Positions 1 to 63,577 of a DNA stretch of 63,577 bases are shown here, piece after piece (position 1 is the first letter of the stretch; the number at the start of each line of letters is the position of its first letter). The stretch is taken from contig PSPG01000009.1 of the NCBI GenBank assembly GCA_003193925.1, positions 1 through 63,577 on the forward strand, read 5' to 3'. The notes beneath the pieces were generated by a model. It made no database searches. It worked only from the letters and a program-made list of their open reading frames with translations, and was not told the origin of the DNA. This stretch comes from Candidatus Thalassarchaeum betae. GTDB taxonomy: Archaea; Thermoplasmatota; Poseidoniia; Poseidoniales; Thalassarchaeaceae. A program made the translations under genes and the position numbers.

Positions 1-3000
1 CTGCTGTTGACCGGGTAGACCATGATGTCGAGGGTGTCGTTCTTGCCGTCGACATTCAGATCGACCGGCATCGGGCTCAGCCACTCTGCATCGAGGTTGA
101 ACGTCCAGTTGCCCGCCGGCAGGACCATCTGGAACTGCCCGGTGGGTGCTACCTGCCCGCGCCAGCGCACATCGGTGTCGATGTTGTCGGCGGTCACCGT
201 CACCGGCTCCCAGCCACCGTAGGAGGCGTGGTACGGGTTGTCCAGCCTGTTGATGTTGACCTGTCCCTCCACGGCGTAGCCGGGCCTTGCGATCATGGTG
301 ATGTTGTCAACCAGCTCCGAGCCCACCACGGGCCCGTCCTCGGTGACCGTGAACCTCGTGCCGTTGACCATGTTGAGTTGGGCTCCGTGGAGCTGTACGG
401 TCGCATCGACCTCAGCGCCCTCGGGCAGCACGACGCTGAAGCCACCGCTGCCGTTGGTCTCTGATATGATGCTGAAGTCGCCCCAGTGGAACTCGACCGC
501 GACGTAATCCAGTATCTTGCCCTCTTCGGGCTCCATCAGCTGCGACTCGAGGTCCTCTTCGTAGTACACGTTGCCGACTATGAGGTGACTGGTGTGGAAC
601 TCGTAGTCTGCGGTGATGTCCTCATCATCGATTTTAATCTGCTCCCACACCTGGAGTTCCTCCGAGAGTGTGTGATTCATTATCCAGGTCCCATGCACCA
701 GTTCGACCATGTAAATATCAGACTCATTGTCGAATTGCGCCGTGATGGGCTCTCCTGTCCCGTTCTTCAGATGCAGGGTGACATTCAGGTCGGGCACATT
801 GGCGCCGTCGTGTAATAGCCGGAATGTCAGATCAGAGGTCTCGGGCACTGGGGAAGGGAACTCGTAGGCCGAGTCGAATTCCGAGTCGAATACGTAGTCC
901 CTTGACAGTTCTGGGAAGCCGTCGTCGTCGAGGTCGATTTGAGCGGTGTAGTTGCCCGGGATGATTGGCCCGAACTCGAAAGCGCCGTCCTCGTCGGGGA
1001 CTATCAGGCACGGGGCTGTGCCGACCTCGTAGCAGTCGAGGATCGCGTCAGAGGGCTCCGACTCGTAGTGGAGGAGCATGACCACTCCGCCTAACGGCTC
1101 GCCTGAGGTGTTGACCAGCGAGCCGGTGATTGAGCCTCCTGCGATGTCGACAGTGGATACCTCAGGATCGCCTACCAACGGGATTGAGAAGCCGTCGTCC
1201 AGCTCTATGCGTACGCCGTCTTCGAATATGACTGTCAGATCGTACTTGCCCGGCACCGCATCCACGATGTGGAACGTGCCGGGGTGTACCATCGGCCCGC
1301 TGAATATGCCCTCGCCCGAGGCGGAGGAGAAGGTGCCGTTGATGGTGCCGTACGAATCCAGTTCCTCCGTGGTGTCGACGGTGAACACTCCTGAGCCAAC
1401 CAGAGTAGAGTGGCTGAGAGTACGGATGAATGATGATGATCCATCAGATGTGTAGCGTCCAGTGGCGTTCATGGTGCCCTGAAGAAGATAATCGCCACCC
1501 TCTAGAAGACATACGGAGGAATTCACGGGCACAAAGGCATCTGTTAGAGTTGCATTTGCTGTGGAGGCCCCAGTTCCAGAGGTGTTGCCGAACGACACTG
1601 TGATTTCTTCGGCATCGGTGCTTAGATATCCCGTACCGCCATTAGTGATGATGATATCAGAGATTGAGTCGTTTGTGAGAACGACCTCGGCCGTTGCACC
1701 GGACCCGCTGCCCCCTTCGAACGATACAACGGTTGAATTGTTATACCCACTACCGCCGTTTTGGATAGGCATTGAATCGATGCCGTAGTCACAACTGCCG
1801 ATCTCGACATCGTCCGACACGGTGCCAGAGAGCGTCCCACTACCAGAGAACCGGCCATCGCCTGTCAGGCTGTGATTGTTGAACACCGTCTGGGTGTAGT
1901 TGCCAGTGAAGTCGCTGACAGTTACGATGCCCAGCGATGTCACAGTGCCCTCGCCGGTGAAAGTGACCTCGCCTATCCCTTGGAAGGTCAGATCGTAGCC
2001 CTCGACCACGCCGCTGGAGGTATTGACTGTGTAAGGCTCGAGTTGGACCTGGTCCCAAGAGGGGGAGATCTCGATGCTGACATTGGTCACCGGGTCGCCA
2101 TCGAAGAACTCGGCGCCCGACCAGATGAGCTTGCCAGTCGCGTGCGAGGGCGCCACGGAGAGATTCCCGTAAACTATCTCCTCGCCGTTGCTGTGACCGG
2201 CCGAGCTGGACACGTTGATGATGGTCTCGGAGAGCCAGGTCGAGCCCGAGACGTTGGCCAGGATGCCTGTAATCGGGTTGACGACGCGGTTCGTGCTGGT
2301 CTGCTCGAAGATGTCGTTCAAAGTCTGGCCGACGTCGGCTCTCATGATGACCGAGCGAGCCTCGTCGAGGTTGGGCTCGCCGATGAAAGCGGAGACCCTG
2401 AGCTTGCCTGGGGGAACGGTGAACGAGAAGTGCCCGTTCTCGTCAGCGTCGGTGACGCCTATAGGGATCCAATACGTGCGGTCGTCGCCGTCGGCGACGT
2501 GGCCATTCTCGTCAGCGTTCTCCTCGCCGCTGAAAGCATCGCGCTCGATCATGACCCTAGCGTTGGGTACGGGGCCGAAGCCGTCGAGTTCGACGGTGCC
2601 TTCGAGTGTCGCTCCGCTGTAGTACTTCATGATCTTGACCTGGGTGTTGGCCGAGCCGATGGTCGGGTTGGAGCAGTTCTCGTCGACCTTGGAGCCGTTT
2701 TCGAGGAGTTCGCACCTCTCACTGTCATACCAGTTGGAGATGACGAAGTGGTTCATCATGGCCCCGGGCAGGGGCATTGCCGACTCGAGGTAGGAGCCGG
2801 GCGTGCCAGTGGTGTAGAAGTGCGGCGCGGGCTGCTCGGCGTTGCCGGGCAGACCGAGGGTGGAGGTCCCGTAGCCGACGTAGAACCGTGCGACCATCGT
2901 CTCGAAGAAGGCGGGCTGCTGCTGGTAGTCGATGTCGACCAAACGGATGGTTGCGCTTTGGTCGTTTTGTTGGGTGTATTGATTTCGGGTGATGTCGTTG

Positions 3001-6000
3001 AGGTACTCCTGCTCGTACTCCTGCGCGGTGCGCGGGATGATCGGTCCGTCACCCCTCTGGGTGTCGTACACCGAGGTGATGTAATCCTTCATATCAAGTC
3101 CAGCAAGACCGGTCGGAGCGTGGAAGATCCCGGTGGTCTGCCCACGGTGGTACTCGTAGTCGGCGTAGTAAGCGCCGCCGAGCGGGTAGAGTCTGTTGTC
3201 TATGGCGAAGTACCTGATATCGTTGTTCCTCGTGATGGTCTCACCGAGGCTGCCCTCGTAGTTCTGGACGTCGTACTCGAGGTTCGTGATGCCGTGGTAG
3301 ATGTCGGCCAACTCGCTCATGTCGAAGGCGGTGATCAGGAAGGCCCTGCTGAGCGCCAGGCGCGCGTTGCTCCTGTGGAGGCCGGTGGACACGTCGTTGA
3401 AGTCGTCGATCAGGTCGCTGGTGTAGCGGTAGCCGCCGATGACGTAGTGAGTGGCCTCCATATCGAATGGGGATGACTTGAGGCGGGTCGCGTTGAAAAG
3501 TTCCAGAGCCTCTGTCTCGTTTGTGGTCGAGTTACCCATCTGGGTGCCACCGATCATGACGACCCACTCCTCATCGCCCGGTATTCCGTTGGAGTCCAGT
3601 TGGTGTCCGTGTAGCAACTCGACCTCGTTGTCGGTGGCCATGACGGCCATCGAGCGACCTAGGACGAACCCCTCGTCACCCACCCTGATGGAGAGAATGC
3701 TGTCGTACTCTTCGAGCTGTCCCTCGTCCAGGATGGTCGACAGGCTGGCAGCGAACTCGTCGGTGAAGCCACCGCCGTCGTTGTAGCGGCGGTCGCCTTG
3801 GGAGAGCGTGGCTATGAACAGCGCCACGGTGTCCTCCTGCCCCTTGGACAGCAGCATGCCTCCGCTGTTGGGGATCCCGGATTGGAAGTTGTCAGCGACG
3901 GTCGGGTGCTGGCCGGCCGCGAGAGCCTGGAAGCCGTAGTCCCACCAGGAGACGAAGGCGGGTCTCTGGCTGAAGCCAACGTCGGCATCCTGTTTGGATA
4001 GCCAGTCGTAGGCGAGATTCCACGAGCCGCTGTTGAACCCGGGCCCGAAGGTGCCCATGTACCAGAGCTGACCGGACTCTGGATTGTAGTCGGCGCTGTT
4101 GAGGATCGAGAGGCCGAGCGCCTCGAGCCTCATGATGTCCGGGGCGATGTCGTGAATCACCTGGTCGACATCGGTAGCCGAGGCCTCGCCCCGGGGGATC
4201 CCGGAGTCTATGCCGTATGTCGTGTGCTGGGATGCTAACAGCAAGAGGACGAGGAGCAGTGCAGGTACCGCTGAGTGCTTCTTGGTGGCCGGCCAGACGG
4301 ACTTGAGGCGGGTGCGGGGAGTGCCGATTCCCGAGCGTCGCCACTCCTTCGCGAAGCCAGTGAAGTCAGCGCTCTTCCACATCATGGCGATGCCGAGGCC
4401 GCCGACTACGGCCATCGCCGGCGTCGCGTTGAAGATGAATCTGCCAGCGGACCACGCCATGTACGTCGCAATCAGCACCCACAGCCCTAGCAGCAGGCTG
4501 CTCTGGCGCTCGCGCCGGGCCCCCCTCCACATCAGCAAAATCGCGCAGCCTACGGCGATGAGCGCCACTATCGGCCCGTACGAGGCGAACAGGACGCCTC
4601 TGCTGGGGGCCTGAGCCTCGCCGATGGTGGCGAATATCTTGTTCTTGGAGAAGTAGAAGCCGCCGGTGAATAGGATGTCCCAGCCATTGTAGATCTCGAG
4701 CTCCTGCAGCACGAATAGGATAGCCAGTATCCCTCCGATGAGCAGCGTGCCGGCACCGAGGGCGAGCAGCCAGGGCTTGTCTCGGAACGAGGATGAGACC
4801 CAGCCAAGAGCGAGGGTGAATCCGAGGATGTAGAACATCGGCTGGAAGCCGCTCGGGTCGAACAGCAGGTTCAGTCCCGGCCAACTGTAGAACGGCAAGG
4901 GAATCACAAACGCCGTAAGCAGCATCTGCAGCGCCGCCGAAGTGAGTGGCAGGCTGTCTCGGCGGCGGAACATGTTGAGGACTATCTGGCCCGCGAAGGC
5001 GAGGAACAGTATCCCTGGTCCGTAGACGAATCCCTTCCAGCCGAGGGCCACGGTGGCGAACGAGATACCAGATAGGGTCGCGTAGGCCATCGTGCGGGGA
5101 TTCCTGCGCCAAGACTCCCTCATGCCCGCAAGCAGGTACAGCGGGTTGGAGCTGGTTCGAGAGAACATGCGCTCGGTGCCCAAGCCGTCGATGGCCCGCA
5201 CCCAGAAGTAGAATGCGAGCGAGAGGAACAGGAGGGCGAAGGCATCGTGGTCGGCCAGCCCGAAGGTCGAGTGGGAGATGTGGCCCGGCATCAGGGCGAT
5301 GAGCCATGCAGTCACGATTCCCGCCGTGTTGCTGTGGATGTGCCTCGCGATGGCTGCGAGGGGCAGGACGATGAGCGCCCCGAAGATAGCGGGGAACGCC
5401 GCCACACTCCACCAGACCGCTTCGTCAGCTGGCATCTCGAGCAACCAGGACAGTCCCAGGCCGCCCAAGGCCAGCGACCACGAGAACAGAGGCGGTCGGG
5501 GGTTAATCGCTCCCATCGGGTAGGCGCGATCGTGGTCGAAGATGAAGTGGCTGCGCTCGGCGATGATGTAGTCGACGACGCGTTTCATGTACCACGGGTC
5601 GGAGCCTCCGGTCATGTCCCAAAGGCCCGTTCCAGTCGCGTTCATCGCAGGCAGAACGTTCCAGCCGATACGGACCGCTAGGCCGACAAACACGGCGAGT
5701 CCCAGCATGATCCCGTAGGAGTGCCGTCCCCACCACTTGCGCGGCTCGCTCGGCTCGTACCGAGGGGCGATGTCACCGAAGTAGCCTCGGGACGCCAGCA
5801 TGATTCCAGCGACATTCAGCCAGAATGCGATGAAGAGCCACGATAATGTGCCCATCAGGTCGTCGCCATTGAGCAGGTCGGGGAACTCATTGCCGATCTC
5901 GTGAAGGTGCCCGAAGGTGTACAGGATCCAGTTAACAGCGACCAGCGCGCCGATCACATGCCATCGCTCAGCGTGGCAGAACGCAACGAAGAGGATTGCC

Positions 6001-6785
6001 ACGGTGGCAAACAGAGCCCAGACCGAACCCAAGTACCTGTGCTGGGAGAAGGTCTCGATGTCGGAGATCTGCCCCAGCCAGACCAAGGGGATGGCTTGGA
6101 CCACTAAGATCAGTCCGAAGACGATCATCAGCACTCGGCCCGGAGTGTCCGGAAGTCCCTCAAACCAAGATCCGGTCCCGGTCGGGTCGAGTTTGTTCCT
6201 GAGCAGGAGGGCTGTCATCGCACCGGCGACAATCGAGACGGCCCAGAAGGCGAAGAAGACCGATGCGGCGGCTGCCCGCTCGACGTCAATCAGGTCAGTA
6301 GCGTTGCCGGTCCATGTGCTCAGGTCCATCACCGAGTTGGCGGCGTGAGTGACTCCGAAGTGGAATCCCAGCACGGTCGCCAGCAGGATCGTCGACTCCT
6401 CCCTCCGGCCAGACAATACCAGCAAGAGGGTGGCGATTCCGACGAAGGCGAAAGTGAAGGCACCGATGTTGCCGACGGATTCGAACAGGTTGTAGGCTAT
6501 CGAGATGACAGCTGCCGTTGCTACGAATCCGACCGATACAACCGCTACGCGGTACTTGGAGAGTTTTCCGAGGGAGGCAACAGCACCGATTCTGCCCAAA
6601 GCAGCGGCTAGAGCGGCCACGGCGGGGAGAATCAGGATTCGAGCATATCCATCATTTCCCATTGCTCCATTTGCAGCGTAATCGACCCCTAGAAACAGCA
6701 CTAGCAGGCTTGCCAGCACCACCGGGACCGAAGCGAGGCCTGAACTCGAAGGCCCGCTTTCTGATGCACCATTCATTGTGTTCAT
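1..6785 (-). CDS. aglB: Giant AglB/STT3-type oligosaccharyltransferase, partial at its C-terminus
   Basis: One uninterrupted minus-strand frame runs from an ATG at 6785 off the left edge, giving at least 2261 residues with no stop seen. It should transfer lipid-linked glycan to Asn of exported proteins. Residues 1-380 are hydrophobic with many predicted membrane segments. The catalytic acidic motif SDPWYM follows (Asp396), then a second loop motif ADHD (511-514), more membrane segments to about 850, and the acceptor-binding WWDYG at 947-951. Some 1300 further residues are exterior, with carboxypeptidase-regulatory/CnaB-like modules and many Asn-x-Ser/Thr sequons. In known archaeal AglB the DxD motif lies near the N-terminus and total length is about 800-1000, so both ends here are extended. 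A GGTGAT-rich leader precedes the start. The family call is firm; the function of the added ends is unknown. Confidence 0.9.
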   Translation of the reverse strand, partial: MNTMNGASESGPSSSGLASVPVVLASLLVLFLGVDYAANGAMGNDGYARILILPAVAALAAALGRIGAVASLGKLSKYRVAVVSVGFVATAAVISIAYNLFESVGNIGAFTFAFVGIATLLLVLSGRREESTILLATVLGFHFGVTHAANSVMDLSTWTGNATDLIDVERAAAASVFFAFWAVSIVAGAMTALLLRNKLDPTGTGSWFEGLPDTPGRVLMIVFGLILVVQAIPLVWLGQISDIETFSQHRYLGSVWALFATVAILFVAFCHAERWHVIGALVAVNWILYTFGHLHEIGNEFPDLLNGDDLMGTLSWLFIAFWLNVAGIMLASRGYFGDIAPRYEPSEPRKWWGRHSYGIMLGLAVFVGLAVRIGWNVLPAMNATGTGLWDMTGGSDPWYMKRVVDYIIAERSHFIFDHDRAYPMGAINPRPPLFSWSLALGGLGLSWLLEMPADEAVWWSVAAFPAIFGALIVLPLAAIARHIHSNTAGIVTAWLIALMPGHISHSTFGLADHDAFALLFLSLAFYFWVRAIDGLGTERMFSRTSSNPLYLLAGMRESWRRNPRTMAYATLSGISFATVALGWKGFVYGPGILFLAFAGQIVLNMFRRRDSLPLTSAALQMLLTAFVIPLPFYSWPGLNLLFDPSGFQPMFYILGFTLALGWVSSSFRDKPWLLALGAGTLLIGGILAILFVLQELEIYNGWDILFTGGFYFSKNKIFATIGEAQAPSRGVLFASYGPIVALIAVGCAILLMWRGARRERQSSLLLGLWVLIATYMAWSAGRFIFNATPAMAVVGGLGIAMMWKSADFTGFAKEWRRSGIGTPRTRLKSVWPATKKHSAVPALLLVLLLLASQHTTYGIDSGIPRGEASATDVDQVIHDIAPDIMRLEALGLSILNSADYNPESGQLWYMGTFGPGFNSGSWNLAYDWLSKQDADVGFSQRPAFVSWWDYGFQALAAGQHPTVADNFQSGIPNSGGMLLSKGQEDTVALFIATLSQGDRRYNDGGGFTDEFAASLSTILDEGQLEEYDSILSIRVGDEGFVLGRSMAVMATDNEVELLHGHQLDSNGIPGDEEWVVMIGGTQMGNSTTNETEALELFNATRLKSSPFDMEATHYVIGGYRYTSDLIDDFNDVSTGLHRSNARLALSRAFLITAFDMSELADIYHGITNLEYDVQNYEGSLGETITRNNDIRYFAIDNRLYPLGGAYYADYEYHRGQTTGIFHAPTGLAGLDMKDYITSVYDTQRGDGPIIPRTAQEYEQEYLNDITRNQYTQQNDQSATIRLVDIDYQQQPAFFETMVARFYVGYGTSTLGLPGNAEQPAPHFYTTGTPGSYLESAMPLPGAMMNHFVISNWYDSERCELLENGSKVDENCSNPTIGSANTQVKIMKYYSGATLEGTVELDGFGPVPNARVMIERDAFSGEENADENGHVADGDDRTYWIPIGVTDADENGHFSFTVPPGKLRVSAFIGEPNLDEARSVIMRADVGQTLNDIFEQTSTNRVVNPITGILANVSGSTWLSETIINVSSSAGHSNGEEIVYGNLSVAPSHATGKLIWSGAEFFDGDPVTNVSIEISPSWDQVQLEPYTVNTSSGVVEGYDLTFQGIGEVTFTGEGTVTSLGIVTVSDFTGNYTQTVFNNHSLTGDGRFSGSGTLSGTVSDDVEIGSCDYGIDSMPIQNGGSGYNNSTVVSFEGGSGSGATAEVVLTNDSISDIIITNGGTGYLSTDAEEITVSFGNTSGTGASTANATLTDAFVPVNSSVCLLEGGDYLLQGTMNATGRYTSDGSSSFIRTLSHSTLVGSGVFTVDTTEELDSYGTINGTFSSASGEGIFSGPMVHPGTFHIVDAVPGKYDLTVIFEDGVRIELDDGFSIPLVGDPEVSTVDIAGGSITGSLVNTSGEPLGGVVMLLHYESEPSDAILDCYEVGTAPCLIVPDEDGAFEFGPIIPGNYTAQIDLDDDGFPELSRDYVFDSEFDSAYEFPSPVPETSDLTFRLLHDGANVPDLNVTLHLKNGTGEPITAQFDNESDIYMVELVHGTWIMNHTLSEELQVWEQIKIDDEDITADYEFHTSHLIVGNVYYEEDLESQLMEPEEGKILDYVAVEFHWGDFSIISETNGSGGFSVVLPEGAEVDATVQLHGAQLNMVNGTRFTVTEDGPVVGSELVDNITMIARPGYAVEGQVNINRLDNPYHASYGGWEPVTVTADNIDTDVRWRGQVAPTGQFQMVLPAGNWTFNLDAEWLSPMPVDLNVDGKNDTLDIMVYPVNS

Positions 6786-6839
6786 CACCCATCACCGTCG
6801 TTCAGCCTGAAGGCTCAGCATCGCGCGATTTGACCGGCT

Positions 6840-6848
6840 GTTATAACC
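6840..6848 (-). promoter_or_regulatory. TATA box for the oligosaccharyltransferase gene
   Basis: On the minus strand this reads GGTTATAAC, a near-ideal archaeal TATA box in the gap between purD and the oligosaccharyltransferase. Transcription would start about 27 nt downstream (near 6817), leaving a leader of about 30 nt that contains GGTGATGGGTG just before the ATG, complementary to the archaeal 16S 3' end. This is therefore a leadered gene, unlike many neighbours. Confidence 0.5.
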
Positions 6849-6900
6849 ATTCGGAGAATGGTTGCTGGCCGTGATTCATCAATTCTGAACCCAAAGCGCC

Positions 6901-8169
6901 CTACAGAGCCCGGTAGGCGATATCCGAGCGGAAGTGAGATCCTTCCAACTCAATGCATCTCATGACCTCGTATGCGACTCCGACAGCGCTGCGCAGGTCG
7001 GGAGCGATACCAGTAGCAGCGAGCACCCGGCCTCCGCTGGACACGAGGTTGCCGGAACCGTCGAACATGGTGCCCGCATAGTGAACGAACCCGCTGATCT
7101 CCCCTTCCCCTAGATCGACCTCGCTGCCGGAGATGACGCGCCCGGTCGCCGAGGATGCCGGATAACCCTCGGAAGCGAGGACCACAGTAGCCGCCGAGTG
7201 AGTGTGGAAGTCGACCTCGATCTCGCTGACCCTGCCCTCTGCGCATGCGAGCAGCAACTCCGCGAAATCGCTTGAGATCAGGGGCACGGTGACTTGCGTC
7301 TCCGGGTCCCCGAATCTCACGTTGAACTCTATGACCCTGGGTGCCCCCTCTGAGTCTATCATAAGACCTAGGTACAGACAGCCGCGATACGGAGTCACCT
7401 GATTCCTCAGGTGGTGATGCATCGGTTCGACGATCTCATCGACCACCCTCTGCAGAACCGTCGGGGTTGCGACCGGTGCGGGAGCATAGGCGCCCATGCC
7501 GCCGGTATTAGGTCCGGTGTCGCCTTCGCCGACCCTCTTGTGGTCCTGGCTCGCTGGCAGACAGACGTAGCCGGACTCGTCCATCACCACGAGCACGGAT
7601 GCCTCCTCACCGAAGAGGTGCTCCTCGAGCAGTACGAAACCGTCAGACTCCAGTCCCCGTGCCAGCGCGTCGGCTGCCTGCTGCCTGTCGAGTGTAACTG
7701 TGACTCCCTTGCCGGCCGCGAGCACGTCGCGCTTGACGACCCAGGGGGCCTCGAACAAGTCGAGCGCCGCATCGATCTCGTCGGCCGCCTCGACGACTAT
7801 ACAACCCCCGGTGGGCACGCCTAGGGACTGCATCACCCGCTTGGCGTGCAGCTTCGAGCCCTCGAGCCTGGCACCTTCCGAGTGCGGGCCGAAGCACGCT
7901 ATGCCCTTGGCTCGCAGAGAGTCGGCCAGCCCATCGACGAGTGGTGCCTCGGGGCCTACCACGACCAGTCCGGCGCCCAGTTCCTCAGCTAATGAGGCGA
8001 GCCCGTCGATGTCGCTGGAGGAGACATCGTGGTTGGTGCCGACCATCGCGGTGCCTGCGTTGCCGGGAGCCGTGTGCAGGGATGCGACCGACTCGCTGGC
8101 CGCCAAGCCGATGCCGAGGGCATGCTCGCGCCCACCGCCTCCGACGACCAGTACGGTCATTCCTGTCAT
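6901..8169 (-). CDS. purD: Phosphoribosylamine-glycine ligase
   Basis: GAR synthetase joins glycine to 5-phosphoribosylamine using ATP, the second step of purine synthesis, in the cytoplasm. The 422 residues match the usual family length. Seen are the N-terminal GGGGREHALG motif (from residue 10), the GPEAPL segment, the ATP-grasp core and the late EFNVRFGDPETQ motif characteristic of PurD. An ATG at 8160 is an alternative start; the one at 8169 is used by default. The gene lies 54 nt downstream of carS on the same strand and may be co-transcribed with it. It consumes glycine, which links it to the glyA and gcv genes elsewhere in the window. Identification is firm. Confidence 0.95.
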   Translation of the reverse strand: MTGMTVLVVGGGGREHALGIGLAASESVASLHTAPGNAGTAMVGTNHDVSSSDIDGLASLAEELGAGLVVVGPEAPLVDGLADSLRAKGIACFGPHSEGARLEGSKLHAKRVMQSLGVPTGGCIVVEAADEIDAALDLFEAPWVVKRDVLAAGKGVTVTLDRQQAADALARGLESDGFVLLEEHLFGEEASVLVVMDESGYVCLPASQDHKRVGEGDTGPNTGGMGAYAPAPVATPTVLQRVVDEIVEPMHHHLRNQVTPYRGCLYLGLMIDSEGAPRVIEFNVRFGDPETQVTVPLISSDFAELLLACAEGRVSEIEVDFHTHSAATVVLASEGYPASSATGRVISGSEVDLGEGEISGFVHYAGTMFDGSGNLVSSGGRVLAATGIAPDLRSAVGVAYEVMRCIELEGSHFRSDIAYRAL

Positions 8170-8223
8170 GAACGTGCGCGGGGGGAGGTAGTCGATAATG
8201 GATTCCAGACCGACGGGGCAGGC

Positions 8224-8904
8224 TCAGTATGGCACGCTCTTGAGCCCGAGCCTGTATCCAAGTATGTTGGTCAGCCTGTGGATCACGGGGGTCAGCACCA
8301 GCAAGGCAACTATCTCCTCGTGCAGTTGCTCGTGGGTGATGATCTGACCATCGAACAGCAGGAATGCGGTGAGGAAGATGGCAACTGCGAAGGGTATGGT
8401 GTCCAGCAGCGGCGCCTCGGAGCTCTCGTCGCCCTCCCTCTTGAGGCCTCGGCGGCGCTTGATGAACGAGCCGGTGGCGTCGCCCAGCATGCAGGCGAGC
8501 CCGAGAACAAAGCCCATCGCGAAGGCGGCACCCCACTCGCCGCCCACCCAGAACCAGTCGTCGGGCCCGGTGAGCAAGGTCGGGTCGACGAACGGGCGGC
8601 CGTCGGGCAGCGTCCGCGCGCCCCACAACCAGTGTGCAAGCATCACCAGCAGGCCGCTGAACACAGCCCCTCCGAACAGCCCGTTCCATGTCTTGCCGTC
8701 CCCGAGCAAGCGGTAGCCGTCGGTCCAATTGCGTCCGCCGTCGATACTCACGCTCTCGAAGTCGAGCTTCTCGGGAATCCACTTCCCGAACAGCATCGCC
8801 CCGGTATTGGCGAGGTACGCCGGGCCGTACATCATAAGGACGGCGAGAATGTTGAGAATGAATCCGGAGGCGTCCGGAGCCGGGAAGGCTGCTGAGACAT
8901 CCAT
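8224..8904 (-). CDS. carS: CDP-archaeol synthase (CarS, DUF46 family)
   Basis: CarS activates 2,3-bis-O-geranylgeranylglycerol phosphate with CTP to CDP-archaeol, the precursor for archaeal phospholipid headgroups (EC 2.7.7.67), in the membrane. Recognised from MYGPAYLANTGAML near the N-terminus, LLGDGKTWNG in the first third, LGDATGSFIKRR in the middle and the following APLLD. About five hydrophobic segments are visible and the length (226 residues) is only slightly above the family's usual size. The ATG at 8904 is chosen over the in-frame one at 8919 because GGGAGG lies just before it. Its presence is good evidence for an archaeal host with ether lipids. Confidence 0.93.
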   Translation of the reverse strand: MDVSAAFPAPDASGFILNILAVLMMYGPAYLANTGAMLFGKWIPEKLDFESVSIDGGRNWTDGYRLLGDGKTWNGLFGGAVFSGLLVMLAHWLWGARTLPDGRPFVDPTLLTGPDDWFWVGGEWGAAFAMGFVLGLACMLGDATGSFIKRRRGLKREGDESSEAPLLDTIPFAVAIFLTAFLLFDGQIITHEQLHEEIVALLVLTPVIHRLTNILGYRLGLKSVPY

Positions 8905-8992
8905 GGCCCTCCCACACACGGACAGCGGATGAACCCTATCCGACCATGACGTGCAAAACTATTCATGGCTGCGGGAATCACTGCGACCCAGT

Positions 8993-10750
8993 ATGCAACG
9001 CGCAGCCGTGCTGCAGGCCTCCCTGATGATTTCGGCAATCTTGCTGTCTTCGATTCCAACGGCCTCAGCCGATGGGCCGGATACCGTGATTGAGGCGAAT
9101 GTGACCTGGGCTGGCGACCAGTCGGTCGAGGGCACGGTCAGAATTGTCGGTGGCGGCCATCTCACCGTGGATCAGGCCGATCTCACCATGGCAGATGGGT
9201 CTAGCATCGTCATTGAGGCTGGGGGCATCCTGACACTGAGCCATGCAGGACTTCTCGCAGCCAACCCACCGACAGTGATCGCCAGCATGGGATACTGGGA
9301 CGAGGCGAACCGCTCCGCGTTCAAGGTCCCGGGGGAAGGCATAGACGGCCCGTTCGACGTCACTATGCTGGCGATGAACGGCGACAGCTACTTCGGAGAC
9401 GGCGCCCACATTGGTGGCGAAGCAATCAACCTCGGGACAGAGGATGCGAATGACGGCTCATCCCACACCTTCTCCTTCGAAGACGGAGCCGGGGACGTCT
9501 GGGTGGGACTCACCGGATTCTCGTCGACTTCGGTCACAGTCGCCTCGATCACGATAGTGGTCGAGAACGGAGGGAGCACGACCATCCTGGGCACTGACCT
9601 CGAGTCGGTGAACATGAAGACCGCTGGCGACCCTGGGTTCTCGATACAGGTCGATGGCACTCTGAGCTCAGTCGACTCCACTGTCTCCGGCGGACAGATA
9701 ACTGTCAGCGCCTCGATGAACGCTGACGATTCGACCTTCGACAGGGTGGGGCCCATCCTGCTGGAGGGAAGGGAGGCTGCCATTGACCTGAGGGGAGCCA
9801 CGACGTTCAGCGGCAGCCTCGATGACCACGATGTCAGAGGTGACGCCTACTCCACGATCTACTGGGGGGACGACGTAGCCGGGTCTGGCGGCCTGATCGA
9901 CAGATGGGAGCGCAGAGTCTCGGAGCAGTCGATACAGCTCGATGCGAAGTACGTCATCCTGAGTGTCGGCGGAATCGGTCCGAGCGAGGCGACACATGAG
10001 ATATTCAGCGACGAGAACGGCACCGCTCTAGTCGACGGCGGGCAGGAGAGAGTCGTCGAGATAGGCTACTCGGACGGCACCGTCTGGAGCGAGTCGGCGA
10101 CCATCGAGGTAATCTCCTACGTCACCGCATGGAACCCCGAGTCATCGGGGATCGGCAACTACGGTGGCGGGTCGGTTCCGCTGACCTGGGAGCAGACCAT
10201 CACCATGTCCTCGGGAGTCCCCTACATCGAGTGGGAGTCCCTCGACATCGAGGGCGAGGAAAGCAGCAAGTCGACTTCGCAATCGATGCCGGTCCACGCG
10301 CGCATGGCGAACAGAGGTACGGCCTCGGCGCTGCTGTACTTCACTTGCGATGCCACCGTGGCATCCATAGACGAAGATGGGAACGTCACCGAGACAGTGG
10401 CAGCAGCAGACATAGGCGGCTACCAAGGGGGCCGGATCGAGGCCGGCGAATCGGTCGAGATGCAGTTCGGCTGGAGGGGCTCCGAGGCCGGTCAGGCCTC
10501 CCTCACCTGCCGCATCCTGACCCCCACCCAACTGGTCGACGAGAACGCCTTCGGAGGAGGATCGATGACCACCGGAGTGATGACTTGGACCGAGCCGGTG
10601 GATGAGGACTCGCTCCCTATGCTGCCGCTCCTCGCCGCGCTCGTGGTGGCGATGGTGATCGCTGGTGCCTCTATGCTCAGGCGCGCGTCCGATGCCATCG
10701 TCGAGACCGAGGAAGAGATACTCAGTTACTCGCGGGACGAAGACGCCTAG
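8993..10750 (+). CDS. Secreted, C-terminally membrane-anchored surface protein of unknown function
   Basis: This 585-residue protein starts MQRAAVLQ, has a hydrophobic signal peptide ending in TASA and a C-terminal membrane helix (LPMLPLLAALVVAMVIAG) before a short acidic tail. Residues about 30-130 are rich in short beta repeats with Thr/Asp, suggesting a beta-helix or pectate-lyase-like stretch ('VEGTVRIVGGGHL' style). The later part has Ig-like character. I do not recognise a catalytic motif. The start at 8993 is preferred because it begins the signal peptide and an AT-rich element (8958-8965) lies about 31 nt upstream, consistent with a leaderless transcript; an in-frame start at 8951 would add 14 polar residues. 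It is divergent from carS. Confidence 0.8.
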   Translation: MQRAAVLQASLMISAILLSSIPTASADGPDTVIEANVTWAGDQSVEGTVRIVGGGHLTVDQADLTMADGSSIVIEAGGILTLSHAGLLAANPPTVIASMGYWDEANRSAFKVPGEGIDGPFDVTMLAMNGDSYFGDGAHIGGEAINLGTEDANDGSSHTFSFEDGAGDVWVGLTGFSSTSVTVASITIVVENGGSTTILGTDLESVNMKTAGDPGFSIQVDGTLSSVDSTVSGGQITVSASMNADDSTFDRVGPILLEGREAAIDLRGATTFSGSLDDHDVRGDAYSTIYWGDDVAGSGGLIDRWERRVSEQSIQLDAKYVILSVGGIGPSEATHEIFSDENGTALVDGGQERVVEIGYSDGTVWSESATIEVISYVTAWNPESSGIGNYGGGSVPLTWEQTITMSSGVPYIEWESLDIEGEESSKSTSQSMPVHARMANRGTASALLYFTCDATVASIDEDGNVTETVAAADIGGYQGGRIEAGESVEMQFGWRGSEAGQASLTCRILTPTQLVDENAFGGGSMTTGVMTWTEPVDEDSLPMLPLLAALVVAMVIAGASMLRRASDAIVETEEEILSYSRDEDA

Positions 10751-10754
10751 AAGA

Positions 10755-11975
10755 CTAGTCGCAGTTCGTTGTCGAGGTCCACGCCTCGTTAGTCGGATCG
10801 CCGCCGGTCTCGCCGCCCTCTTCCGTGTAATCGTAGTAGGAGGTAAACGAAACCACGGAGCTATCGGACCACGGTGATTCCTGGGTGACCTCGGTGGTGA
10901 AGTGGTAGCAGCCGTAATCGCTGACCACCCAGTCCTCAATCGGGATGTACTTCGTGTTCAACTCGAACGAATCCACCGACCCGGGCATCGGGAGCTCTGA
11001 GCCCTCCTCCCCCACGAAGGCGCTGCCGCCGCCGAACTCACCGTTGTTCGAGTCCCACTCGGCAATCCCGTTCACCACTGTGACAGTGGGGTAGACGATG
11101 GTCGCGGTGGAGCCGTAGAAGAGTGTGGCAGAAACGGTGTAGTCGGCGTGCGGGAGTCCCCCGGGCGGATTGTCTCCCATCGCATCCAGTCCGGACCACG
11201 ACTTCAGAGCCACACCGATGATGCACGAATCCTTGGAATCGCTGCACTCACTTTCAGTTCCCATGGCTCCAGCGGTGGCACTCTGTACATCGTCGACGGT
11301 CCTCTGAAGGTGTTTCGACTGCAACTGCATCGAATCAGCTGAGCCCCCGACATCAACGCTCACTACGTACGGCGCGCTATCGGCAGCGTTGCCCTGATAC
11401 CACTCAGAGACCGTGAGGGAGATTAGCCCGTATTTGCCGTATCCGTCCTCCCGGTCTATCGCGAAGGAGATGGTGGACTCCCAGACGGTCGAGCCTTCGT
11501 AGGTGACGGTGACATCAGCGGAGTCCACCGAGGAGCCGAAAATGGCACCGGACTCCCTGATCTTCAAGGCGATCTGGGCCGAGTCGCCTGACAGGTCAGC
11601 ATCAGTGATGGTGATCTCGCCCGAAGACAGGCTCATTGCTGCATAGGGCGATGCGGCGAGGAGGATGTAAACCACAGCGATTACAGCCGTCTGCTTTCTT
11701 TCCATGGCATTCCACACCAAGTAGAATGACCCGGCGAAAATGAGGATTGGGACCAAACCGGCGAATGCATAATCGCTCTGTACCTTGGGATTCACCAGAA
11801 GCCATGAGAGCACCAGCGCGACTAGTGCAAGCCCTGCGCCCTGCTTCATAGGAGCCGACATGAATCCGGAGCCGTCCGGGCTGGCTACATCGGCAACGAC
11901 CACGGCACCGGTAACTTCCCCCTCTCCATCTGGTTGCTGTTCCAGAGCCTTCTCTAGCAGACCGCCGTTACTCAT
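10755..11975 (-). CDS. Membrane-anchored exported protein of unknown function
   Basis: About 406 residues. After a polar N-terminal stretch of some 40 residues (starting MSNGGLLEKALEQQ) there are three closely spaced hydrophobic segments (about 43-105), then about 300 exterior residues rich in Ser, Asp and Thr with a few Cys (two close Cys in a SECSDSKDSC stretch, which may form a disulfide). The C-terminus is exterior and ends TTNCD. No enzyme motif is recognised. The ATG at 11975 is chosen over 12008 because the upstream extension (MTCIQYCEALW) is atypical and GAGG precedes 11975. It is convergent with the preceding surface protein, with only 4 nt between stops, and lies downstream of another envelope gene on its own strand. 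Confidence 0.75.
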   Translation of the reverse strand: MSNGGLLEKALEQQPDGEGEVTGAVVVADVASPDGSGFMSAPMKQGAGLALVALVLSWLLVNPKVQSDYAFAGLVPILIFAGSFYLVWNAMERKQTAVIAVVYILLAASPYAAMSLSSGEITITDADLSGDSAQIALKIRESGAIFGSSVDSADVTVTYEGSTVWESTISFAIDREDGYGKYGLISLTVSEWYQGNAADSAPYVVSVDVGGSADSMQLQSKHLQRTVDDVQSATAGAMGTESECSDSKDSCIIGVALKSWSGLDAMGDNPPGGLPHADYTVSATLFYGSTATIVYPTVTVVNGIAEWDSNNGEFGGGSAFVGEEGSELPMPGSVDSFELNTKYIPIEDWVVSDYGCYHFTTEVTQESPWSDSSVVSFTSYYDYTEEGGETGGDPTNEAWTSTTNCD

Positions 11976-12061
11976 CCAGAGCGCCTCACAGTACTGTATG
12001 CACGTCACACCTGTGGGTTATCAACCCGTTGACAGGAGGTGAGGAGGCGCCACTGTCTGAA

Positions 12062-12997
12062 TCATAACAGACGGGCGTCGAGGACTCTGGGCTCGTCCAG
12101 GTCATCGTCCTCGTCGTCCCTGTACCTGCCAGCGATGGCCACTGCGGCCAGAGTCGTAATCATCATGGTGCTCATCAGCTCGAAGCCCGGCAGGTACACG
12201 CCTCTGATGTATATCGTCATGGTTTGTATCTGGTAATTCGGTATGCCTTCGGTTCTCACAGAATACTCAGACGTGGCTTTGAACATCAGTGAGAAGTACT
12301 TGTCAGTCCAACCTTGGTTCTTCGGGGTCCTCATCTGCACCCTGATCTTCTCCGCGGGAGCCACCGATTCAATCTCGACCGAGACTAGCGGTATGCTGAG
12401 TTGGAAGCCCTCGTCGTTCAAGTCGTCGTAGTTCTGGACCTCGATGTTGAACCTGTCCATCGCGTTGCCGTCATTGTAGACATCGAAGACGAGCATGTAG
12501 TCGACCTTGGGCCTGAGCTGCAGGAAGGCGACGTCGGAGGCGACTCGGAGGCGGCTGAACTGCCTGATTATTGCAAGCACCTTGTAGGTGGTCGGTGTTC
12601 CGACCCAGGTGATGCCGTCGGCCTGAACGACCTCGGCGGTGATGCTGATGATCTGCGAGCCCTCGGGCATCCTCAACTCGGCTCTGGCGACGACCTGGAA
12701 GGCGACGTCGGACTGGGCGCCGACGGTCATGGAGGCCGGGCCGGCTGCAGCCAGTGCGCCCGACTGGATTTGGACGTTCACCTTCTCCTGGTGGATTGTC
12801 GGGTTCTCCAGAGTGCAGTCGATTATGGTGATCCTCGTGGCACCCGGGTAGACATCGATCGGCTGCGGCTGAACGCAACTCAGAGTAATGTCGGGAACAG
12901 GCCCTTGGGCCTGAACCGCGGCGGCCCCGGTCCATGTGCTCAGAAAATAAACTGCCAGGATCATCAACGCTGGTCTGACCGAACGTGCCTTAGCCAT
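12062..12997 (-). CDS. Exported protein with NEW3-like domain and C-terminal membrane anchor
   Basis: 311 residues starting MAKARSVRPALM, with a signal peptide ending about VQAQG and a C-terminal hydrophobic helix followed by an Asp-rich tail. The central segment (DVYNDGNAMDRFNIEVQN) resembles NEW3/CARDB-type beta-sandwich modules common in archaeal envelope proteins. The anchor is preceded by YLPGFE, reminiscent of PGF-type sorting motifs, but the tail after it is longer and acidic, so the resemblance may be chance. A longer frame starting at 13120 runs into the tRNA-Met gene and is rejected. The AT-rich sequence at 13020-13026 (TCAAATA on the minus strand) lies 27 nt upstream of the ATG, consistent with a leaderless promoter. 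Confidence 0.78.
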   Translation of the reverse strand: MAKARSVRPALMILAVYFLSTWTGAAAVQAQGPVPDITLSCVQPQPIDVYPGATRITIIDCTLENPTIHQEKVNVQIQSGALAAAGPASMTVGAQSDVAFQVVARAELRMPEGSQIISITAEVVQADGITWVGTPTTYKVLAIIRQFSRLRVASDVAFLQLRPKVDYMLVFDVYNDGNAMDRFNIEVQNYDDLNDEGFQLSIPLVSVEIESVAPAEKIRVQMRTPKNQGWTDKYFSLMFKATSEYSVRTEGIPNYQIQTMTIYIRGVYLPGFELMSTMMITTLAAVAIAGRYRDDEDDDLDEPRVLDARLL

Positions 12998-13020
12998 TGC
13001 AATTCGGCCCACTTGGACTG

Positions 13021-13027
13021 TATTTGA
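13021..13027 (-). promoter_or_regulatory. TATA-like element 27 nt before the 12997 start
   Basis: CTCAAATA on the minus strand sits at the spacing expected for an archaeal TATA box upstream of a leaderless ATG at 12997. It supports that start over the longer frame. Confidence 0.4.
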
Positions 13028-13089
13028 GGGTTCGCACGTAGCGTACGCACAAAACGTCGATTGAAACGCGGTCTGGGGCGAGGGGGAGG

Positions 13090-13163
13090 TGGACCCGACC
13101 GGATTTGAACCGATGACCACTCGGTTATGAGCCGAGCGCTCTAACCAACTGAGCTACGGGTCC
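13090..13163 (-). tRNA. tRNA-Met (CAU)
   Basis: Read on the minus strand this is a 74-nt cloverleaf: acceptor GGACCCG pairs with CGGGTCC, D arm TAGCTCAGTTGG, anticodon stem CTCGG/CCGAG around loop CTCATAA (anticodon CAU), and T arm GGTTCAAATCC. The first base is G paired with C, not the A1-U72 pair of archaeal initiator tRNA, so it should be elongator Met; a tRNA-Ile2 with modified CAU cannot be excluded by eye. CCA is not encoded (ACCT follows). No intron is seen. Confidence 0.92.
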
Positions 13164-13274
13164 CTGCACTCCCTCCGGTGCTTTGCGAAATGAACCTTGT
13201 CTTCATGCCCCGGACACGCCCAGCACCGCGCCGCGCTCTCAACCTTGAAGCACGGAGCCCGCACGTGAGGGGGC

Positions 13275-14825
13275 ATGGCGAAGCTTTGGGTGATGTTCTT
13301 CACATCGCTTCTCCTTGTCTCGGCGATGAACTTCTACGCTGTGGTAAGGGAACCAGACATGATAGAGATTGACGAGATACGGAACTACCCTCGAGAGACG
13401 GTGAAGATTGAGGGTGTGCTTACCAGCTACATCCGCGATCCGTACGGGGAGGGTGCCGACAGGATAGACCTGCAGGTGCAGGAGGTCGACGGGCATTCGG
13501 TCGCCAAGGTGCGCTGGAACGTGGATTGGAACAACGATATCCCCCCGATCGGCACGGTGGTCACCGTAGAGGGGGAGGTGTCGGAATGGAATGGCAGGAT
13601 ATGGCTGCAGTCGAACGGTTACGGCGCCATAGTGGCCAAGGGCGAAGTCATAGAGTTCACCGAGACGAAGTTGGTGGAGGTCGGGCAGAACCCGGAAGCC
13701 TTCGCCAACATGTCGTTAACGATAGACGGGTGGCTAAGCGAGTCCCTCGCTCCTGACGTCACCTACCACTCGCTGTACCTGATGGATAACCAGGTCTACG
13801 GCGGCGCCGACCACCTGCTGTACATGCAGGTCGAGGGACGCGTCATGGAGTGGGTCGAAGCCGGCAGCCACGTCGTCGTCAACGGCTGGTTGCAGTTCGA
13901 CGAGCGCTCCTACAGATGGAGGATCCTAGTCCAAGCCACCGGAGTAGAGGTGCTCTCACAGGGCGAGACCGTCTACCTCGACTGGGAGACCGAGCCGTAC
14001 ACCCTAACCTATGAGGTAGGTAAACTGGTCATCGTGGATGGCACTGTGGTGAATGACGGCGATGAGTGGTGGATCCTCGGAGATGCCCCGACCGACCGAC
14101 TCTGCATGCTGCCCTCCCCCGATGACCTCGAGAACGATATCTCAGGGCAGTCTGGCGATTGGGGCGGCAGGCTCGCATGGTCGACCGACGAGGCCGAGGT
14201 CTGCCTCGACAGGGGATACGTCGAGGCACTGCAACACCCTGCAGGGCAGTTCGGCGACGACATCACCTCGATGAAGGAGGTCGTCGAAGATCCCTTCGCA
14301 TACATCGGCAACAGCTACCAGTTCGAGGGTTGGATCACCGATCCGATCTCGCCGGACTACGACAAGGGCTACGTCGGCGACGGTCCGGGTTACTACGATC
14401 GCGAGACGAAACTCAGGATTGAATTCGTGGGAGAGCACGTTGAGTGGATCGAGGCCGACCAGGCGATTCGGTTCAACGCCACCGTGCTGTGGTCGGAGGG
14501 GGAGGGCAGGATCGTCCTCGAGGCGCGCTCCTGGTTGCTCGGCGAGGCTCCGGACCCCTCGGTACTGAACTGGGGCGACGGTTACAACTCATGGAAGTGG
14601 GACATCGGCAAGCTCGTGCGGATCACCGGCGAAGCGGAGATGGACGAGGACGGCGGCCAGTGGATTTCCCGCTCTGGCTCCGATGAGAGGGTGTGCCTGC
14701 TGGGTGACGGCAGCGAGGCCAGCCAGCAGGAGCAGATCGGCGAGCCCATCGACTGGGTCGGCCGACTTACCATGACTGAAGACTCGATTGACAACTCCGC
14801 TCAATTCTGCATCGACATCCGATGA
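13275..14825 (+). CDS. Secreted or membrane-tethered protein with repeated OB-like beta modules
   Basis: 516 residues with an N-terminal hydrophobic segment (LWVMFFTSLLLVSAM) serving as signal or anchor. The remainder is built from repeated beta-rich units with the rhythm 'IGKLVxIxGxV...W', most clearly a pair at about 247-310 and 442-505, each ending in a Cys-containing stretch (RLCMLPS...WGGRLAW...VCLD and RVCLLGDG...WVGRLTM...FCID). The spacing resembles OB-fold or tRNA_anti-like domains used in exported bacterial proteins, but I see no catalytic motif. The next gene, a TctA-like permease, follows after 9 nt with an SD sequence (GAGGTGATC) overlapping this gene's stop, so the two are very likely an operon and this may be an exterior partner of that transporter. 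Confidence 0.75.
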   Translation: MAKLWVMFFTSLLLVSAMNFYAVVREPDMIEIDEIRNYPRETVKIEGVLTSYIRDPYGEGADRIDLQVQEVDGHSVAKVRWNVDWNNDIPPIGTVVTVEGEVSEWNGRIWLQSNGYGAIVAKGEVIEFTETKLVEVGQNPEAFANMSLTIDGWLSESLAPDVTYHSLYLMDNQVYGGADHLLYMQVEGRVMEWVEAGSHVVVNGWLQFDERSYRWRILVQATGVEVLSQGETVYLDWETEPYTLTYEVGKLVIVDGTVVNDGDEWWILGDAPTDRLCMLPSPDDLENDISGQSGDWGGRLAWSTDEAEVCLDRGYVEALQHPAGQFGDDITSMKEVVEDPFAYIGNSYQFEGWITDPISPDYDKGYVGDGPGYYDRETKLRIEFVGEHVEWIEADQAIRFNATVLWSEGEGRIVLEARSWLLGEAPDPSVLNWGDGYNSWKWDIGKLVRITGEAEMDEDGGQWISRSGSDERVCLLGDGSEASQQEQIGEPIDWVGRLTMTEDSIDNSAQFCIDIR

Positions 14826-14834
14826 GGTGATCCC

Positions 14835-16490
14835 TTGGACCCCATGGTTGTCGACTTCGGGTGGCTGATTGGCTCCTACCTGATTGGCATCATGCTGGGT
14901 TGCCTGACCGGGCTGATTCCCGGCTTCCACGTGAACAACGTGGCTCTGATCGCTCTGAGCCTCTCTCCGGTGGCCGTAGCCGTAGGGGTCCCGTTGGACG
15001 CGGTCGCTGGCATCATCGTGGCCTGCGGCACCGTCCACACATTCCTCAACTACATCCCGAGCGCCCTGATCGGCGCGCCGGATGACAACATGGCGCTCGC
15101 TCTCCTGCCCGGACACAGGATGCTGATCTCCGGGCAGGCCGCGCAAGGAGTGGCTTACTCCGCGCGAGGCTCGCAGATGGGCATGCTGATGTCAATACCG
15201 CTGCTCATCGTCGCAAGGCTGCTGTTCGGAGAGGATCCCGGGCTCGGGCTGTACGAGTCGAGTCGTGACGTCCTGCCTTGGCTGCTGCTCATCATCTCGA
15301 TATTCCTTATCATGACCGAGACGACTAGGCTGCCTTGGCCCGACTGGGCGCAGAGGCTGACCGGGAAACTGGTGATTCCGCTGCCGCGGAAGATCGAGTT
15401 CAACATACCCGTTGGAAAACTCAACATCCACCGCAGGTGGGAGAATCTGGACCTGAGGCTCGGCTCCAGCTCAAGGACCGCGGGCATGCTGGCGGCGACG
15501 TTCTTCTTCCTTCTGACCGGGTTCTACGGCTGGGCTGTGTTCGAGTTGCCCGGCCGCTCTCCAATCGGCATGCCCTCGGCCACCCTGCTGTTCCCCGGGC
15601 TGGTGGGCCTGTTCGGATTAGCGAACCTGATCGACATCTACGTCACCACCTCGGAGATTCCCCCTCAGGAGGCGAACTGGGAGATGCCCCCGATGAAGCC
15701 CCTCGCAATACCCACCTTCCTATCGGCGGTCGTCTCGTCCGTGATGGCCATCCTGCCGGGGATGACCGCCGCCCAAGCCACCGTGGTGGTGATGAGCATG
15801 CGCAACTTATGGGGTCGCCTGACCGACCCTGACTACATCCCGGCTGACTTCGAGCATGGGATGGAGCCGGGCTTCGTGCCGTACGCCTCCCCCTTGGACC
15901 TCGACGACCTCGACGAGCTCTCTGACGAGGAACGAGAGATCTTCGGCGAGGCACTGACCGAGGCGGGGGTGAGCCCAGACCTCGACCTGGGTGCGCAGAG
16001 CCAGCAGCAGGACCTCGAGGTCATCGCCGTGCTGTCCTCGGTGAACACCGCTGTCACAGTCATGGTCCTCGGGTTCCTGTACATGGTCGGCAGGCCTCGC
16101 TCGGGTGCCGCACTGGCTCTCAACATGATGTACCCGATAGACATGTGGAACACCGTCGAGCCGCCGGCTGACTTCATCCGCCTGCTCGGCATCACGATCG
16201 CCTCGGGGCTGTTCGCAGTCCCCGTGATGATCAAGGTCGGCAAGGCGATGCTCAGGATGCACGAGATCGTCCCGCTGAGGACAGTGGTGATCTCGGTCAC
16301 CGGATTCATCTCGATACTCGTCTGGCTATCCACCGGATGGATAGGATTGGGGGTTCTGATCATCGGCACTGGGATGGGTCTGATGCCACCCCGTATAGGC
16401 ATCAGGCGCAGCCACGCGATGGGCATCATCCTAGTCCCAATCATGATTTACACCTTCGCTCGAGAATTCGACGCATTCGGCTTCATTTGA
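14835..16490 (+). CDS. TctA-family (PF01970-like) membrane permease
   Basis: 551 residues with many membrane segments. The N-terminal GCLTGLIPGFHVNN loop and the following CGTVHTFLNYIPSALIGAPDD match the archaeal TctA-type permeases (tripartite tricarboxylate transporter large subunit homologues); a second related half has LPGMTAAQATVV. Bacterial homologues work with a small membrane protein (TctB) and an extracytoplasmic binding protein (TctC); neither is recognised here, so the substrate is unknown. An acidic loop of about 70 residues (near 335-395) makes it longer than usual. The TTG at 14835 is preceded by GAGGTGATC; an ATG at 14844 is an alternative. It is coupled to the upstream exported OB-like protein. 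Confidence 0.85.
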   Translation: MDPMVVDFGWLIGSYLIGIMLGCLTGLIPGFHVNNVALIALSLSPVAVAVGVPLDAVAGIIVACGTVHTFLNYIPSALIGAPDDNMALALLPGHRMLISGQAAQGVAYSARGSQMGMLMSIPLLIVARLLFGEDPGLGLYESSRDVLPWLLLIISIFLIMTETTRLPWPDWAQRLTGKLVIPLPRKIEFNIPVGKLNIHRRWENLDLRLGSSSRTAGMLAATFFFLLTGFYGWAVFELPGRSPIGMPSATLLFPGLVGLFGLANLIDIYVTTSEIPPQEANWEMPPMKPLAIPTFLSAVVSSVMAILPGMTAAQATVVVMSMRNLWGRLTDPDYIPADFEHGMEPGFVPYASPLDLDDLDELSDEEREIFGEALTEAGVSPDLDLGAQSQQQDLEVIAVLSSVNTAVTVMVLGFLYMVGRPRSGAALALNMMYPIDMWNTVEPPADFIRLLGITIASGLFAVPVMIKVGKAMLRMHEIVPLRTVVISVTGFISILVWLSTGWIGLGVLIIGTGMGLMPPRIGIRRSHAMGIILVPIMIYTFAREFDAFGFI

Positions 16491-16577
16491 GCCTCAGTGA
16501 CGCGTTTATTTCATTCTGAAAGGTAGTGCAACACTTATCTCACACATCCCCGTGTGCGCGCGTAGAGAGTGCATACC

Positions 16578-19343
16578 ATGAACCGCAACAAATCGATAGC
16601 ATTGATGCTCACAGGAATAATACTGGTCAGCCTGAACATGTTTATCTTGACCGGAGTCGTGTCAAGTAATGTCCAAGCCGGCGTCGAGGACCTGATTGTC
16701 GACGGGAGGGACGAGGCTTCTGATTGGGAGGACGAAGAGTGGCTCGTCCAGACCAGCGAGAGAGTCTACTTCGCCTACAACTTGACGAATCAGGATGCTA
16801 GCCTCAACGATGAAATCGCCGTGTTTGAGAAGGTGGGACCGTTCATCTACGCCGTCACGACGACCAAGGAGATTCTTGACTTCGACGCTGACGCGGGCAC
16901 GATCACATACTCCGAGTACGACTCATTCGAATGGTGCGAAAACTGCACATGGACGGATGATGACGGCAACGAACACGCATCGGTCTCGGGTGAGACCAAC
17001 CTGACCAACGCCAACATCCTGTGGAACACCCAGAGGATGGCCGGATTAGCAACTGCAATCACCTACGGCGAGATCTTCGCCAAGGCCGGCTTCGCCCAGC
17101 AGATGCAGATCAACGACCTGCAGAACAGGGCGCCCAGCATCTGGGCCGCCGAGTACGCAGAGACGCTGATTGCAGGTGCTGCTGCGCAGATTAACTCAAC
17201 GGGCATCGACATGCCCACTGCTGAAGCGATGGCCCCGGCGGCCGTGCTCAGGGGGGCCTACGACGGCTGGCTCGCCCAGAGCGGTGCGAGTGACGCCAAC
17301 CCCGACTTCGCCAGTTACGCCGACGTCATACTGTACAGCGCCGTCGACCCGTCTACGGGATCCTGCATAGCCCTGATAGGTGACTCCGCCTGCAAGGATG
17401 GCAGTACGTCACTCCATCCAGACCACGGTATCGGCCATATGCTGGTGGCAGGGATGGGTGAGCCGAGCGAGGCCACGACGCCGGTACGAGCGGCCCTGTA
17501 CGGATACTCCGGTGCGAGTGCTGAGGAAATGGCTGCGATTGACTGGGCCGTCTACGCCATGGCCGGCACCAACTTCGTCATGATGGGCGGTGGGGAAGAC
17601 CTTGACTCGATTGACGATTGGCGAGAGCGCCTGGTTGAGGTCAGCGGGGTCGACATCGCGAACCCCGTCGCCTTGAACAACGTGCTCTTCGGCACTGAGG
17701 AGTCCAATGAAATCGGGCAGATTTCCGACGGGATGCTCTCGGAGAGCGACTTCCAAGGAATCCCGCTCTTCGGCGTAGCCCTGTTCCTTCTGGGCGCTCA
17801 GGGGGATGCGTTCAGCACGATGGTGTCGTACAGTATCGGGCTGACCCAACTGCTCGGCCTGGCCGACTGGGGAGGCGAATGGATCGGCATGCTCGGCACA
17901 CCTCGTGAATTCCCGATGATCCTCGTGGGGGGATCAGGTGCAATGGACGCCGACCAGTGGTGGATGATCTCGTTCTGCGGCGTGGAGCCCCTTGCGGGAG
18001 GTTACCTCTCCATCGGCCTCAACAGGGGCGACTACGAGGGTACTGTGGACCTGCCCCCCGAGAAGTGCCTCGAGATAGAATACACCTCGGACTATGCCCT
18101 GACCGGCGACTTCGCCACCGAGTTCATCTACGCCGAGTTCTCTGGAGTGACGCTTCCGAGGGGTTCCGAAGGACCCGAGATGGGGGGTGTCGAGTCGGTG
18201 TGGGACGATGCCTATGTCGCAGGCCTCTACGGCATCTCGGAGAGCGAGGCCTCCGCCCTCAGGAGTTGGGTCAAGGACCTCATGTTCGAGCAGGTGATCG
18301 GAGCGCTGCTGGCCTTCCAGTACGGTGCCTCGGCCTGGACCACCCAGTCAATCAACAACTGGCTGTACGGCTGGAGCGACTCGGTTCTGACTGGACTCTA
18401 CGGGGAGGAAAACAGCTGGGTCAAACTTGAGACCAACGAGACCTACTACGGTTCAGGCGGCAAGAGCACCGGCGACTTCTCGGTCTATGTGATGAGTATT
18501 CCTTCGAGTGCGGATGACTTGGGAACCGCCGACCACGCCCTCATGCAGGGCTACATCAACTCTGACGGAGACGGGCTGTGCGACTTCAAGCTCGACGCTG
18601 ACGGCAACGCCGAGTACGCAGTCGAGTGCGAGGCCAACGAGACCTACGGCATGACGGAGCACCTACCGTGGAGAGCCCCCCACAACGAAAAGAGAGTGTA
18701 TGGCCTGCTCTCAGACCATGTAGGGAATTCCAACACCGAGATCACTGGAACCATAGGAGGCATCGCAAATGCGGATGAGCCATTCAGCGTCAATCTAGTT
18801 GGGTACGCCATTGCACAGACCGAGGTCGGAGATACGGTGACCTACAAGGGAATCGAGATGGTCGAGCATCACATCGAGTTGGACCCTGCTGAGAACCAAA
18901 TCCAAGCCAAGCTGATTGGATTTAATCTTGGTCATGTCGCGGTGCTACCCGGCGCTCTGCCGATCTACTTCGGCTCGACTGTCGACATCAAGGTGGAGCC
19001 GGTGACCAACGTCGCCATGTACGGCAAGTCGGTATCTACGTTCTACCTCGACCTCAGATGGGCGGGTGCGATGAACCCGGACTTCAGCGCGTCCTATGTC
19101 CAGCCTGTATTCGAGATCCACACCCTCAGCGAGATCGGTGATGATGATGCTGCCTCGTTCAAGTGCACCGTCATAGACCACATGGGCACTATGTGGTGGA
19201 CCGACTTCGGTGGCGAAGGCGACTGCGAGCTCGAGGCCCTGACAACCTTCTCCTACATCGCTGCGGCGCTCTATGTCGCCGGCATCGGCCTGCTCGCCTA
19301 CGGCGGGATGGGGATTGCTGCGGCCTCTAGAAAGATAGAGTAG
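16578..19343 (+). CDS. CD36/SR-B/LIMP-2-like surface protein
   Basis: 921 residues with the topology of the CD36 scavenger receptor family: an N-terminal membrane helix (about 7-30), a large exterior domain and a C-terminal helix (about 885-910) with a very short tail. The start of the exterior domain reads YFAYNLTNQ (65-72), then FEKVGPF (83-89) and TITYSEYDSF (108-117), matching the family's order FNLTN...VEEVGPY...VSYxE. Near the end, VDIKVEPVT (about 802-810), a Pro-Val strand and SEIGDD mirror the family's LDIEPVTG...P...W...GTIGD. CD36 proteins bind and move lipids in eukaryotes; a lipid role here is inference. It is about twice the size of human CD36 owing to insertions. ATG 16578 is preferred over GTG 16569. 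It is monocistronic, with a hairpin downstream. Confidence 0.75.
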   Translation: MNRNKSIALMLTGIILVSLNMFILTGVVSSNVQAGVEDLIVDGRDEASDWEDEEWLVQTSERVYFAYNLTNQDASLNDEIAVFEKVGPFIYAVTTTKEILDFDADAGTITYSEYDSFEWCENCTWTDDDGNEHASVSGETNLTNANILWNTQRMAGLATAITYGEIFAKAGFAQQMQINDLQNRAPSIWAAEYAETLIAGAAAQINSTGIDMPTAEAMAPAAVLRGAYDGWLAQSGASDANPDFASYADVILYSAVDPSTGSCIALIGDSACKDGSTSLHPDHGIGHMLVAGMGEPSEATTPVRAALYGYSGASAEEMAAIDWAVYAMAGTNFVMMGGGEDLDSIDDWRERLVEVSGVDIANPVALNNVLFGTEESNEIGQISDGMLSESDFQGIPLFGVALFLLGAQGDAFSTMVSYSIGLTQLLGLADWGGEWIGMLGTPREFPMILVGGSGAMDADQWWMISFCGVEPLAGGYLSIGLNRGDYEGTVDLPPEKCLEIEYTSDYALTGDFATEFIYAEFSGVTLPRGSEGPEMGGVESVWDDAYVAGLYGISESEASALRSWVKDLMFEQVIGALLAFQYGASAWTTQSINNWLYGWSDSVLTGLYGEENSWVKLETNETYYGSGGKSTGDFSVYVMSIPSSADDLGTADHALMQGYINSDGDGLCDFKLDADGNAEYAVECEANETYGMTEHLPWRAPHNEKRVYGLLSDHVGNSNTEITGTIGGIANADEPFSVNLVGYAIAQTEVGDTVTYKGIEMVEHHIELDPAENQIQAKLIGFNLGHVAVLPGALPIYFGSTVDIKVEPVTNVAMYGKSVSTFYLDLRWAGAMNPDFSASYVQPVFEIHTLSEIGDDDAASFKCTVIDHMGTMWWTDFGGEGDCELEALTTFSYIAAALYVAGIGLLAYGGMGIAAASRKIE

Positions 19344-19369
19344 CGACGCTGTGTCTCAGTTCCCGCAAT

Positions 19370-19388
19370 CAGCCGGCTACGCCGGCTG
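19370..19388. terminator. Perfect 8-bp hairpin between the CD36-like gene and the PhoX-PLD gene
   Basis: CAGCCGGC-TAC-GCCGGCTG forms an 8-bp stem with a 3-nt loop, 27 nt after the CD36-like stop. It lacks a T run, so it could be a processing or termination structure or a protein-binding palindrome. Confidence 0.4.
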
Positions 19389-19440
19389 CGTGTCCGCGTG
19401 CACGAAGGGTTGAACCCATGTCGGCGGGCAGCCTCGCGCC

Positions 19441-22400
19441 ATGAGTGGTCGCTCTAGACGGGCCGCAGCGGCCCTCTCACTGGCCATCCTGGTGCTGACG
19501 TCGCTGTCGCCGGTTCTGATTGACGGGCTGAGCGAGACGACCCCTTCGAAAGACTCCTCCAGCCGCTCCACGGCCTGCTCGGCAGTCTGCATCAACGAGA
19601 TGATGCCGAACGCAGACGGCCTGGACCAAGGCGTGTTCCCGAACGGCGAGTGGGTCGAGCTATACAACTCCGGCTCGGTCGATGTCAGCTTGGAGAACTG
19701 GACTCTCGAGGACGTCGGAGGCTGGATACACCCCCTCGACTCTGGAACCTGGGTCGGCTTCGACCAGCTCACAGCGCCATACGTCCTGAGCGCAGGGACC
19801 TACGCTGTGATCGCCGAGAACGAGTTCGGCACCCTGCGCCTGAACAATGCCGGCGAGACCCTCCACCTGAAGAACGCCGGCGGCGGATTGGTGCACACAG
19901 TGACTTCCGGCGAGGCCTCTAACGGGGTCTCGAAGATACCGAATCCGTCCGATGCGACAGCAGACTGGATAGACTCGGAGGAGAACACCCCGGGAGCGGA
20001 GAACTCCGAGGCGACCGGTGGCGGTGAGGAGGGTTCGACGCCGATCTCGCTGACTCGGATCATGACCATGCCCTTCGATGCCGAGGTCACCGGCATGTAC
20101 GTCGATGCGAATGGCAACTTCTTCGTCAACGCGATGCATCCCGATGACAGCTACATGGATGCGACAGTTGGCGTCGTCAAGAGCGTCGACTGGAACAACC
20201 TGCCCGACAGCATCCCCGAACTGGCGCTTCCGGCGGACATAGCCGAGAGGACGAGCATCAGGCTCTCCTACGGCCAGTACCAGCACCTCATCCAGAATGG
20301 CGATGCGCTGTCCGAGGGCGGAGTTGCGGGAGGCATCTACTCCGCGGACGACGGGGAACTGCTCTTCGTCAGCGAGAGGCCGGACTTCAACGCCTTCGTC
20401 CCACTCAACCCCCAAGGCACCAGAGGCTATCTGTACACCACCTGGGAGGACCGCCCGGCCGGAATCAGCCAGATTCTGATCGAGTGGAACAGCGCGGCGA
20501 GCAGCTGGGACGTGCTCGGTGGGATGATGCGGGACCTCAGCGCGGTAAACGGCGGCTGGGTGCTGTGCTTCGGGACGATGAGCCCGTGGGGCACGCCGCT
20601 CGCCTCCGAGGAGCTGTACTTCGACGACACTGAGGACTGGAACGACCCGACTTACAGTTACCATTCAGATCAGGTGGAACTGGAGGACTACCTCGGTTAC
20701 TACCCCAACCCCTACGACTATGGCTACATCGTCGAGATCGAGAACCCAGCCACAGCCTCAGGCGACCTCGTCAAACACATGGCCATGGGTCGCTTCTCGC
20801 ACGAGAACGCGCAGGTGATGCCTGACGAGAGGACAGTCTACCTCTCTGACGACGGTTATGACACGGTGCTGTTCAAGTTCGTCGCAGAAACCGCAGGCGA
20901 CCTCAGTGCGGGTACGCTGTACGCTGCCAAAGTCACGCAGGACGACAGCGGCGACTCAGCCATCACCGGATTCGACGTCGAGTGGGTGATGCTCGCCTCA
21001 TCCTCCAATTCGGTCATAGGGACATGGGTTGACCAGTATGACGGTATTGCCGTCTCTGACTATGTCAATGGTCAGAACTCGTACATCACCGACTCCGAAA
21101 TCAACGACTGGGCCGAGGGGCGCTTGAACGATGACCTCGACGGTGATGGCACCATCGAGTCTGCCGCCGATAATAGGGTCGCCTTCCTAGAGTCGCGCAA
21201 GGCGGCCGCGGCCATCGGAGCAAGTGACGAGTGGAACAAAATGGAGGGGATCGTCTTCAATCCGAACGCGCCCGGCTACCTGTACCTCGCGATTTCGGAC
21301 GTTCGCTATGACATGAGCGACGGGCACGGTGACATCGACGTCTCGGAGAACCGCTGTGGCATCGTCTACAGGATGCCGGTCGGGGCGGGCTGGGACGTCA
21401 GTAGGATCGAGCCCGCAATAGTTGGCGGATCATACTCGAGCGGAGCCTCGCCCGACCAGTGCGATGCGAACAACATCGCCGGCCCGGACAACCTCGCCGT
21501 GCTCGACGACGGGCGGGTGCTCGTCGGAGAGGACACCGGCAAGCACCAGAACAACATGGTATGGCTGTGGAAGCCGCCGGTCGAGCCGGTCGAGTGGGAC
21601 GGCGAGTACACGCTGAAGTTCACTCGAATCATGCCAGCCGAGGTCCCGGACAGGGACAACGACTGGCTCGAGATCGCCAACACCGGTGACTCGCCGGTCA
21701 GCCTCGCTGGCTGGACCATAGAGCGAATCCGCTCGACCGAGCCGTGGGTCTCCATGGTCAACGACCTGAGCATCGATGCCGGCACCTCGGTGGTCCTGAC
21801 TGAGAACCCAGCCAATCTGCTCGCCGACGGAGGCATCGTGGCGCTCGACGGCAACGTCGCGCTGAACAACATGCCGTGGCTTGTTGACTCGGGCAGCGCG
21901 CTACAACTCAAGGCGCCCGACGGAACGGTGGTCGATGCCATCGCCTTTGGGGGCGGCATCGCCGAAATCGACGGCTGGACGGGACCCGCGATCTCGGTGC
22001 CGGGCGATGGCTCACCGGGGCTCATCCTGATGCGCGGCTCGGGCTGCGGGGACTACCCTGACACCGACTCGGGCGCTGACTGGGAGGAGAGGTGGATTCG
22101 AATCGGGGCCTCGACCTTCTGCGACGGCGGGCACTTCACCACCGAGGCCGATTCGACTGCATCCGCCTCAATAGGCCCCGACACGGCCTTCAACGACCTG
22201 ATACAGTGGGTCGGCTCCGCTGAGGACTCGATCCACCTGCACGTCTACCAGTTCATGAGCCCGGACCTCACTCACGCCCTGCTGGACGCGATAGACAGCG
22301 GCGTGAGCGTCACCCTGTTGCTGGAGGAGGGCATCTTGGACGGTAGCAGCACCGTGAACAACCAGAGGGGCCATGCCCAGAGCCTCCACGACGCGGGAGC

Positions 22401-24021
22401 GACAGTGCTCTGGATGGAGGACCCCACCCTGATTAGCTCGCCCTACGCCTACATCCACAGCAAAGTGGCGGTCAGAGACGCCGAGAGCGTCTGGATATCA
22501 TCCGGCAACTGGAAGGACACGAGTGTGCCGCCCGACGCGGTGGGCAACCGCGAGTGGTCGATCATTCTGAACTCCGAGACTGCAGCCCAGCTAGTCCTGT
22601 CCCGGATGGCCTGGGACGAGAACCCCAACCACCTCCACATCAAGCCTCACGGCTCGCAGCACGCGCCGACCTTCGACTGGACCTTGGACGGGCCGGTGCA
22701 CGACGGCAGCACGACTGCGACGCCTTCCCACCAAGGACCGTTCAACGCCCAGCTGATGACCTGCCCGGACGACTGCGTAGACGGTATAGTCGCCATGATC
22801 GGCTCCGCCGACACCTCCATCGAGCTCTCGGTGCAGTACCTCGACCTCGACTGGTACTGGGGCTTCGGGGACAATCCGATCATCACCGCGCTGCACGAAG
22901 CGGCGCGTCGAGGCGTCAGCATCCGGCTGATGCTCAACGGCTACTACGCCGAGTGGGATGATGAGATCCGCGACACCATACACATGTTCAACACCGACTG
23001 GAACGCCACCGAGGGGCTGGATGCGACAGCGCGTCTGATGGCGTACTCGGACAGTATCGTGAAACTGCACAACAAGGGTGCGGTCATAGACGGTGAGAGT
23101 GTCCTCGTCGGCAGCATGAACTGGGGCTCGAGCGCGGCCCTGAGGAACCGGGAGATGGGCGTGCTGATCCACCACGAGGAACTGGCCTCCGACTACCTAA
23201 CCTCCTTCGAGGAGGACTGGAACCGCCTCGATCCGACCACCGACTCGGACGGCGACCTGATGCCCGACTGGTGGGAAGAGCAGTACGGGCTGAACCGGCA
23301 CTCAGCTGCCGTGCTGGGCACGGCACTCAGCGAGCAGTCTCTGGACCCTGACGGGGACGGGCTCGACAACCTGCAGGAATACCAGCTAGGTGGTGACCCA
23401 ATGAACAACGACACCGACGGCGACTGCATCACAGACGGCGAGGAGGTGGCATTCGCGCAGAGCGTGATGCGCTCGCCGTCGATTGCGATGACCTCGACAG
23501 ACGTAGACGAGAACGGCGTGCCTGACGGCGAGCAGTACGGCTGCAAGCCTGTCGACAACGGCACAGACGGGGTTGACGACGGCGTAGACGGCGGCGTAGA
23601 GGATGACGGCGATAGCGATGACGACGACGGAGGATTGCTCAATATCAGAGAGGACCCGCTGTCCCGGCCAGGTGCGACATTCCTGTTCTGGGTGATGGTG
23701 ATATCGGCGATCTGCCTAGCCCTAGCCGGAGCCTCGATGTTCCTACAGCCACGAAGGAGCACTGACGAGGTGCTTGTGGACGACTCGGGATACAGGTTCG
23801 ACGACCCCGAGGCCTCCAAGGCGATTCTCAAGGGGACCAGTTTCGACGAAGACGCCGAGGACGCCCGCGCTCGCACGAAGGGTCGCGACGACGGCTCGCA
23901 CGGAGCCATCAGGCTCGATGGCTTCGGCTTCGAATCGACAACGCGCGACGAGGTCCAGTGGATGCTGGACCAGGGGCGCACGATGGAAGAAGTGAGAGCC
24001 GAGCTCGGAGAGGAGGAGTGA
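19441..24021 (+). CDS. Multidomain surface phosphatase/phospholipase: LTD-PhoX-LTD-PLD-PLD-TSP3-TM
   Basis: 1526 residues. Order: signal peptide; lamin-tail domain (about 50-190, INEMMPNADG...EWVELYN); a PhoX-type alkaline phosphatase domain (about 200-712) with GTMSPWGTPLASEE (378-391), FSHENA (452-457), WNKMEGI (598-604) and GPDNLAV...GEDTG (681-700); a second lamin-tail domain (about 723-870); two phospholipase D HKD motifs, HSK-x4-D (His1006, Lys1008, Asp1013) and HNK-x4-D (His1210, Lys1212, Asp1217); TSP3-like calcium repeats (1267-1370); a membrane helix (about 1411-1436) and a 90-residue cytoplasmic tail. PhoX releases phosphate from organic esters; PLD enzymes cut phosphodiesters in lipids or nucleic acids. 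Together this suggests cell-surface phosphorus acquisition. Its stop overlaps the deoA start (TGATG), implying coupled translation. Domain calls are by motif, and activity is inferred. Confidence 0.88.
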   Translation: MSGRSRRAAAALSLAILVLTSLSPVLIDGLSETTPSKDSSSRSTACSAVCINEMMPNADGLDQGVFPNGEWVELYNSGSVDVSLENWTLEDVGGWIHPLDSGTWVGFDQLTAPYVLSAGTYAVIAENEFGTLRLNNAGETLHLKNAGGGLVHTVTSGEASNGVSKIPNPSDATADWIDSEENTPGAENSEATGGGEEGSTPISLTRIMTMPFDAEVTGMYVDANGNFFVNAMHPDDSYMDATVGVVKSVDWNNLPDSIPELALPADIAERTSIRLSYGQYQHLIQNGDALSEGGVAGGIYSADDGELLFVSERPDFNAFVPLNPQGTRGYLYTTWEDRPAGISQILIEWNSAASSWDVLGGMMRDLSAVNGGWVLCFGTMSPWGTPLASEELYFDDTEDWNDPTYSYHSDQVELEDYLGYYPNPYDYGYIVEIENPATASGDLVKHMAMGRFSHENAQVMPDERTVYLSDDGYDTVLFKFVAETAGDLSAGTLYAAKVTQDDSGDSAITGFDVEWVMLASSSNSVIGTWVDQYDGIAVSDYVNGQNSYITDSEINDWAEGRLNDDLDGDGTIESAADNRVAFLESRKAAAAIGASDEWNKMEGIVFNPNAPGYLYLAISDVRYDMSDGHGDIDVSENRCGIVYRMPVGAGWDVSRIEPAIVGGSYSSGASPDQCDANNIAGPDNLAVLDDGRVLVGEDTGKHQNNMVWLWKPPVEPVEWDGEYTLKFTRIMPAEVPDRDNDWLEIANTGDSPVSLAGWTIERIRSTEPWVSMVNDLSIDAGTSVVLTENPANLLADGGIVALDGNVALNNMPWLVDSGSALQLKAPDGTVVDAIAFGGGIAEIDGWTGPAISVPGDGSPGLILMRGSGCGDYPDTDSGADWEERWIRIGASTFCDGGHFTTEADSTASASIGPDTAFNDLIQWVGSAEDSIHLHVYQFMSPDLTHALLDAIDSGVSVTLLLEEGILDGSSTVNNQRGHAQSLHDAGATVLWMEDPTLISSPYAYIHSKVAVRDAESVWISSGNWKDTSVPPDAVGNREWSIILNSETAAQLVLSRMAWDENPNHLHIKPHGSQHAPTFDWTLDGPVHDGSTTATPSHQGPFNAQLMTCPDDCVDGIVAMIGSADTSIELSVQYLDLDWYWGFGDNPIITALHEAARRGVSIRLMLNGYYAEWDDEIRDTIHMFNTDWNATEGLDATARLMAYSDSIVKLHNKGAVIDGESVLVGSMNWGSSAALRNREMGVLIHHEELASDYLTSFEEDWNRLDPTTDSDGDLMPDWWEEQYGLNRHSAAVLGTALSEQSLDPDGDGLDNLQEYQLGGDPMNNDTDGDCITDGEEVAFAQSVMRSPSIAMTSTDVDENGVPDGEQYGCKPVDNGTDGVDDGVDGGVEDDGDSDDDDGGLLNIREDPLSRPGATFLFWVMVISAICLALAGASMFLQPRRSTDEVLVDDSGYRFDDPEASKAILKGTSFDEDAEDARARTKGRDDGSHGAIRLDGFGFESTTRDEVQWMLDQGRTMEEVRAELGEEE

Positions 24022-25298
24022 TGTCCAAGGCCATCCACGACCTCGTGCGGGGGGTCGTGGACGGCTCCCTCTCCGATGACGAAGTAATCCACTGGCTGCG
24101 TGCCGTCTTTGAGGGCGGGCTCTCCGAGGGAGATACGATTGCCCTCACTGAGGCGATGAGAGACTCCGGTGAGGTCCTCGAGTGGGGGTCTGAGATTGCG
24201 AATCTGGTCGTCGACAAGCACTCGACTGGCGGCGTCGGCGACAAGGTGTCGATAGTGCTCGCGCCCGCTCTGGCCGCCTGCGGCCTGAGGGTCCCTATGA
24301 TCTCAGGGCGCGGACTGGGCCACACCGGGGGCACTCTGGACAAGTTGGGGAGCATCCCGGGGCTCAGTGTTGAGCGCTCGGCCGATGAGATACGTCAGCA
24401 GGTCGAGCGTCTCGGGGTCGCGATGGTCGGCCAGACGGACGCTCTGGTCCCCGCCGACCGCAGGATGTACGCTCTCAGGGATGTCACAGGCACTTTGGCA
24501 TCCATCCCGCTGATTACCTCGTCAATCGTCTCGAAAAAGGCTGCTGAGGGCCTGTCGGCCCTGATATTGGATGTCAAGTTCGGAAGAGCTGCGTTCATGG
24601 TCGAACGCGCCGACGCGGCCGAACTCGCGCGCTCTATGGTTGACGTGGCCAACGGCATGGGGGTATCGACCAAGGCGGTGCTGACCACGATGGATCAGCC
24701 CCTGGGCTGCGCGGTCGGAAACTCGCTGGAGGTGCTCGAGAGCGTCGAGACCCTGTGCGGTAACGGGCCGGAGGACCTCGAGGAACTGGTCTGCGTACAG
24801 GGAGGCCTCCTGCTGGAGGCCGCGGGGCTGGCGGACGGCATGCAGACCGGCGCCCTGATGATCCACGACAGCCTGCAGGACGGCTCGGCCCTCGAGTGCT
24901 TCCGTAAGATGGTAGAGGCGCAGGGCGGTGATGCCTCGATCCTCGAGAGCGATGCCTCGCTGATGAGGGGGCTCGGGCTGATGGATCCCGATCTGCTGAC
25001 CACCGAGCTGTGCGCGGGCGCCGATGGTTGGGTCGAGGACATCGATGCGATGGTGATAGCCGAGGCCTGCCTCGGTATGGGGGCTGGGCGCAAGGAACTG
25101 GGTGACGAGATCGACCGTGCGGTCGGTGCGATACTCGAGGTCCAGGTGGGAGACCGCCTCGAAGAGGGCGAGCCCTGGGTCGTCCTGTATCACCGCGATG
25201 AGGTAGCCCCGCAGACGCTGGAGGTCCTCTTGGGCGCAATCACCCTATCCGATGAAGAAGTGAAGCCGGTATCACGAATCGCGGAGATGATTGAATGA
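24021..25298 (+). CDS. deoA: Thymidine/pyrimidine-nucleoside phosphorylase
   Basis: 425 residues. It splits thymidine or other pyrimidine nucleosides with phosphate into base and (deoxy)ribose-1-phosphate, in the cytoplasm. The phosphate/nucleoside signature KHSTGGVGDKVS is at 66-77, followed by ISGRGLGHTGGTLDKL, the ALRDVTG segment with its substrate-binding Arg, SSIVSKKAAEG with Ser/Lys, and LGCAVGNSLEV. The length and the absence of an extra N-terminal domain fit the bacterial-type enzyme rather than the longer archaeal AMP phosphorylase. Start ATG 24021 shares its A with the stop of the PhoX-PLD gene; its own stop overlaps the next start (ATGA). The context suggests salvage of nucleosides released by the surface phosphatase/phosphodiesterase. 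Confidence 0.92.
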   Translation: MSKAIHDLVRGVVDGSLSDDEVIHWLRAVFEGGLSEGDTIALTEAMRDSGEVLEWGSEIANLVVDKHSTGGVGDKVSIVLAPALAACGLRVPMISGRGLGHTGGTLDKLGSIPGLSVERSADEIRQQVERLGVAMVGQTDALVPADRRMYALRDVTGTLASIPLITSSIVSKKAAEGLSALILDVKFGRAAFMVERADAAELARSMVDVANGMGVSTKAVLTTMDQPLGCAVGNSLEVLESVETLCGNGPEDLEELVCVQGGLLLEAAGLADGMQTGALMIHDSLQDGSALECFRKMVEAQGGDASILESDASLMRGLGLMDPDLLTTELCAGADGWVEDIDAMVIAEACLGMGAGRKELGDEIDRAVGAILEVQVGDRLEEGEPWVVLYHRDEVAPQTLEVLLGAITLSDEEVKPVSRIAEMIE

Positions 25299-26365
25299 GG
25301 CTGAGGCACATCGACCGCATGCGGGCCATAGCCGTGCTGTGCATGGTCGAGGTCCACACTGCCGCGATCGTACCCCCGGAGGGAGTCACTGTGGGCCATC
25401 CCGCCGCCTTCGTCGCCGCCGCCATCGGCGGCATGGCCGCGCCGATGTTCATCGCCATCTCAGGCTGGGGGATCCACCTGAGCGCTACCCGCAGGGCAGC
25501 AGACCCCGAGCATGATGCGAACCGCTGGATTAGCTGGCTGCTGCCGCGAGTGCTCCTCCTGGGTCTGTGCCAACTGCTGGTCAACCTGCTACTAAACGCT
25601 GACCGAGGCGGCCGCTTCGAATGGCACACGCCAGGTGTGCTGACGCTGCTCGCCATCGCCGCCCTGCTGGCGCCGGCCCTGGTCCGGCTCTCCATGCGGA
25701 CGCGCGCTGCGCTGATGCTGCTGATGGTGGCAGCCCCGCTGGCAATCGGAGATGCCTCCGGGCCCGACTGGTCATGGTGGGAGAGAGTCGACTCACAGGG
25801 CGCCTCTGAGTGGCTGGCCCGACTCCTGTGGAACGGCACTTACCCGGCTGTGCCCTGGTTGGGCTACGTCCTGCTCGGCTCCATAATACACGACTTGGGC
25901 GAGCGGCCGGGGGTGCGAGAGAGGAACATCGCCATCGGGCTGGCTGCTACCACGGTCACCGTGTTCATCGCCGTCCTCGAGGACATAGACTGGGCGCTGA
26001 CCTCAGGGGACGCGGTCCTGACCTTCTTCCCCGCAAACACACCCTTCCTAATCGTCTCGGGGACATTCGTGCTGCTCGCACACAGACTGCTCGAGGGGGC
26101 TGAGTCGAGCGGTGGCGAGCCGGCCTTAGGCGACAGTCTGGCCGCTCTGGAGCCGGCAGGCCGGATCACGCTGACGATCTACGTCGCCCACTTCGCTGTG
26201 CTGGGGGCGGTGGCATCGCTGATGGAGGGTGAGGCAAGGCTCAATCTGGTCCCCGCATTCGCTCTGACCATCGCCCACACGCTGGTATGGATACCGCTGG
26301 CTGTCTGGCACCAGCGCCACATCCCTAACCTGTCATTCGAGGCGCTGTTGAGCAGAATCAACTAG
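25295..26365 (+). CDS. Polytopic membrane acyltransferase-like protein (DUF1624/acyltransferase-3 type)
   Basis: 356 residues with about ten hydrophobic segments. The N-terminus RLRHIDRMRAIAVLCMVEVH has the Asp-x-x-Arg-x-x-Ala...His pattern of membrane acyltransferases (acyltransferase 3 and heparan-alpha-glucosaminide acetyltransferase/DUF1624 families), followed by APMFIAISGWGIHL, typical of the second segment. These families O- or N-acylate sugars across membranes; the substrate here is unknown. ATGA overlap with deoA places it third in a coupled operon with the PhoX-PLD surface protein. Its 3' end overlaps the convergent M60 peptidase gene by 8 nt. A DUF418-type protein is the main alternative. 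Confidence 0.7.
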   Translation: MRLRHIDRMRAIAVLCMVEVHTAAIVPPEGVTVGHPAAFVAAAIGGMAAPMFIAISGWGIHLSATRRAADPEHDANRWISWLLPRVLLLGLCQLLVNLLLNADRGGRFEWHTPGVLTLLAIAALLAPALVRLSMRTRAALMLLMVAAPLAIGDASGPDWSWWERVDSQGASEWLARLLWNGTYPAVPWLGYVLLGSIIHDLGERPGVRERNIAIGLAATTVTVFIAVLEDIDWALTSGDAVLTFFPANTPFLIVSGTFVLLAHRLLEGAESSGGEPALGDSLAALEPAGRITLTIYVAHFAVLGAVASLMEGEARLNLVPAFALTIAHTLVWIPLAVWHQRHIPNLSFEALLSRIN

Positions 26366-29300
26366 GGTCCACGGCAATCGGGCCGAACCAGACCTCGACT
26401 TCCTCGTTCGAGGCCATGATGCGCACGTAGTGCGTGCCGTCGCCGGTGAAGGTGATGTTGGCCGAGCCCGGACCGACCTCGGGCGTACCCACCGAGATGC
26501 TGTACGGCCAGAGTTGGCTGTTATTACCCATGTCAGTCTGTCCGTAGTACACCATCAGGCTCGTGTTTGTGCCATTGTCGTAGACATCCCAGACTATCTG
26601 CGCTGCGCTGCTGGTGACGTTGGTCGAGGTTAGGTTGCGCAGTATGGCATCGTAGACGAAGAAGTCGCCGCGCAGCGGGTCGTCGACCCACACGGGCAAG
26701 TGGTCGAGGGCGTCGTAGGTCGCCTGCGTCAGCGGGAAACCCCATGCTGCGTGGTAGGGTGCGAGGTTGTAGCCGGTGGCGTTCGATAGATGCATGACCC
26801 ACGCGTTGAACTCCTCGACGTCCCCCCTCGGAACCTCGGCCGAAGGAAGCGTGTAGTAGACCGTCAATGCCTCGGTTATCGGACCCCAACCCCACTCCTC
26901 CTTCACAATGAGGAACGTGTCCAAGGCCACCCAGGTGGACCAGTTCGATATGTTCGAGCCGTCCTCGAAATATGCCCGTTGGGGGTTCGCTGGGCGCAGA
27001 TTTGGCGGATTGACGAGTTGCTCCATCAAGTAGACGCTGGCGAAGTTGCAACCGGTCTCCGTGGTTCCAGGCAGGGTGGAAGGCATCCACTGGTGGTTGT
27101 GACCGAGTTCATGGAACATACCCCAATCGCCGTTCTCGCTCATGTACGAGACGTTGACTACTCCCGCGACACTCAGGTCGTGCGCCATGAACGGGTAGCC
27201 GGAATGCATCCAGCCTGCGGAGATCTGAGCGTCGAAGACTGCCCTCTCGACCCTCGGCCATGGTGTGTAGCCGTAAATCTCGTGCTCCATCGCAAGCGCT
27301 TGGTCCCACCAGTCCATCAGGTCTTGGGGGTTGTCGAGATCCCTGATCTCGTGACTCGGCACAGTCAGGATGAACTGGCCGCTGCCGATCTCAGCCCACG
27401 GGGCTGGGTCGTGCCGGAACTGCTGCTGCCACTGGAATATGTCGGTCTCGCCGTGGATGTACCTCGGTGCCTTGACCGCGTTCGAGATGGTCACATCGAA
27501 GTCGCCCAGCGTCGAGCCGGCTTGGATTCCGAGGTATATCGGCCCGCCGAAGGCGTTGCCGACCTCCATCGTGGCGCTGTCGACGTACCACCAACGGGCA
27601 ATCTGCGGGTGCCTGTGTAACTGGCTCTTCCCCCACAGGCTGTCACTGTGGGCGCCGACCAGCACATAGGTTCCCGAGCCGACGATTCCGGGGGGCAGGG
27701 TCACGGTGACCACCTCGCCCGGTGCTGCGTACAGACCGGTGGTCATGCGCACGTGCGAGCGTGCGCCCGAGTAGCCGAAGTTACTGGGTAGGCCGCTCTG
27801 ATTGCCGTCGATGGAGAAGGTGCGGGTGATTCGCGTGGCGTTCGTCGGCACCTCACCTGGGAACTCAACGTGGCTCGGGTGTGCAGGCAGCTCGTTTGCC
27901 GGGAGGTTCTGAGTCAGAGAGGCCTCGACCCTCAGTATGGTGTCGGCCACCGGGTCCTCCCCTAGGTTGTGGCCGACGTTCTGCCAGAGGGTGCCGTACT
28001 GGATCACCGTCCAGCCGGTGGCGTTGACGACCTCGCGCAGAGGGACCCAGAAGCCGTGGAAGTCCAGAGCCACGACGCCAGTGCAGATAGAGAGGGTGGC
28101 GTCGGCAATGGCCGCGTCGGCCACCGATAGGGTCTGATTGTCGATGCGGTCCGCACGAATCGCCTCGATGGCGGCTTGAGGGCGGGTCAGCTCATGCGGT
28201 ACGACTCTGAAGTCGACGTTGTTGGAGCCCCAGGCGTCGGAGACGAACAGCCCCGTCGTCTTGGCGATCTTGTTGCCCGGGTAGTTGTGGGACACATCGC
28301 TGTTCGAGTAGGACCAGTACCAAGCGTGGCCGCCCATGATCAGGCCACCGCCAGCGAGCATGAAGTCGACGAGGTTCTGGTTGTCGGCATCGTCGTGGCC
28401 GTTCCAGAACTCGTCGAGCAGGCAGTCGATTCCAGATAGGTCGTCAGGGGTGACAGAGAGATGGACCGTATGCCCCTCGCCCTGCAACTCGTCCTCGAAG
28501 TCGTCGTACCCCGCACCGTAGGCCAGACCGACGTTGGCATTCTCGCCGCAGACCCATTCGACTCCCTGTAGCGAGAACGCGGTCTCCTTCGGGCCGGCGC
28601 CATCGACCCAGCTCTCATGGCCGTAGCCCAGCATCTTGCCGCGGCCGACGTGACTGGCTGAGATCACCGGGATGGTATCTCCGTAGCCGCTCTGGGTGAA
28701 GCCCACCGGGAATGCCCACTCGCCTATCGGCAGGATGGGCGAGGGCCAACCGCCCCAATTCGTGTTGCCCATTCCATGACGCAGGTCATCTTGGTCTGCT
28801 GTCAGATCATGCACTGCAATCCACAGGTTGAGTCCGGCCACGCCGCCGGTGTTGTTGGCCCAGATGGTGTACTGGGTCCAGTCGGCGCGCTCGTCAGGCG
28901 TCCCCTCGATGGTGCCGTTGGACAGCAGTGTGAGCCCGGACGGCAAAGGAGGGTCAACTTCCCAAGTCTCGATATCAGGGCCTTCATTGGTTGCGGGGAT
29001 GATGATGCTCTCGTTGGCCTTGAACGCGAACTCCGTGCCTGGCCACGAGATGGCGTCAGGCGGCAGGCTGGTCACCCTGAATTGGACAAGAGTAGAGGTG
29101 GTGCCGCCCGAGTTATTGGCCCAGATCCTGTGATAGGTCCACGGTTGCAAGTAGGTGGCAGACCCACTGATTACACCTGTGGAGAAATTGAACGAGAAGC
29201 CGAATGGGAGAGTCGGGTCGATCTCCCAGTAGTCCGGCGAGCCTCCCTCCCAAGTCGGGCTGATCTCTCCGATGTCGTCGCCCTCCCTGAGGTCGAACTG

Positions 29301-30329
29301 GTAGGGATCATAATGCAGGTCGGTCACTGCTAGATCCCTGACTGCGATGAGGATGGTCGTCGAAAGCGAGCCGCCTGTGTTTTCAGCGGTGATCACGTGC
29401 TCCCTGAGCTGGTGCACCGAGGTCGGGGTGCCGCGGAGGGAGCCGTCCGCCTGATGCAGTTCGACGCCGTCGGGAAGCGTCGGTTCGACCGACCACTCGG
29501 TGACCTCGCCGCCCGAAGTGGCCGGGATGATCTGCACGACCTCGCCGATGGTCCAGTAGAACGGGTGGCCCTCGTAGGACAGGGCGGACGGCGCCTCGTG
29601 CAGGGTGATGATCCGGATCGATACCTCCGCAGAGCCGCCGGTGTTGGATGCCGTCACAGTGTGGTTGGAGTCGTCGAGGACGTCAGCATCACCGGAGATG
29701 GAACCGTCCCCGAGCAGGCTCAGCCCCTCGGGCAGTGGCGGGTCGGCGGACCAGGACTCGGCAGGGCCGCCCAGCACGAGGGGCGCGTTCATCGAGCAGG
29801 GGTTGCCCAAGGAGCAGTGCAGCACGTCGGCGATGTAGTGGATCGAGGTAGGTGCCGGGGCGACCACGGTGATGTCGAGCGTCGCGGAGGTAGAGCCCAT
29901 CGGATTGGCGCCGATGATGGTGTACCTCGTGTCCTGTGACTCTTCGGTGGCTGTGCCCGAGATGACTCCGGAGTCATCCAGCGAGAGGCCGTCTGGAAGA
30001 CGGGGATTTACCATCCAGTCGTGGGGGCCGTCACCTGTGAAGCTCGGTGTCAGAGCCTGCATCTCTATGCCGACTACGAGAAGAACGGAGTCCTCACCGT
30101 AGTCGAGGCCATCGGGACGATGCATCAGTCTGCACACGTCCCCGGTGAAGATCTGTTGAGCGGTGCAGTCATCCTCGGTGATGACGTGGACGTAGCAGTC
30201 AGGGTGCGATGGTTGCTCGACACAGTCAATCTCCTCGGGAGTCTGATTATCGGGTCCTAACAGCCCGAGGCAGCCCGAGCTCAGCATCAGCACCGAGAGC
30301 AGGAGGGCGGCGTTCCTCTTCGGCTGCAC
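26358..30329 (-). CDS. M60-family metallopeptidase lipoprotein with five putative Ig repeats
   Basis: 1323 residues from a GTG at 30329. The signal peptide ends in a lipobox (MLSSGC, Cys20). Five He_PIG-type Ig repeats follow, each with 'LPxGL...GxIxGTxx...Y...AxNTGG' (about residues 95-520). Next comes a region with GYGHESW...GGGLIMGGHAWYW that resembles the class I glutamine-amidotransferase-like domain found beside M60 domains, then the M60 peptidase with GGPIYLGIQ and the zinc motif HELGH (His1073, His1077) and a downstream Glu. M60 enzymes of bacteria attack mucin-like glycoproteins, so a glycoprotein substrate is plausible. The GTG start is chosen because it begins a compact lipoprotein signal and a TATA-like element sits 27 nt upstream; the longer frame from 30434 would overlap glyA. 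Confidence 0.87.
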   Translation of the reverse strand: MQPKRNAALLLSVLMLSSGCLGLLGPDNQTPEEIDCVEQPSHPDCYVHVITEDDCTAQQIFTGDVCRLMHRPDGLDYGEDSVLLVVGIEMQALTPSFTGDGPHDWMVNPRLPDGLSLDDSGVISGTATEESQDTRYTIIGANPMGSTSATLDITVVAPAPTSIHYIADVLHCSLGNPCSMNAPLVLGGPAESWSADPPLPEGLSLLGDGSISGDADVLDDSNHTVTASNTGGSAEVSIRIITLHEAPSALSYEGHPFYWTIGEVVQIIPATSGGEVTEWSVEPTLPDGVELHQADGSLRGTPTSVHQLREHVITAENTGGSLSTTILIAVRDLAVTDLHYDPYQFDLREGDDIGEISPTWEGGSPDYWEIDPTLPFGFSFNFSTGVISGSATYLQPWTYHRIWANNSGGTTSTLVQFRVTSLPPDAISWPGTEFAFKANESIIIPATNEGPDIETWEVDPPLPSGLTLLSNGTIEGTPDERADWTQYTIWANNTGGVAGLNLWIAVHDLTADQDDLRHGMGNTNWGGWPSPILPIGEWAFPVGFTQSGYGDTIPVISASHVGRGKMLGYGHESWVDGAGPKETAFSLQGVEWVCGENANVGLAYGAGYDDFEDELQGEGHTVHLSVTPDDLSGIDCLLDEFWNGHDDADNQNLVDFMLAGGGLIMGGHAWYWSYSNSDVSHNYPGNKIAKTTGLFVSDAWGSNNVDFRVVPHELTRPQAAIEAIRADRIDNQTLSVADAAIADATLSICTGVVALDFHGFWVPLREVVNATGWTVIQYGTLWQNVGHNLGEDPVADTILRVEASLTQNLPANELPAHPSHVEFPGEVPTNATRITRTFSIDGNQSGLPSNFGYSGARSHVRMTTGLYAAPGEVVTVTLPPGIVGSGTYVLVGAHSDSLWGKSQLHRHPQIARWWYVDSATMEVGNAFGGPIYLGIQAGSTLGDFDVTISNAVKAPRYIHGETDIFQWQQQFRHDPAPWAEIGSGQFILTVPSHEIRDLDNPQDLMDWWDQALAMEHEIYGYTPWPRVERAVFDAQISAGWMHSGYPFMAHDLSVAGVVNVSYMSENGDWGMFHELGHNHQWMPSTLPGTTETGCNFASVYLMEQLVNPPNLRPANPQRAYFEDGSNISNWSTWVALDTFLIVKEEWGWGPITEALTVYYTLPSAEVPRGDVEEFNAWVMHLSNATGYNLAPYHAAWGFPLTQATYDALDHLPVWVDDPLRGDFFVYDAILRNLTSTNVTSSAAQIVWDVYDNGTNTSLMVYYGQTDMGNNSQLWPYSISVGTPEVGPGSANITFTGDGTHYVRIMASNEEVEVWFGPIAVDPS

Positions 30330-30350
30330 GAGGACTGTCGGGGGCCCGTC

Positions 30351-30360
30351 GATGAATAAG
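30351..30360 (-). promoter_or_regulatory. TATA-like element for the M60 peptidase gene
   Basis: CTTATTCATC on the minus strand is centred about 27 nt before the GTG at 30329, in the 65-nt gap after glyA. The spacing implies a leaderless mRNA. Confidence 0.5.
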
Positions 30361-30394
30361 TGTGCGGAAGTCGTGCTCCCAAGGGGGAGCACGC

Positions 30395-31675
30395 TCACGC
30401 GAGGCCCGGATAGGCCGGTCCTGTCTCGAAGCAATACTGCACAGTATGGAACTCGGCCTTGAAGCCGGCGACGTCTCCTCGGATGGCTGCCGGGTCCTCT
30501 CCGGTGATCAGAGCCCTCGCGAAGAAGCGGGCCACGTCCTGCATCTCGTCGGTTCCCATACCGACTCGAGTGAGCTCGGGCACGCCCAGTCTGAGGCCGC
30601 TCGGCGACATCGCCTTGGTGTCCCCGGGAAGCATGTTCATGTTGGTGATGATACCAGCCTCCTCGAGCAGGGCGGCGGCGTCCCTCCCTGCCCCTGAGTC
30701 GCTCTCTCCATGGCGAGTCAGTACCTGGTGACTGGCAGTGTAGTCGCGCTCCTCAGCGAGTACGTCGAAGCCCTCGGCGGCAAGAGCGGTTCCCAGCGCC
30801 TTGGCGTTTGCCACGATGTCGCGGGCATAGTCGGTGCCGAACTCCTCGAACTCCGCCAGAGCGACCGCCTTACCGGCCACGTGGTGCAGGTGGTAGGAAG
30901 AGCAGACTCCGGGAAAGATCGCGCTGTTCAGGCGACGCTGGAACTTGGCATCGTCAGAGTCCGAGAGGAGGAAGCCTCCCTGAGGCCCGGGGAAGGTCTT
31001 GTGGCTGCTCCCGGTCATCACGTCGGCGCCCTCGCGGAGAGGGTCCTGAAACTGGTTACCGGCAATCAGCCCGAGGACGTGCGCGGCGTCGTACATCACC
31101 TTCGCGCCGACCTCGTGGGCGGCGGCGGCGAGCTCCTCGAGAGGAGTTGGGAACAAGAAGACCGACTGGCCGAACAGGGCGATGTTTGGCTCGGTCTCAC
31201 GAATCAGCTCGGCGGCAGCGTCGATGTCGGGCTCCATGCGGCTCTCTACCCAAGGATAGGTCACGAGGCTCAGGCCCCTCAGTCCGACGGCTCCCATGCG
31301 CGCGTGCGAGATGTGACCGCCGTCGGCCGTCGAGACCGCGGTGATGGTGTCCCCGGGCTTTGCCAGAGCCTTCAGACCGGCCATGTTCGACACCGTGCCC
31401 GAGGTCGACTGGATGTTGGCGAAACTGCAGCCGAAGACGCGCTGGGCGGAGGCAATGCCGATCTCCTCGATGGTGTCGAAGTCGTCGCAACCCTGGTAGT
31501 ACCTCCTGCCCGGGAGGCCCTCGGCGTAACGGCCATGCAGATCAGAGTCACAGGCCTTGCGGACCAGGGGGCTGAGGATGTTCTCGCTAGCGATCATAGG
31601 CAGGCTGTCGCGGTAGTGGCGGCCCGAGTCCTCGACAGCCTCCAATATCCTCGAGGCTTCAGCGCGAGCGCCCAT
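30395..31675 (-). CDS. glyA: Serine hydroxymethyltransferase
   Basis: 426 residues. A PLP enzyme that interconverts serine and glycine while loading or unloading a one-carbon unit on the pterin carrier. Visible are MIASENILS near the N-terminus, the YAEGLPGRRYYQGC segment, the DAAHVLGLIAG motif with the PLP-binding Asp, and the PLP lysine motif TGSSHKTFPGPQGG. The ATG at 31675 follows GCAGGTGC, a good SD, and is preferred over the in-frame start at 31699 (which would add a Cys-rich octapeptide). With gcvPA, gcvPB, gcvT and folD in this window it forms a glycine/one-carbon set, although it is not in the same operon. Identification is firm. Confidence 0.95.
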   Translation of the reverse strand: MGARAEASRILEAVEDSGRHYRDSLPMIASENILSPLVRKACDSDLHGRYAEGLPGRRYYQGCDDFDTIEEIGIASAQRVFGCSFANIQSTSGTVSNMAGLKALAKPGDTITAVSTADGGHISHARMGAVGLRGLSLVTYPWVESRMEPDIDAAAELIRETEPNIALFGQSVFLFPTPLEELAAAAHEVGAKVMYDAAHVLGLIAGNQFQDPLREGADVMTGSSHKTFPGPQGGFLLSDSDDAKFQRRLNSAIFPGVCSSYHLHHVAGKAVALAEFEEFGTDYARDIVANAKALGTALAAEGFDVLAEERDYTASHQVLTRHGESDSGAGRDAAALLEEAGIITNMNMLPGDTKAMSPSGLRLGVPELTRVGMGTDEMQDVARFFARALITGEDPAAIRGDVAGFKAEFHTVQYCFETGPAYPGLA

Positions 31676-31783
31676 GCACCTGCATCGACAACAGGTCAAA
31701 GAGGTTAGCGGATGGGGTGTCTACGGGGACGATTCTGACTTTTCAGGGAAGAGTATTTTGAATCAGGGGGGACATGGCACCCC

Positions 31784-34120
31784 ATGAGCCGACGCGCTAC
31801 GCTCACAACGATGATGATTGCACTGCTGCTCGTAGCAGTACCCTACACCACCCTGGCAACCGATTCCGATGGTGACGGGACCGATGATGCCGATGACGAC
31901 TTCCCGTACAACCCGTGTGCGGACACGGACACCGACGGGGATGGAATGCCGGACACCGTAATCAGCGGATGCTCGTCACAGTCGGTGGACGGCTACACCT
32001 CCTTCGAGGACCCTTTCACCATCGCGAGCGTGAAGTACACCGATACCGGGAACGAGTCGGTCAGCAGGTACCTGTGGAACAACGCCAACGAGCCTCACAT
32101 CGCGCATAACCAGACCAACGGCACTGAGATGGGCTTCACCCTGTACTACACCTCGACCGGCGGCGTCGGCCTGACCGATGGCGACTACTTCGGCACGATC
32201 AACTACACCGGGACTGTCGGCAACTTCACCGACGGGAACAACGGCTACCAGATGTCGGACGTCGATGGCATCGCCACCCTGGCTCTCGATGATATCACCG
32301 CGGAGACGATGACATTCGACTTCTTCCTGCAGGACACCGGATACGAGACCTCAAACCCGGTGGACTACCTCGTCATCAGGTTCGTGGGCGCGAACAGCGA
32401 TATCGAGATCGTCAACACCACAGGCTACGACATCGACACCGACAACTCGTCATGGCTCGACACGTGGACGACGATGACGGTGATGATAGCAGCTGCCGGG
32501 CACGGTCATCTCGAAGTCGAATTCGCCTCGAACTCTGCTCTTGAGGCCCTGTATCTCGACAACATCCAGTTCACCTCGACGGTGGTGCTCACGGCTGACT
32601 TGGATGACGACGGCGACGGCTGGCTAGACAGCGAGGAGGTCGACTGCGGGACAGACCCCCTAGACGGCAACGATGTCCCTGCTGACGCTGATTCCAACGG
32701 CATCTGCGACGCCCTCGAGGGCGATGACTTCGACGGTGACGGGATTCCTAACGACCAGGACCCCGACGACGACAACGACGGGGTCGACGACGTCGATGAC
32801 GACTTCCCATTGAATCCCAACGAAACCACAGACACCGACGGCGACGGCGTGGGGGACAACGCTGACGAGGACGACGACAACGACGGCTGGACAGACGAGA
32901 ATGAAGTCGGCTGCGGCACCGACCCGCTGGACAACTCATCGGTCCCCGCTGACTACGACAGCGACACCATCTGCGACTCACTCGATCCCGACGACGACAA
33001 CGATGGGGTGGATGACGCGGATGATGCGTTTCCATACGATGGAACTGAGTGGGACGACACGGACGGCGACGGTAAGGGCGACAACGCGGACGATGATGAC
33101 GATAACGACGGATGGAGCGATGCGGGTGAGTCAGCCTGCGGCACCGACTCGAAAGATTCGGGGTCCGTTCCGGCGGATCTCGACGGCGATGGAACATGCG
33201 ACTCACTGGATGAGGACGATGACGGTGACGGCTGGAGCGATGCCGATGAGTCGGATTGCGGCACGGACTCGAACGATGGCAATTCAATGCCGTCGGACTC
33301 GGATTCAGATGGAGTGTGTGACATCATGGACGACGACACCGACAACGACGGCTGGAGCGATGCTGTCGAGTCGGACTGTGGTAGTGACCAGATGGACCCC
33401 GATTCGGTGCCTGCTGATTTAGACGGAGATTTGCAGTGCGACGCAGCGGATGAGGACATAGACGGTGACGGTTACGACAACGCTGATGACGAGTTCCCCC
33501 GCGACGCAACTGAGTGGATCGACAGCGACGGGGACGGAACCGGGGACAACGCGGATACCGATGACGACGGGGATGGTTGGGAAGATTCGGACGATGAGTT
33601 CCCCAGTGACTCCTCTGAATGGGTAGATAGTGACGGCGACGGAATCGGGGACAACGCGGATTCAGATGATGATGATGACGGGTGGTCCGACGCATCTGAA
33701 TCTGACTGCGGCAGTAACGGCAAGGACGAGGACTCGGTGCCTGCCGACTTCGACGGCGATGGCCAGTGCGACGACCTCGACCCGGACGACGACGGTGACG
33801 GCGTCGCAGACGGAGATGATGCGAGCCCGAATGACCCGAGCGAATGGGACGACACCGACGGCGACGGGATCGGCGACAACGCCGACCTGGACGACGACGA
33901 CGACGGCTGGTCGGACACCGAGGAGGGCGAATGCGGCACCGACCAGTACGACAGCGACAGCACGCCCGTGGATTATGACAGCAACGGGGTGTGTGATGCC
34001 AACGACCCAATCGTAGAGTCGGAACCAGAGGGAGGCGGTGGAGTCCCCGGATTCACCGGGATAGTGGGCGTGCTGGCGCTCCTGGGGGCGGCCCTCGGAG
34101 CAAGGAGCAGGAGACAGTAG
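31784..34120 (+). CDS. TSP3-repeat surface protein with PGF-CTERM-like tail
   Basis: 778 residues. A signal peptide (about 1-25) is followed by one TSP3-like unit, then a beta-rich domain of about 220 residues (50-270, with many Asn-Thr sequons, possibly lectin- or MAM-like), then about 12 Asp-rich TSP3 repeats of the type DxDGDGxxDxxD alternating with 'W-S/D-D-x-E-x-x-CGTD'. Such repeats bind calcium. The C-terminus is GGGVPGFTGIVGVLALLGAALGARSRR-type: a PGF motif, a hydrophobic helix and a basic end, as in proteins processed by archaeosortase. An AT-rich box (GTATTTTGA, 31753-31761) lies 27 nt before the ATG, consistent with a leaderless start. Probably structural or adhesive; no enzyme motif seen. 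Confidence 0.87.
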   Translation: MSRRATLTTMMIALLLVAVPYTTLATDSDGDGTDDADDDFPYNPCADTDTDGDGMPDTVISGCSSQSVDGYTSFEDPFTIASVKYTDTGNESVSRYLWNNANEPHIAHNQTNGTEMGFTLYYTSTGGVGLTDGDYFGTINYTGTVGNFTDGNNGYQMSDVDGIATLALDDITAETMTFDFFLQDTGYETSNPVDYLVIRFVGANSDIEIVNTTGYDIDTDNSSWLDTWTTMTVMIAAAGHGHLEVEFASNSALEALYLDNIQFTSTVVLTADLDDDGDGWLDSEEVDCGTDPLDGNDVPADADSNGICDALEGDDFDGDGIPNDQDPDDDNDGVDDVDDDFPLNPNETTDTDGDGVGDNADEDDDNDGWTDENEVGCGTDPLDNSSVPADYDSDTICDSLDPDDDNDGVDDADDAFPYDGTEWDDTDGDGKGDNADDDDDNDGWSDAGESACGTDSKDSGSVPADLDGDGTCDSLDEDDDGDGWSDADESDCGTDSNDGNSMPSDSDSDGVCDIMDDDTDNDGWSDAVESDCGSDQMDPDSVPADLDGDLQCDAADEDIDGDGYDNADDEFPRDATEWIDSDGDGTGDNADTDDDGDGWEDSDDEFPSDSSEWVDSDGDGIGDNADSDDDDDGWSDASESDCGSNGKDEDSVPADFDGDGQCDDLDPDDDGDGVADGDDASPNDPSEWDDTDGDGIGDNADLDDDDDGWSDTEEGECGTDQYDSDSTPVDYDSNGVCDANDPIVESEPEGGGGVPGFTGIVGVLALLGAALGARSRRQ

Positions 34121-34151
34121 GAATCAAAGGCGCGTCTGTTGGCCTCGGCCC

Positions 34152-36857
34152 ATGCCACCGGGCAGAGGCTCACGCGTGGCGCTCCTCGTAGTGCTGATTC
34201 TGCTGATAGCGATTCCCGTCGACAGCTTCGCCAACAGCAGCGGGAGGACCGGAGCATCGAGCACTGGGTGCACCTGCCACTACAACACCGTCTCGGTCAG
34301 CCCGACACTCTCGGGTCTGCCCAGCGTCGGCTACATCGGCAACACCACCTACAACCTCTCCATAGGTGGCAGCGGAGGGCCCAGCGGGACCGAGGGCGGG
34401 TTCAACCTCGCTGCGACTCAGGGCTCGTTCTCCGAGCCTGGGAGCAACGTGCAACTCTCATCGGGCGAGGTGACGCACTCGAACTCCAACTCGAGGTCGT
34501 GGACGGTCAACTGGACCTCTCCGGCTAACGGCTCGGGCGATGTGACGTTCAACCTGGCAGTCAACTTCGTCAACGGGAACGGGCTCAATACGGGCGACGG
34601 CTGGGGCACTGCTGCTTGGACGATCTCCGAGGCTGACTCGGACAGCGATGGCTGGACGGACGCCGAGGAGGTGGCGTGCGGCACCAACCCGAACGACTCG
34701 GGTGACGTGCCGAGCGACACCGATGGCGACGGTACCTGCAACGGCGTCGACACCGACGACGACGGAGACGGCTGGTCCGACTCGGACGAGGCGGACTGCG
34801 CCACCGACTCGAACAACTCCACATCCACACCCGTCGACACGGACAACGACGGAATCTGCAACTACCTCGACGATGACGATGACGGAGACGGCACGCCCGA
34901 CGACGAGGACGACTTCCCCCTCGACGCGGGAGAGGACACCGACACGGACAATGATGGGGTCGGCGACAATGCTGACACCGACGACGACAACGACGGCTGG
35001 AACGACACCGCCGAGGCCGACTGCGGCACCAACTCGACCGATCCAAACTCGGTCCCACTGGACACCGACGGGGATGGACTCTGCGACATCGTGGATGAGG
35101 ACGACGACGACGACGGCACGCCCGACGACCAGGACGACTTCCCCCTGGACCCCGAAGAGGACACGGACACGGACGGGGACGGCATCGGGAACAACGCGGA
35201 CACGGATGACGACGGCGACGGCTGGGACGATGCCACCGAGGCTGCCTGCGGCACCAATTCGACCGACTCTGACTCCGTTCCGACAGACACCGATGGCGAT
35301 GGCACCTGCGACACCCTTGACACCGACGATGACGACGACGGCTGGAACGACACCGCCGAGGTCGACTGCGGCACAGAGCCCCTCAATGGCACCTCTACGC
35401 CAATCGACACCGACGGCGACGGAATATGCAATTGGCTCGACGACGACGACGACGGAGACGGCACGCCGGATGCGAGCGACGCCTTCCCGCTCGACCCGAG
35501 CGAGGACACCGACACCGACATGGACGGAATCGGGAACAATGCCGACCTGGATGACGACGGCGACGGCACCAACGACACTGCCGACGCCTTCCCGCTCGAC
35601 CCGAGCGAGGACACCGACACCGACATGGACGGAATCGGGAACAATGCCGACCTGGATGACGATGGGGACTCCTGGAACGATGTCAACGAGACTGCCTGCG
35701 GCACCGACCCGTTGGACGCGCTGTCAGTTCCCGGTGACTTGGACAACGACACCTGGTGCGACTCCCTCGACCCCGATGACGATGGGGATGGAGTAGACGA
35801 CGTTGCCGACGCATACCCCGCAGATCCGACGGAGTGGAGAGATACCGACGGCGACGGCACCGGTGACAACGCCGACCTCGACGACGACGGCGACGGCTGG
35901 AGCGACGATGACGAGGGTCTCTGCGGCACGGAGCCCCTCGATGCCGCGTCAGCCCCCGTGGACACCGACAGCGACAGCTTGTGCGACTCCATCGATGATG
36001 ATGATGATGATGACGGCACACCCGACGCGAGCGACGCCTTCCCGCTCGACCGATGGGAGGACTCTGACTTCGACGGTGACGGGGTTGGCGACAACGCCGA
36101 CCCAGACGACGATGACGACGGCTGGTCGGACGCGGACGAGTTCGCCTGCGGGACCATCAGCATGAACCCGTCCGCATTCCCGAGCGACACTGACGGGGAC
36201 GGCCTGTGCGATGCGCTAGACGAGGACGACGACGGAGACGGATTCGCTGACTCTGACGATGTGTTCCCGCTCGACGCGGCCGAGCATGCCGATTTCGACG
36301 GCGACGGAGTGGGTGACAACGCCGACCCAGACGACGATGATGACGGCGTCGATGACGCAGACGATGCCTTCCCGTTCGACGACTCCGAGTGGGATGACAC
36401 AGACAACGATGGTACAGGGGACAACGGCGATACGGACGACGACGGAGACGGCGTAGACGATTGGGCAGACGCCTTCCCGAAGGACGCCTCGGAGCAATCG
36501 GACTACGACGGCGATGGCATCGGTGACAACTCGGACGATGATGATGACGGCGACGGCGTGGTCGACAGCGCCGATGCATATCCCTTCGATGGCTCGGAGA
36601 GCTCAGACGCAGACGGCGACGGGATCGGCGACAACGCGGACCTCGACGATGACGGCGACGGCTGGTCAGACCACGACGAGAGCCAGTGCGGAACGGGCTC
36701 GAAGGACCCCTCGGACGTGCCTCAAGACAGCGATGGCGACGGCATCTGCGACTCGCTGGACGTGGTCGTAGACCCAGCTGAAGGCGGGCTTCCCGGATTC
36801 GGGCTGATTTCGGCTCTGGCCGCGCTCGCTCTCGCTGCTCTCGCTCGCAGGGATTGA
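34152..36857 (+). CDS. Choice-of-anchor-V-like plus TSP3-repeat surface protein with PGF-CTERM-like tail
   Basis: 901 residues. After a signal peptide (to about residue 26) the domain beginning NSSGRTGASSTGCTCH resembles the exported 'choice-of-anchor V' module, which usually carries a CxxCH; here it is CxCH. That domain ends near 155 (GWGTAAWTISEAD). The remaining 700 residues are about 20 TSP3-type calcium-binding repeats. The C-terminus has LPGFGLISALAALALAALARRD, a PGF-CTERM-like sorting tail. It lies 31 nt after the preceding TSP3 gene and is probably its operon partner. One 105-nt repeat unit has been duplicated recently (see the repeat entry). Its 3' end abuts the tRNA-Asn gene on the other strand. 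Confidence 0.87.
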   Translation: MPPGRGSRVALLVVLILLIAIPVDSFANSSGRTGASSTGCTCHYNTVSVSPTLSGLPSVGYIGNTTYNLSIGGSGGPSGTEGGFNLAATQGSFSEPGSNVQLSSGEVTHSNSNSRSWTVNWTSPANGSGDVTFNLAVNFVNGNGLNTGDGWGTAAWTISEADSDSDGWTDAEEVACGTNPNDSGDVPSDTDGDGTCNGVDTDDDGDGWSDSDEADCATDSNNSTSTPVDTDNDGICNYLDDDDDGDGTPDDEDDFPLDAGEDTDTDNDGVGDNADTDDDNDGWNDTAEADCGTNSTDPNSVPLDTDGDGLCDIVDEDDDDDGTPDDQDDFPLDPEEDTDTDGDGIGNNADTDDDGDGWDDATEAACGTNSTDSDSVPTDTDGDGTCDTLDTDDDDDGWNDTAEVDCGTEPLNGTSTPIDTDGDGICNWLDDDDDGDGTPDASDAFPLDPSEDTDTDMDGIGNNADLDDDGDGTNDTADAFPLDPSEDTDTDMDGIGNNADLDDDGDSWNDVNETACGTDPLDALSVPGDLDNDTWCDSLDPDDDGDGVDDVADAYPADPTEWRDTDGDGTGDNADLDDDGDGWSDDDEGLCGTEPLDAASAPVDTDSDSLCDSIDDDDDDDGTPDASDAFPLDRWEDSDFDGDGVGDNADPDDDDDGWSDADEFACGTISMNPSAFPSDTDGDGLCDALDEDDDGDGFADSDDVFPLDAAEHADFDGDGVGDNADPDDDDDGVDDADDAFPFDDSEWDDTDNDGTGDNGDTDDDGDGVDDWADAFPKDASEQSDYDGDGIGDNSDDDDDGDGVVDSADAYPFDGSESSDADGDGIGDNADLDDDGDGWSDHDESQCGTGSKDPSDVPQDSDGDGICDSLDVVVDPAEGGLPGFGLISALAALALAALARRD
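35478..35662 (+). repeat. Recent in-frame tandem duplication within the TSP3 repeats
   Basis: The 80 nt at 35478-35557 are repeated without a mismatch at 35583-35662, a period of 105 nt (35 codons). Other TSP3 units in the gene are much more diverged, so this copy pair looks recent and may mark length variation between strains. Confidence 0.9.
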
Positions 36858-36860
36858 TGG

Positions 36861-36933
36861 CGCCGACAGCAGGACTCGAACCTGCGACCTGTGGATTAAC
36901 AGTCCACCGCTCCACCAACTAAGCTATGTCGGC
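36861..36933 (-). tRNA. tRNA-Asn (GUU)
   Basis: A 73-nt minus-strand cloverleaf: acceptor GCCGACA/TGTCGGC with discriminator G, D arm TAGCTTAGTTGG, anticodon stem GTGGA/TCCAC around CTGTTAA (anticodon GUU), and T arm CAGGTTCGAGTCCTG. CCA is encoded at 36860-36858, immediately beside the stop codon of the opposite-strand TSP3 gene. No intron. Confidence 0.93.
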
Positions 36934-36974
36934 CCAGTCTGCGGCCTGCTCCCCCATTCATCAATGAATCGGAC

Positions 36975-37931
36975 TTATTCCCACTCGATTGTGCCGGGGG
37001 GCTTGTGTGTGATGTCATACACGACACGGTTGACTTGCCCCTTCAGGGAGTTTGTGATCTCGGTGCTGATTGCAGCTAGGATATCGTGGGGGATCGGTGA
37101 GTAGCTCGCGCTCATCCCATCGAGGCTTGTCACCGCACGGACCACCACTGTCTCGCCGTGCACACGGGCGTCCCCGTGGACGCCCACGCTCTTGACCGGG
37201 AGCAATGCTGCGAAGTACTGCCAGGGGAGTTCGCACTTGCCTTCGGCTGCCGCGGCCTGCAGCTGGGTCTCGACGATGTGACAGGCCTCGCGGCAGGCCG
37301 TGACCCTGTCCGGGGTGATTTCACCGAGAATCCGGACGGCGAGGCCGGGGCCGGGGAACGGCTGACGCTCGCTGGAGGCTATCCCGAGTTCGCGCGCGAT
37401 CGCGCGGACCTCATCCTTGTAGAACTCGCGCAGCGGCTCGACTATGACCAGATTGACGTCATCGGGCAGGCCGCCGACGTTGTGGTGCGACTTGATGACG
37501 TCACGCTCGCCGCCGCCGGACTCTATCCAATCTGGTGCGATAGTGCCCTGAATCAGGAACTTCGCGCCACACTGTGCCTGCTCGGCCTCGAAGACTCGGA
37601 TGAACTGCTCACCGATGACCATACGCTTGGCCTCGGGTTCGGTGATGCCTGCGAGGTTGCTGAGGAAGCGCTCTGAGGCGTCGACCACCTCGAGCTCGAT
37701 GCCTAGGTCGGCGAAAATGCCGGCGACCTCCCCAGATTCGTGCTTGCGCATCAGGCCGGTGTCGACGTAGACGCAGTGAAGCAGGCTGCCGACCGCACGG
37801 TGGGCGAGGACTGCGGCAACCGTGCTGTCGACGCCGCCCGAGCAGGCGATGATAGCGGTGTCGTCGATCTGTGACTGGAGAGCCTCCACCGCCTCGTCGA
37901 CCAGCATCTGTGTCTGCATCAAGCGGCTCAC
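36975..37931 (-). CDS. guaA: GMP synthase subunit B (ATP pyrophosphatase)
   Basis: 318 residues. It adenylates XMP and aminates it to GMP, using ammonia from a separate glutaminase subunit as in many archaea; that subunit is not in this window. The PP-loop SGGVDSTVAA is at about 31-40, followed by YVDTGLMRK, the VIGEQFIRVF segment, QGTIAPDWIESGG and the C-terminal dimerisation domain with RQPFPGPGLAVRILGE and KPPGTIEWE. The GTG at 37931 overlaps the purE stop (GTGA), which favours coupled translation; an ATG at 37919 is possible. It is the last gene of the gcvPA-gcvPB-unknown-purE-guaA run. Symbols for the split enzyme vary (guaAB or guaA2). Confidence 0.94.
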   Translation of the reverse strand: MSRLMQTQMLVDEAVEALQSQIDDTAIIACSGGVDSTVAAVLAHRAVGSLLHCVYVDTGLMRKHESGEVAGIFADLGIELEVVDASERFLSNLAGITEPEAKRMVIGEQFIRVFEAEQAQCGAKFLIQGTIAPDWIESGGGERDVIKSHHNVGGLPDDVNLVIVEPLREFYKDEVRAIARELGIASSERQPFPGPGLAVRILGEITPDRVTACREACHIVETQLQAAAAEGKCELPWQYFAALLPVKSVGVHGDARVHGETVVVRAVTSLDGMSASYSPIPHDILAAISTEITNSLKGQVNRVVYDITHKPPGTIEWE

Positions 37932-38401
37932 TCCCTCAGCGACTCATCATCGGCGATGACCCTCTCGGTGCGCGACCTACGCCACTCGGTGAAGTTGGCG
38001 GCGAGGTCGGCATCGTTCATCGCCAGCATCTGAATCGCTAGCACTGCGGCGTTGTCGCCGCGGTCGACACCGACGGTGGCCACGGGCATGCCGGGAGGCA
38101 TCTGGACTATCGACAGGAGGCTGTCAAGGGGGACCTTGCCGCCTACTGGGACGCCAATCACAGGCAAGGTGGTCATCGCAGCGACCACCCCTGGCAGGGC
38201 GGCTGCCATACCGGCCATGCCGATGAAAATCTTGCATCCGTCGTCGATGGCGGAACTGACGATGCCCTCGAGGTACTTGGGCGCGCGGTGGGCCGATGCG
38301 ACCCTGACTTCGTGGGAGATACCGAATTCCGAGAGCACTGCGGTGCACTTGTCCGAAATGGGGAGGTCAGACTTCGATCCAAGTAGGATGCAGACGTCCA
38401 T
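37928..38401 (-). CDS. purE: N5-carboxyaminoimidazole ribonucleotide mutase
   Basis: 157 residues. PurE converts N5-CAIR to CAIR in purine synthesis. The N-terminal ILLGSKSDLP loop binds the phosphate, SAHRAP carries the catalytic His, and GMAGMAAALPGVVAA and GVPVGG follow, all in family order. The ATG at 38401 starts directly at MDVCILLGSKSD; the open frame extends to 38479 but that part is unlike the family and would overlap the upstream gene's stop. It is overlapped by the GTG of guaA and lies 55 nt after the membrane protein gene. No purK is seen in this window. Confidence 0.94.
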   Translation of the reverse strand: MDVCILLGSKSDLPISDKCTAVLSEFGISHEVRVASAHRAPKYLEGIVSSAIDDGCKIFIGMAGMAAALPGVVAAMTTLPVIGVPVGGKVPLDSLLSIVQMPPGMPVATVGVDRGDNAAVLAIQMLAMNDADLAANFTEWRRSRTERVIADDESLRE

Positions 38402-38456
38402 GCACTGTCGGGTCGTGGCCGGTTCAAATGCCTGCCGTCGCAAGGCTGGAGGAGCA

Positions 38457-39365
38457 TCACTCCTCTTCATCGGGGACAATCAGTCTCATTGGCCATTCCA
38501 GTCCATCGTACTCGATTGGGGGCCTTGAGAGAATCCTGTGAATCTCCGAGTCGGCTGCCTTGCGCTCGAAGAACGGGTCTTGGACGAAACCCGAGCGGTG
38601 CACCAGCGTCAGTCCCAGGAAGCAATCGCCATCGCGACTGATGCCACCGACGGCCAGATGACCGTGCTCGCATTGGGCTCTGCCTAGGGGTCCGGTGGTC
38701 CAATTCGCCGAAATCACCTCCCAGGAAGGGCCGAGGAGGCTTGAGGAATTCCAGTCGGATGCCTCGATCGGCAGCAGCCAGCGTGCTGGGGGGGTGGTCA
38801 AGATGTCTTGTATGAGCCCTATGGAACGGAACCAAGCTAGCCAGAACAGCGCGTAGGAGACCCAGCCGACCAGAGGGTCCACGACGATGTGGACCATGAA
38901 CACCAGTGCAGCCAGGGCGAAGGTCTGCCAGTCGAAGGGCAGTGAGAGCAGCCCACCCTCGGACATCGACTGGGCGTTCCGAGCCAGGTAAAGTGGGACC
39001 AGTACCAAGGCCCAGGAGATGGAGAATAACAGGGCTGCAACCTCCTGGTCGTTCGGTACCCTGTCGGGGAAGACGAGGGGCGCAGCGGTCAGCACGAGGA
39101 AGAACGGTGACCATGCCAGGGGTATGAGGATCGATGAGCTGATGGGCTCGTGACGCTGGCGGATCCAGCCCCTGCCGCCCTTCCTCGGAGAGCTGCTGAC
39201 CCAAGTGTCCGGAGGAGAGGTCTCTCCGGTCCTGAGGTCGGGGGGCCTCTCGCCCTTTCCCAACTTCCACCACTGGGAATTGCCCAGCAGCCAGTCGCGG
39301 TCCAGTCCTGCTTCCACAGGACTCGCAGAGGTCAACCGGTCTTCTCCGCTTCGGCTGGCTCTCAC
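38457..39365 (-). CDS. Membrane protein of unknown function in the gcvP-purE operon
   Basis: 302 residues from a GTG at 39365 that overlaps the gcvPB stop (GTGA). The N-terminal 80 residues are polar with several Trp (DWLLGNSQWWKLG), followed by about four hydrophobic segments (roughly 93-200) and a C-terminal soluble part of about 100 residues with 'RDGDCFLGLTLVHRSGF', which looks beta-rich. No family recognised. A longer frame on this strand up to 39875 is antisense-like Arg-rich sequence inside gcvPB and is rejected. Its position, coupled to gcvPB and ahead of purE, suggests co-transcription but gives no functional clue by itself. Confidence 0.72.
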   Translation of the reverse strand: MRASRSGEDRLTSASPVEAGLDRDWLLGNSQWWKLGKGERPPDLRTGETSPPDTWVSSSPRKGGRGWIRQRHEPISSSILIPLAWSPFFLVLTAAPLVFPDRVPNDQEVAALLFSISWALVLVPLYLARNAQSMSEGGLLSLPFDWQTFALAALVFMVHIVVDPLVGWVSYALFWLAWFRSIGLIQDILTTPPARWLLPIEASDWNSSSLLGPSWEVISANWTTGPLGRAQCEHGHLAVGGISRDGDCFLGLTLVHRSGFVQDPFFERKAADSEIHRILSRPPIEYDGLEWPMRLIVPDEEE

Positions 39366-40873
39366 TCGGGTCCGGGATGCCTTAGAACGAGGTTCCGTGC
39401 CGCCCACACCTCGTCGACCCGCCGCACGGCGGTGGTGTGCGGCGCGGTGGTGACGATATCCGGGTCCTCCGAGAGGATCTTGTGGAAGTCCGCGGCGAAG
39501 CGGTCTAGGACCTCCTTTGACTCGGTCTCTGTCGGCTCGATCATCAGGCACTCGGGGACGATCATCGGGAAGTACAGCGTCGGGGCCATCACACCGTAGT
39601 CGAGGAGTCTCTTCGCGATGTCTCTGCCCGTCACCCCAACCGCGTCCTTGAGGGGGCTCATGGACAGGGTGAACTCGTGCATGACGATGTCTGCGGGAGC
39701 CCCGTCGAGCGGCATTGCGTGCATGCCTGCCGCTGTCTCGGAGTCGGGATTCATGATGCGGTGGCGCAGGTAGTTGGCGTTGAGCACGGCGTGCTCGCTC
39801 ATCCTCTCCAGCTCGCGCCCGTACCTGCGGTAGAACGCCCAGGCACGAACCACCGCACCGGAGTTGCCGTGCCACTGCTGGACCTTGCCTATGCTCGCCT
39901 CGCCGACGTCGCGCCAGTGGTACCAGTATCCGTCACCGACCCCCGCGGGGTCGCCCCCAGTCCGCTCCCTGCGGTCTGCCACCGGCGAGGGCAGGAAGGG
40001 CGCTAGGTGCGATTTCACCCCGATCGGTCCGCTACCGGGACCGCCACCGCCGTGCGGCTGGCTGAAGGTCTTGTGCAGGTTGTAGTGGACGGCATCGAAG
40101 CCCATCCTGCCCGGATCGGTCTTGCCGAGGATGGCGTTGAAGTTGGCGCCGTCGTAGTACATCTGGCCGCCGGCACCGTGGACGATCTCAGTGACCTCAC
40201 AGATATCCGGCTCGAAGAGCCCGAGTGTCGAGGGATTGGTGACCATCATCGCAGCGGTGTCATCCCCGACGACCTCCCTGAGTGCTGCGAGGTCTAAGCG
40301 GCCGTCGGCACCGCTGGGGATCTCGATGATATCGTATCCGCACATCGCTGCGGAAGCGGGGTTGGTACCGTGCGCCGAGTCGGGCACGATGACCTTGTCT
40401 CGGTGGCCCTCGCCGATGCTGCGGTGGTACTCCTGGATGCAGCGCATCGATGTGAACTCGCCCTGGGCACCCGCGACCGGCTGGAGAGTGACCTCGTCCA
40501 TGCCGGAGCAGATGGCGAGCATCTCCTGCATCTCGTAGAAGATGGCTAGGAGGCCCTGGATCTGATGCTCGGGCTGCAGTGGGTGGATCCGGTCTATGCC
40601 CGGGAGCTGCACTATCCTCTCGTTGAGCCGGGGGTTGTGCTTCATAGTGCACGAGCCCAACGGGTAGAACCCGGTGTCGATGCCGAAGTTGCGGCTCGAC
40701 AGCCAGGTGTAGTGACGAACCAGCTCGGGCTCGCTGGCTCTAGGCCACGCTGGGGGCGATTTCCTGCGCATGACCTCGGGGACCGTGGACCAAGAGGCCT
40801 CGGAGTTCAACATAGGCTCGGGCTGGGACCAGCCCGCGCCCTCGGCGCCCTTGAATGCGAACAAATCGCTCAT
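39362..40873 (-). CDS. gcvPB: Glycine dehydrogenase (decarboxylating) subunit 2
   Basis: 503 residues, the PLP-binding half of the split P-protein, which decarboxylates glycine and passes aminomethyl to GcvH. The core motifs FYPLGSCTMKHNPRLNE, HGTNPASAAM, GGQMYYDGANFNAILG and the PLP lysine motif HYNLHKTFSQPHGGGGPG are all present. The ATG overlaps the gcvPA stop by 4 nt, as usual for the pair. GcvH and lipoamide dehydrogenase genes are not in the window and must be elsewhere for the cleavage system to work. Confidence 0.95.
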   Translation of the reverse strand: MSDLFAFKGAEGAGWSQPEPMLNSEASWSTVPEVMRRKSPPAWPRASEPELVRHYTWLSSRNFGIDTGFYPLGSCTMKHNPRLNERIVQLPGIDRIHPLQPEHQIQGLLAIFYEMQEMLAICSGMDEVTLQPVAGAQGEFTSMRCIQEYHRSIGEGHRDKVIVPDSAHGTNPASAAMCGYDIIEIPSGADGRLDLAALREVVGDDTAAMMVTNPSTLGLFEPDICEVTEIVHGAGGQMYYDGANFNAILGKTDPGRMGFDAVHYNLHKTFSQPHGGGGPGSGPIGVKSHLAPFLPSPVADRRERTGGDPAGVGDGYWYHWRDVGEASIGKVQQWHGNSGAVVRAWAFYRRYGRELERMSEHAVLNANYLRHRIMNPDSETAAGMHAMPLDGAPADIVMHEFTLSMSPLKDAVGVTGRDIAKRLLDYGVMAPTLYFPMIVPECLMIEPTETESKEVLDRFAADFHKILSEDPDIVTTAPHTTAVRRVDEVWAARNLVLRHPGPE

Positions 40874-42237
40874 GCGCCTGCCTCCTCAACCCAAGACGAC
40901 AGGCCTGTGACCAGAGCGGCGATGTCGGACTCGCTGGTGCGCTCGTCCGCACCGATGAGCAGGCAGGTCGACATGAAGTCCCACCACACACCGAGATCGA
41001 AACCCCCCAGCACCCCTTCGGAATCCAAGTGTGCCAGCGCGTCGGACGCCTCACCGGGTAACTTTACTGCGAACTCGCGGAAGTTGCTCGCACCGGGGTC
41101 GACCAATTCGATGCCGACAATCGCAGTGACGGCGGTCTTCGTGGCCTCGGTCGCAGCGGCGACCCTGAGAGCCAGCCTCTCGAGTCCGCGCGGGCCGAGC
41201 AGCGCCATGTGCATGGCGCCCATCAATGCGATGAGCGTCTCGTTCGAACAGATGTTCGACGTCGCGCGATGTCTGCGGATGTGCTGTTCGCGCGTAGACA
41301 GAGTGAGCGTGAATGCGCGCTTGCCGTCGACGTCCCTCGACAGCCCGACTATCCTGCCCGGCATCTGCCGGGTGTATCTCTCGCCGGCAGCGAAGATGCC
41401 GTAAATCGGCCCACCTGCGGTGGGTCCTATGCCGAATGGCTGGCCCTCGCCGACGACTATGTCAGCGCCCCAGGTTCCAGGTGGCTCGACGATCCCCAGA
41501 GAGACGGCGTCCACGCCGACGATGAGAGCGGTCTCCTCGCCGATGGCTTCCTTGAGCTGCATCAGACCCGGATCCAGGATCCCGAAGGAGCTAGGCTGTT
41601 CGACGTACACCGCGCAGCATCCGGCAGCCGCAGCAGCCGATTCCAGGTCTAAATGGCCGTCATGAAGGTGCTCGATCATCCTGATCTCGATTCCGCTTCC
41701 CTGAGTGTAGTTGCGAATCACCTCAAGCCTCTCGGGAGGCACGAAGCACGAGATGTAGACCACGCTCTTCTGCACGGCCTTGCGACCGTGGACCCGTACT
41801 GCACATGTGATTGCCTCGGCAGCCGCCGTCGAGGCGTCGTACATCGAGACGTTCGCTACCGGCAGGCCTACCAATTCGCTGACCATGGTCTGGAACTCCC
41901 ACATCGCCTGCAGCATGCCTTGGCTGACCTCGGGCTGGTAAGGGGTGTAGGAAGTCAGGAACTCGCCGCGCGTCGCGAGCATTCCGACCATGGTGGGGAC
42001 GAAGTTCCGGACTAGGCCAGCCGCGAGGAAACTGGGCCTCTGGTCGAGGGTCACATTGGCGTTCAGCAACCGCTGGGCGTCGGCCCAAATCTCCTCCTCG
42101 GACTGCGGCGCGCGCAGTGGTAGCGGAGCGTCGTGACGGATGGCTTCGGGTATGTTGGAGAACAGCTCGTCGATGGACTTCATGCCCATGGATTCGAGCA
42201 TCTCCTGCTCGCGTCCGAGATTCGGCAATTGGTCCAC
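40870..42237 (-). CDS. gcvPA: Glycine dehydrogenase (decarboxylating) subunit 1
   Basis: About 455 residues, the partner half of the split P-protein. Recognised by MLESMGMKSIDELFSNIPE at the N-terminus, TSYTPYQPEVSQGMLQ, VANVSMYDASTAAAEA, GEGQPFGIGPTAGGP and TREQHIRRHRATSNICSN. The GTG at 42237 gives MDQLPNLGREQEML, which matches the typical number of residues before this motif in the family; a TTG at 42291 would add 18 atypical residues. It heads the minus-strand operon gcvPA-gcvPB-unknown-purE-guaA. The divergent SDR-like gene begins 124 nt away. Confidence 0.94.
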   Translation of the reverse strand: MDQLPNLGREQEMLESMGMKSIDELFSNIPEAIRHDAPLPLRAPQSEEEIWADAQRLLNANVTLDQRPSFLAAGLVRNFVPTMVGMLATRGEFLTSYTPYQPEVSQGMLQAMWEFQTMVSELVGLPVANVSMYDASTAAAEAITCAVRVHGRKAVQKSVVYISCFVPPERLEVIRNYTQGSGIEIRMIEHLHDGHLDLESAAAAAGCCAVYVEQPSSFGILDPGLMQLKEAIGEETALIVGVDAVSLGIVEPPGTWGADIVVGEGQPFGIGPTAGGPIYGIFAAGERYTRQMPGRIVGLSRDVDGKRAFTLTLSTREQHIRRHRATSNICSNETLIALMGAMHMALLGPRGLERLALRVAAATEATKTAVTAIVGIELVDPGASNFREFAVKLPGEASDALAHLDSEGVLGGFDLGVWWDFMSTCLLIGADERTSESDIAALVTGLSSWVEEAGA

Positions 42238-42327
42238 TGCATCCGGCTCCCGCCTCTCGGCGGCTCGAAGGGGATTAACGAGAGTCTTCAATGTTCGTCG
42301 GATTGGGCAGGGCCGGTCACCGACACA

Positions 42328-42337
42328 CTCTTATTGG
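42328..42337 (+). promoter_or_regulatory. TATA-like element for the SDR-like gene
   Basis: CTCTTATTGG is centred about 29 nt before the ATG at 42362, which fits a leaderless promoter in this divergent gap. Confidence 0.45.
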
Positions 42338-42361
42338 CCGGACGGAGTCAGTATCGATAGC

Positions 42362-43207
42362 ATGAAGGTAGCAATCTCAGCCTCGGATGCGTTCGTAGCA
42401 CCGTACATTACCGAGATGCTCGGCGACTCTGCCGTGGTAGTCCCTGACGAAGCCCTACAGGACTCCGCGTCACTGGACGGGATGCTCTCCCCATGCAGGG
42501 CGCTGATTCACATCAACTCGCGTCCTGCAGACACCTCCGTGGAGCGCACCGACAGAGAGGCTTACATCTCCATGAGGGAGGGCTCGAGACCGATTCTTGA
42601 CGCCGTCGACCGCCATGGCGGATTGCACCTGGTCATCCTAGGCACTCTCCGCGTCCATCCCCAGTGGCGTCCCGGCGACCCGTACTACGGACTCGAGTCG
42701 ACGCTGGCCCCGCGCGACGTGGCAGCGGAAGGGCAGTTGTGGATGGAGGAGAACGCGTTGGAAAGAGCGGAGACTGAACGTCCCGTCAGCATCATCCGAA
42801 CCTCTAACGTCCAAGGCGTACCCCTGAACGGTCCGCCGGGCAACGGTTTGCTCCATCGCTGGGCGGAGGAGTGCCAGATTGGCTGGATCAACATCCCAGG
42901 AGACGGCTCAGACGTCAAGGACTTCATCCACGTGCAGGACCTCGCCCGGGTCGTGGAGGCGGTCTTGGACGATCCGCCCCCGACCAGAGAGAGCGTCGCA
43001 GTCGGCTCGGGCAAGGGCATATCCATGGCCGACCTCGCAGCCGTCTACCAGAGCAACACTGGATGTGATACCGAGTTCGGCCAGAGCGACGCCGGCGAGG
43101 TGTTCGGGATAGTGGATGCCTGGGTCCTCGAGGAGAGGTTCGGGTTCAGGCCTCGGATCAGTCTCGAGGAGATGATGAGCGAGGCCTTCGAGGCCGTCGC
43201 TCGCTAA
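42362..43207 (+). CDS. NAD-dependent epimerase/dehydratase-like (extended SDR) protein
   Basis: 281 residues. The C-terminal half carries family hallmarks: SIIRTSNVQGVPLNG, then GDGSDVKDFIHVQDLARVV, as in nucleotide-sugar epimerases. The N-terminus (MKVAISASDAFVAPYI) lacks the usual GxxGxxG dinucleotide loop and no YxxxK catalytic pair is evident, although a Tyr occurs in the GDPYYGLES segment. It may be a degenerate or non-catalytic member, or one with a changed cofactor. The open frame begins upstream at 42140, but the ATG at 42362 fits both the family and the TATA-like element. Its stop overlaps the convergent EF-hand gene by 4 nt. Confidence 0.8.
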   Translation: MKVAISASDAFVAPYITEMLGDSAVVVPDEALQDSASLDGMLSPCRALIHINSRPADTSVERTDREAYISMREGSRPILDAVDRHGGLHLVILGTLRVHPQWRPGDPYYGLESTLAPRDVAAEGQLWMEENALERAETERPVSIIRTSNVQGVPLNGPPGNGLLHRWAEECQIGWINIPGDGSDVKDFIHVQDLARVVEAVLDDPPPTRESVAVGSGKGISMADLAAVYQSNTGCDTEFGQSDAGEVFGIVDAWVLEERFGFRPRISLEEMMSEAFEAVAR

Positions 43208-45459
43208 GCGTTGAGGATCAGGCGCTTGCGGATTCCGTTCCATCCGGCTATCGATGCCGTCAGTCTGTGCTCCGAGCCGCGTCGGTATGCCCCCGCATCG
43301 GCGTCGCTGCGCAGCCTGATCTCGATCTCGCCCACGTCGGCGACCTCGGCGACAATGGTGCTGCCGCCCCTGTAGGCGTCGTCCAACCCTATTCCGAATG
43401 TGCGCTCGGGCGCAGACGAGACCTTCATCGAGAAGTCATGCGGCTGCCCCTTGAGCGAGTCGACCAGTTTCCTCTGGTCACTCAGCATCCTCGCCTCAGC
43501 GAATGCAGCGACAATATCGCTGAGCCCTGCGGCGGCGGCCCGCGGGGCCTCGGAGGCATCGCCGGCCTGCTCCACGGCAGGCTGCCCGGTCTCAGTGGAC
43601 TCACGGGCGACCACAGCGTGCGAATGCTGCTTACGGGCGCGGACGGAGACCCTGTCGGGGACGGATACCCTCGGGGAGATGTTGACCCGATGGCTGTCGT
43701 GCCATTCCAATGAGCCTGAGCGCTCGGGGATGTTGACCCTGTCGGGGATGTCGACCTTGTCGGGGATGTCGACCTTGTCGGGGATGTGGACCTGTTCGGG
43801 GGCGGTGACGTGGTGCCTCTCGTGCCAACTATGAGAGCTGTCGTAGAGATATTCTTCGGATTCCGGCTCGGGCTCGAGCTCTGGGGGCGGCGGGGGCACC
43901 CGGTCCTGTGACTGATCCCTCATGTCCGCTGCGACCGCTCCAGCCACCCCTACAGCAGCTGCCCCGGCGGCGAGGGTCCCGGGGCTGGGCATCCTAGCCT
44001 CTATGCTGGCTTGGAAGGCGTCGGCACGGTCCCTCCACAACATACGCGCAGCGCTTTGCACCGAGAACGGCAGGTTGCCGATTTGCCCCTCTAACTCGGC
44101 ATCCGCGAGGGCCCTCGCGTCCTCGATGCTAACAGTGCTATTCTGAGCGGCCTGCTCCATGGCGTCTAGCACGCCTTCGAAGTTGGCAGCGAACTCGTCG
44201 AAGTCCCCGGACCAGCCTTCGGAGACCGAGATCCCGGTGCTGGCGAGAAGGCCGTAGCCGTTGTTGGCGAAGAAGCGCGCTTCGTAGTCCCCCTCTTCCA
44301 TTCCCCCAGAGAATGTGACTCTCCCCTCCCCCAGGCCTTGGCCCATGATTTGGGACCCGTTGACATAGAGCCAATTACCATAGTGATTGTCCCCATCAGA
44401 GGGCGCTTCTTTGCGATAGATGCCGATCCAGTCCTCGGCAGCCCCGGGTCCGTTGGAGAAGGAGACGGTGATCGGAGAGCCGGGCTTGAACCTGCCAGTC
44501 TCTGTGGATAGTGAGGCAGACGTGCTCACCGTGGAGCTCACCTCTACGGCGAAGGCCGCATAGGCCAGTTCGCGTCCGTTGAGGTCCGTGTCGTGCAGCC
44601 TCAGGGTCCACTGGCCGGGACCGGGGCTCGGGAGCGAGAAGGCGCCTCTCGTCCTGCCTTCGAGAAATTTGTAGCTGGAATCGTGCTCGTCGTTGACCGC
44701 CTCGTCGCCGTGTGGGATTTCCGCCGGGACGATTCCTATCCAGGCGTCATCGGACAGTTCGGGAACTATGAATGTGAAGTCGATGGACTCAGTGCTCTGG
44801 AAGGAGGACTTGGCCATCTTGAGCTCGATCCCCCCTGGGTCAGCGGAGTCGACCTCGGGAGCGCTCCCCCCGGAAGAGGAGATGGTTATCTTGCCTACGC
44901 CTACCCAGCGCCTCGTGCCAGTGGGCAGGCTGCCGTCCGACCTCGGTCGGGCCCAACCGCCCCTGTACCAGTCGTTGCTGCCATCTTGGTCACGGTCGTC
45001 GAGGCTCCAGGATGGTGCGCCGCCGCTGTTGGCGTTGTAGAAGTAGAGGCGGTTGCCTCGGTCGTTCTTGTACCAAGGCCTGCCGTTGATCTCGGAGTCC
45101 TGGAACTCGTATGCTCCGTTGTAGGAATCATTTGGGTGACCGGAGATGGAAACGCTGTCCCCCGCCGACAGGCCTTCGGATGGGCCGGTGTCCAAGAGAG
45201 CGAGCATCTCCTCCAAGTCGATCTTGCCGTCGGAATTGGTGTCAATGGCCCCCCACACCGCCCTGAGTATCATCGCGGGTGCCTGTTGGCCGGTTATCGA
45301 CTCGAGGGCGGCCTTGAACTCCGCCTCGGACAGAGAGCCGTCGCCGTTGAGGTCGTACTTGGAGAAAAGTGCCTCCGCGGTGACGCCTTTCCTGCGCATG
45401 ACCTCCTGCAGATTCTTGATCGCCACCGCCTCGATAGTACCTCGGGCGCCCTCTATCAT
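43204..45459 (-). CDS. EF-hand protein with two 'DAWIGI/DWIGI' beta domains; apparently cytoplasmic
   Basis: 751 residues without signal peptide. Two canonical EF-hand loops lie at the N-terminus: D36-x-N-G-D-G-S-L-S-x-x-E47 and D73-x-N-S-D-G-K-I-D-x-x-E84, spaced as a pair. A domain of about 90 residues with Trp-rich short motifs (GRPWYKN, LYFYN, WSLDD) follows, then two related beta domains around DAWIGIVPAE (about 240) and DWIGIYRKE (about 343), the wording of which recalls SKICH-type Ig domains. A helical segment, a hydrophobic Ala/Gly stretch (about 494-511) that could be one membrane helix, a Pro/Glu linker, a short repeat (IPDKVDIPDKVDIPDRVNIPE-like, about 560-580) and a last beta domain complete it. 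Function unknown; calcium binding is likely. Confidence 0.8.
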   Translation of the reverse strand: MIEGARGTIEAVAIKNLQEVMRRKGVTAEALFSKYDLNGDGSLSEAEFKAALESITGQQAPAMILRAVWGAIDTNSDGKIDLEEMLALLDTGPSEGLSAGDSVSISGHPNDSYNGAYEFQDSEINGRPWYKNDRGNRLYFYNANSGGAPSWSLDDRDQDGSNDWYRGGWARPRSDGSLPTGTRRWVGVGKITISSSGGSAPEVDSADPGGIELKMAKSSFQSTESIDFTFIVPELSDDAWIGIVPAEIPHGDEAVNDEHDSSYKFLEGRTRGAFSLPSPGPGQWTLRLHDTDLNGRELAYAAFAVEVSSTVSTSASLSTETGRFKPGSPITVSFSNGPGAAEDWIGIYRKEAPSDGDNHYGNWLYVNGSQIMGQGLGEGRVTFSGGMEEGDYEARFFANNGYGLLASTGISVSEGWSGDFDEFAANFEGVLDAMEQAAQNSTVSIEDARALADAELEGQIGNLPFSVQSAARMLWRDRADAFQASIEARMPSPGTLAAGAAAVGVAGAVAADMRDQSQDRVPPPPPELEPEPESEEYLYDSSHSWHERHHVTAPEQVHIPDKVDIPDKVDIPDRVNIPERSGSLEWHDSHRVNISPRVSVPDRVSVRARKQHSHAVVARESTETGQPAVEQAGDASEAPRAAAAGLSDIVAAFAEARMLSDQRKLVDSLKGQPHDFSMKVSSAPERTFGIGLDDAYRGGSTIVAEVADVGEIEIRLRSDADAGAYRRGSEHRLTASIAGWNGIRKRLILNA

Positions 45460-45528
45460 GGCTCGGGAAAAGGCTCTACAGCAATGAGGATTTTCCCGGC
45501 GACTCCTGACTCCATTGTCGCTTCTGAT

Positions 45529-46680
45529 CTAGACGAAAGGCGGTTGGCAGACTCGTGCCCTCACCCTCCTGCGGGGGCTCGCTTGGATCCAGACCTCCTG
45601 ACCTTGCTCGACTCCGTCGAGGTACGCCATGGCTATGCCCCTGCGCTCGAGGCTGGGAGAAGGGCCCCCGCTGGTGACGTAGCCGAGCGTCTCCGCTGCC
45701 TCGCCTTCACCGTTCAGCACGGCGTGTCCGGGTCTAGGCGATGGGCCCCGATCAAGGCACAGCAGGCCCTCCCACCTAGCTCCTGACTCGAGAGAGGCGA
45801 GTACCCTGTTCCTACCGACGAAGCCATGCTCGATATCCAGGCCGTATGGCACTGCGGTCTCGGCAGTGTCTCGCGCGAGGAAGTCCCCCGGCAGGTCTGC
45901 GTCTGGCTCTATGCCCAAGCCGGGCCAGAGGAAGTCTTGGCCCGACAGCAGGTACCCCTTCTCGAGGCGCAGGGTGTCCCTCGCGCCCAAGCCGACAGGG
46001 ACAAGGCCGGAAACCGCACCGGCCTCAAGTAGAGCTGACCACAGTCCGGGAGCGTCGCGGTTCTGGACGAAGATCTCCACCCCTGCCTCGCCGGTGTAAC
46101 CCGTACCCTGTATCCAACCGCCGATACCGAGGTCGTTAGCGGCGATGTCCTTGCATCGGAATCTGCCGACGGAATTACCCTCGCCCAAAACCTCCGTCAG
46201 GATGGCGGACGAAGACGGCCCTTGCAAAGCCAGTATGCTGGTCTTGTCGGACAGGTCTTCGATGGAGATCGAGGCGTCTTCGGGGAGCAGGTTGGTGAAC
46301 CAGTCTAGCATCACCTCGACCATGGATGCATTCGGGACGCCGAGCACCTCGGTATCTGACTTGACGGCGAAGATCATGTCGTCGATGATGCGGCCATCGT
46401 GATCCAGGAAGTGAGTGTACCCGCATCTCCCGCTTGCGAAGTTCAAGTACTCCTGAGTCGCAATGCCGCTCAACCATGACCGCACGCCCTCGCCCAAGAA
46501 TCGGAAGAAGCCCATGTGGGAGACGTCGAACAGCCCGGCAGCGCTTCTGGTCGCCAGATGCTCCTCCTGAATCGAGGAGAACCATATCGGCAGCTCGAAA
46601 CCGTGGAAGTCGACCATCTTGGCGTCCGTCTCGAGGTGAGACGCGTACAGGGCGGTCCTCTTCGGCGAGCCTCCTGACAC
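45529..46680 (-). CDS. gcvT: Aminomethyltransferase (glycine cleavage T-protein)
   Basis: About 383 residues. GcvT moves the methylene from aminomethyl-GcvH to tetrahydrofolate or its archaeal analogue, releasing ammonia. Visible motifs: KRTALYASHLETDAKMVDFHGFELP at the start of the domain (in part), AGLFDVSHMG, the GYTHFLDHDGRIIDDM folate-site segment, and GYTGEAGVEIFV. The frame stays open to 46920, but that part crosses a G/C-rich hairpin and is unlike the family. The GTG at 46680 gives a family-like N-terminus and has an AT-richer element (AACTTCTTG) about 27 nt upstream. Exact start uncertain. It is separated from gcvPA/gcvPB by two unrelated genes. Confidence 0.9.
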   Translation of the reverse strand: MSGGSPKRTALYASHLETDAKMVDFHGFELPIWFSSIQEEHLATRSAAGLFDVSHMGFFRFLGEGVRSWLSGIATQEYLNFASGRCGYTHFLDHDGRIIDDMIFAVKSDTEVLGVPNASMVEVMLDWFTNLLPEDASISIEDLSDKTSILALQGPSSSAILTEVLGEGNSVGRFRCKDIAANDLGIGGWIQGTGYTGEAGVEIFVQNRDAPGLWSALLEAGAVSGLVPVGLGARDTLRLEKGYLLSGQDFLWPGLGIEPDADLPGDFLARDTAETAVPYGLDIEHGFVGRNRVLASLESGARWEGLLCLDRGPSPRPGHAVLNGEGEAAETLGYVTSGGPSPSLERRGIAMAYLDGVEQGQEVWIQASPRRRVRARVCQPPFV

Positions 46681-46752
46681 GCGCAGAAGGAAAGCCGAGC
46701 GGTGCAAGAAGTTGTGGGCCAGTGTTTCCCGCCTCCCTACAACGGATAATCC

Positions 46753-46790
46753 CACACACCCCCCCACCGAAGGTGGAGGGGGGGTGTGTG
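46753..46790. promoter_or_regulatory. Long G/C hairpin in the gcvT-tfb divergent gap
   Basis: The left arm CACACAC(C)6ACC and right arm GGTGGAGGGGGGGTGTGTG form a nearly continuous stem of about 16 bp closed by GAA, with small G/A bulges. It lies between two divergent genes, 73 nt upstream of the gcvT start and about 120 nt upstream of tfb, where a terminator is not expected unless it ends an unseen transcript. It could be a cruciform, G-rich strand structure or 5' UTR element. Confidence 0.6.
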
Positions 46791-46908
46791 TCCCTGCAAC
46801 CGGAGAGTTTGGATTGGCCGAGGTGGATCCTAAGAAGGGAAGTCCTGCCCTGTCCCTTCTCATTGGATGAAAGTCCGATGGAGAAAACTTGCGAGCAGCG
46901 GTGAAAGA

Positions 46909-47982
46909 ATGAACGTACAAGAGAAAGACTTAAATAAGAAAGACTCTACTATACAACTGCGAGTTGAGAAGATGGAACGAGCCACTGCTAGGCAGGCCAG
47001 CGATTCTGAGCGCACTTCCCGGAAGCGAAGCCGCTCTAAGCCGATTCGGCCTGCTCGACGCCCCTCTAGGGAGCGTGGCACAGAGTCCGTGGCAGGCCCG
47101 TGCAAGGTGTGCGGAGCCAATTCATGGGACACCGACGAGATCCGAGGAGAGACCTCGTGCTCCGAGTGCGGCTACGTAGCTGCAGAGAACATGATCGACC
47201 CTGGCGCCGAGTGGATAAACCACTCTGACGGCGATGACCGGAGCCGGGTCGGCGCACCTACCACACTCACACTCTCCGACAAAGGCCTGTCCACCGAGAT
47301 TCGACGCTCCGACCTGACTGCTGGGGCTGCCAGGCGCCACGGCATGAGCGGCAAGGGCCTGCGCGAGTGGAGGCGCCGGCAGCGCATCGATCAGCGCAGC
47401 AAGACCAGGGACAGCAGGAGTCGCAACCTCTCGAAGGCGATGCAGTTCATCCGCGACCGCGGGGACCTACCGTCTCAAATCGAGCAGGAGGCGGCCTCGC
47501 TGTACAGGCACTCTGTCGAGCGCGGCCTCGTCACCGGGCGGAGCATCCGTGGCGTCTCCGCGGCTTGCGTCTACATCGCCGCCAGAGAGGCCAAAATCCC
47601 TCGTAGGATTGAGGACATAGCCGCCGCCTTCGACATGATCAAGCCGGTCGAGGAGAAGGAGCTCAAGCGAACCATCAGACTCGTTGCAAGGATGCTCGGA
47701 ACGCACCACATCACCAGCCCTGACGAGTACTTCGAGAAGTTCCACTCCGACCTCGGCCTCCCGCCTTATGTGCTAGGGGAGGTCAGGGACCTGTGGGACA
47801 TGGTCAAGGACGACCTGTCGTGGCAGGGCAAGAAGCCCTCAGGCATCGCAGGTGTGATTATCTACAAGGCGTCCCAGAGCAGTTCCTCACCGAGAACGCA
47901 GAGCGAGGTCTGCGGGGTCTCTGGCATCAGTGAGGTCACCCTGCGCGGTCTGCTGAAGATACTGAACCAGCTTACAGCGTAG
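46909..47982 (+). CDS. tfb: Transcription initiation factor TFB with extended basic N-terminus
   Basis: 357 residues, the archaeal TFIIB that bridges TBP/TATA and RNA polymerase. The zinc ribbon CxxC...CxxC (CKVCG at 65-69 and CSECG at 84-88) is followed by a B-reader-like region (GAEWINHSD, then LSTEIRRSDL), and two cyclin repeats starting about 170 and 265 (SIRGVSAACVYIAARE; KKPSGIAGVIIYKAS). Normally the ribbon begins within the first few residues; here about 60 basic, Arg/Ser/Lys-rich residues precede it. The ATG at 46909 has SD GGTGA four nt upstream; ATGs at 46867 and 46972 are alternatives, and even the last leaves about 43 residues before the ribbon. Confidence 0.93.
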   Translation: MNVQEKDLNKKDSTIQLRVEKMERATARQASDSERTSRKRSRSKPIRPARRPSRERGTESVAGPCKVCGANSWDTDEIRGETSCSECGYVAAENMIDPGAEWINHSDGDDRSRVGAPTTLTLSDKGLSTEIRRSDLTAGAARRHGMSGKGLREWRRRQRIDQRSKTRDSRSRNLSKAMQFIRDRGDLPSQIEQEAASLYRHSVERGLVTGRSIRGVSAACVYIAAREAKIPRRIEDIAAAFDMIKPVEEKELKRTIRLVARMLGTHHITSPDEYFEKFHSDLGLPPYVLGEVRDLWDMVKDDLSWQGKKPSGIAGVIIYKASQSSSSPRTQSEVCGVSGISEVTLRGLLKILNQLTA

Positions 47983-47992
47983 AGTGAGATGG

Positions 47993-48066
47993 TGGACGCT
48001 GGGGGATTTGAACCCCCGGCCCCCTGGTTGCAAACCAGGTGCTCTTCCAAGCTGAGCTAAGCGCCC
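47993..48066 (-). tRNA. tRNA-Ala (UGC)
   Basis: A 74-nt minus-strand cloverleaf: acceptor GGGCGCT/AGCGTCC with the G3-U70 pair that identifies tRNA-Ala, anticodon stem CCTGG/CCAGG around TTTGCAA (anticodon UGC), and T arm GGGGGTTCAAATCCCCC. CCA is encoded at 47992-47990. No intron. Confidence 0.95.
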
Positions 48067-48117
48067 TACGAGCGGTCGAATCGGCTGAGGTTCTTGAGTG
48101 CAACCGTCGAGAGGGAC

Positions 48118-48711
48118 TCACTTCTCCTCGGTTGAGTCCATCAGTCTAGGCAGGATGATCAAGATTCCGATGAGCGATGCCAGCAGCAGGAGGACCAGGG
48201 AGCCATTACCATCGCCGGACTCATGCTCCTCATCGCTGCCAGTGGGCAGTTCCCCGGTAGGCGGCGAGTGCACGTCAAGCGCGTAGTTGACGTAGAAGGC
48301 CCGACTGGAGATGCCAGAGTTTGAACTTATCTGGTGCATCATCGATATGTTGCCGGGCAGCAGGCCGTTCTCAGGAGCAAGAAGCACCAACTCGGTGACC
48401 ATGCACCCCTCATCGACCTTGGAGCCGTTCGCGGCCCGCTCGCACGATGCGTTGAGCCATTGTGTGGCGAACTCGAAGTAGCCGTCTCCGTCGGCATCTA
48501 TCTCTACCCGGTGGCTGACGCCCTCCCTGTCATCCACGTTCATGAAGAAGATCGAGTCGGTCTCCACCAGAATCCCAGCCTCGACGGAGTTCGGCGAGGA
48601 GCCGTCCTCCCTGAGCAGGAAGGTGAACTCCTGTGGGTCATGGGCCGCAACGCCTTGCGGCACCATCAGCAGCGCTGCCAGTACGAGGCTCAGCGGTGTG
48701 AGGGAACGCAT
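48118..48711 (-). CDS. Small exported protein with predicted N-terminal histidine and C-terminal TM (paralogue A)
   Basis: 197 residues. The signal peptide ends VPQGVAA just before His24, so cleavage at the Ala-x-Ala-type site would leave His as residue 1 of the mature protein. A beta-rich domain of about 115 residues follows with SHRVEIDADGDGYFE and two Cys (NASCER, DEGCMV); then a Glu/Asp/His linker and a membrane helix (SLVLLLLASLIGILIIL). It is a paralogue of the protein at 52554: same layout, AAH junction and 'F-x-F...DP/SPNS...IDxDGDG' pattern. A mature N-terminal His is typical of copper 'histidine brace' proteins (CopC, PmoB, LPMO); copper binding is inferred. It is divergent from the LVIVD gene, sharing the promoter gap. 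Confidence 0.75.
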   Translation of the reverse strand: MRSLTPLSLVLAALLMVPQGVAAHDPQEFTFLLREDGSSPNSVEAGILVETDSIFFMNVDDREGVSHRVEIDADGDGYFEFATQWLNASCERAANGSKVDEGCMVTELVLLAPENGLLPGNISMMHQISSNSGISSRAFYVNYALDVHSPPTGELPTGSDEEHESGDGNGSLVLLLLASLIGILIILPRLMDSTEEK

Positions 48712-48732
48712 GGCACTCCGCAGTGCGGCGAT

Positions 48733-48743
48733 GGCTTCAACAT
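48733..48743. promoter_or_regulatory. Shared divergent promoter element (TTCAA/TTGAA)
   Basis: GGCTTCAACAT is centred at about 48738, exactly 27 nt from the ATG of each divergent gene (48711 minus, 48765 plus). Both would then be leaderless and read from one TATA-like element in opposite directions. Confidence 0.4.
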
Positions 48744-48764
48744 GACCCGTTGACTGGCGCGAGC

Positions 48765-50510
48765 ATGGACACTCAGCGTGTCGCGCTGGCGGTCGGGCTC
48801 GCAGCCTGCGTTTTGGTCGCCGGCGCGGCCTCCTTCATGCTGATTCGAGACTCGAGCGAGCTCGAGAGCGAGGGCACGACGATGTTGGATCCACTGCTGC
48901 AGGATGAGGAGCACGACCACAGGAACGCCAGCTATCATATCCTGTATACCGAGAACGTCCAACCGGTATCGTACAACGAGTTGACGGACACCGGCAACGC
49001 CGAGATTCAAGTCGCCGATTCTCCCGACGGCAAGACCTACGCTTACATCGCCGGTTGGACCGAGATGCACATCGTCGACGTCACCGACCCCTCGAACACC
49101 ACGGTCACCGGCGTATACTACGACCCGAACACGCAGGTCTTCGATGTCAAGTATCTCGAGTACAACGGACGGGAGTACGTCATCCTCCAGAATCAGATCA
49201 TCGATCCGGGCGCCGCCGACCCGAACGTAGGCAATTGGGAGGACCCAGTGCAGGTCTCGGTAACCCTGGTCGACGTCACAGACAAGAGCAATCCGAGCTT
49301 CGTCGACTTTTGGTACGACGCCGACCATCCCAGCGGGCCTCACAACCTGTACACTCACATGATCGACAACGAGTGGTACATCTTCGTCGCGAACCCCGAC
49401 TACGAGTCTTGCGACGTCGGCCAAGGAGATGCCTGCGGCGGCATCACCATCGCGCACCTCAACTTCGCCGGCTTCGGCGACCTGCCAAGGATAGTCAAGA
49501 TCGGCGAGGCAGAGGTCTCGTGGGAGACCACGCGTGGAGGGTGGATCTACATCCACGACATGACGGTGCAGACCTGGCCCAGCGACATCGCGGACGACCC
49601 GCGCAACGGTCGGACCTACATCTACGGGGCCTATTGGGAGGCCGGACTCCGGATCTTCGATGTAAGCGACGTGCCGCACCCGAACAAGGACATGGTCGAG
49701 TACCTGTGGTACGGCTCGCTGTGCCGCCTCTCGGGCGGCACCCAGGCCGGCTGCACATGGCGCGCCCCCGAGGTCGGGATGTGGATGGACTTCGAGGATT
49801 TCGACGGCGACGGCGAGCCTGACAGCGGCACCACTGGCAATGAGAACGGTGGCCGGGCCTCGTACATCCACTACGCCGAGCCGTTCGACAAGATGGTCGA
49901 TGCCAGCCATCTCGGATATCCTCAGGGCAAGCGCCACCTGACGCTACTGGCGACCGAGGTCCTCGAGACCACGGTTGGGACTGGGATGGTGTATCTTCTG
50001 GACACCACGAGCTACGAGGAGGTCAACGGGAACCTCCGCTTCCTGCCGAGTCTGATACACGGCTGGGAGAACCCGTTCGCTTGGGACCATCACATCCCAG
50101 GGGGGGAGGAGTGGCTGCTGTTCAGCCCCCACAACGCGGACACGCAGATCTTCCAGACGGGGCTTCCCGGGCTCCCGGACAACAGCCACGGCGGTGCCTG
50201 GGATGGCCGTATCTACCTCTCGAGCTATCACGCCGGGCTGTGGGTCATCGACGTTGAGACGCTGATGGCGGCAGGTCTCGAGGAGGGCAACAAGACCGAT
50301 GTTCACATGGCCGCGACAGTCGGCTACCACGTGCCCCACTCACAGGACGGCGTGGCTCCGGACAGCTCATTCTATGACTTCGGATGGACTCCCTTCCTAT
50401 GGGCTGCGGAGCACCACGAGGGTTACACCTACCTGTCCTGCATCACCAGCGGGATGTACATCGTCCAACTGGACATAGACAAGCCGTATGGCAGCCTCCT
50501 AGAGCCCTGA
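48765..50510 (+). CDS. LVIVD-repeat beta-propeller surface protein (paralogue A)
   Basis: 581 residues from MDTQRVALAVGLAACV, with an N-terminal hydrophobic anchor or signal segment. The exterior part is a beta-propeller of LVIVD type: MHIVDVTDPSN, VTLVDVTDKSNP, LRIFDVSDVPHPN, LWVIDVETL and MYIVQLDID mark successive blades. Many conserved His are spread through it (DHPSGPHNLYTH, YIHDM, YIHYAEPF, DHHIPGG, SSYHAGL, AEHHEG). The lipoprotein at 50592 is a paralogue with similar blade motifs. LVIVD repeats occur in choice-of-anchor-B proteins and have no settled function. An in-frame upstream start at 48723 is rejected in favour of the ATG that begins the hydrophobic segment. Heads the plus-strand cluster with SCO1. 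Confidence 0.85.
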   Translation: MDTQRVALAVGLAACVLVAGAASFMLIRDSSELESEGTTMLDPLLQDEEHDHRNASYHILYTENVQPVSYNELTDTGNAEIQVADSPDGKTYAYIAGWTEMHIVDVTDPSNTTVTGVYYDPNTQVFDVKYLEYNGREYVILQNQIIDPGAADPNVGNWEDPVQVSVTLVDVTDKSNPSFVDFWYDADHPSGPHNLYTHMIDNEWYIFVANPDYESCDVGQGDACGGITIAHLNFAGFGDLPRIVKIGEAEVSWETTRGGWIYIHDMTVQTWPSDIADDPRNGRTYIYGAYWEAGLRIFDVSDVPHPNKDMVEYLWYGSLCRLSGGTQAGCTWRAPEVGMWMDFEDFDGDGEPDSGTTGNENGGRASYIHYAEPFDKMVDASHLGYPQGKRHLTLLATEVLETTVGTGMVYLLDTTSYEEVNGNLRFLPSLIHGWENPFAWDHHIPGGEEWLLFSPHNADTQIFQTGLPGLPDNSHGGAWDGRIYLSSYHAGLWVIDVETLMAAGLEEGNKTDVHMAATVGYHVPHSQDGVAPDSSFYDFGWTPFLWAAEHHEGYTYLSCITSGMYIVQLDIDKPYGSLLEP

Positions 50511-50591
50511 TTCGCCCTAGCGCGTAGCGCAGGGCGACCGGTGCATTCAACAACCGACTGAATTCGTCGGCTGGGTGACCGAGGCCTCGCC

Positions 50592-52544
50592 GTGTTCGGA
50601 ATCCGCAACGTCCCGCCGCTACTGATTGTCGCCCTGATGGTGCTTGCACCGCTCTCAGGCTGCCTGTCGTTCATCACCGGCGAGGATTCTGACGACGATG
50701 GCTGGACTTGGGTCGACCCGGTCGTCGAGATCGAGGACGCCAACCACTCTCACAACGACATGCTGGCCCACAGGCTGTCCACCCCCAACGCCAAGCTGAT
50801 AGACTACCACAACCTCAACTGCGACGGCGAGGTGAAGCCTCCGGCCGAGCTCGACAATACCGCAGGACGTCCCTGTTATCCAGAGTGGAAGAACGTCGGA
50901 CCGACTCCCGGGGACAACTCCGAGATCGCCATCGAGGGCAACTTCGACGAGGACTGCGAGATCTACGCCGACGGCAGCGGCGGGTGCTATGCCTACGTCT
51001 CGAGTTACAACCAATTCGAGATCCTCGACATCAGCAATCCCAACGACATACAGATGCTGTCGACGTACTACGCCGAGATTGCTCGCATCATCGACATCAA
51101 AGTCACCTCTGACAACAACTGGGTCCTGGTCAACCACGAGTTGACTAACAGCGAATTGGACCCGATTCCCAACGACGACGACGCCAACAGCGGAATGAAT
51201 CGCCTCGATGTCATATACGTCGGCGACAAGACCAGCCCCATCAAGGTCGCAGAGTGGAACAACCCCCCAGCCGGCTTCCACAACCAGGACCTCCACGTCT
51301 ACTGCGACTGGGAGCCTGCCAACCCACTGTGGTCCGGCGAGGAGTGTCACCTGTTCCTGTTCGGTGCCGACCCCTACCCCGAGGTGGTCGCAGGAGGCGG
51401 CCCGGTGAAGGGCACTCAGGTGTTCTACGTGCCTCTGGGCTTCGAGTCGTGGATTCCCAACCAGAACGACGAGGAGCAGAACTCCAGCCGCGAGATTCTG
51501 CGCTGGGGTGCCTACACGCCCGAATCCTCCACCACTTGCGGTGGCTCGGTCTTCAATCACGACCACGTCTTCTTCATCCACCCCCTCACCAAGCAGAAGT
51601 TGATCATCGCTTCCTACTGGGATGCCGGTCTGCGCATAGTCGACGTCTCCGAGCCGCCAGATGTGGCCGACCCGAACGGCATCGCCTGGCCCCAGGAGAT
51701 CGGGCGTTGGATGGGATGCGCATCGGATGACAGCGGATGGTACGGGCCTGAGGGCGGGGGACACGCTGACATGTCGTCGGACGAGTGGCTGGATGCGGCT
51801 CAGGGCAACGGCAACATACACTACGCTGTGCCATTCGACAACCTGATCTGCAATGGAATAAGCGAATACGACCCGGTAGCCGAGTGGCCGAAGGAATGCG
51901 GCTCCGGACCTAGCGACGCGACCTACGGGGAGAACTGGAGGCACTACACTCTCATATCGCCTGAATACGGCTCCAACGACAACCACACGGGATACATATG
52001 GACAATCGACACCACAGATCCGAGCAAGCCATTCCTGGTCTCGAAGTGGAGGCTGCCCGGCGAGGGCATGAAGGCTAACGGGAGCAGCCACCCACAGCAC
52101 TGGATACCGGGGGGCTACATCTACAGCCCCCACAATGGGGACACCGGGACGAGTGGTCACGCCTACTGGGCGCACTACCACGCTGGCTCCTGGGCCACCG
52201 ACCACGGGCAGGCTTGGGATGAGTTGGTCTGGGAGAACGGCTACCCCGAGCCCGATCGCGGGTTCACAGCGATAGTCGAACTCGCCCCCACTCACACGGT
52301 GGGCTACTACCTGCCCTCCGGCCCGGAGTGGCTGGACAACGCCTCCGCAGCGATGGGTTACGACATGGCTGACTGCTGGGCCTCGTGCATGATACCGTTC
52401 GACTGGGGCCTGCAGTACGACCCACGGGGCTTTGTATACATCTCCGAGATGGTGAGCGGGATCTACGTCGTGCAGTTCGACGAGGACTATGATCCTCGAT
52501 ACCACTACCCGGCACTCTGGCAGGTCGAGGCCAGTGACGACTGA
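50592..52544 (+). CDS. LVIVD-repeat lipoprotein (paralogue B)
   Basis: 650 residues from a GTG. The lipobox LAPLSGC gives Cys24 as lipid anchor. Blade motifs FEILDISNPND, LDVIYVGDKTSP, LRIVDVSEPPD, IWTIDTTDPSKP and IYVVQFDED match the preceding paralogue, with shared segments such as IASYWDAGLRIVDV (compare GAYWEAGLRIFDV) and NIHYAVPFD (compare YIHYAEPFD). His-rich stretches (NHDHVFFIH, HAYWAHYHAG) suggest metal sites. It precedes the small His-first protein by 9 nt, with SD GAGGAG overlapping its stop, so it is in an operon with that gene and SCO1. Function unknown; an extracellular metal-linked role is inferred from context. Confidence 0.85.
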   Translation: MFGIRNVPPLLIVALMVLAPLSGCLSFITGEDSDDDGWTWVDPVVEIEDANHSHNDMLAHRLSTPNAKLIDYHNLNCDGEVKPPAELDNTAGRPCYPEWKNVGPTPGDNSEIAIEGNFDEDCEIYADGSGGCYAYVSSYNQFEILDISNPNDIQMLSTYYAEIARIIDIKVTSDNNWVLVNHELTNSELDPIPNDDDANSGMNRLDVIYVGDKTSPIKVAEWNNPPAGFHNQDLHVYCDWEPANPLWSGEECHLFLFGADPYPEVVAGGGPVKGTQVFYVPLGFESWIPNQNDEEQNSSREILRWGAYTPESSTTCGGSVFNHDHVFFIHPLTKQKLIIASYWDAGLRIVDVSEPPDVADPNGIAWPQEIGRWMGCASDDSGWYGPEGGGHADMSSDEWLDAAQGNGNIHYAVPFDNLICNGISEYDPVAEWPKECGSGPSDATYGENWRHYTLISPEYGSNDNHTGYIWTIDTTDPSKPFLVSKWRLPGEGMKANGSSHPQHWIPGGYIYSPHNGDTGTSGHAYWAHYHAGSWATDHGQAWDELVWENGYPEPDRGFTAIVELAPTHTVGYYLPSGPEWLDNASAAMGYDMADCWASCMIPFDWGLQYDPRGFVYISEMVSGIYVVQFDEDYDPRYHYPALWQVEASDD

Positions 52545-52553
52545 GGAGATCCC

Positions 52554-53081
52554 ATGCGCGTGAAGGCGCTCGCCGTAATCTTAGCACTGACTCTGCTGAT
52601 GCCGACTGCAGCAGCGCATGGTGCGAACACGTTCTCGTTCATCATGAGGAGCCAATCGATAGACCCGAACTCAGCTCAGGTCATACAGAACGACACGCTG
52701 ATCTTCTACAACACCGCTGAGCACAATCGGGCTGTCCTAATCGATATTGACGGTGATGGCCTCGACGAGGTGAATTGCGAGGCCGGGCCATCCGACTCCT
52801 CATCCATGGAGGACGAGTGTTGGATTTGGCTCGACCCCGCCAACTGGACAGCAGGAGTGTATGAGGCCAAACTGATGGAGAATGGCACGCTCTGGGGCAC
52901 AGTCGAGTTTACGATAGTGCTCGATGACCACACGGAGACACTGTCCCCAGACGACCACGACGACCACGACCACGACGAGGGCGGCGCAGAGGGGGAACTG
53001 CTGAACGCTGCTGTCCTGCTGGCCGGTGCGGCGGTCTTCGTCTGGGTGATTCGCAACGTGAAGGGGGACGAAGAGGGATGA
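52554..53081 (+). CDS. Small exported protein with predicted N-terminal histidine, His/Asp linker and TM (paralogue B)
   Basis: 175 residues. The signal peptide ends LMPTAAA before His22, so the predicted mature protein starts HGANTF. The beta-rich domain carries IDIDGDGLDE and two Cys (VNCEAG, DECWIW). A linker DDHDDHDHDEGG of alternating His and Asp, a likely metal-binding tail, precedes a membrane helix. It is a paralogue of 48118-48711. The start codon follows SD GAGGAGATC. The stop is overlapped by the SCO1 start (ATGA), so the two are translated together, which supports a copper link for this otherwise unrecognised family. Confidence 0.78.
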   Translation: MRVKALAVILALTLLMPTAAAHGANTFSFIMRSQSIDPNSAQVIQNDTLIFYNTAEHNRAVLIDIDGDGLDEVNCEAGPSDSSSMEDECWIWLDPANWTAGVYEAKLMENGTLWGTVEFTIVLDDHTETLSPDDHDDHDHDEGGAEGELLNAAVLLAGAAVFVWVIRNVKGDEEG

Positions 53082-53716
53082 GAAGGGGTGTCGTCGCAAT
53101 CATGCTGACTGTCATGCTCATGCTATCCGGCTGCCTCGGCTCTGGTTCTGATGAAATCGAGTTATTTGGCTTCGAGTACCGGGATCCCCCCGAAGCACCG
53201 GGCTTCAATCTGACTAACCAGCACGGTGAGCCGGTGAGCCTCCCGGACTTCGGGGGCAAGGTCGTAGTCGTGGCCTTCGTCTACACCCACTGCCCCGATG
53301 TCTGCACCGTCATCTCCTCGAATCTGGCATGGGTGGATGCAAACCTCGGGGACTACTCAGAGGAGGTCATCCTGCTCTCGGTCACCATAGACCCTGCCAG
53401 AGACACCGTGTCACTCCTGGCGAATTGGACCGAGACAAGGGGGTACGACTGGGACCACCTGACAGGGAATCACACGGAACTCGAGCTCATGTGGGAGGCG
53501 TGGCACGTCGGAGTGGACGACGAGCACATCGAGAACATCACCTCATCCGAGGAGGCGGGAAACGAGTCCGAAGACGGCCCACATGACTACACCCTCGGCC
53601 ACTCGATCGTCACTTTCATCCTCGACAAGGACACGAGGAAGAGGGTGGCGTACTCAGGGACCGACTGGAACATCGAGGAGTTCCTGCACGATATCCAAGC
53701 CCTCGCGGACGAGTAA
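53078..53716 (+). CDS. SCO1/SenC-family copper chaperone, lipoprotein
   Basis: 212 residues with lipobox LMLSGC (Cys19) and a thioredoxin-like fold. The copper-binding CPDVC (Cys72, Cys76) follows FVYTH, and the third ligand is His175 in LGHSIVTF, as in SCO proteins that deliver copper to cytochrome oxidase CuA or other exported cuproproteins. An acidic insertion (about 150-170, ENITSSEEAGNESEDGP) precedes the His. It is translationally coupled to the His-first small protein and downstream of the two LVIVD proteins; no oxidase subunit is near, so these neighbours are candidate clients. The family assignment is firm; the client is inferred. Confidence 0.93.
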   Translation: MRRGVVAIMLTVMLMLSGCLGSGSDEIELFGFEYRDPPEAPGFNLTNQHGEPVSLPDFGGKVVVVAFVYTHCPDVCTVISSNLAWVDANLGDYSEEVILLSVTIDPARDTVSLLANWTETRGYDWDHLTGNHTELELMWEAWHVGVDDEHIENITSSEEAGNESEDGPHDYTLGHSIVTFILDKDTRKRVAYSGTDWNIEEFLHDIQALADE

Positions 53717-53752
53717 TCACCAGCGATGAAAATATCATCGCCGACAAAGAAC

Positions 53753-53761
53753 TGATTATAT
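53753..53761 (+). promoter_or_regulatory. TATA box for the YHYH protein gene
   Basis: TGATTATAT is centred about 27 nt before the ATG at 53784, arguing for a leaderless start there rather than at the in-frame TTG 53766 or ATG 53772. Confidence 0.55.
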
Positions 53762-53783
53762 CCTATTGATAATGCCTATTGGC

Positions 53784-55805
53784 ATGGCCGATGATGGGGT
53801 TGCGCGCTCCCTGTTCCTCGCAGGACTGATGCTTGTCAGCGTCTTTCTGGGGGTGCTGTTCTTCGATATCCAGGATGAGGGGGGGAATCTAGCGCCCGTC
53901 ATCGAGGGGGATATCCCGCCGAACATCCTCATCGGCAGCGTCGACTCCGTTTTCTTGCGCATATACGATGAGGAGATGGCCGGGCTGACCCTAGAAGTCA
54001 GCCTCGACGGGGACGAGATTGACGACGAGCTGGACTCGGACGGCAAACTCGTCATCGACATCTCGCAACTCGGCGTCGGCAGCCACACGATCAAGGTAGT
54101 CGCGATCGACAGCCTCGGGCAGGAGTCGAAATGGACCGCCGCCTTCATGATCGAATACCCCGATGAGGGCTACACGGTCATCGTCGTCAGCACCAACGAG
54201 ATAGTCGTCGAGCAGGGCAACAGCACCACGGTATCAGGAGTCTTGGTCCACCAGAGCATGGGCACCTGCGAACTCGAGTGGTCCGACGGTAACATCAGCC
54301 AGTTCAGCCTGACCCTCCCCTTCGACGTCGAGGGCAGGTTCGACCTCGGATTCTCGAACATCCAGGAGAACCTGACGATCTCGATTCTCGGCACCTGCGG
54401 CACCTGGGTGGACTCCAGCGAGCTCGAGGTGATCGGCATCGTCGTCACCGAGCCGGACCCGGTGCGCGGCTGCACCGACCCGGAGGCCAGCAACCACGAC
54501 GAGAATGCCGAGGAGGACGACGGTTCTTGTGAGTATGACGAGCCCGAGCCCACTACGGGATGCACCGACCCTGCGGCAAACAACTACGACGAGAATGCCG
54601 AGGAGGACGACGACTCGTGCGAGTACGACGAGGAGCCTCGTGCCGAGACCGGTTCAGACGAGTGGTGGTCTCAGATCCTGCACTGCGACGATTCGAGCAC
54701 CCCTCTGGTTGACGACTACAACACCACCGGACATGACGGCTGGCTGTGCTCGCTGAGCTTTTCCACCAATGAGACCCATATCCAAATCGTTACCAACGGC
54801 CTGCCCAATCACGACTTCCATTCAGGACCGGGATGCTGCGCCAGCCAGCAGGACACCGCCTGGGTAATCCCCCTCGAGCCTACTAACGAAACCGAGTGCA
54901 ACCCGATTGCCTCCTCCGAAGGCTGCACGATGGCTCCCGAGAGGGGGCCTGTCGCCTTCGCAGTCAACGGAGTCGCCATCTACGGGCCCGAGGACGGACC
55001 CGGAGGAGATGCGGTAGCAGGACAGGAGGGTGCCTACGAGGAGGACCGTCAGAATGTCTGGCTGGGCCTGTGCCATGGTCACTCCGGGCCGGGTGGCGAG
55101 TACCACTACCATGCAGACGGCAACTGCATCCACTGGCACCCCGAAGGCGAACAGACCTGGCTGAATTACAGCATTGAGTCATCCAGGAACGTGACGGAGC
55201 ACTCCCCCATAGTCGGCTTCGCCCTCGATGGCTACCCGATCTACGGCTTCGTCGGCTGGGACGATGACGGCGAAGTCGTCGAGGTGACCTCCTCCTACCG
55301 GCTCAAGGACGGCGAGACCGGCTACAACGGAATCGACGACTACGAGTACATCGCTGACCTAGGCGACTTAGACGCCTGCAATGGCCAGTGGGGCCCCACG
55401 CCCGACTACCCCGACGGCATCTACCACTACCACACCACCTGGGTCAACGGGGAAGGCGGAATCGGATTCCCTTACTTCCTCCTCTGCTACCAGGGGGTAG
55501 TCGAGGAAGGTGAAGACCCCTGTGCCGGGTTTGGAGTGACCTGGGGGCCGGGCATAGGCCCGCCTCCCGAGGGCTGCGACCAAGGACCGGGGGGCGGCGG
55601 TCAAGGCGGCGGTGGTCAAGGCGGGGGGCAGCAGTCCTCATCGACGAGCAGCCTGATTGCCATACCCGCAGAGTCGCCGCCACCGATCAGCGGAGCCGCT
55701 CTGCTGATCGCAGTAGCAGCAGTCGGGATCAGAGCATTGGCATCCGGCGAAGCCGCTCGAGGTCAGGCTGGTACAACTCGCGGATGTCATCCAGTTCCAG
55801 TATGA
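53784..55805 (+). CDS. YHYH-domain surface protein with GCTDP repeats
   Basis: About 673 residues from MADDGVARS, with an N-terminal membrane/signal helix, two Ig-like beta domains (about 25-215), two GCTDPxAxNxxENAEEDDxSCEYD units (about 225-280), then a YHYH domain (about 285-595) with PVAFAVNGVAIYGP, GEYHYHADGNC, IVGFALDGYPIYG and GIYHYHTT. A Gly/Gln-rich linker and C-terminal membrane helix (ISGAALLIAVAAVGI) end it. YHYH proteins are exported and of unknown activity; the repeated His and Tyr suggest metal binding. The last 77 nt overlap the 3' end of pheS on the other strand, encoding an odd tail after the membrane helix. It sits next to SCO1 but has its own promoter. Confidence 0.87.
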   Translation: MADDGVARSLFLAGLMLVSVFLGVLFFDIQDEGGNLAPVIEGDIPPNILIGSVDSVFLRIYDEEMAGLTLEVSLDGDEIDDELDSDGKLVIDISQLGVGSHTIKVVAIDSLGQESKWTAAFMIEYPDEGYTVIVVSTNEIVVEQGNSTTVSGVLVHQSMGTCELEWSDGNISQFSLTLPFDVEGRFDLGFSNIQENLTISILGTCGTWVDSSELEVIGIVVTEPDPVRGCTDPEASNHDENAEEDDGSCEYDEPEPTTGCTDPAANNYDENAEEDDDSCEYDEEPRAETGSDEWWSQILHCDDSSTPLVDDYNTTGHDGWLCSLSFSTNETHIQIVTNGLPNHDFHSGPGCCASQQDTAWVIPLEPTNETECNPIASSEGCTMAPERGPVAFAVNGVAIYGPEDGPGGDAVAGQEGAYEEDRQNVWLGLCHGHSGPGGEYHYHADGNCIHWHPEGEQTWLNYSIESSRNVTEHSPIVGFALDGYPIYGFVGWDDDGEVVEVTSSYRLKDGETGYNGIDDYEYIADLGDLDACNGQWGPTPDYPDGIYHYHTTWVNGEGGIGFPYFLLCYQGVVEEGEDPCAGFGVTWGPGIGPPPEGCDQGPGGGGQGGGGQGGGQQSSSTSSLIAIPAESPPPISGAALLIAVAAVGIRALASGEAARGQAGTTRGCHPVPV

Positions 55806-57219
55806 GCATGGCGAGGCGCTCTAGCCCCATGCCCCAAGCGCACACCGGCCACTCCGTTCCGAGCGGCTCGGTCACCTCGGGTCGGAAGATCCCAGAGCCA
55901 CCTAGCTCCATCCACTCACCCCTCCACAGCACTTCGACCTCCACGCTCGGCTCGGTGTATGGGAAGTAGGCGGGCCGGACGCGTACGTCCGGGTAGCCCA
56001 TCTTGGCGTAGAACGTCTTGAGCGTCGATATCAGCATCGGCAGGTTCGCGTCCGGCTCGTGGATGATGCCCTCAATCTGGTGGAACTCGGGGAGATGGGT
56101 GCGGTCAATCGACTCCTGCCGGAACACCCGACCTATCCCGAAGACCCTGCATGGCTCGTGGGGGTTGTCGGCGATGTGACGGATGGTGTTCACCGTCGTG
56201 TGAGTCCTCAGAAGCGCCTTCTGAGCCTCGTCCCTGTCGAAAGTGCCGCCCCATCCCCTGCTTCCGGTGTCATGGCCGTGCTCGTGCACGCTGGCCCACA
56301 AGTCGAGGTACTCGTCCTCGACCTCGACCTTCTCAGGCTCGGACAGGTAGAAGGTGTCCTGCATCGTCCTCGCGGGATGCGACTGGGGTATGAACAGAGC
56401 GTCCATGTTCCACCCGGCTGATTGCACGTACGGGCCCTCGATCTCAGAGAAGCCCATCTCGAGGAAGACCGAGCGGATTCGCTCGATCAACGCCTGCATC
56501 GGGTGCGGCCTGCCGCCCAAGGGGACGGGCGCTGGTGCATTGACATCGAACGGCTTGAACTTGGCATCCCTCCACGAGTCACCCTGCAGCATCTCGGGGG
56601 TGACATCGCCGACGAGCTCGACCTCCTCCAGCCCGGACTCGTCCTCAGACGAACCTGCTTCCGTCAGGCTCCAACTCCGAGAGACGTGCTCCTCGGTTGC
56701 GATCAGGCCCTTGCGGCCGGAGAAGTGGCTGACCATCTCAGCGTCGAGGGAAGCAGCATCGAGGGGCCCGTCAGCGAGGCTCTGGATGAAGGACGTCCTC
56801 TGCTCGATGCCTGCGACCACCGCGCCTTCGTCGGCTGTTGCCAAGGCACCGGCCTCCACCTTGATACCGAGAGCCTTGAGCAAGCCAACGCCAGGGCCGG
56901 CCTCGTGGCGCTCGAATGCGGCCGACAGACCGGCCATGGTCCTTTCAGTGGGCTTCTGCTCGGACATCCAGTCCCAGAGGCGGGCCTCCAACAGCCCGTC
57001 TGCGACCGCCTTGGCACCCTCGTCGCCAAGGGACACAATCCGACCGCGCTCCTCGGCGACCTCGACGAGTCCGGCCTCGGCGAGCCCGGCTCCGGCGCCT
57101 GCGACATGGACCTGATCGGACCAACCGGTGGCTTCGAGAAGCTCGTCCAGAGACCAAGCCCGGGAAGGCTCTGGGAGCATCGCTCGCAGCATCCGGCGCT
57201 CGTTGTTGCCCAGTTCCAC
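55729..57219 (-). CDS. pheS: Phenylalanine-tRNA ligase alpha subunit
   Basis: 496 residues, archaeal/eukaryotic-type length. Winged-helix segments occupy the N-terminal 200 residues; the class II catalytic core follows with HPMQALIERIRSVFLEMGF, motif 2 around RVFRQESIDRTHLPEFHQIEG (in part) and motif 3 WGMGLERLAML. It charges tRNA-Phe together with PheT, which is not in the window. AT-rich TAATTC lies about 25 nt before the ATG. Its 3' end overlaps the convergent YHYH gene by 77 nt. Identification is firm. Confidence 0.95.
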   Translation of the reverse strand: MELGNNERRMLRAMLPEPSRAWSLDELLEATGWSDQVHVAGAGAGLAEAGLVEVAEERGRIVSLGDEGAKAVADGLLEARLWDWMSEQKPTERTMAGLSAAFERHEAGPGVGLLKALGIKVEAGALATADEGAVVAGIEQRTSFIQSLADGPLDAASLDAEMVSHFSGRKGLIATEEHVSRSWSLTEAGSSEDESGLEEVELVGDVTPEMLQGDSWRDAKFKPFDVNAPAPVPLGGRPHPMQALIERIRSVFLEMGFSEIEGPYVQSAGWNMDALFIPQSHPARTMQDTFYLSEPEKVEVEDEYLDLWASVHEHGHDTGSRGWGGTFDRDEAQKALLRTHTTVNTIRHIADNPHEPCRVFGIGRVFRQESIDRTHLPEFHQIEGIIHEPDANLPMLISTLKTFYAKMGYPDVRVRPAYFPYTEPSVEVEVLWRGEWMELGGSGIFRPEVTEPLGTEWPVCAWGMGLERLAMLILELDDIRELYQPDLERLRRMPML

Positions 57220-57293
57220 GTCACTGCCTCGGACTTTGACGAATTAGGCCGTCCACTTGACGCTTGCCGATGCGCCGTCCTGCTAGGAGGGGG

Positions 57294-57704
57294 TTACTCC
57301 TCCTCGGATTCCCACAGGAGGGTTTCGCATTCGCTGCATGAGTGGGACTTCGGCTTCGGGCCGTCTACCCAATCGACGCCCCCGCACCTGCCGCAGAGGA
57401 TCGATGTCCTGACCGGGCTCTCAAGGGTGGTGTCGACTCGGTACATGACCCGGCCAGCGTCTGGCATCTTGCCAGCCTCCGGCTCCCATGCGGCTACCTC
57501 CTCGGGGTCGACATTCTCCTCACCGGCCATCCCGAGACCGGCAATCAGGAGGGCGATTCCCGCTATTGCTAGGGGTGCTGCTACTGCCAGCGCGAAGGGC
57601 GACTCTCCGGAGGTCAGGAACACGCCGCTGCCGAGCGCTATGCACGACCAGGCGGCCAGCACAGTGTTCAGCCTGCGGTTGCGCCCGGTGGGGGCTGGCG
57701 GCAT
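57294..57704 (-). CDS. Small two-TM protein with C-terminal zinc ribbon
   Basis: 136 residues from MPPAPTGRNRRLN. Two hydrophobic segments (about 14-31 and 37-57) are followed by a polar region and a cytoplasmic-looking zinc ribbon CGRCG...CSEC near the C-terminus, ending in acidic residues. No known family. The ATG at 57704 is chosen over the upstream TTG at 57773 because a TATA-like CCATATTCATG (57728-57738) lies about 29 nt upstream. It is 74 nt upstream of pheS on the same strand and may be transcribed with it. Confidence 0.72.
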   Translation of the reverse strand: MPPAPTGRNRRLNTVLAAWSCIALGSGVFLTSGESPFALAVAAPLAIAGIALLIAGLGMAGEENVDPEEVAAWEPEAGKMPDAGRVMYRVDTTLESPVRTSILCGRCGGVDWVDGPKPKSHSCSECETLLWESEEE

Positions 57705-57800
57705 GCCCGGCCGTGTGGGGGCCGGCGCATGAATATGGCCCCTGAGACCCGATTTCGGCGATGTAGGGTTCAAGAGTCCGAGTCCGTCGTCTTAGGGCGC

Positions 57801-57874
57801 GCCTCAGTAGCTCAGCCCGGTAGAGCATCTGATTTGTAATCAGACGGTCGGGGGTTCGACTCCCTCCTGAGGCT
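57801..57874 (+). tRNA. tRNA-Thr (UGU)
   Basis: A 74-nt cloverleaf: acceptor GCCTCAG/CTGAGGC with discriminator T, D arm TAGCTCAGCCCGG, anticodon stem TCTGA/TCAGA around TTTGTAA (anticodon UGU), T arm GGGGGTTCGACTCCCTC. CCA is encoded at 57875-57877. No intron. The folD start follows 40 nt later. Confidence 0.95.
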
Positions 57875-57916
57875 CCAAGTTGCGTCTGTGAAAGGTCAAA
57901 GAGCGGAGTGCTCCGG

Positions 57917-58777
57917 ATGGCTGTCGTGAGCGCAGATATCTTCGACGGCAAAGCGCTCGGGCGCAGGCTCGAAGAGGGGTTGTCCGACCGTGTCTCTGCA
58001 CTGGGCGAGCGAGGCGTCACCCCGCACCTCGCCGTGGTCATCGCAGGGGATGATCATGCGAGTCACGTCTACGTCCGCAACAAGCAGATGGCATGTGAGA
58101 GGTGCGGTATCTCCAGCACGCGCATCGATCTGCCCGCGACCGCAACTCAGGAGGACATCTTAGGCATCGTAGCCGAGATGAACGCCGACGACTCGGTTCA
58201 CGGGATACTGGTCCAGAGCCCGGCACCCGAGGGTGTCGACGAGTTGGCCATCGCCGAGGCGATCGACCCGGCCAAAGACGTCGACGGCTTCCACCCTAGG
58301 AACCTAGGAAAACTGGTGCAGGGAGTCTCTGACGGGCTTCTGCCATGCACTCCCGCGGGTGTGATGAGAATGCTGGAGGAGAGCGGTGTGGAGCTCAGTG
58401 GCGCGAAGGCGGTGGTTCTTGGACGCTCACGCATCATCGGGATGCCGATGGCGCTGATGCTGGCCCAGCGCGGCGTCGACTCCACAGTCACAATCGCCCA
58501 CTCCAAGACCCACGATACTGCCGCGTTGTGCCGTGAGGCGGACATCGTTGTTGCAGCGATTGGTCGGCCGCACACCGTGAAGTCCGATTGGATCAAACCG
58601 GGCGCTGTCGTTGTCGATGTCGGAATCTCCAGAGTCGATGGCGGGGGCCTCGCAGGTGATGTTGACCCGGGTGTGGCTGAGGTTGCGGGCTGGCTGACGC
58701 CGGTGCCGGGTGGGGTCGGCCCGATGACCATCGCGATGCTGATGTCAAACACGGTCAGGGCCGCTGAGATGTCCTAG
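57917..58777 (+). CDS. folD: Methylene-tetrahydrofolate dehydrogenase/cyclohydrolase
   Basis: 286 residues. FolD interconverts 5,10-methylene-, methenyl- and 10-formyl-tetrahydrofolate. Seen are YVRNKQMACERCGI with the catalytic Lys region, GILVQSPAPEG, DPAKDVDGFHPRNLGKL, PCTPAGVMRMLEE, the VVLGRSRIIGMPMALML nucleotide-binding loop and LTPVPGGVGPMTIAML. The ATG at 57917 has GGAG about 10 nt upstream and is preferred to GTG 57908. It points to a folate-type C1 carrier in this archaeon, in keeping with glyA and gcvT here. Its stop overlaps the convergent sufT-like gene by 4 nt. Confidence 0.95.
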   Translation: MAVVSADIFDGKALGRRLEEGLSDRVSALGERGVTPHLAVVIAGDDHASHVYVRNKQMACERCGISSTRIDLPATATQEDILGIVAEMNADDSVHGILVQSPAPEGVDELAIAEAIDPAKDVDGFHPRNLGKLVQGVSDGLLPCTPAGVMRMLEESGVELSGAKAVVLGRSRIIGMPMALMLAQRGVDSTVTIAHSKTHDTAALCREADIVVAAIGRPHTVKSDWIKPGAVVVDVGISRVDGGGLAGDVDPGVAEVAGWLTPVPGGVGPMTIAMLMSNTVRAAEMS

Positions 58778-59088
58778 AAGATACCCAAATCCATCTGAGC
58801 GTCCTCGGATGCGTGCACCCTTGGATCCCATGGGGGGGAGAACGTGAGGTTGACGTGGACACTCTCGACGCCCTCGGTCGCGAGAGCTGACCGATGTACT
58901 GCGGCCATGATCTCTGGTGCAACCGGGCAACCTGGACTCGTCAAGGTCATGTCGATCTCTGCGTGGGTCCCATCGTCATTCTCCTCGACCCTGATGCCGT
59001 AAATCAGCCCTAGCTCGATTACAGAGAGTTTCATCTCGGGGTCCTCGACATCCTTCAGCGAGTCTATGATATCGGATTCGTGCACCAT
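58774..59088 (-). CDS. MIP18/DUF59-family iron-sulfur assembly protein (SufT-like)
   Basis: 104 residues. The family helps mature or deliver Fe-S clusters. The DVEDPEMKLSVIELGLIYGI segment (in part) and MTLTSPGCPVAPEI with its conserved Cys are characteristic. The ATG at 59088 has SD GAGGTG five nt upstream, overlapping the sufE stop, so it is the distal gene of the sufS-sufE-sufT set. The in-frame GTG at 59091 is less likely. Confidence 0.92.
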   Translation of the reverse strand: MVHESDIIDSLKDVEDPEMKLSVIELGLIYGIRVEENDDGTHAEIDMTLTSPGCPVAPEIMAAVHRSALATEGVESVHVNLTFSPPWDPRVHASEDAQMDLGIF

Positions 59089-59097
59089 CACAGCACC

Positions 59098-59526
59098 TCA
59101 CAGGAGCAGGGCCGCCTCCTCGCGGACCCGCTTGAACATGTTCAGGAAGCCATTTGCCCTGCTCGGGGTCAGGGAGGAGCGGATACCCATCGAGTCGGCG
59201 TAGTCCGGCTCCAAGTCGGCCACTTCCGCGGGATTCATCCCGTTGACCGCCATCGCAGTCACAGCCATCAGGCCCTGGACTATCTGTGCATCAGCCCCGC
59301 CTCGGAGGATGAAGCCTCCTTCCCCGTCAACATAGCAGATCACGTGGGCCCGAGACTGACAGCCGTGGATCTGGTTGTCGTCGGTCCACTCCTCGACGGG
59401 GAGTGGGGTCGGATGCCGCTTGGCGTACTCGAAGAGCAACTCGTAGCGCTCCATCGCATCGAAGCACTCCTGGAACTCCTCGACCACGTCGTCGAGGTGC
59501 GCAGGCCACTTCCTGCCTTCCAACAT
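59098..59526 (-). CDS. sufE: SufE-family sulfur acceptor
   Basis: 142 residues. SufE takes the persulfide from SufS and passes it to the Fe-S scaffold. The catalytic Cys56 is in HGCQSRAH, after LPVEEWTDDNQIHG; the C-terminal FLNMFKRV segment also fits. TTCAAGG at 59549-59556 (minus) lies about 26 nt before the ATG, so it may have its own leaderless promoter in addition to read-through from sufS, which ends 45 nt upstream. Confidence 0.93.
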   Translation of the reverse strand: MLEGRKWPAHLDDVVEEFQECFDAMERYELLFEYAKRHPTPLPVEEWTDDNQIHGCQSRAHVICYVDGEGGFILRGGADAQIVQGLMAVTAMAVNGMNPAEVADLEPDYADSMGIRSSLTPSRANGFLNMFKRVREEAALLL

Positions 59527-59571
59527 GGTGATGCGTCCTAGCGCCCCGCCTTGAACATGACTAGATGGTAA

Positions 59572-60798
59572 TCACGAGAAGCGCTCTACCAGGTGCTGTA
59601 GGTACTCGACGAAGGCCTCTGCCTCGTCCATCGTGTTGTAAATCCAGAACGAGGCGCGGTTCGTCGAGGGCACGCCGAGCGCGTCCATCAGAGGCTGGGC
59701 GCAGTGGTGTCCGGTCCTGACTGCGAAGCCCCCCTCGTCCAGCAGAAGCGCGAGGTCCAGCGACTGGATGCTCTCGTGCAGGAACGAGACCGCCCCGCTG
59801 CTGTCCTCCCTCTCTGGCTCGCCGTAGATACGGATTCCTGGAATCTCACGCATCTGCGCCGCTGTCCATGAGGCTACGTGGTTGATGTGCTCGTGCACCT
59901 CCCTCATGTCGAACTGGTCCAGCCACTCGACGGCCGCCCCCCATCCAATCGCCTCGGCGATCCTGGGCGTGCCGGTCTCGAACCTCGCATGGCCTTCCTG
60001 GAAGGTGCTGCCCTCGGTACTGACTGACTTGATTACGAGACCGCCTGTCAGGAACGGGCCCATCTGCTCCATCGCATCGGACTTTGCCAAGAGACATCCG
60101 ATACCAGTGGGGCCGGCCATCTTGTGCGCCGATATAGCGACGAAGTCAGCCCCCAGTTGATCGAAGTTGACCCTTTCGTGCGGAGCACCCTGCGCACAGT
60201 CCAGAAGGACTCTCGCTCCAGCGGCGTGCGACATCTCGATGATGTCCTCGATGGGGTTCCGGACTCCCAGCACGTTGCTGGTGTGCACCACGCACACGAG
60301 CGATGCGTCGGCGACCGCTACCTCCAAGGCATCCATGTCCAGAGTGAACGACTCGATGTCAATCGGGACGTATCTGACCTCGATGCCCCTCTCGATGGAG
60401 AGTTGCTGCCAAGGGACGATATCGGCATGGTGCTCCATCTCCGTCAGTACGATGACATCGCCCTCGCCGAGGTTCTCACGAGCCCATGCATATGCTACGA
60501 GGTTGATCGCCTCGGTCGCCCCGCTGGTGTAGATCAACCTGTCGGGCGAGGTACCGAAGTACGTGGCAATGAGCGCACGGGCGTTCTCGAGCGCGGTCGT
60601 CGCCTCGTCTGCCAGAGTGTGATTCGAGCGGTGCGCGTTGGAGTTGTACTCCTCGTAGTAGTGGGTCATGGCGTCGATGACGCACTGCGGCTTCTGCGAA
60701 GTCGCTGCATTGTCGAAGTAGACCAGTTGCTTGCCATTCGGCAGGCGACGCTTGAGAATAGGGAAATCAGCTCGTATCGCCTCGATATCCAAAGCCAT
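59572..60798 (-). CDS. sufS: Cysteine desulfurase
   Basis: 408 residues, PLP enzyme releasing sulfur from cysteine for Fe-S clusters. Class II (SufS) features: YFDNAATSQKP at the start, SNAHRSNHTLADEAT, GATEAINLVAYAW, the PLP lysine in SAHKMAGPTGIG and the active-site Cys in RTGHHCAQP. SD AGGAGG lies about 7 nt before the ATG. It heads sufS-sufE-sufT. sufBCD are not in the window. Confidence 0.95.
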   Translation of the reverse strand: MALDIEAIRADFPILKRRLPNGKQLVYFDNAATSQKPQCVIDAMTHYYEEYNSNAHRSNHTLADEATTALENARALIATYFGTSPDRLIYTSGATEAINLVAYAWARENLGEGDVIVLTEMEHHADIVPWQQLSIERGIEVRYVPIDIESFTLDMDALEVAVADASLVCVVHTSNVLGVRNPIEDIIEMSHAAGARVLLDCAQGAPHERVNFDQLGADFVAISAHKMAGPTGIGCLLAKSDAMEQMGPFLTGGLVIKSVSTEGSTFQEGHARFETGTPRIAEAIGWGAAVEWLDQFDMREVHEHINHVASWTAAQMREIPGIRIYGEPEREDSSGAVSFLHESIQSLDLALLLDEGGFAVRTGHHCAQPLMDALGVPSTNRASFWIYNTMDEAEAFVEYLQHLVERFS

Positions 60799-60909
60799 AG
60801 CCGTTCCTCCTATTCACTCCAATCAACGGCCCGATATCAACTCGCGCACGTGGAAACGAAGCAACCGTGGCAGGGAAATGCAATAACGTGTCGTTTCCTA
60901 CAGACGTAC

Positions 60910-62925
60910 ATGCGCAGGAGCGTCGCAGGCGTACTCCTGAGTTCACTGATGGTGCTTTCCCTGGCGATGCCGGCCGCCGCCCAATCCGAGTCTCCCCCGG
61001 AGTGGTCAGCCGCTGTTTCTGCAGGTGGGTGGTGGGAGGATCAGATCACGGACATAGCCGTGGACCCCTCCTCGGGCGACATCTTCGTCGTAGGGGCGTT
61101 TCACTACGACATGTACCTCGGTCCGTTCTACCTGACCTCGGTCCAGCACGCCACCGCAGGCAACACCAGCGACATCTTCGTCGCCAAGCTGTCCGGCTCG
61201 GAGTGGAAGTGGGCGGTCTCGGCGGGCGGCGAGGACTACGACTGGGCGAGTTCGATAGCCGTCGATTCGTCCGGTGATGCCTACATCACTGGCGGATTCC
61301 GGTCGAACAACTCCACCTTCGACCCGTTCGTGCTGACGAACGCTGACCATACCCCGCGGGTCTGGGGGCAGTCGGAGCCGACTTCCGACGGCTTCGTCGC
61401 CAAGATCGACGCGGAGGGCTCCTGGCAGTGGGCCGAGCGGATATCCGGCAATATGACCGATGAGGGCTCGCAGGTCTCGGTCGGACCGAATGACCAGATT
61501 GTGGTATCTGGTGTGTTCAGCTCGACCGCCATCCAGTTCGGCGGAGGCAAGTCGTTGACCAACACAGGCAGCCCGAGCAGCACGGACATCTTCGTCATCA
61601 AGTTCGACTCGAACGGGACTCACCTCTGGGACGCCCAGGTGATGGGCTGGGGTAACGAGGTCGTCACCGGGATGGCTATCCACGGGTACGGCGACGTCAT
61701 GCTCACCGGTTACTTCACCGATCAGGCAGCTTACTTCACTCCACACAAAGCCGCCAACTCGAAAACTGGCCACTCAGAGGCCTTCGTCGCGAGGCTCTCG
61801 CCCTCGGGGTTCTGGTCATGGGTCATCGCGGCCGGAGGGGGTGGTGGCGACGAGGGGAAAGGGATTGATGTCGATTCCAATGGCAACTCGTACGTCATCG
61901 GGCGCTTCAGCTCGGATGCCATCGAGTTCAGGGATGCTGACAACAACACGAGCACGAAAGTGGTCAACACGGTCCAGACAGGGTCCACGGACGTCTTCGT
62001 CGCCAAGGTCGACGGCGCGGGCAACTGGCTGTGGGCCGTCGGCATCGAGGGTGATGGCACGGATTATGCGGGCGGCATCACTGTCGTCGACGATGGCGCG
62101 GTAGTCGCCGGAGGCTTCTACTCGCTGAACTACGTGTTCGGCTCGACCACGCTCCAGCACTCTGCTGCCGCCGCGCACGCTGACATGTACGTGGCGGGAA
62201 TCTCTGAGAACGGCACCTGGAACTGGGCAATCTCCGGGGGCATGGCGGGGTGGCCCGAGTACTTCGCGCTGGAGCACCACGACGGCTCGATCCACGTCGC
62301 AGGCTCGTTCTCGGTGGGTAAGGCCACCTTGGGCGAGCACGACATGCACAACTGGGACGAGAACAGCTCCTTCCAGTGGCCAGACGCATTCGTCGCTACC
62401 CTCGAGTTCCCCCCTCCCGTGCCCGGTTGCACTGATTCGCTAGCGACCAACTACGACTCGAACGCGGATGTGGACGATGGCTCGTGCGAGTACGCCCCGG
62501 ACACCGATGGGGATGGCATCAGAGACAACGTCGATACTGATGACGATGGCGATGGCCATACTGATGATAGGGAGGAGGCGTGCGGATCGGATCCACTAGA
62601 TCCCCAGTCGGTGCCTTCAGACAACGACGAGGATGGCTTCTGCGACGACTTGGACGATGACGACGATGACGATGGTCTGCTTGACGATGAGGAGGCAGCC
62701 TACGGGGCCGACCCGCTGAATCCTGACTCGGATGGTGACGGCCACATGGACGGGGACGAGGTGGATGGCGGTTACGACCCTATGGACCCCGAAGACTTCG
62801 CTAGGCCACTATGCTGCGGGCCCACTCCCTTCGAATCCCTGTTCACGATGGGCGCCCCCGTGATTGTGCTCCTATTCGTAGCCGTCCTTATCCTGAGAAG
62901 TAGAAAACATCCTGAAAACGAGTGA
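60910..62925 (+). CDS. SBBP-like beta-propeller and TSP3 surface protein
   Basis: 671 residues from MRRSVAGVLLSS, with a signal peptide ending AAAQ. A beta-propeller of SBBP type covers about 30-490: blades repeat 'I-A-V-D-S-S-G-D-A-Y-I-T-G-G-F ... T-D-I-F-V-A-K-L ... G-x-W-x-W-A'. One GCTDSLATNYDSNADVDDG unit follows, then TSP3 repeats (about 530-620), two adjacent Cys (LCCGP) and a C-terminal membrane helix with a basic tail. The reading frame extends upstream to 60124 inside sufS antisense sequence, which is rejected; CAATAAC (60881-60887) lies about 27 nt before the ATG. Probable adhesive or polymer-binding surface protein; no catalytic motif seen. Confidence 0.85.
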   Translation: MRRSVAGVLLSSLMVLSLAMPAAAQSESPPEWSAAVSAGGWWEDQITDIAVDPSSGDIFVVGAFHYDMYLGPFYLTSVQHATAGNTSDIFVAKLSGSEWKWAVSAGGEDYDWASSIAVDSSGDAYITGGFRSNNSTFDPFVLTNADHTPRVWGQSEPTSDGFVAKIDAEGSWQWAERISGNMTDEGSQVSVGPNDQIVVSGVFSSTAIQFGGGKSLTNTGSPSSTDIFVIKFDSNGTHLWDAQVMGWGNEVVTGMAIHGYGDVMLTGYFTDQAAYFTPHKAANSKTGHSEAFVARLSPSGFWSWVIAAGGGGGDEGKGIDVDSNGNSYVIGRFSSDAIEFRDADNNTSTKVVNTVQTGSTDVFVAKVDGAGNWLWAVGIEGDGTDYAGGITVVDDGAVVAGGFYSLNYVFGSTTLQHSAAAAHADMYVAGISENGTWNWAISGGMAGWPEYFALEHHDGSIHVAGSFSVGKATLGEHDMHNWDENSSFQWPDAFVATLEFPPPVPGCTDSLATNYDSNADVDDGSCEYAPDTDGDGIRDNVDTDDDGDGHTDDREEACGSDPLDPQSVPSDNDEDGFCDDLDDDDDDDGLLDDEEAAYGADPLNPDSDGDGHMDGDEVDGGYDPMDPEDFARPLCCGPTPFESLFTMGAPVIVLLFVAVLILRSRKHPENE

Positions 62926-62944
62926 TTCGCGCTAATCCTAGGGA

Positions 62945-62952
62945 CATTTATT
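62945..62952 (+). promoter_or_regulatory. TATA box for the SLOG-family gene
   Basis: CATTTATT is centred about 30 nt before the ATG at 62979, consistent with a leaderless start. Confidence 0.5.
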
Positions 62953-62978
62953 GCCGTACACCCACGTGCGTCGTGCAC

Positions 62979-63428
62979 ATGGCAGGGCCCACGGGACAGG
63001 ACATGGTCGAGCGGCTGGGCAGCCAAGACCTGAACAGGGACGGGGAAATTATCAATCTCGCAATCGTGGGCTCGAGCAGGTTCTACGACTTCTGGGTCTT
63101 CGAGGATGTGGTCGGTAGATGGGTCGATGAGAACGGCTATCCGGACCTCATCATCGTAGGTGGGGCGAGCGGTGTCGACTACATGGCAGAGCGCTGGGCC
63201 GACAACAACTCGATACCCATCGCCGTGTTCACCGAGGAGTGGGGCGACCCCAACAGGAGCCTGCAGGACAAGGGGCGCGCAGAAGCTCCCAACACTCTCA
63301 CTGCGAAGATCCTGAACGGCGCTTCGCACATCCTGGCGATGCCCTCATCCACTAGCAAATGGACTAGGATAGTGATAGAGCAAGCGGGCGAGCTGGGGAT
63401 CCCCACCGACGTTCACGAAGTCGACTGA
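62979..63428 (+). CDS. SLOG-family (DUF2493/YspA-like) nucleotide-binding protein
   Basis: 149 residues from MAGPTGQDM. The core LAIVGSSRFYDF, then DLIIVGGASGVDYMAERWA, gives the VGSRxFxD and GGAxGxD motifs of DUF2493, a member of the SLOG superfamily of proteins that bind nucleotide-derived ligands. HILAMPSSTSKWT corresponds to the later family segment. The function of archaeal members is not known; a nucleotide ligand is inferred. The longer frame from 62922 overlaps the upstream stop and its own TATA element, so the ATG at 62979 is preferred; 63003 is an alternative. Confidence 0.85.
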   Translation: MAGPTGQDMVERLGSQDLNRDGEIINLAIVGSSRFYDFWVFEDVVGRWVDENGYPDLIIVGGASGVDYMAERWADNNSIPIAVFTEEWGDPNRSLQDKGRAEAPNTLTAKILNGASHILAMPSSTSKWTRIVIEQAGELGIPTDVHEVD

Positions 63429-63550
63429 TGATGGTGCTCGTGCCGGGAGATGAGCACGTTTCCTCCGGAAACGAAGGGTTCGTTCTCACGAGGACATAGC
63501 CCGGCCACTGACGAACCAACCGTTCAAGGCTGGCACCTCCTGTCAGGGTC

Positions 63551-63577
63551 ATGGGAAAACTCGAATTTATGGGAATA
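63551..63577 (+). CDS. Possible start of a further gene, cut by the window edge
   Basis: An ATG at 63551 opens MGKLEFMGI and is not stopped before the window ends. CGTTCAAGG is centred 26 nt upstream, like the presumed promoters elsewhere in this window. Nine codons are too few to call a product. The rest of 63429-63550 shows no gene I can support. Confidence 0.25.

Follow-up and report, generated by a model that had tools for sequence, protein, structure and literature searches.

The DNA analyzed here, which we call the window, is a stretch of 63,577 nucleotides from Candidatus Thalassarchaeum betae (contig PSPG01000009.1), and its forward strand carries a gene whose product matches the CD36 family (Table 1). 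Mechanical calling of the open reading frame sets the first codon at a GTG (16569); the start conserved among orthologs is the ATG at 16578, which bears out the start used in the original prediction, and all residues are numbered from it. That prediction had recognized, by eye, a series of short CD36-like words, and every one of them is present: NLTN at residues 68-71, VGPF at 86-89 and TITYSEY at 108-114 near the N terminus, and VDIKVEPVT at about 802-810 and EIGDD at 852-856 near the C terminus. The proposed topology also stands, as hydropathy gives exactly two hydrophobic segments, one at each end of the protein. In contrast, the ectodomain is not rich in glycosylation sequons, as had been claimed, with six N-x-S/T sites against 4.7 in shuffled sequences (P=0.32). 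The protein is strongly acidic, with 34 K/R against 134 D/E residues. Overlooked earlier was an insertion of about 390 residues that splits the CD36 domain and therefore makes the protein twice the usual length. Disulfides in the membrane-proximal loops characterize the CD36 family; across 65 archaeal members, Cys684 is present in 54, Cys263 (within the insertion) in 35 and Cys120 in 31, and any equivalence of these to CD36 cysteines is tentative.

Table 1. Features of the CD36-family gene and two of its neighbors, in window coordinates.
Feature	Position	Strand	Details
TctA-family membrane protein, upstream neighbor	14835..16490	+	PF01970 E=5.2e-39; link unproven
CD36-family gene	16578..19343	+	921 aa from ATG, stop included; PF01130 E=3.9e-9, 35.9 bits
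N-terminal membrane helix	16590..16673	+	Residues 5-32; Kyte-Doolittle peak 2.29; model helix 3-44
Pfam CD36-matched stretch	16713..16949	+	Residues 46-124 from ATG; N-terminal beta strands with GPFIY
Membrane-distal apex insertion	17016..18200	+	About residues 147-541; mostly helical; no known family
C-terminal part of CD36 domain	18201..19235	+	Residues 542-886; VDIKVEPVT, PVFEIH, EIGDD; Foldseek and VIA of 536-921 model; hhalign blocks
Hinge motif TQSINNWLYGWSD	18342..18380	+	Residues 589-601; counterpart of TLRELLWGYRDP in CD36
C-terminal membrane helix	19236..19325	+	Residues 887-916; hydropathy; model helix 889-920
Acyl_transf_3 / HGSNAT-like membrane acyltransferase	25295..26365	+	Link unproven

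The resemblance to CD36 goes beyond a chance sharing of words. The window protein passes the curated cut-off of PF01130 (26.5 bits), and its relatives match this profile more strongly, with E-values from 1e-11 to 1.6e-20, scores of up to 73.5 bits and, in most, two or three collinear stretches; the best are L067 (1.6e-20), L063 (5.1e-20) and L045 (1.3e-19), with two stretches each, and the 725-residue L081 matches in three (1.3e-16). A profile built from 65 full-length archaeal members, with no CD36 sequence included, retrieved CD36 or LIMP-2 as its first eight sequences in the PDB (E 1.6e-6 to 3e-4), the next match being an unrelated ADP-ribosyltransferase at E 0.13. When the profile was cut into segments and scored against the best of 1000 shuffles, the N-terminal segment reached 26.4 bits on LIMP-2 against 4.7 and the hinge segment 14.7 against 5.8; the last third (700-921), taken alone by HMMER, showed no gain over shuffles (6.7 against 9.6 bits).

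Profile-profile alignment with hhalign, in which the target alignment consisted of just CD36 plus LIMP-2 and the CD36 sequence had been verified residue by residue against PDB 5lgd, gave three blocks. Archaeal profile positions 11-144 align to CD36 alignment positions 14-138 (E 1.4e-7), 543-645 to 153-242 (E 0.0037) and 716-800 to 347-435 (E 0.0068), the second block containing TQSINNWLYGWSD as the counterpart of TLRELLWGYRDP. These blocks are collinear with the canonical order of N-terminal, hinge and C-terminal regions and together span the CD36 domain, and the best value against reversed targets, used as controls, was 0.12. The insertion matched neither CD36 nor LIMP-2, whether by segment profiles or by hhalign. 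NCBIfam offers no model for the protein.

We also predicted structures with AlphaFold2 without templates, for the whole protein (11 sequences) and for residues 536-921 (12 sequences). Model confidence was low (mean pLDDT 49.6 and 44.6, respectively), and for that reason we base no claim of a barrel or tunnel on these models. A Foldseek search with the C-terminal half, modeled at low confidence, placed only the CD36 fold (LIMP-2, CD36 and LmcA) at ranks 1-16 and again at 18, with probabilities of 0.87-1.00, against 0.11 or less for the other folds listed. VIA-align, run with the same low-confidence model, placed the CD36 fold in its top nine entries (Z 5.9-8.3, the next, unrelated entry scoring 4.8), and the whole-protein model, also of low confidence, gave the same ranking more weakly.

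Could the resemblance nonetheless reflect convergence, or a profile match by chance? In favor of this, the sequence shares very low identity with CD36, and in the window protein alone Pfam scores no more than about 80 residues. Against this stand the three ordered blocks, the relatives in which Pfam matches two or three stretches, and a resemblance in fold that comes from the half of the protein without the main sequence match, as the 536-921 model lacks that region. We therefore regard both convergence and chance as highly improbable. The absence of a CD36 fold, or of a significant CD36 hit, had been named at the outset as evidence that would count against the assignment; we found instead a PF01130 match at E=3.9e-9 and, with low-confidence models, a fold ranking headed by the CD36 fold. 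The curated profile, the PDB profile search, the profile-profile alignment and the fold comparison all point to CD36/LIMP-2, supporting both the homology and the block order, and the gene product almost certainly belongs to the CD36/SR-B superfamily.

Homologs, which the original prediction had suggested seeking in Marine Group II, proved to be present across the order. PF01130 matched 101 of 389 genomes in a sample of the phylum, above the curated cut-off in 89; the matches fell in 18 of 155 genera, with none outside the order Poseidoniales, and none of 14 control genomes matched at E 0.001. With the archaeal profile, 187 of the 243 genomes of the class were positive, and among the matches listed all carriers were Poseidoniales (Marine Group II). 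The gene occurs in nearly every genus of the order, is absent from every genome listed of genera g8 and g16, and is found as one copy in the genome studied here. No relative of the protein was found on viral contigs or plasmids. In a quick tree with long branches, two families, f1 and f2, are nearly separate, which is consistent with presence of the gene in the common ancestor of Poseidoniales. Comparison with L032 gave a dN/dS of 0.099/0.638 = 0.16, and the gene is under purifying selection.

Across family f1 the gene keeps its position between the same flanking genes. We rejected contamination or misassembly as its source: the same locus recurs in many independent MAGs and in the single-contig genome G060, and a CDP-archaeol synthase is among the neighbors. 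The TctA gene adjoins the CD36-family gene in some genera only, as does a gene at 19441-24021 (+) for a secreted protein of 1526 residues that unites a lamin-tail, a PhoX-like and two PLD-like domains, an unusual combination (LTD-PhoX-PLD). The acyltransferase, which has a further match to HGSNAT_cat, a family of animal lysosomal enzymes, directly follows CD36 on the downstream side in several f1 genera and is missing at the f2 loci that we examined. Beyond it, at 26358-30434 (-), lies a gene for an M60 peptidase (enhancin/SslE-like) of 1358 residues that carries putative Ig domains and may degrade glycoproteins outside the cell. As candidates for a conserved partner, TctA and the acyltransferase were both rejected, being confined to f1; f2 neighbors are mostly housekeeping genes, and at the loci examined we found no lipid-gene partner conserved across both families.

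The insertion, flanked by the N-terminal strands and the hinge motif, is 353-444 residues long in full-length members and about 230-240 in genus g20, and is mostly helical in prediction, with confident helices at 170-370. In CD36, basic residues of the apex bind anionic ligands; because the window protein is very acidic, it is unlikely to share this mode of binding. Independent helical expansions, located from motif M4 to motif M6 at the apex that senses ligands, were described in a survey covering 279 SR-B proteins of eukaryotes (PMC10715195), and the site of the archaeal insertion, itself supported by our alignments, agrees with the position of the protist expansions described there. From its position, we infer that the archaeal hinge motif is the counterpart of M6. 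The SR-B proteins of protists (Dictyostelium LmpA, Phytophthora and Tetrahymena) likewise carry lineage-specific helical expansions between the N-terminal motifs and M6 (PMC10715195); these are reported to be of independent origin, and we compare the archaeal head with them at the level of that published description.

SR-B proteins are defined by a CD36 domain between two membrane helices (PMC10715195), and the window protein, with a PF01130 domain and two terminal membrane helices, fits this definition. With eukaryotic CD36, SR-B and LIMP-2 (PF01130; PDB 5lgd and 4q4f) it has in common the terminal helices, an N-terminal strand block with GP(Y/F), the hinge motif (LWGY.D / LYGW.D), a C-terminal block before the second helix, and their collinear order. 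It differs in its helical head of no known family, its strong acidity, a length twice that of animal members, and its occurrence in an archaeal order. The lysosomal sorting signal and beta-glucocerebrosidase binding that mark the LIMP-2 subgroup are specific to eukaryotes and would have no meaning in an archaeon. The SR-B family has been traced to the last eukaryotic common ancestor in a text that contains neither "archaea" nor "prokaryot" and names no prokaryote (PMC10715195). Our search of the open-licence literature found no report of an archaeal CD36 protein, and automatic database labels may exist. The archaeal proteins form a widespread and apparently unreported branch of the superfamily, and their apex domain is new. 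This branch places the family outside eukaryotes, raises the question of lipid capture by these archaea and, as an order-wide family in abundant marine archaea, offers a non-eukaryotic comparison group with which the origin of the family can be tested by trees and structures.

The original statement that CD36 proteins are known from eukaryotes, read as only from eukaryotes, holds for the sequence family as far as the open-licence papers show, but not for the fold, which is present in Actinobacteria as LmcA/PgfA (PMC8972800). LmcA (MSMEG_0317) resembles CD36 with DALI Z of 11-12 (PMC8972800); as PgfA, the same protein binds a trehalose monomycolate analog and is assigned to DUF3068, a family said to be confined to actinobacteria (PMC9678360). 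This protein (PF11271 "PorA"; PDB 7n3v and 7shw) has the CD36-type barrel that the archaeal proteins would share, and ranks high in the archaeal fold searches. At a single C-terminal place, PF11271 gives weak matches to several archaeal members (8.9e-5, 0.0013, 0.0028 and 0.0058, ranging to 0.045), the best scoring 22.4 bits, under the curated cut-off of 29.5; the window protein has no match, and human CD36 has none at E<1. The archaeal proteins are thus sub-threshold on PF11271 yet pass the CD36 cut-off. These matches hint that they may lie between the CD36 and DUF3068 families and, because all scores are below the cut-off, this is a hint and not proof. It is possible, if somewhat doubtful, that eukaryotic SR-B arose from a superfamily of lipid barrels in prokaryotes, in which actinobacterial DUF3068 stands to one side and the proteins of Poseidoniales are intermediate, and that the archaeal members are working lipid receptors with a new recognition head. 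If so, CD36 receptors would not be a eukaryotic invention.

We propose that the protein is anchored in the cytoplasmic membrane at both ends and would present a single large domain, presumably to the outside. This domain would be an asymmetric beta-barrel of the CD36 type, broken at its membrane-distal apex by the helical head. The head may recognize a ligand that is hydrophobic or bears lipid (candidates are particles, vesicles, detrital lipid and free fatty acids), and the barrel might hand lipid to the membrane through a tunnel, in uptake rather than export. The lipid would then enter the beta-oxidation carried by these heterotrophs. We consider this account as a whole, a CD36/SR-B member with a helical head that captures lipid, probably the best explanation; for the lipid-capture mechanism taken by itself, we see the case as evenly balanced. 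Animal CD36 proteins act in fatty-acid uptake and lipid sensing. Since these archaea degrade fatty acids and build their own membranes of ether lipids, fatty-acid capture would be the simplest reading. In its favor, Poseidoniales transcribe beta-oxidation genes and degrade fatty acids (PMC9723583), and the actinobacterial fold relative PgfA is itself lipid-binding (PMC9678360). The lipid diet of these uncultured archaea is known from metabolic genes only, and the protein would be a concrete candidate for the capture of lipid.

Acyl-CoA dehydrogenases were found in 36 of 36 genomes tested, CD36 carriers and non-carriers alike. Because genera g8 and g16, which lack the CD36-family gene, retain them, there is no co-occurrence with fatty-acid oxidation and the comparison is uninformative. 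With dehydrogenases in both groups and no conserved partner gene, genomics does not confirm fatty-acid capture.

We also weighed two other functions. Like LmcA/PgfA, the protein might be an envelope-lipid trafficking factor that moves lipids or lipoglycans of the cell itself, either outward or inside its surface layer. The weak C-terminal PF11271 matches of several members, which human CD36 lacks, favor this, as does the rank of LmcA beside LIMP-2 in the fold searches; the f1 gene lies near a membrane acyltransferase, and LmcA shares its locus with tmaT, a weak parallel. However, that acyltransferase is missing from f2 loci, every PF11271 score is below the cut-off, with none for the window protein, and CD36 scores are far higher. 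LmcA, moreover, has no three-helix apex (PMC8972800), the very region that is hugely expanded in the archaeal proteins. We consider such a role unlikely.

LIMP-2 binds beta-glucocerebrosidase through its apex helices. Similarly, the archaeal protein might be a receptor for proteins or particles, or an adhesin, its CD36 barrel merely a stalk and no lipid transferred. The head is the part most variable in length, and f1 neighbors include the large secreted LTD-PhoX-PLD and M60 enzymes, both points in favor, but these neighbors are not conserved in f2. Furthermore, the barrel part, which bears the tunnel in homologs, is kept family-wide, and a mere stalk would not need it, making this role quite improbable in our judgment.

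Additional copies of the gene were seen elsewhere in the order. In genus g3, two divergent CD36 paralogs adjoin one another in opposite, head-to-head orientation (L100 5428-10664). The single-contig genome G060 has a second copy (L066 / L086, G060:C1 about 1135700-1138200) interrupted by a TAA and by a stretch of masked bases, possibly a decaying paralog. Elsewhere in the window, at 47973-48066, ARAGORN gives overlapping tRNA-Gln (+) and tRNA-Ala (-) genes, one of which is probably a false call.
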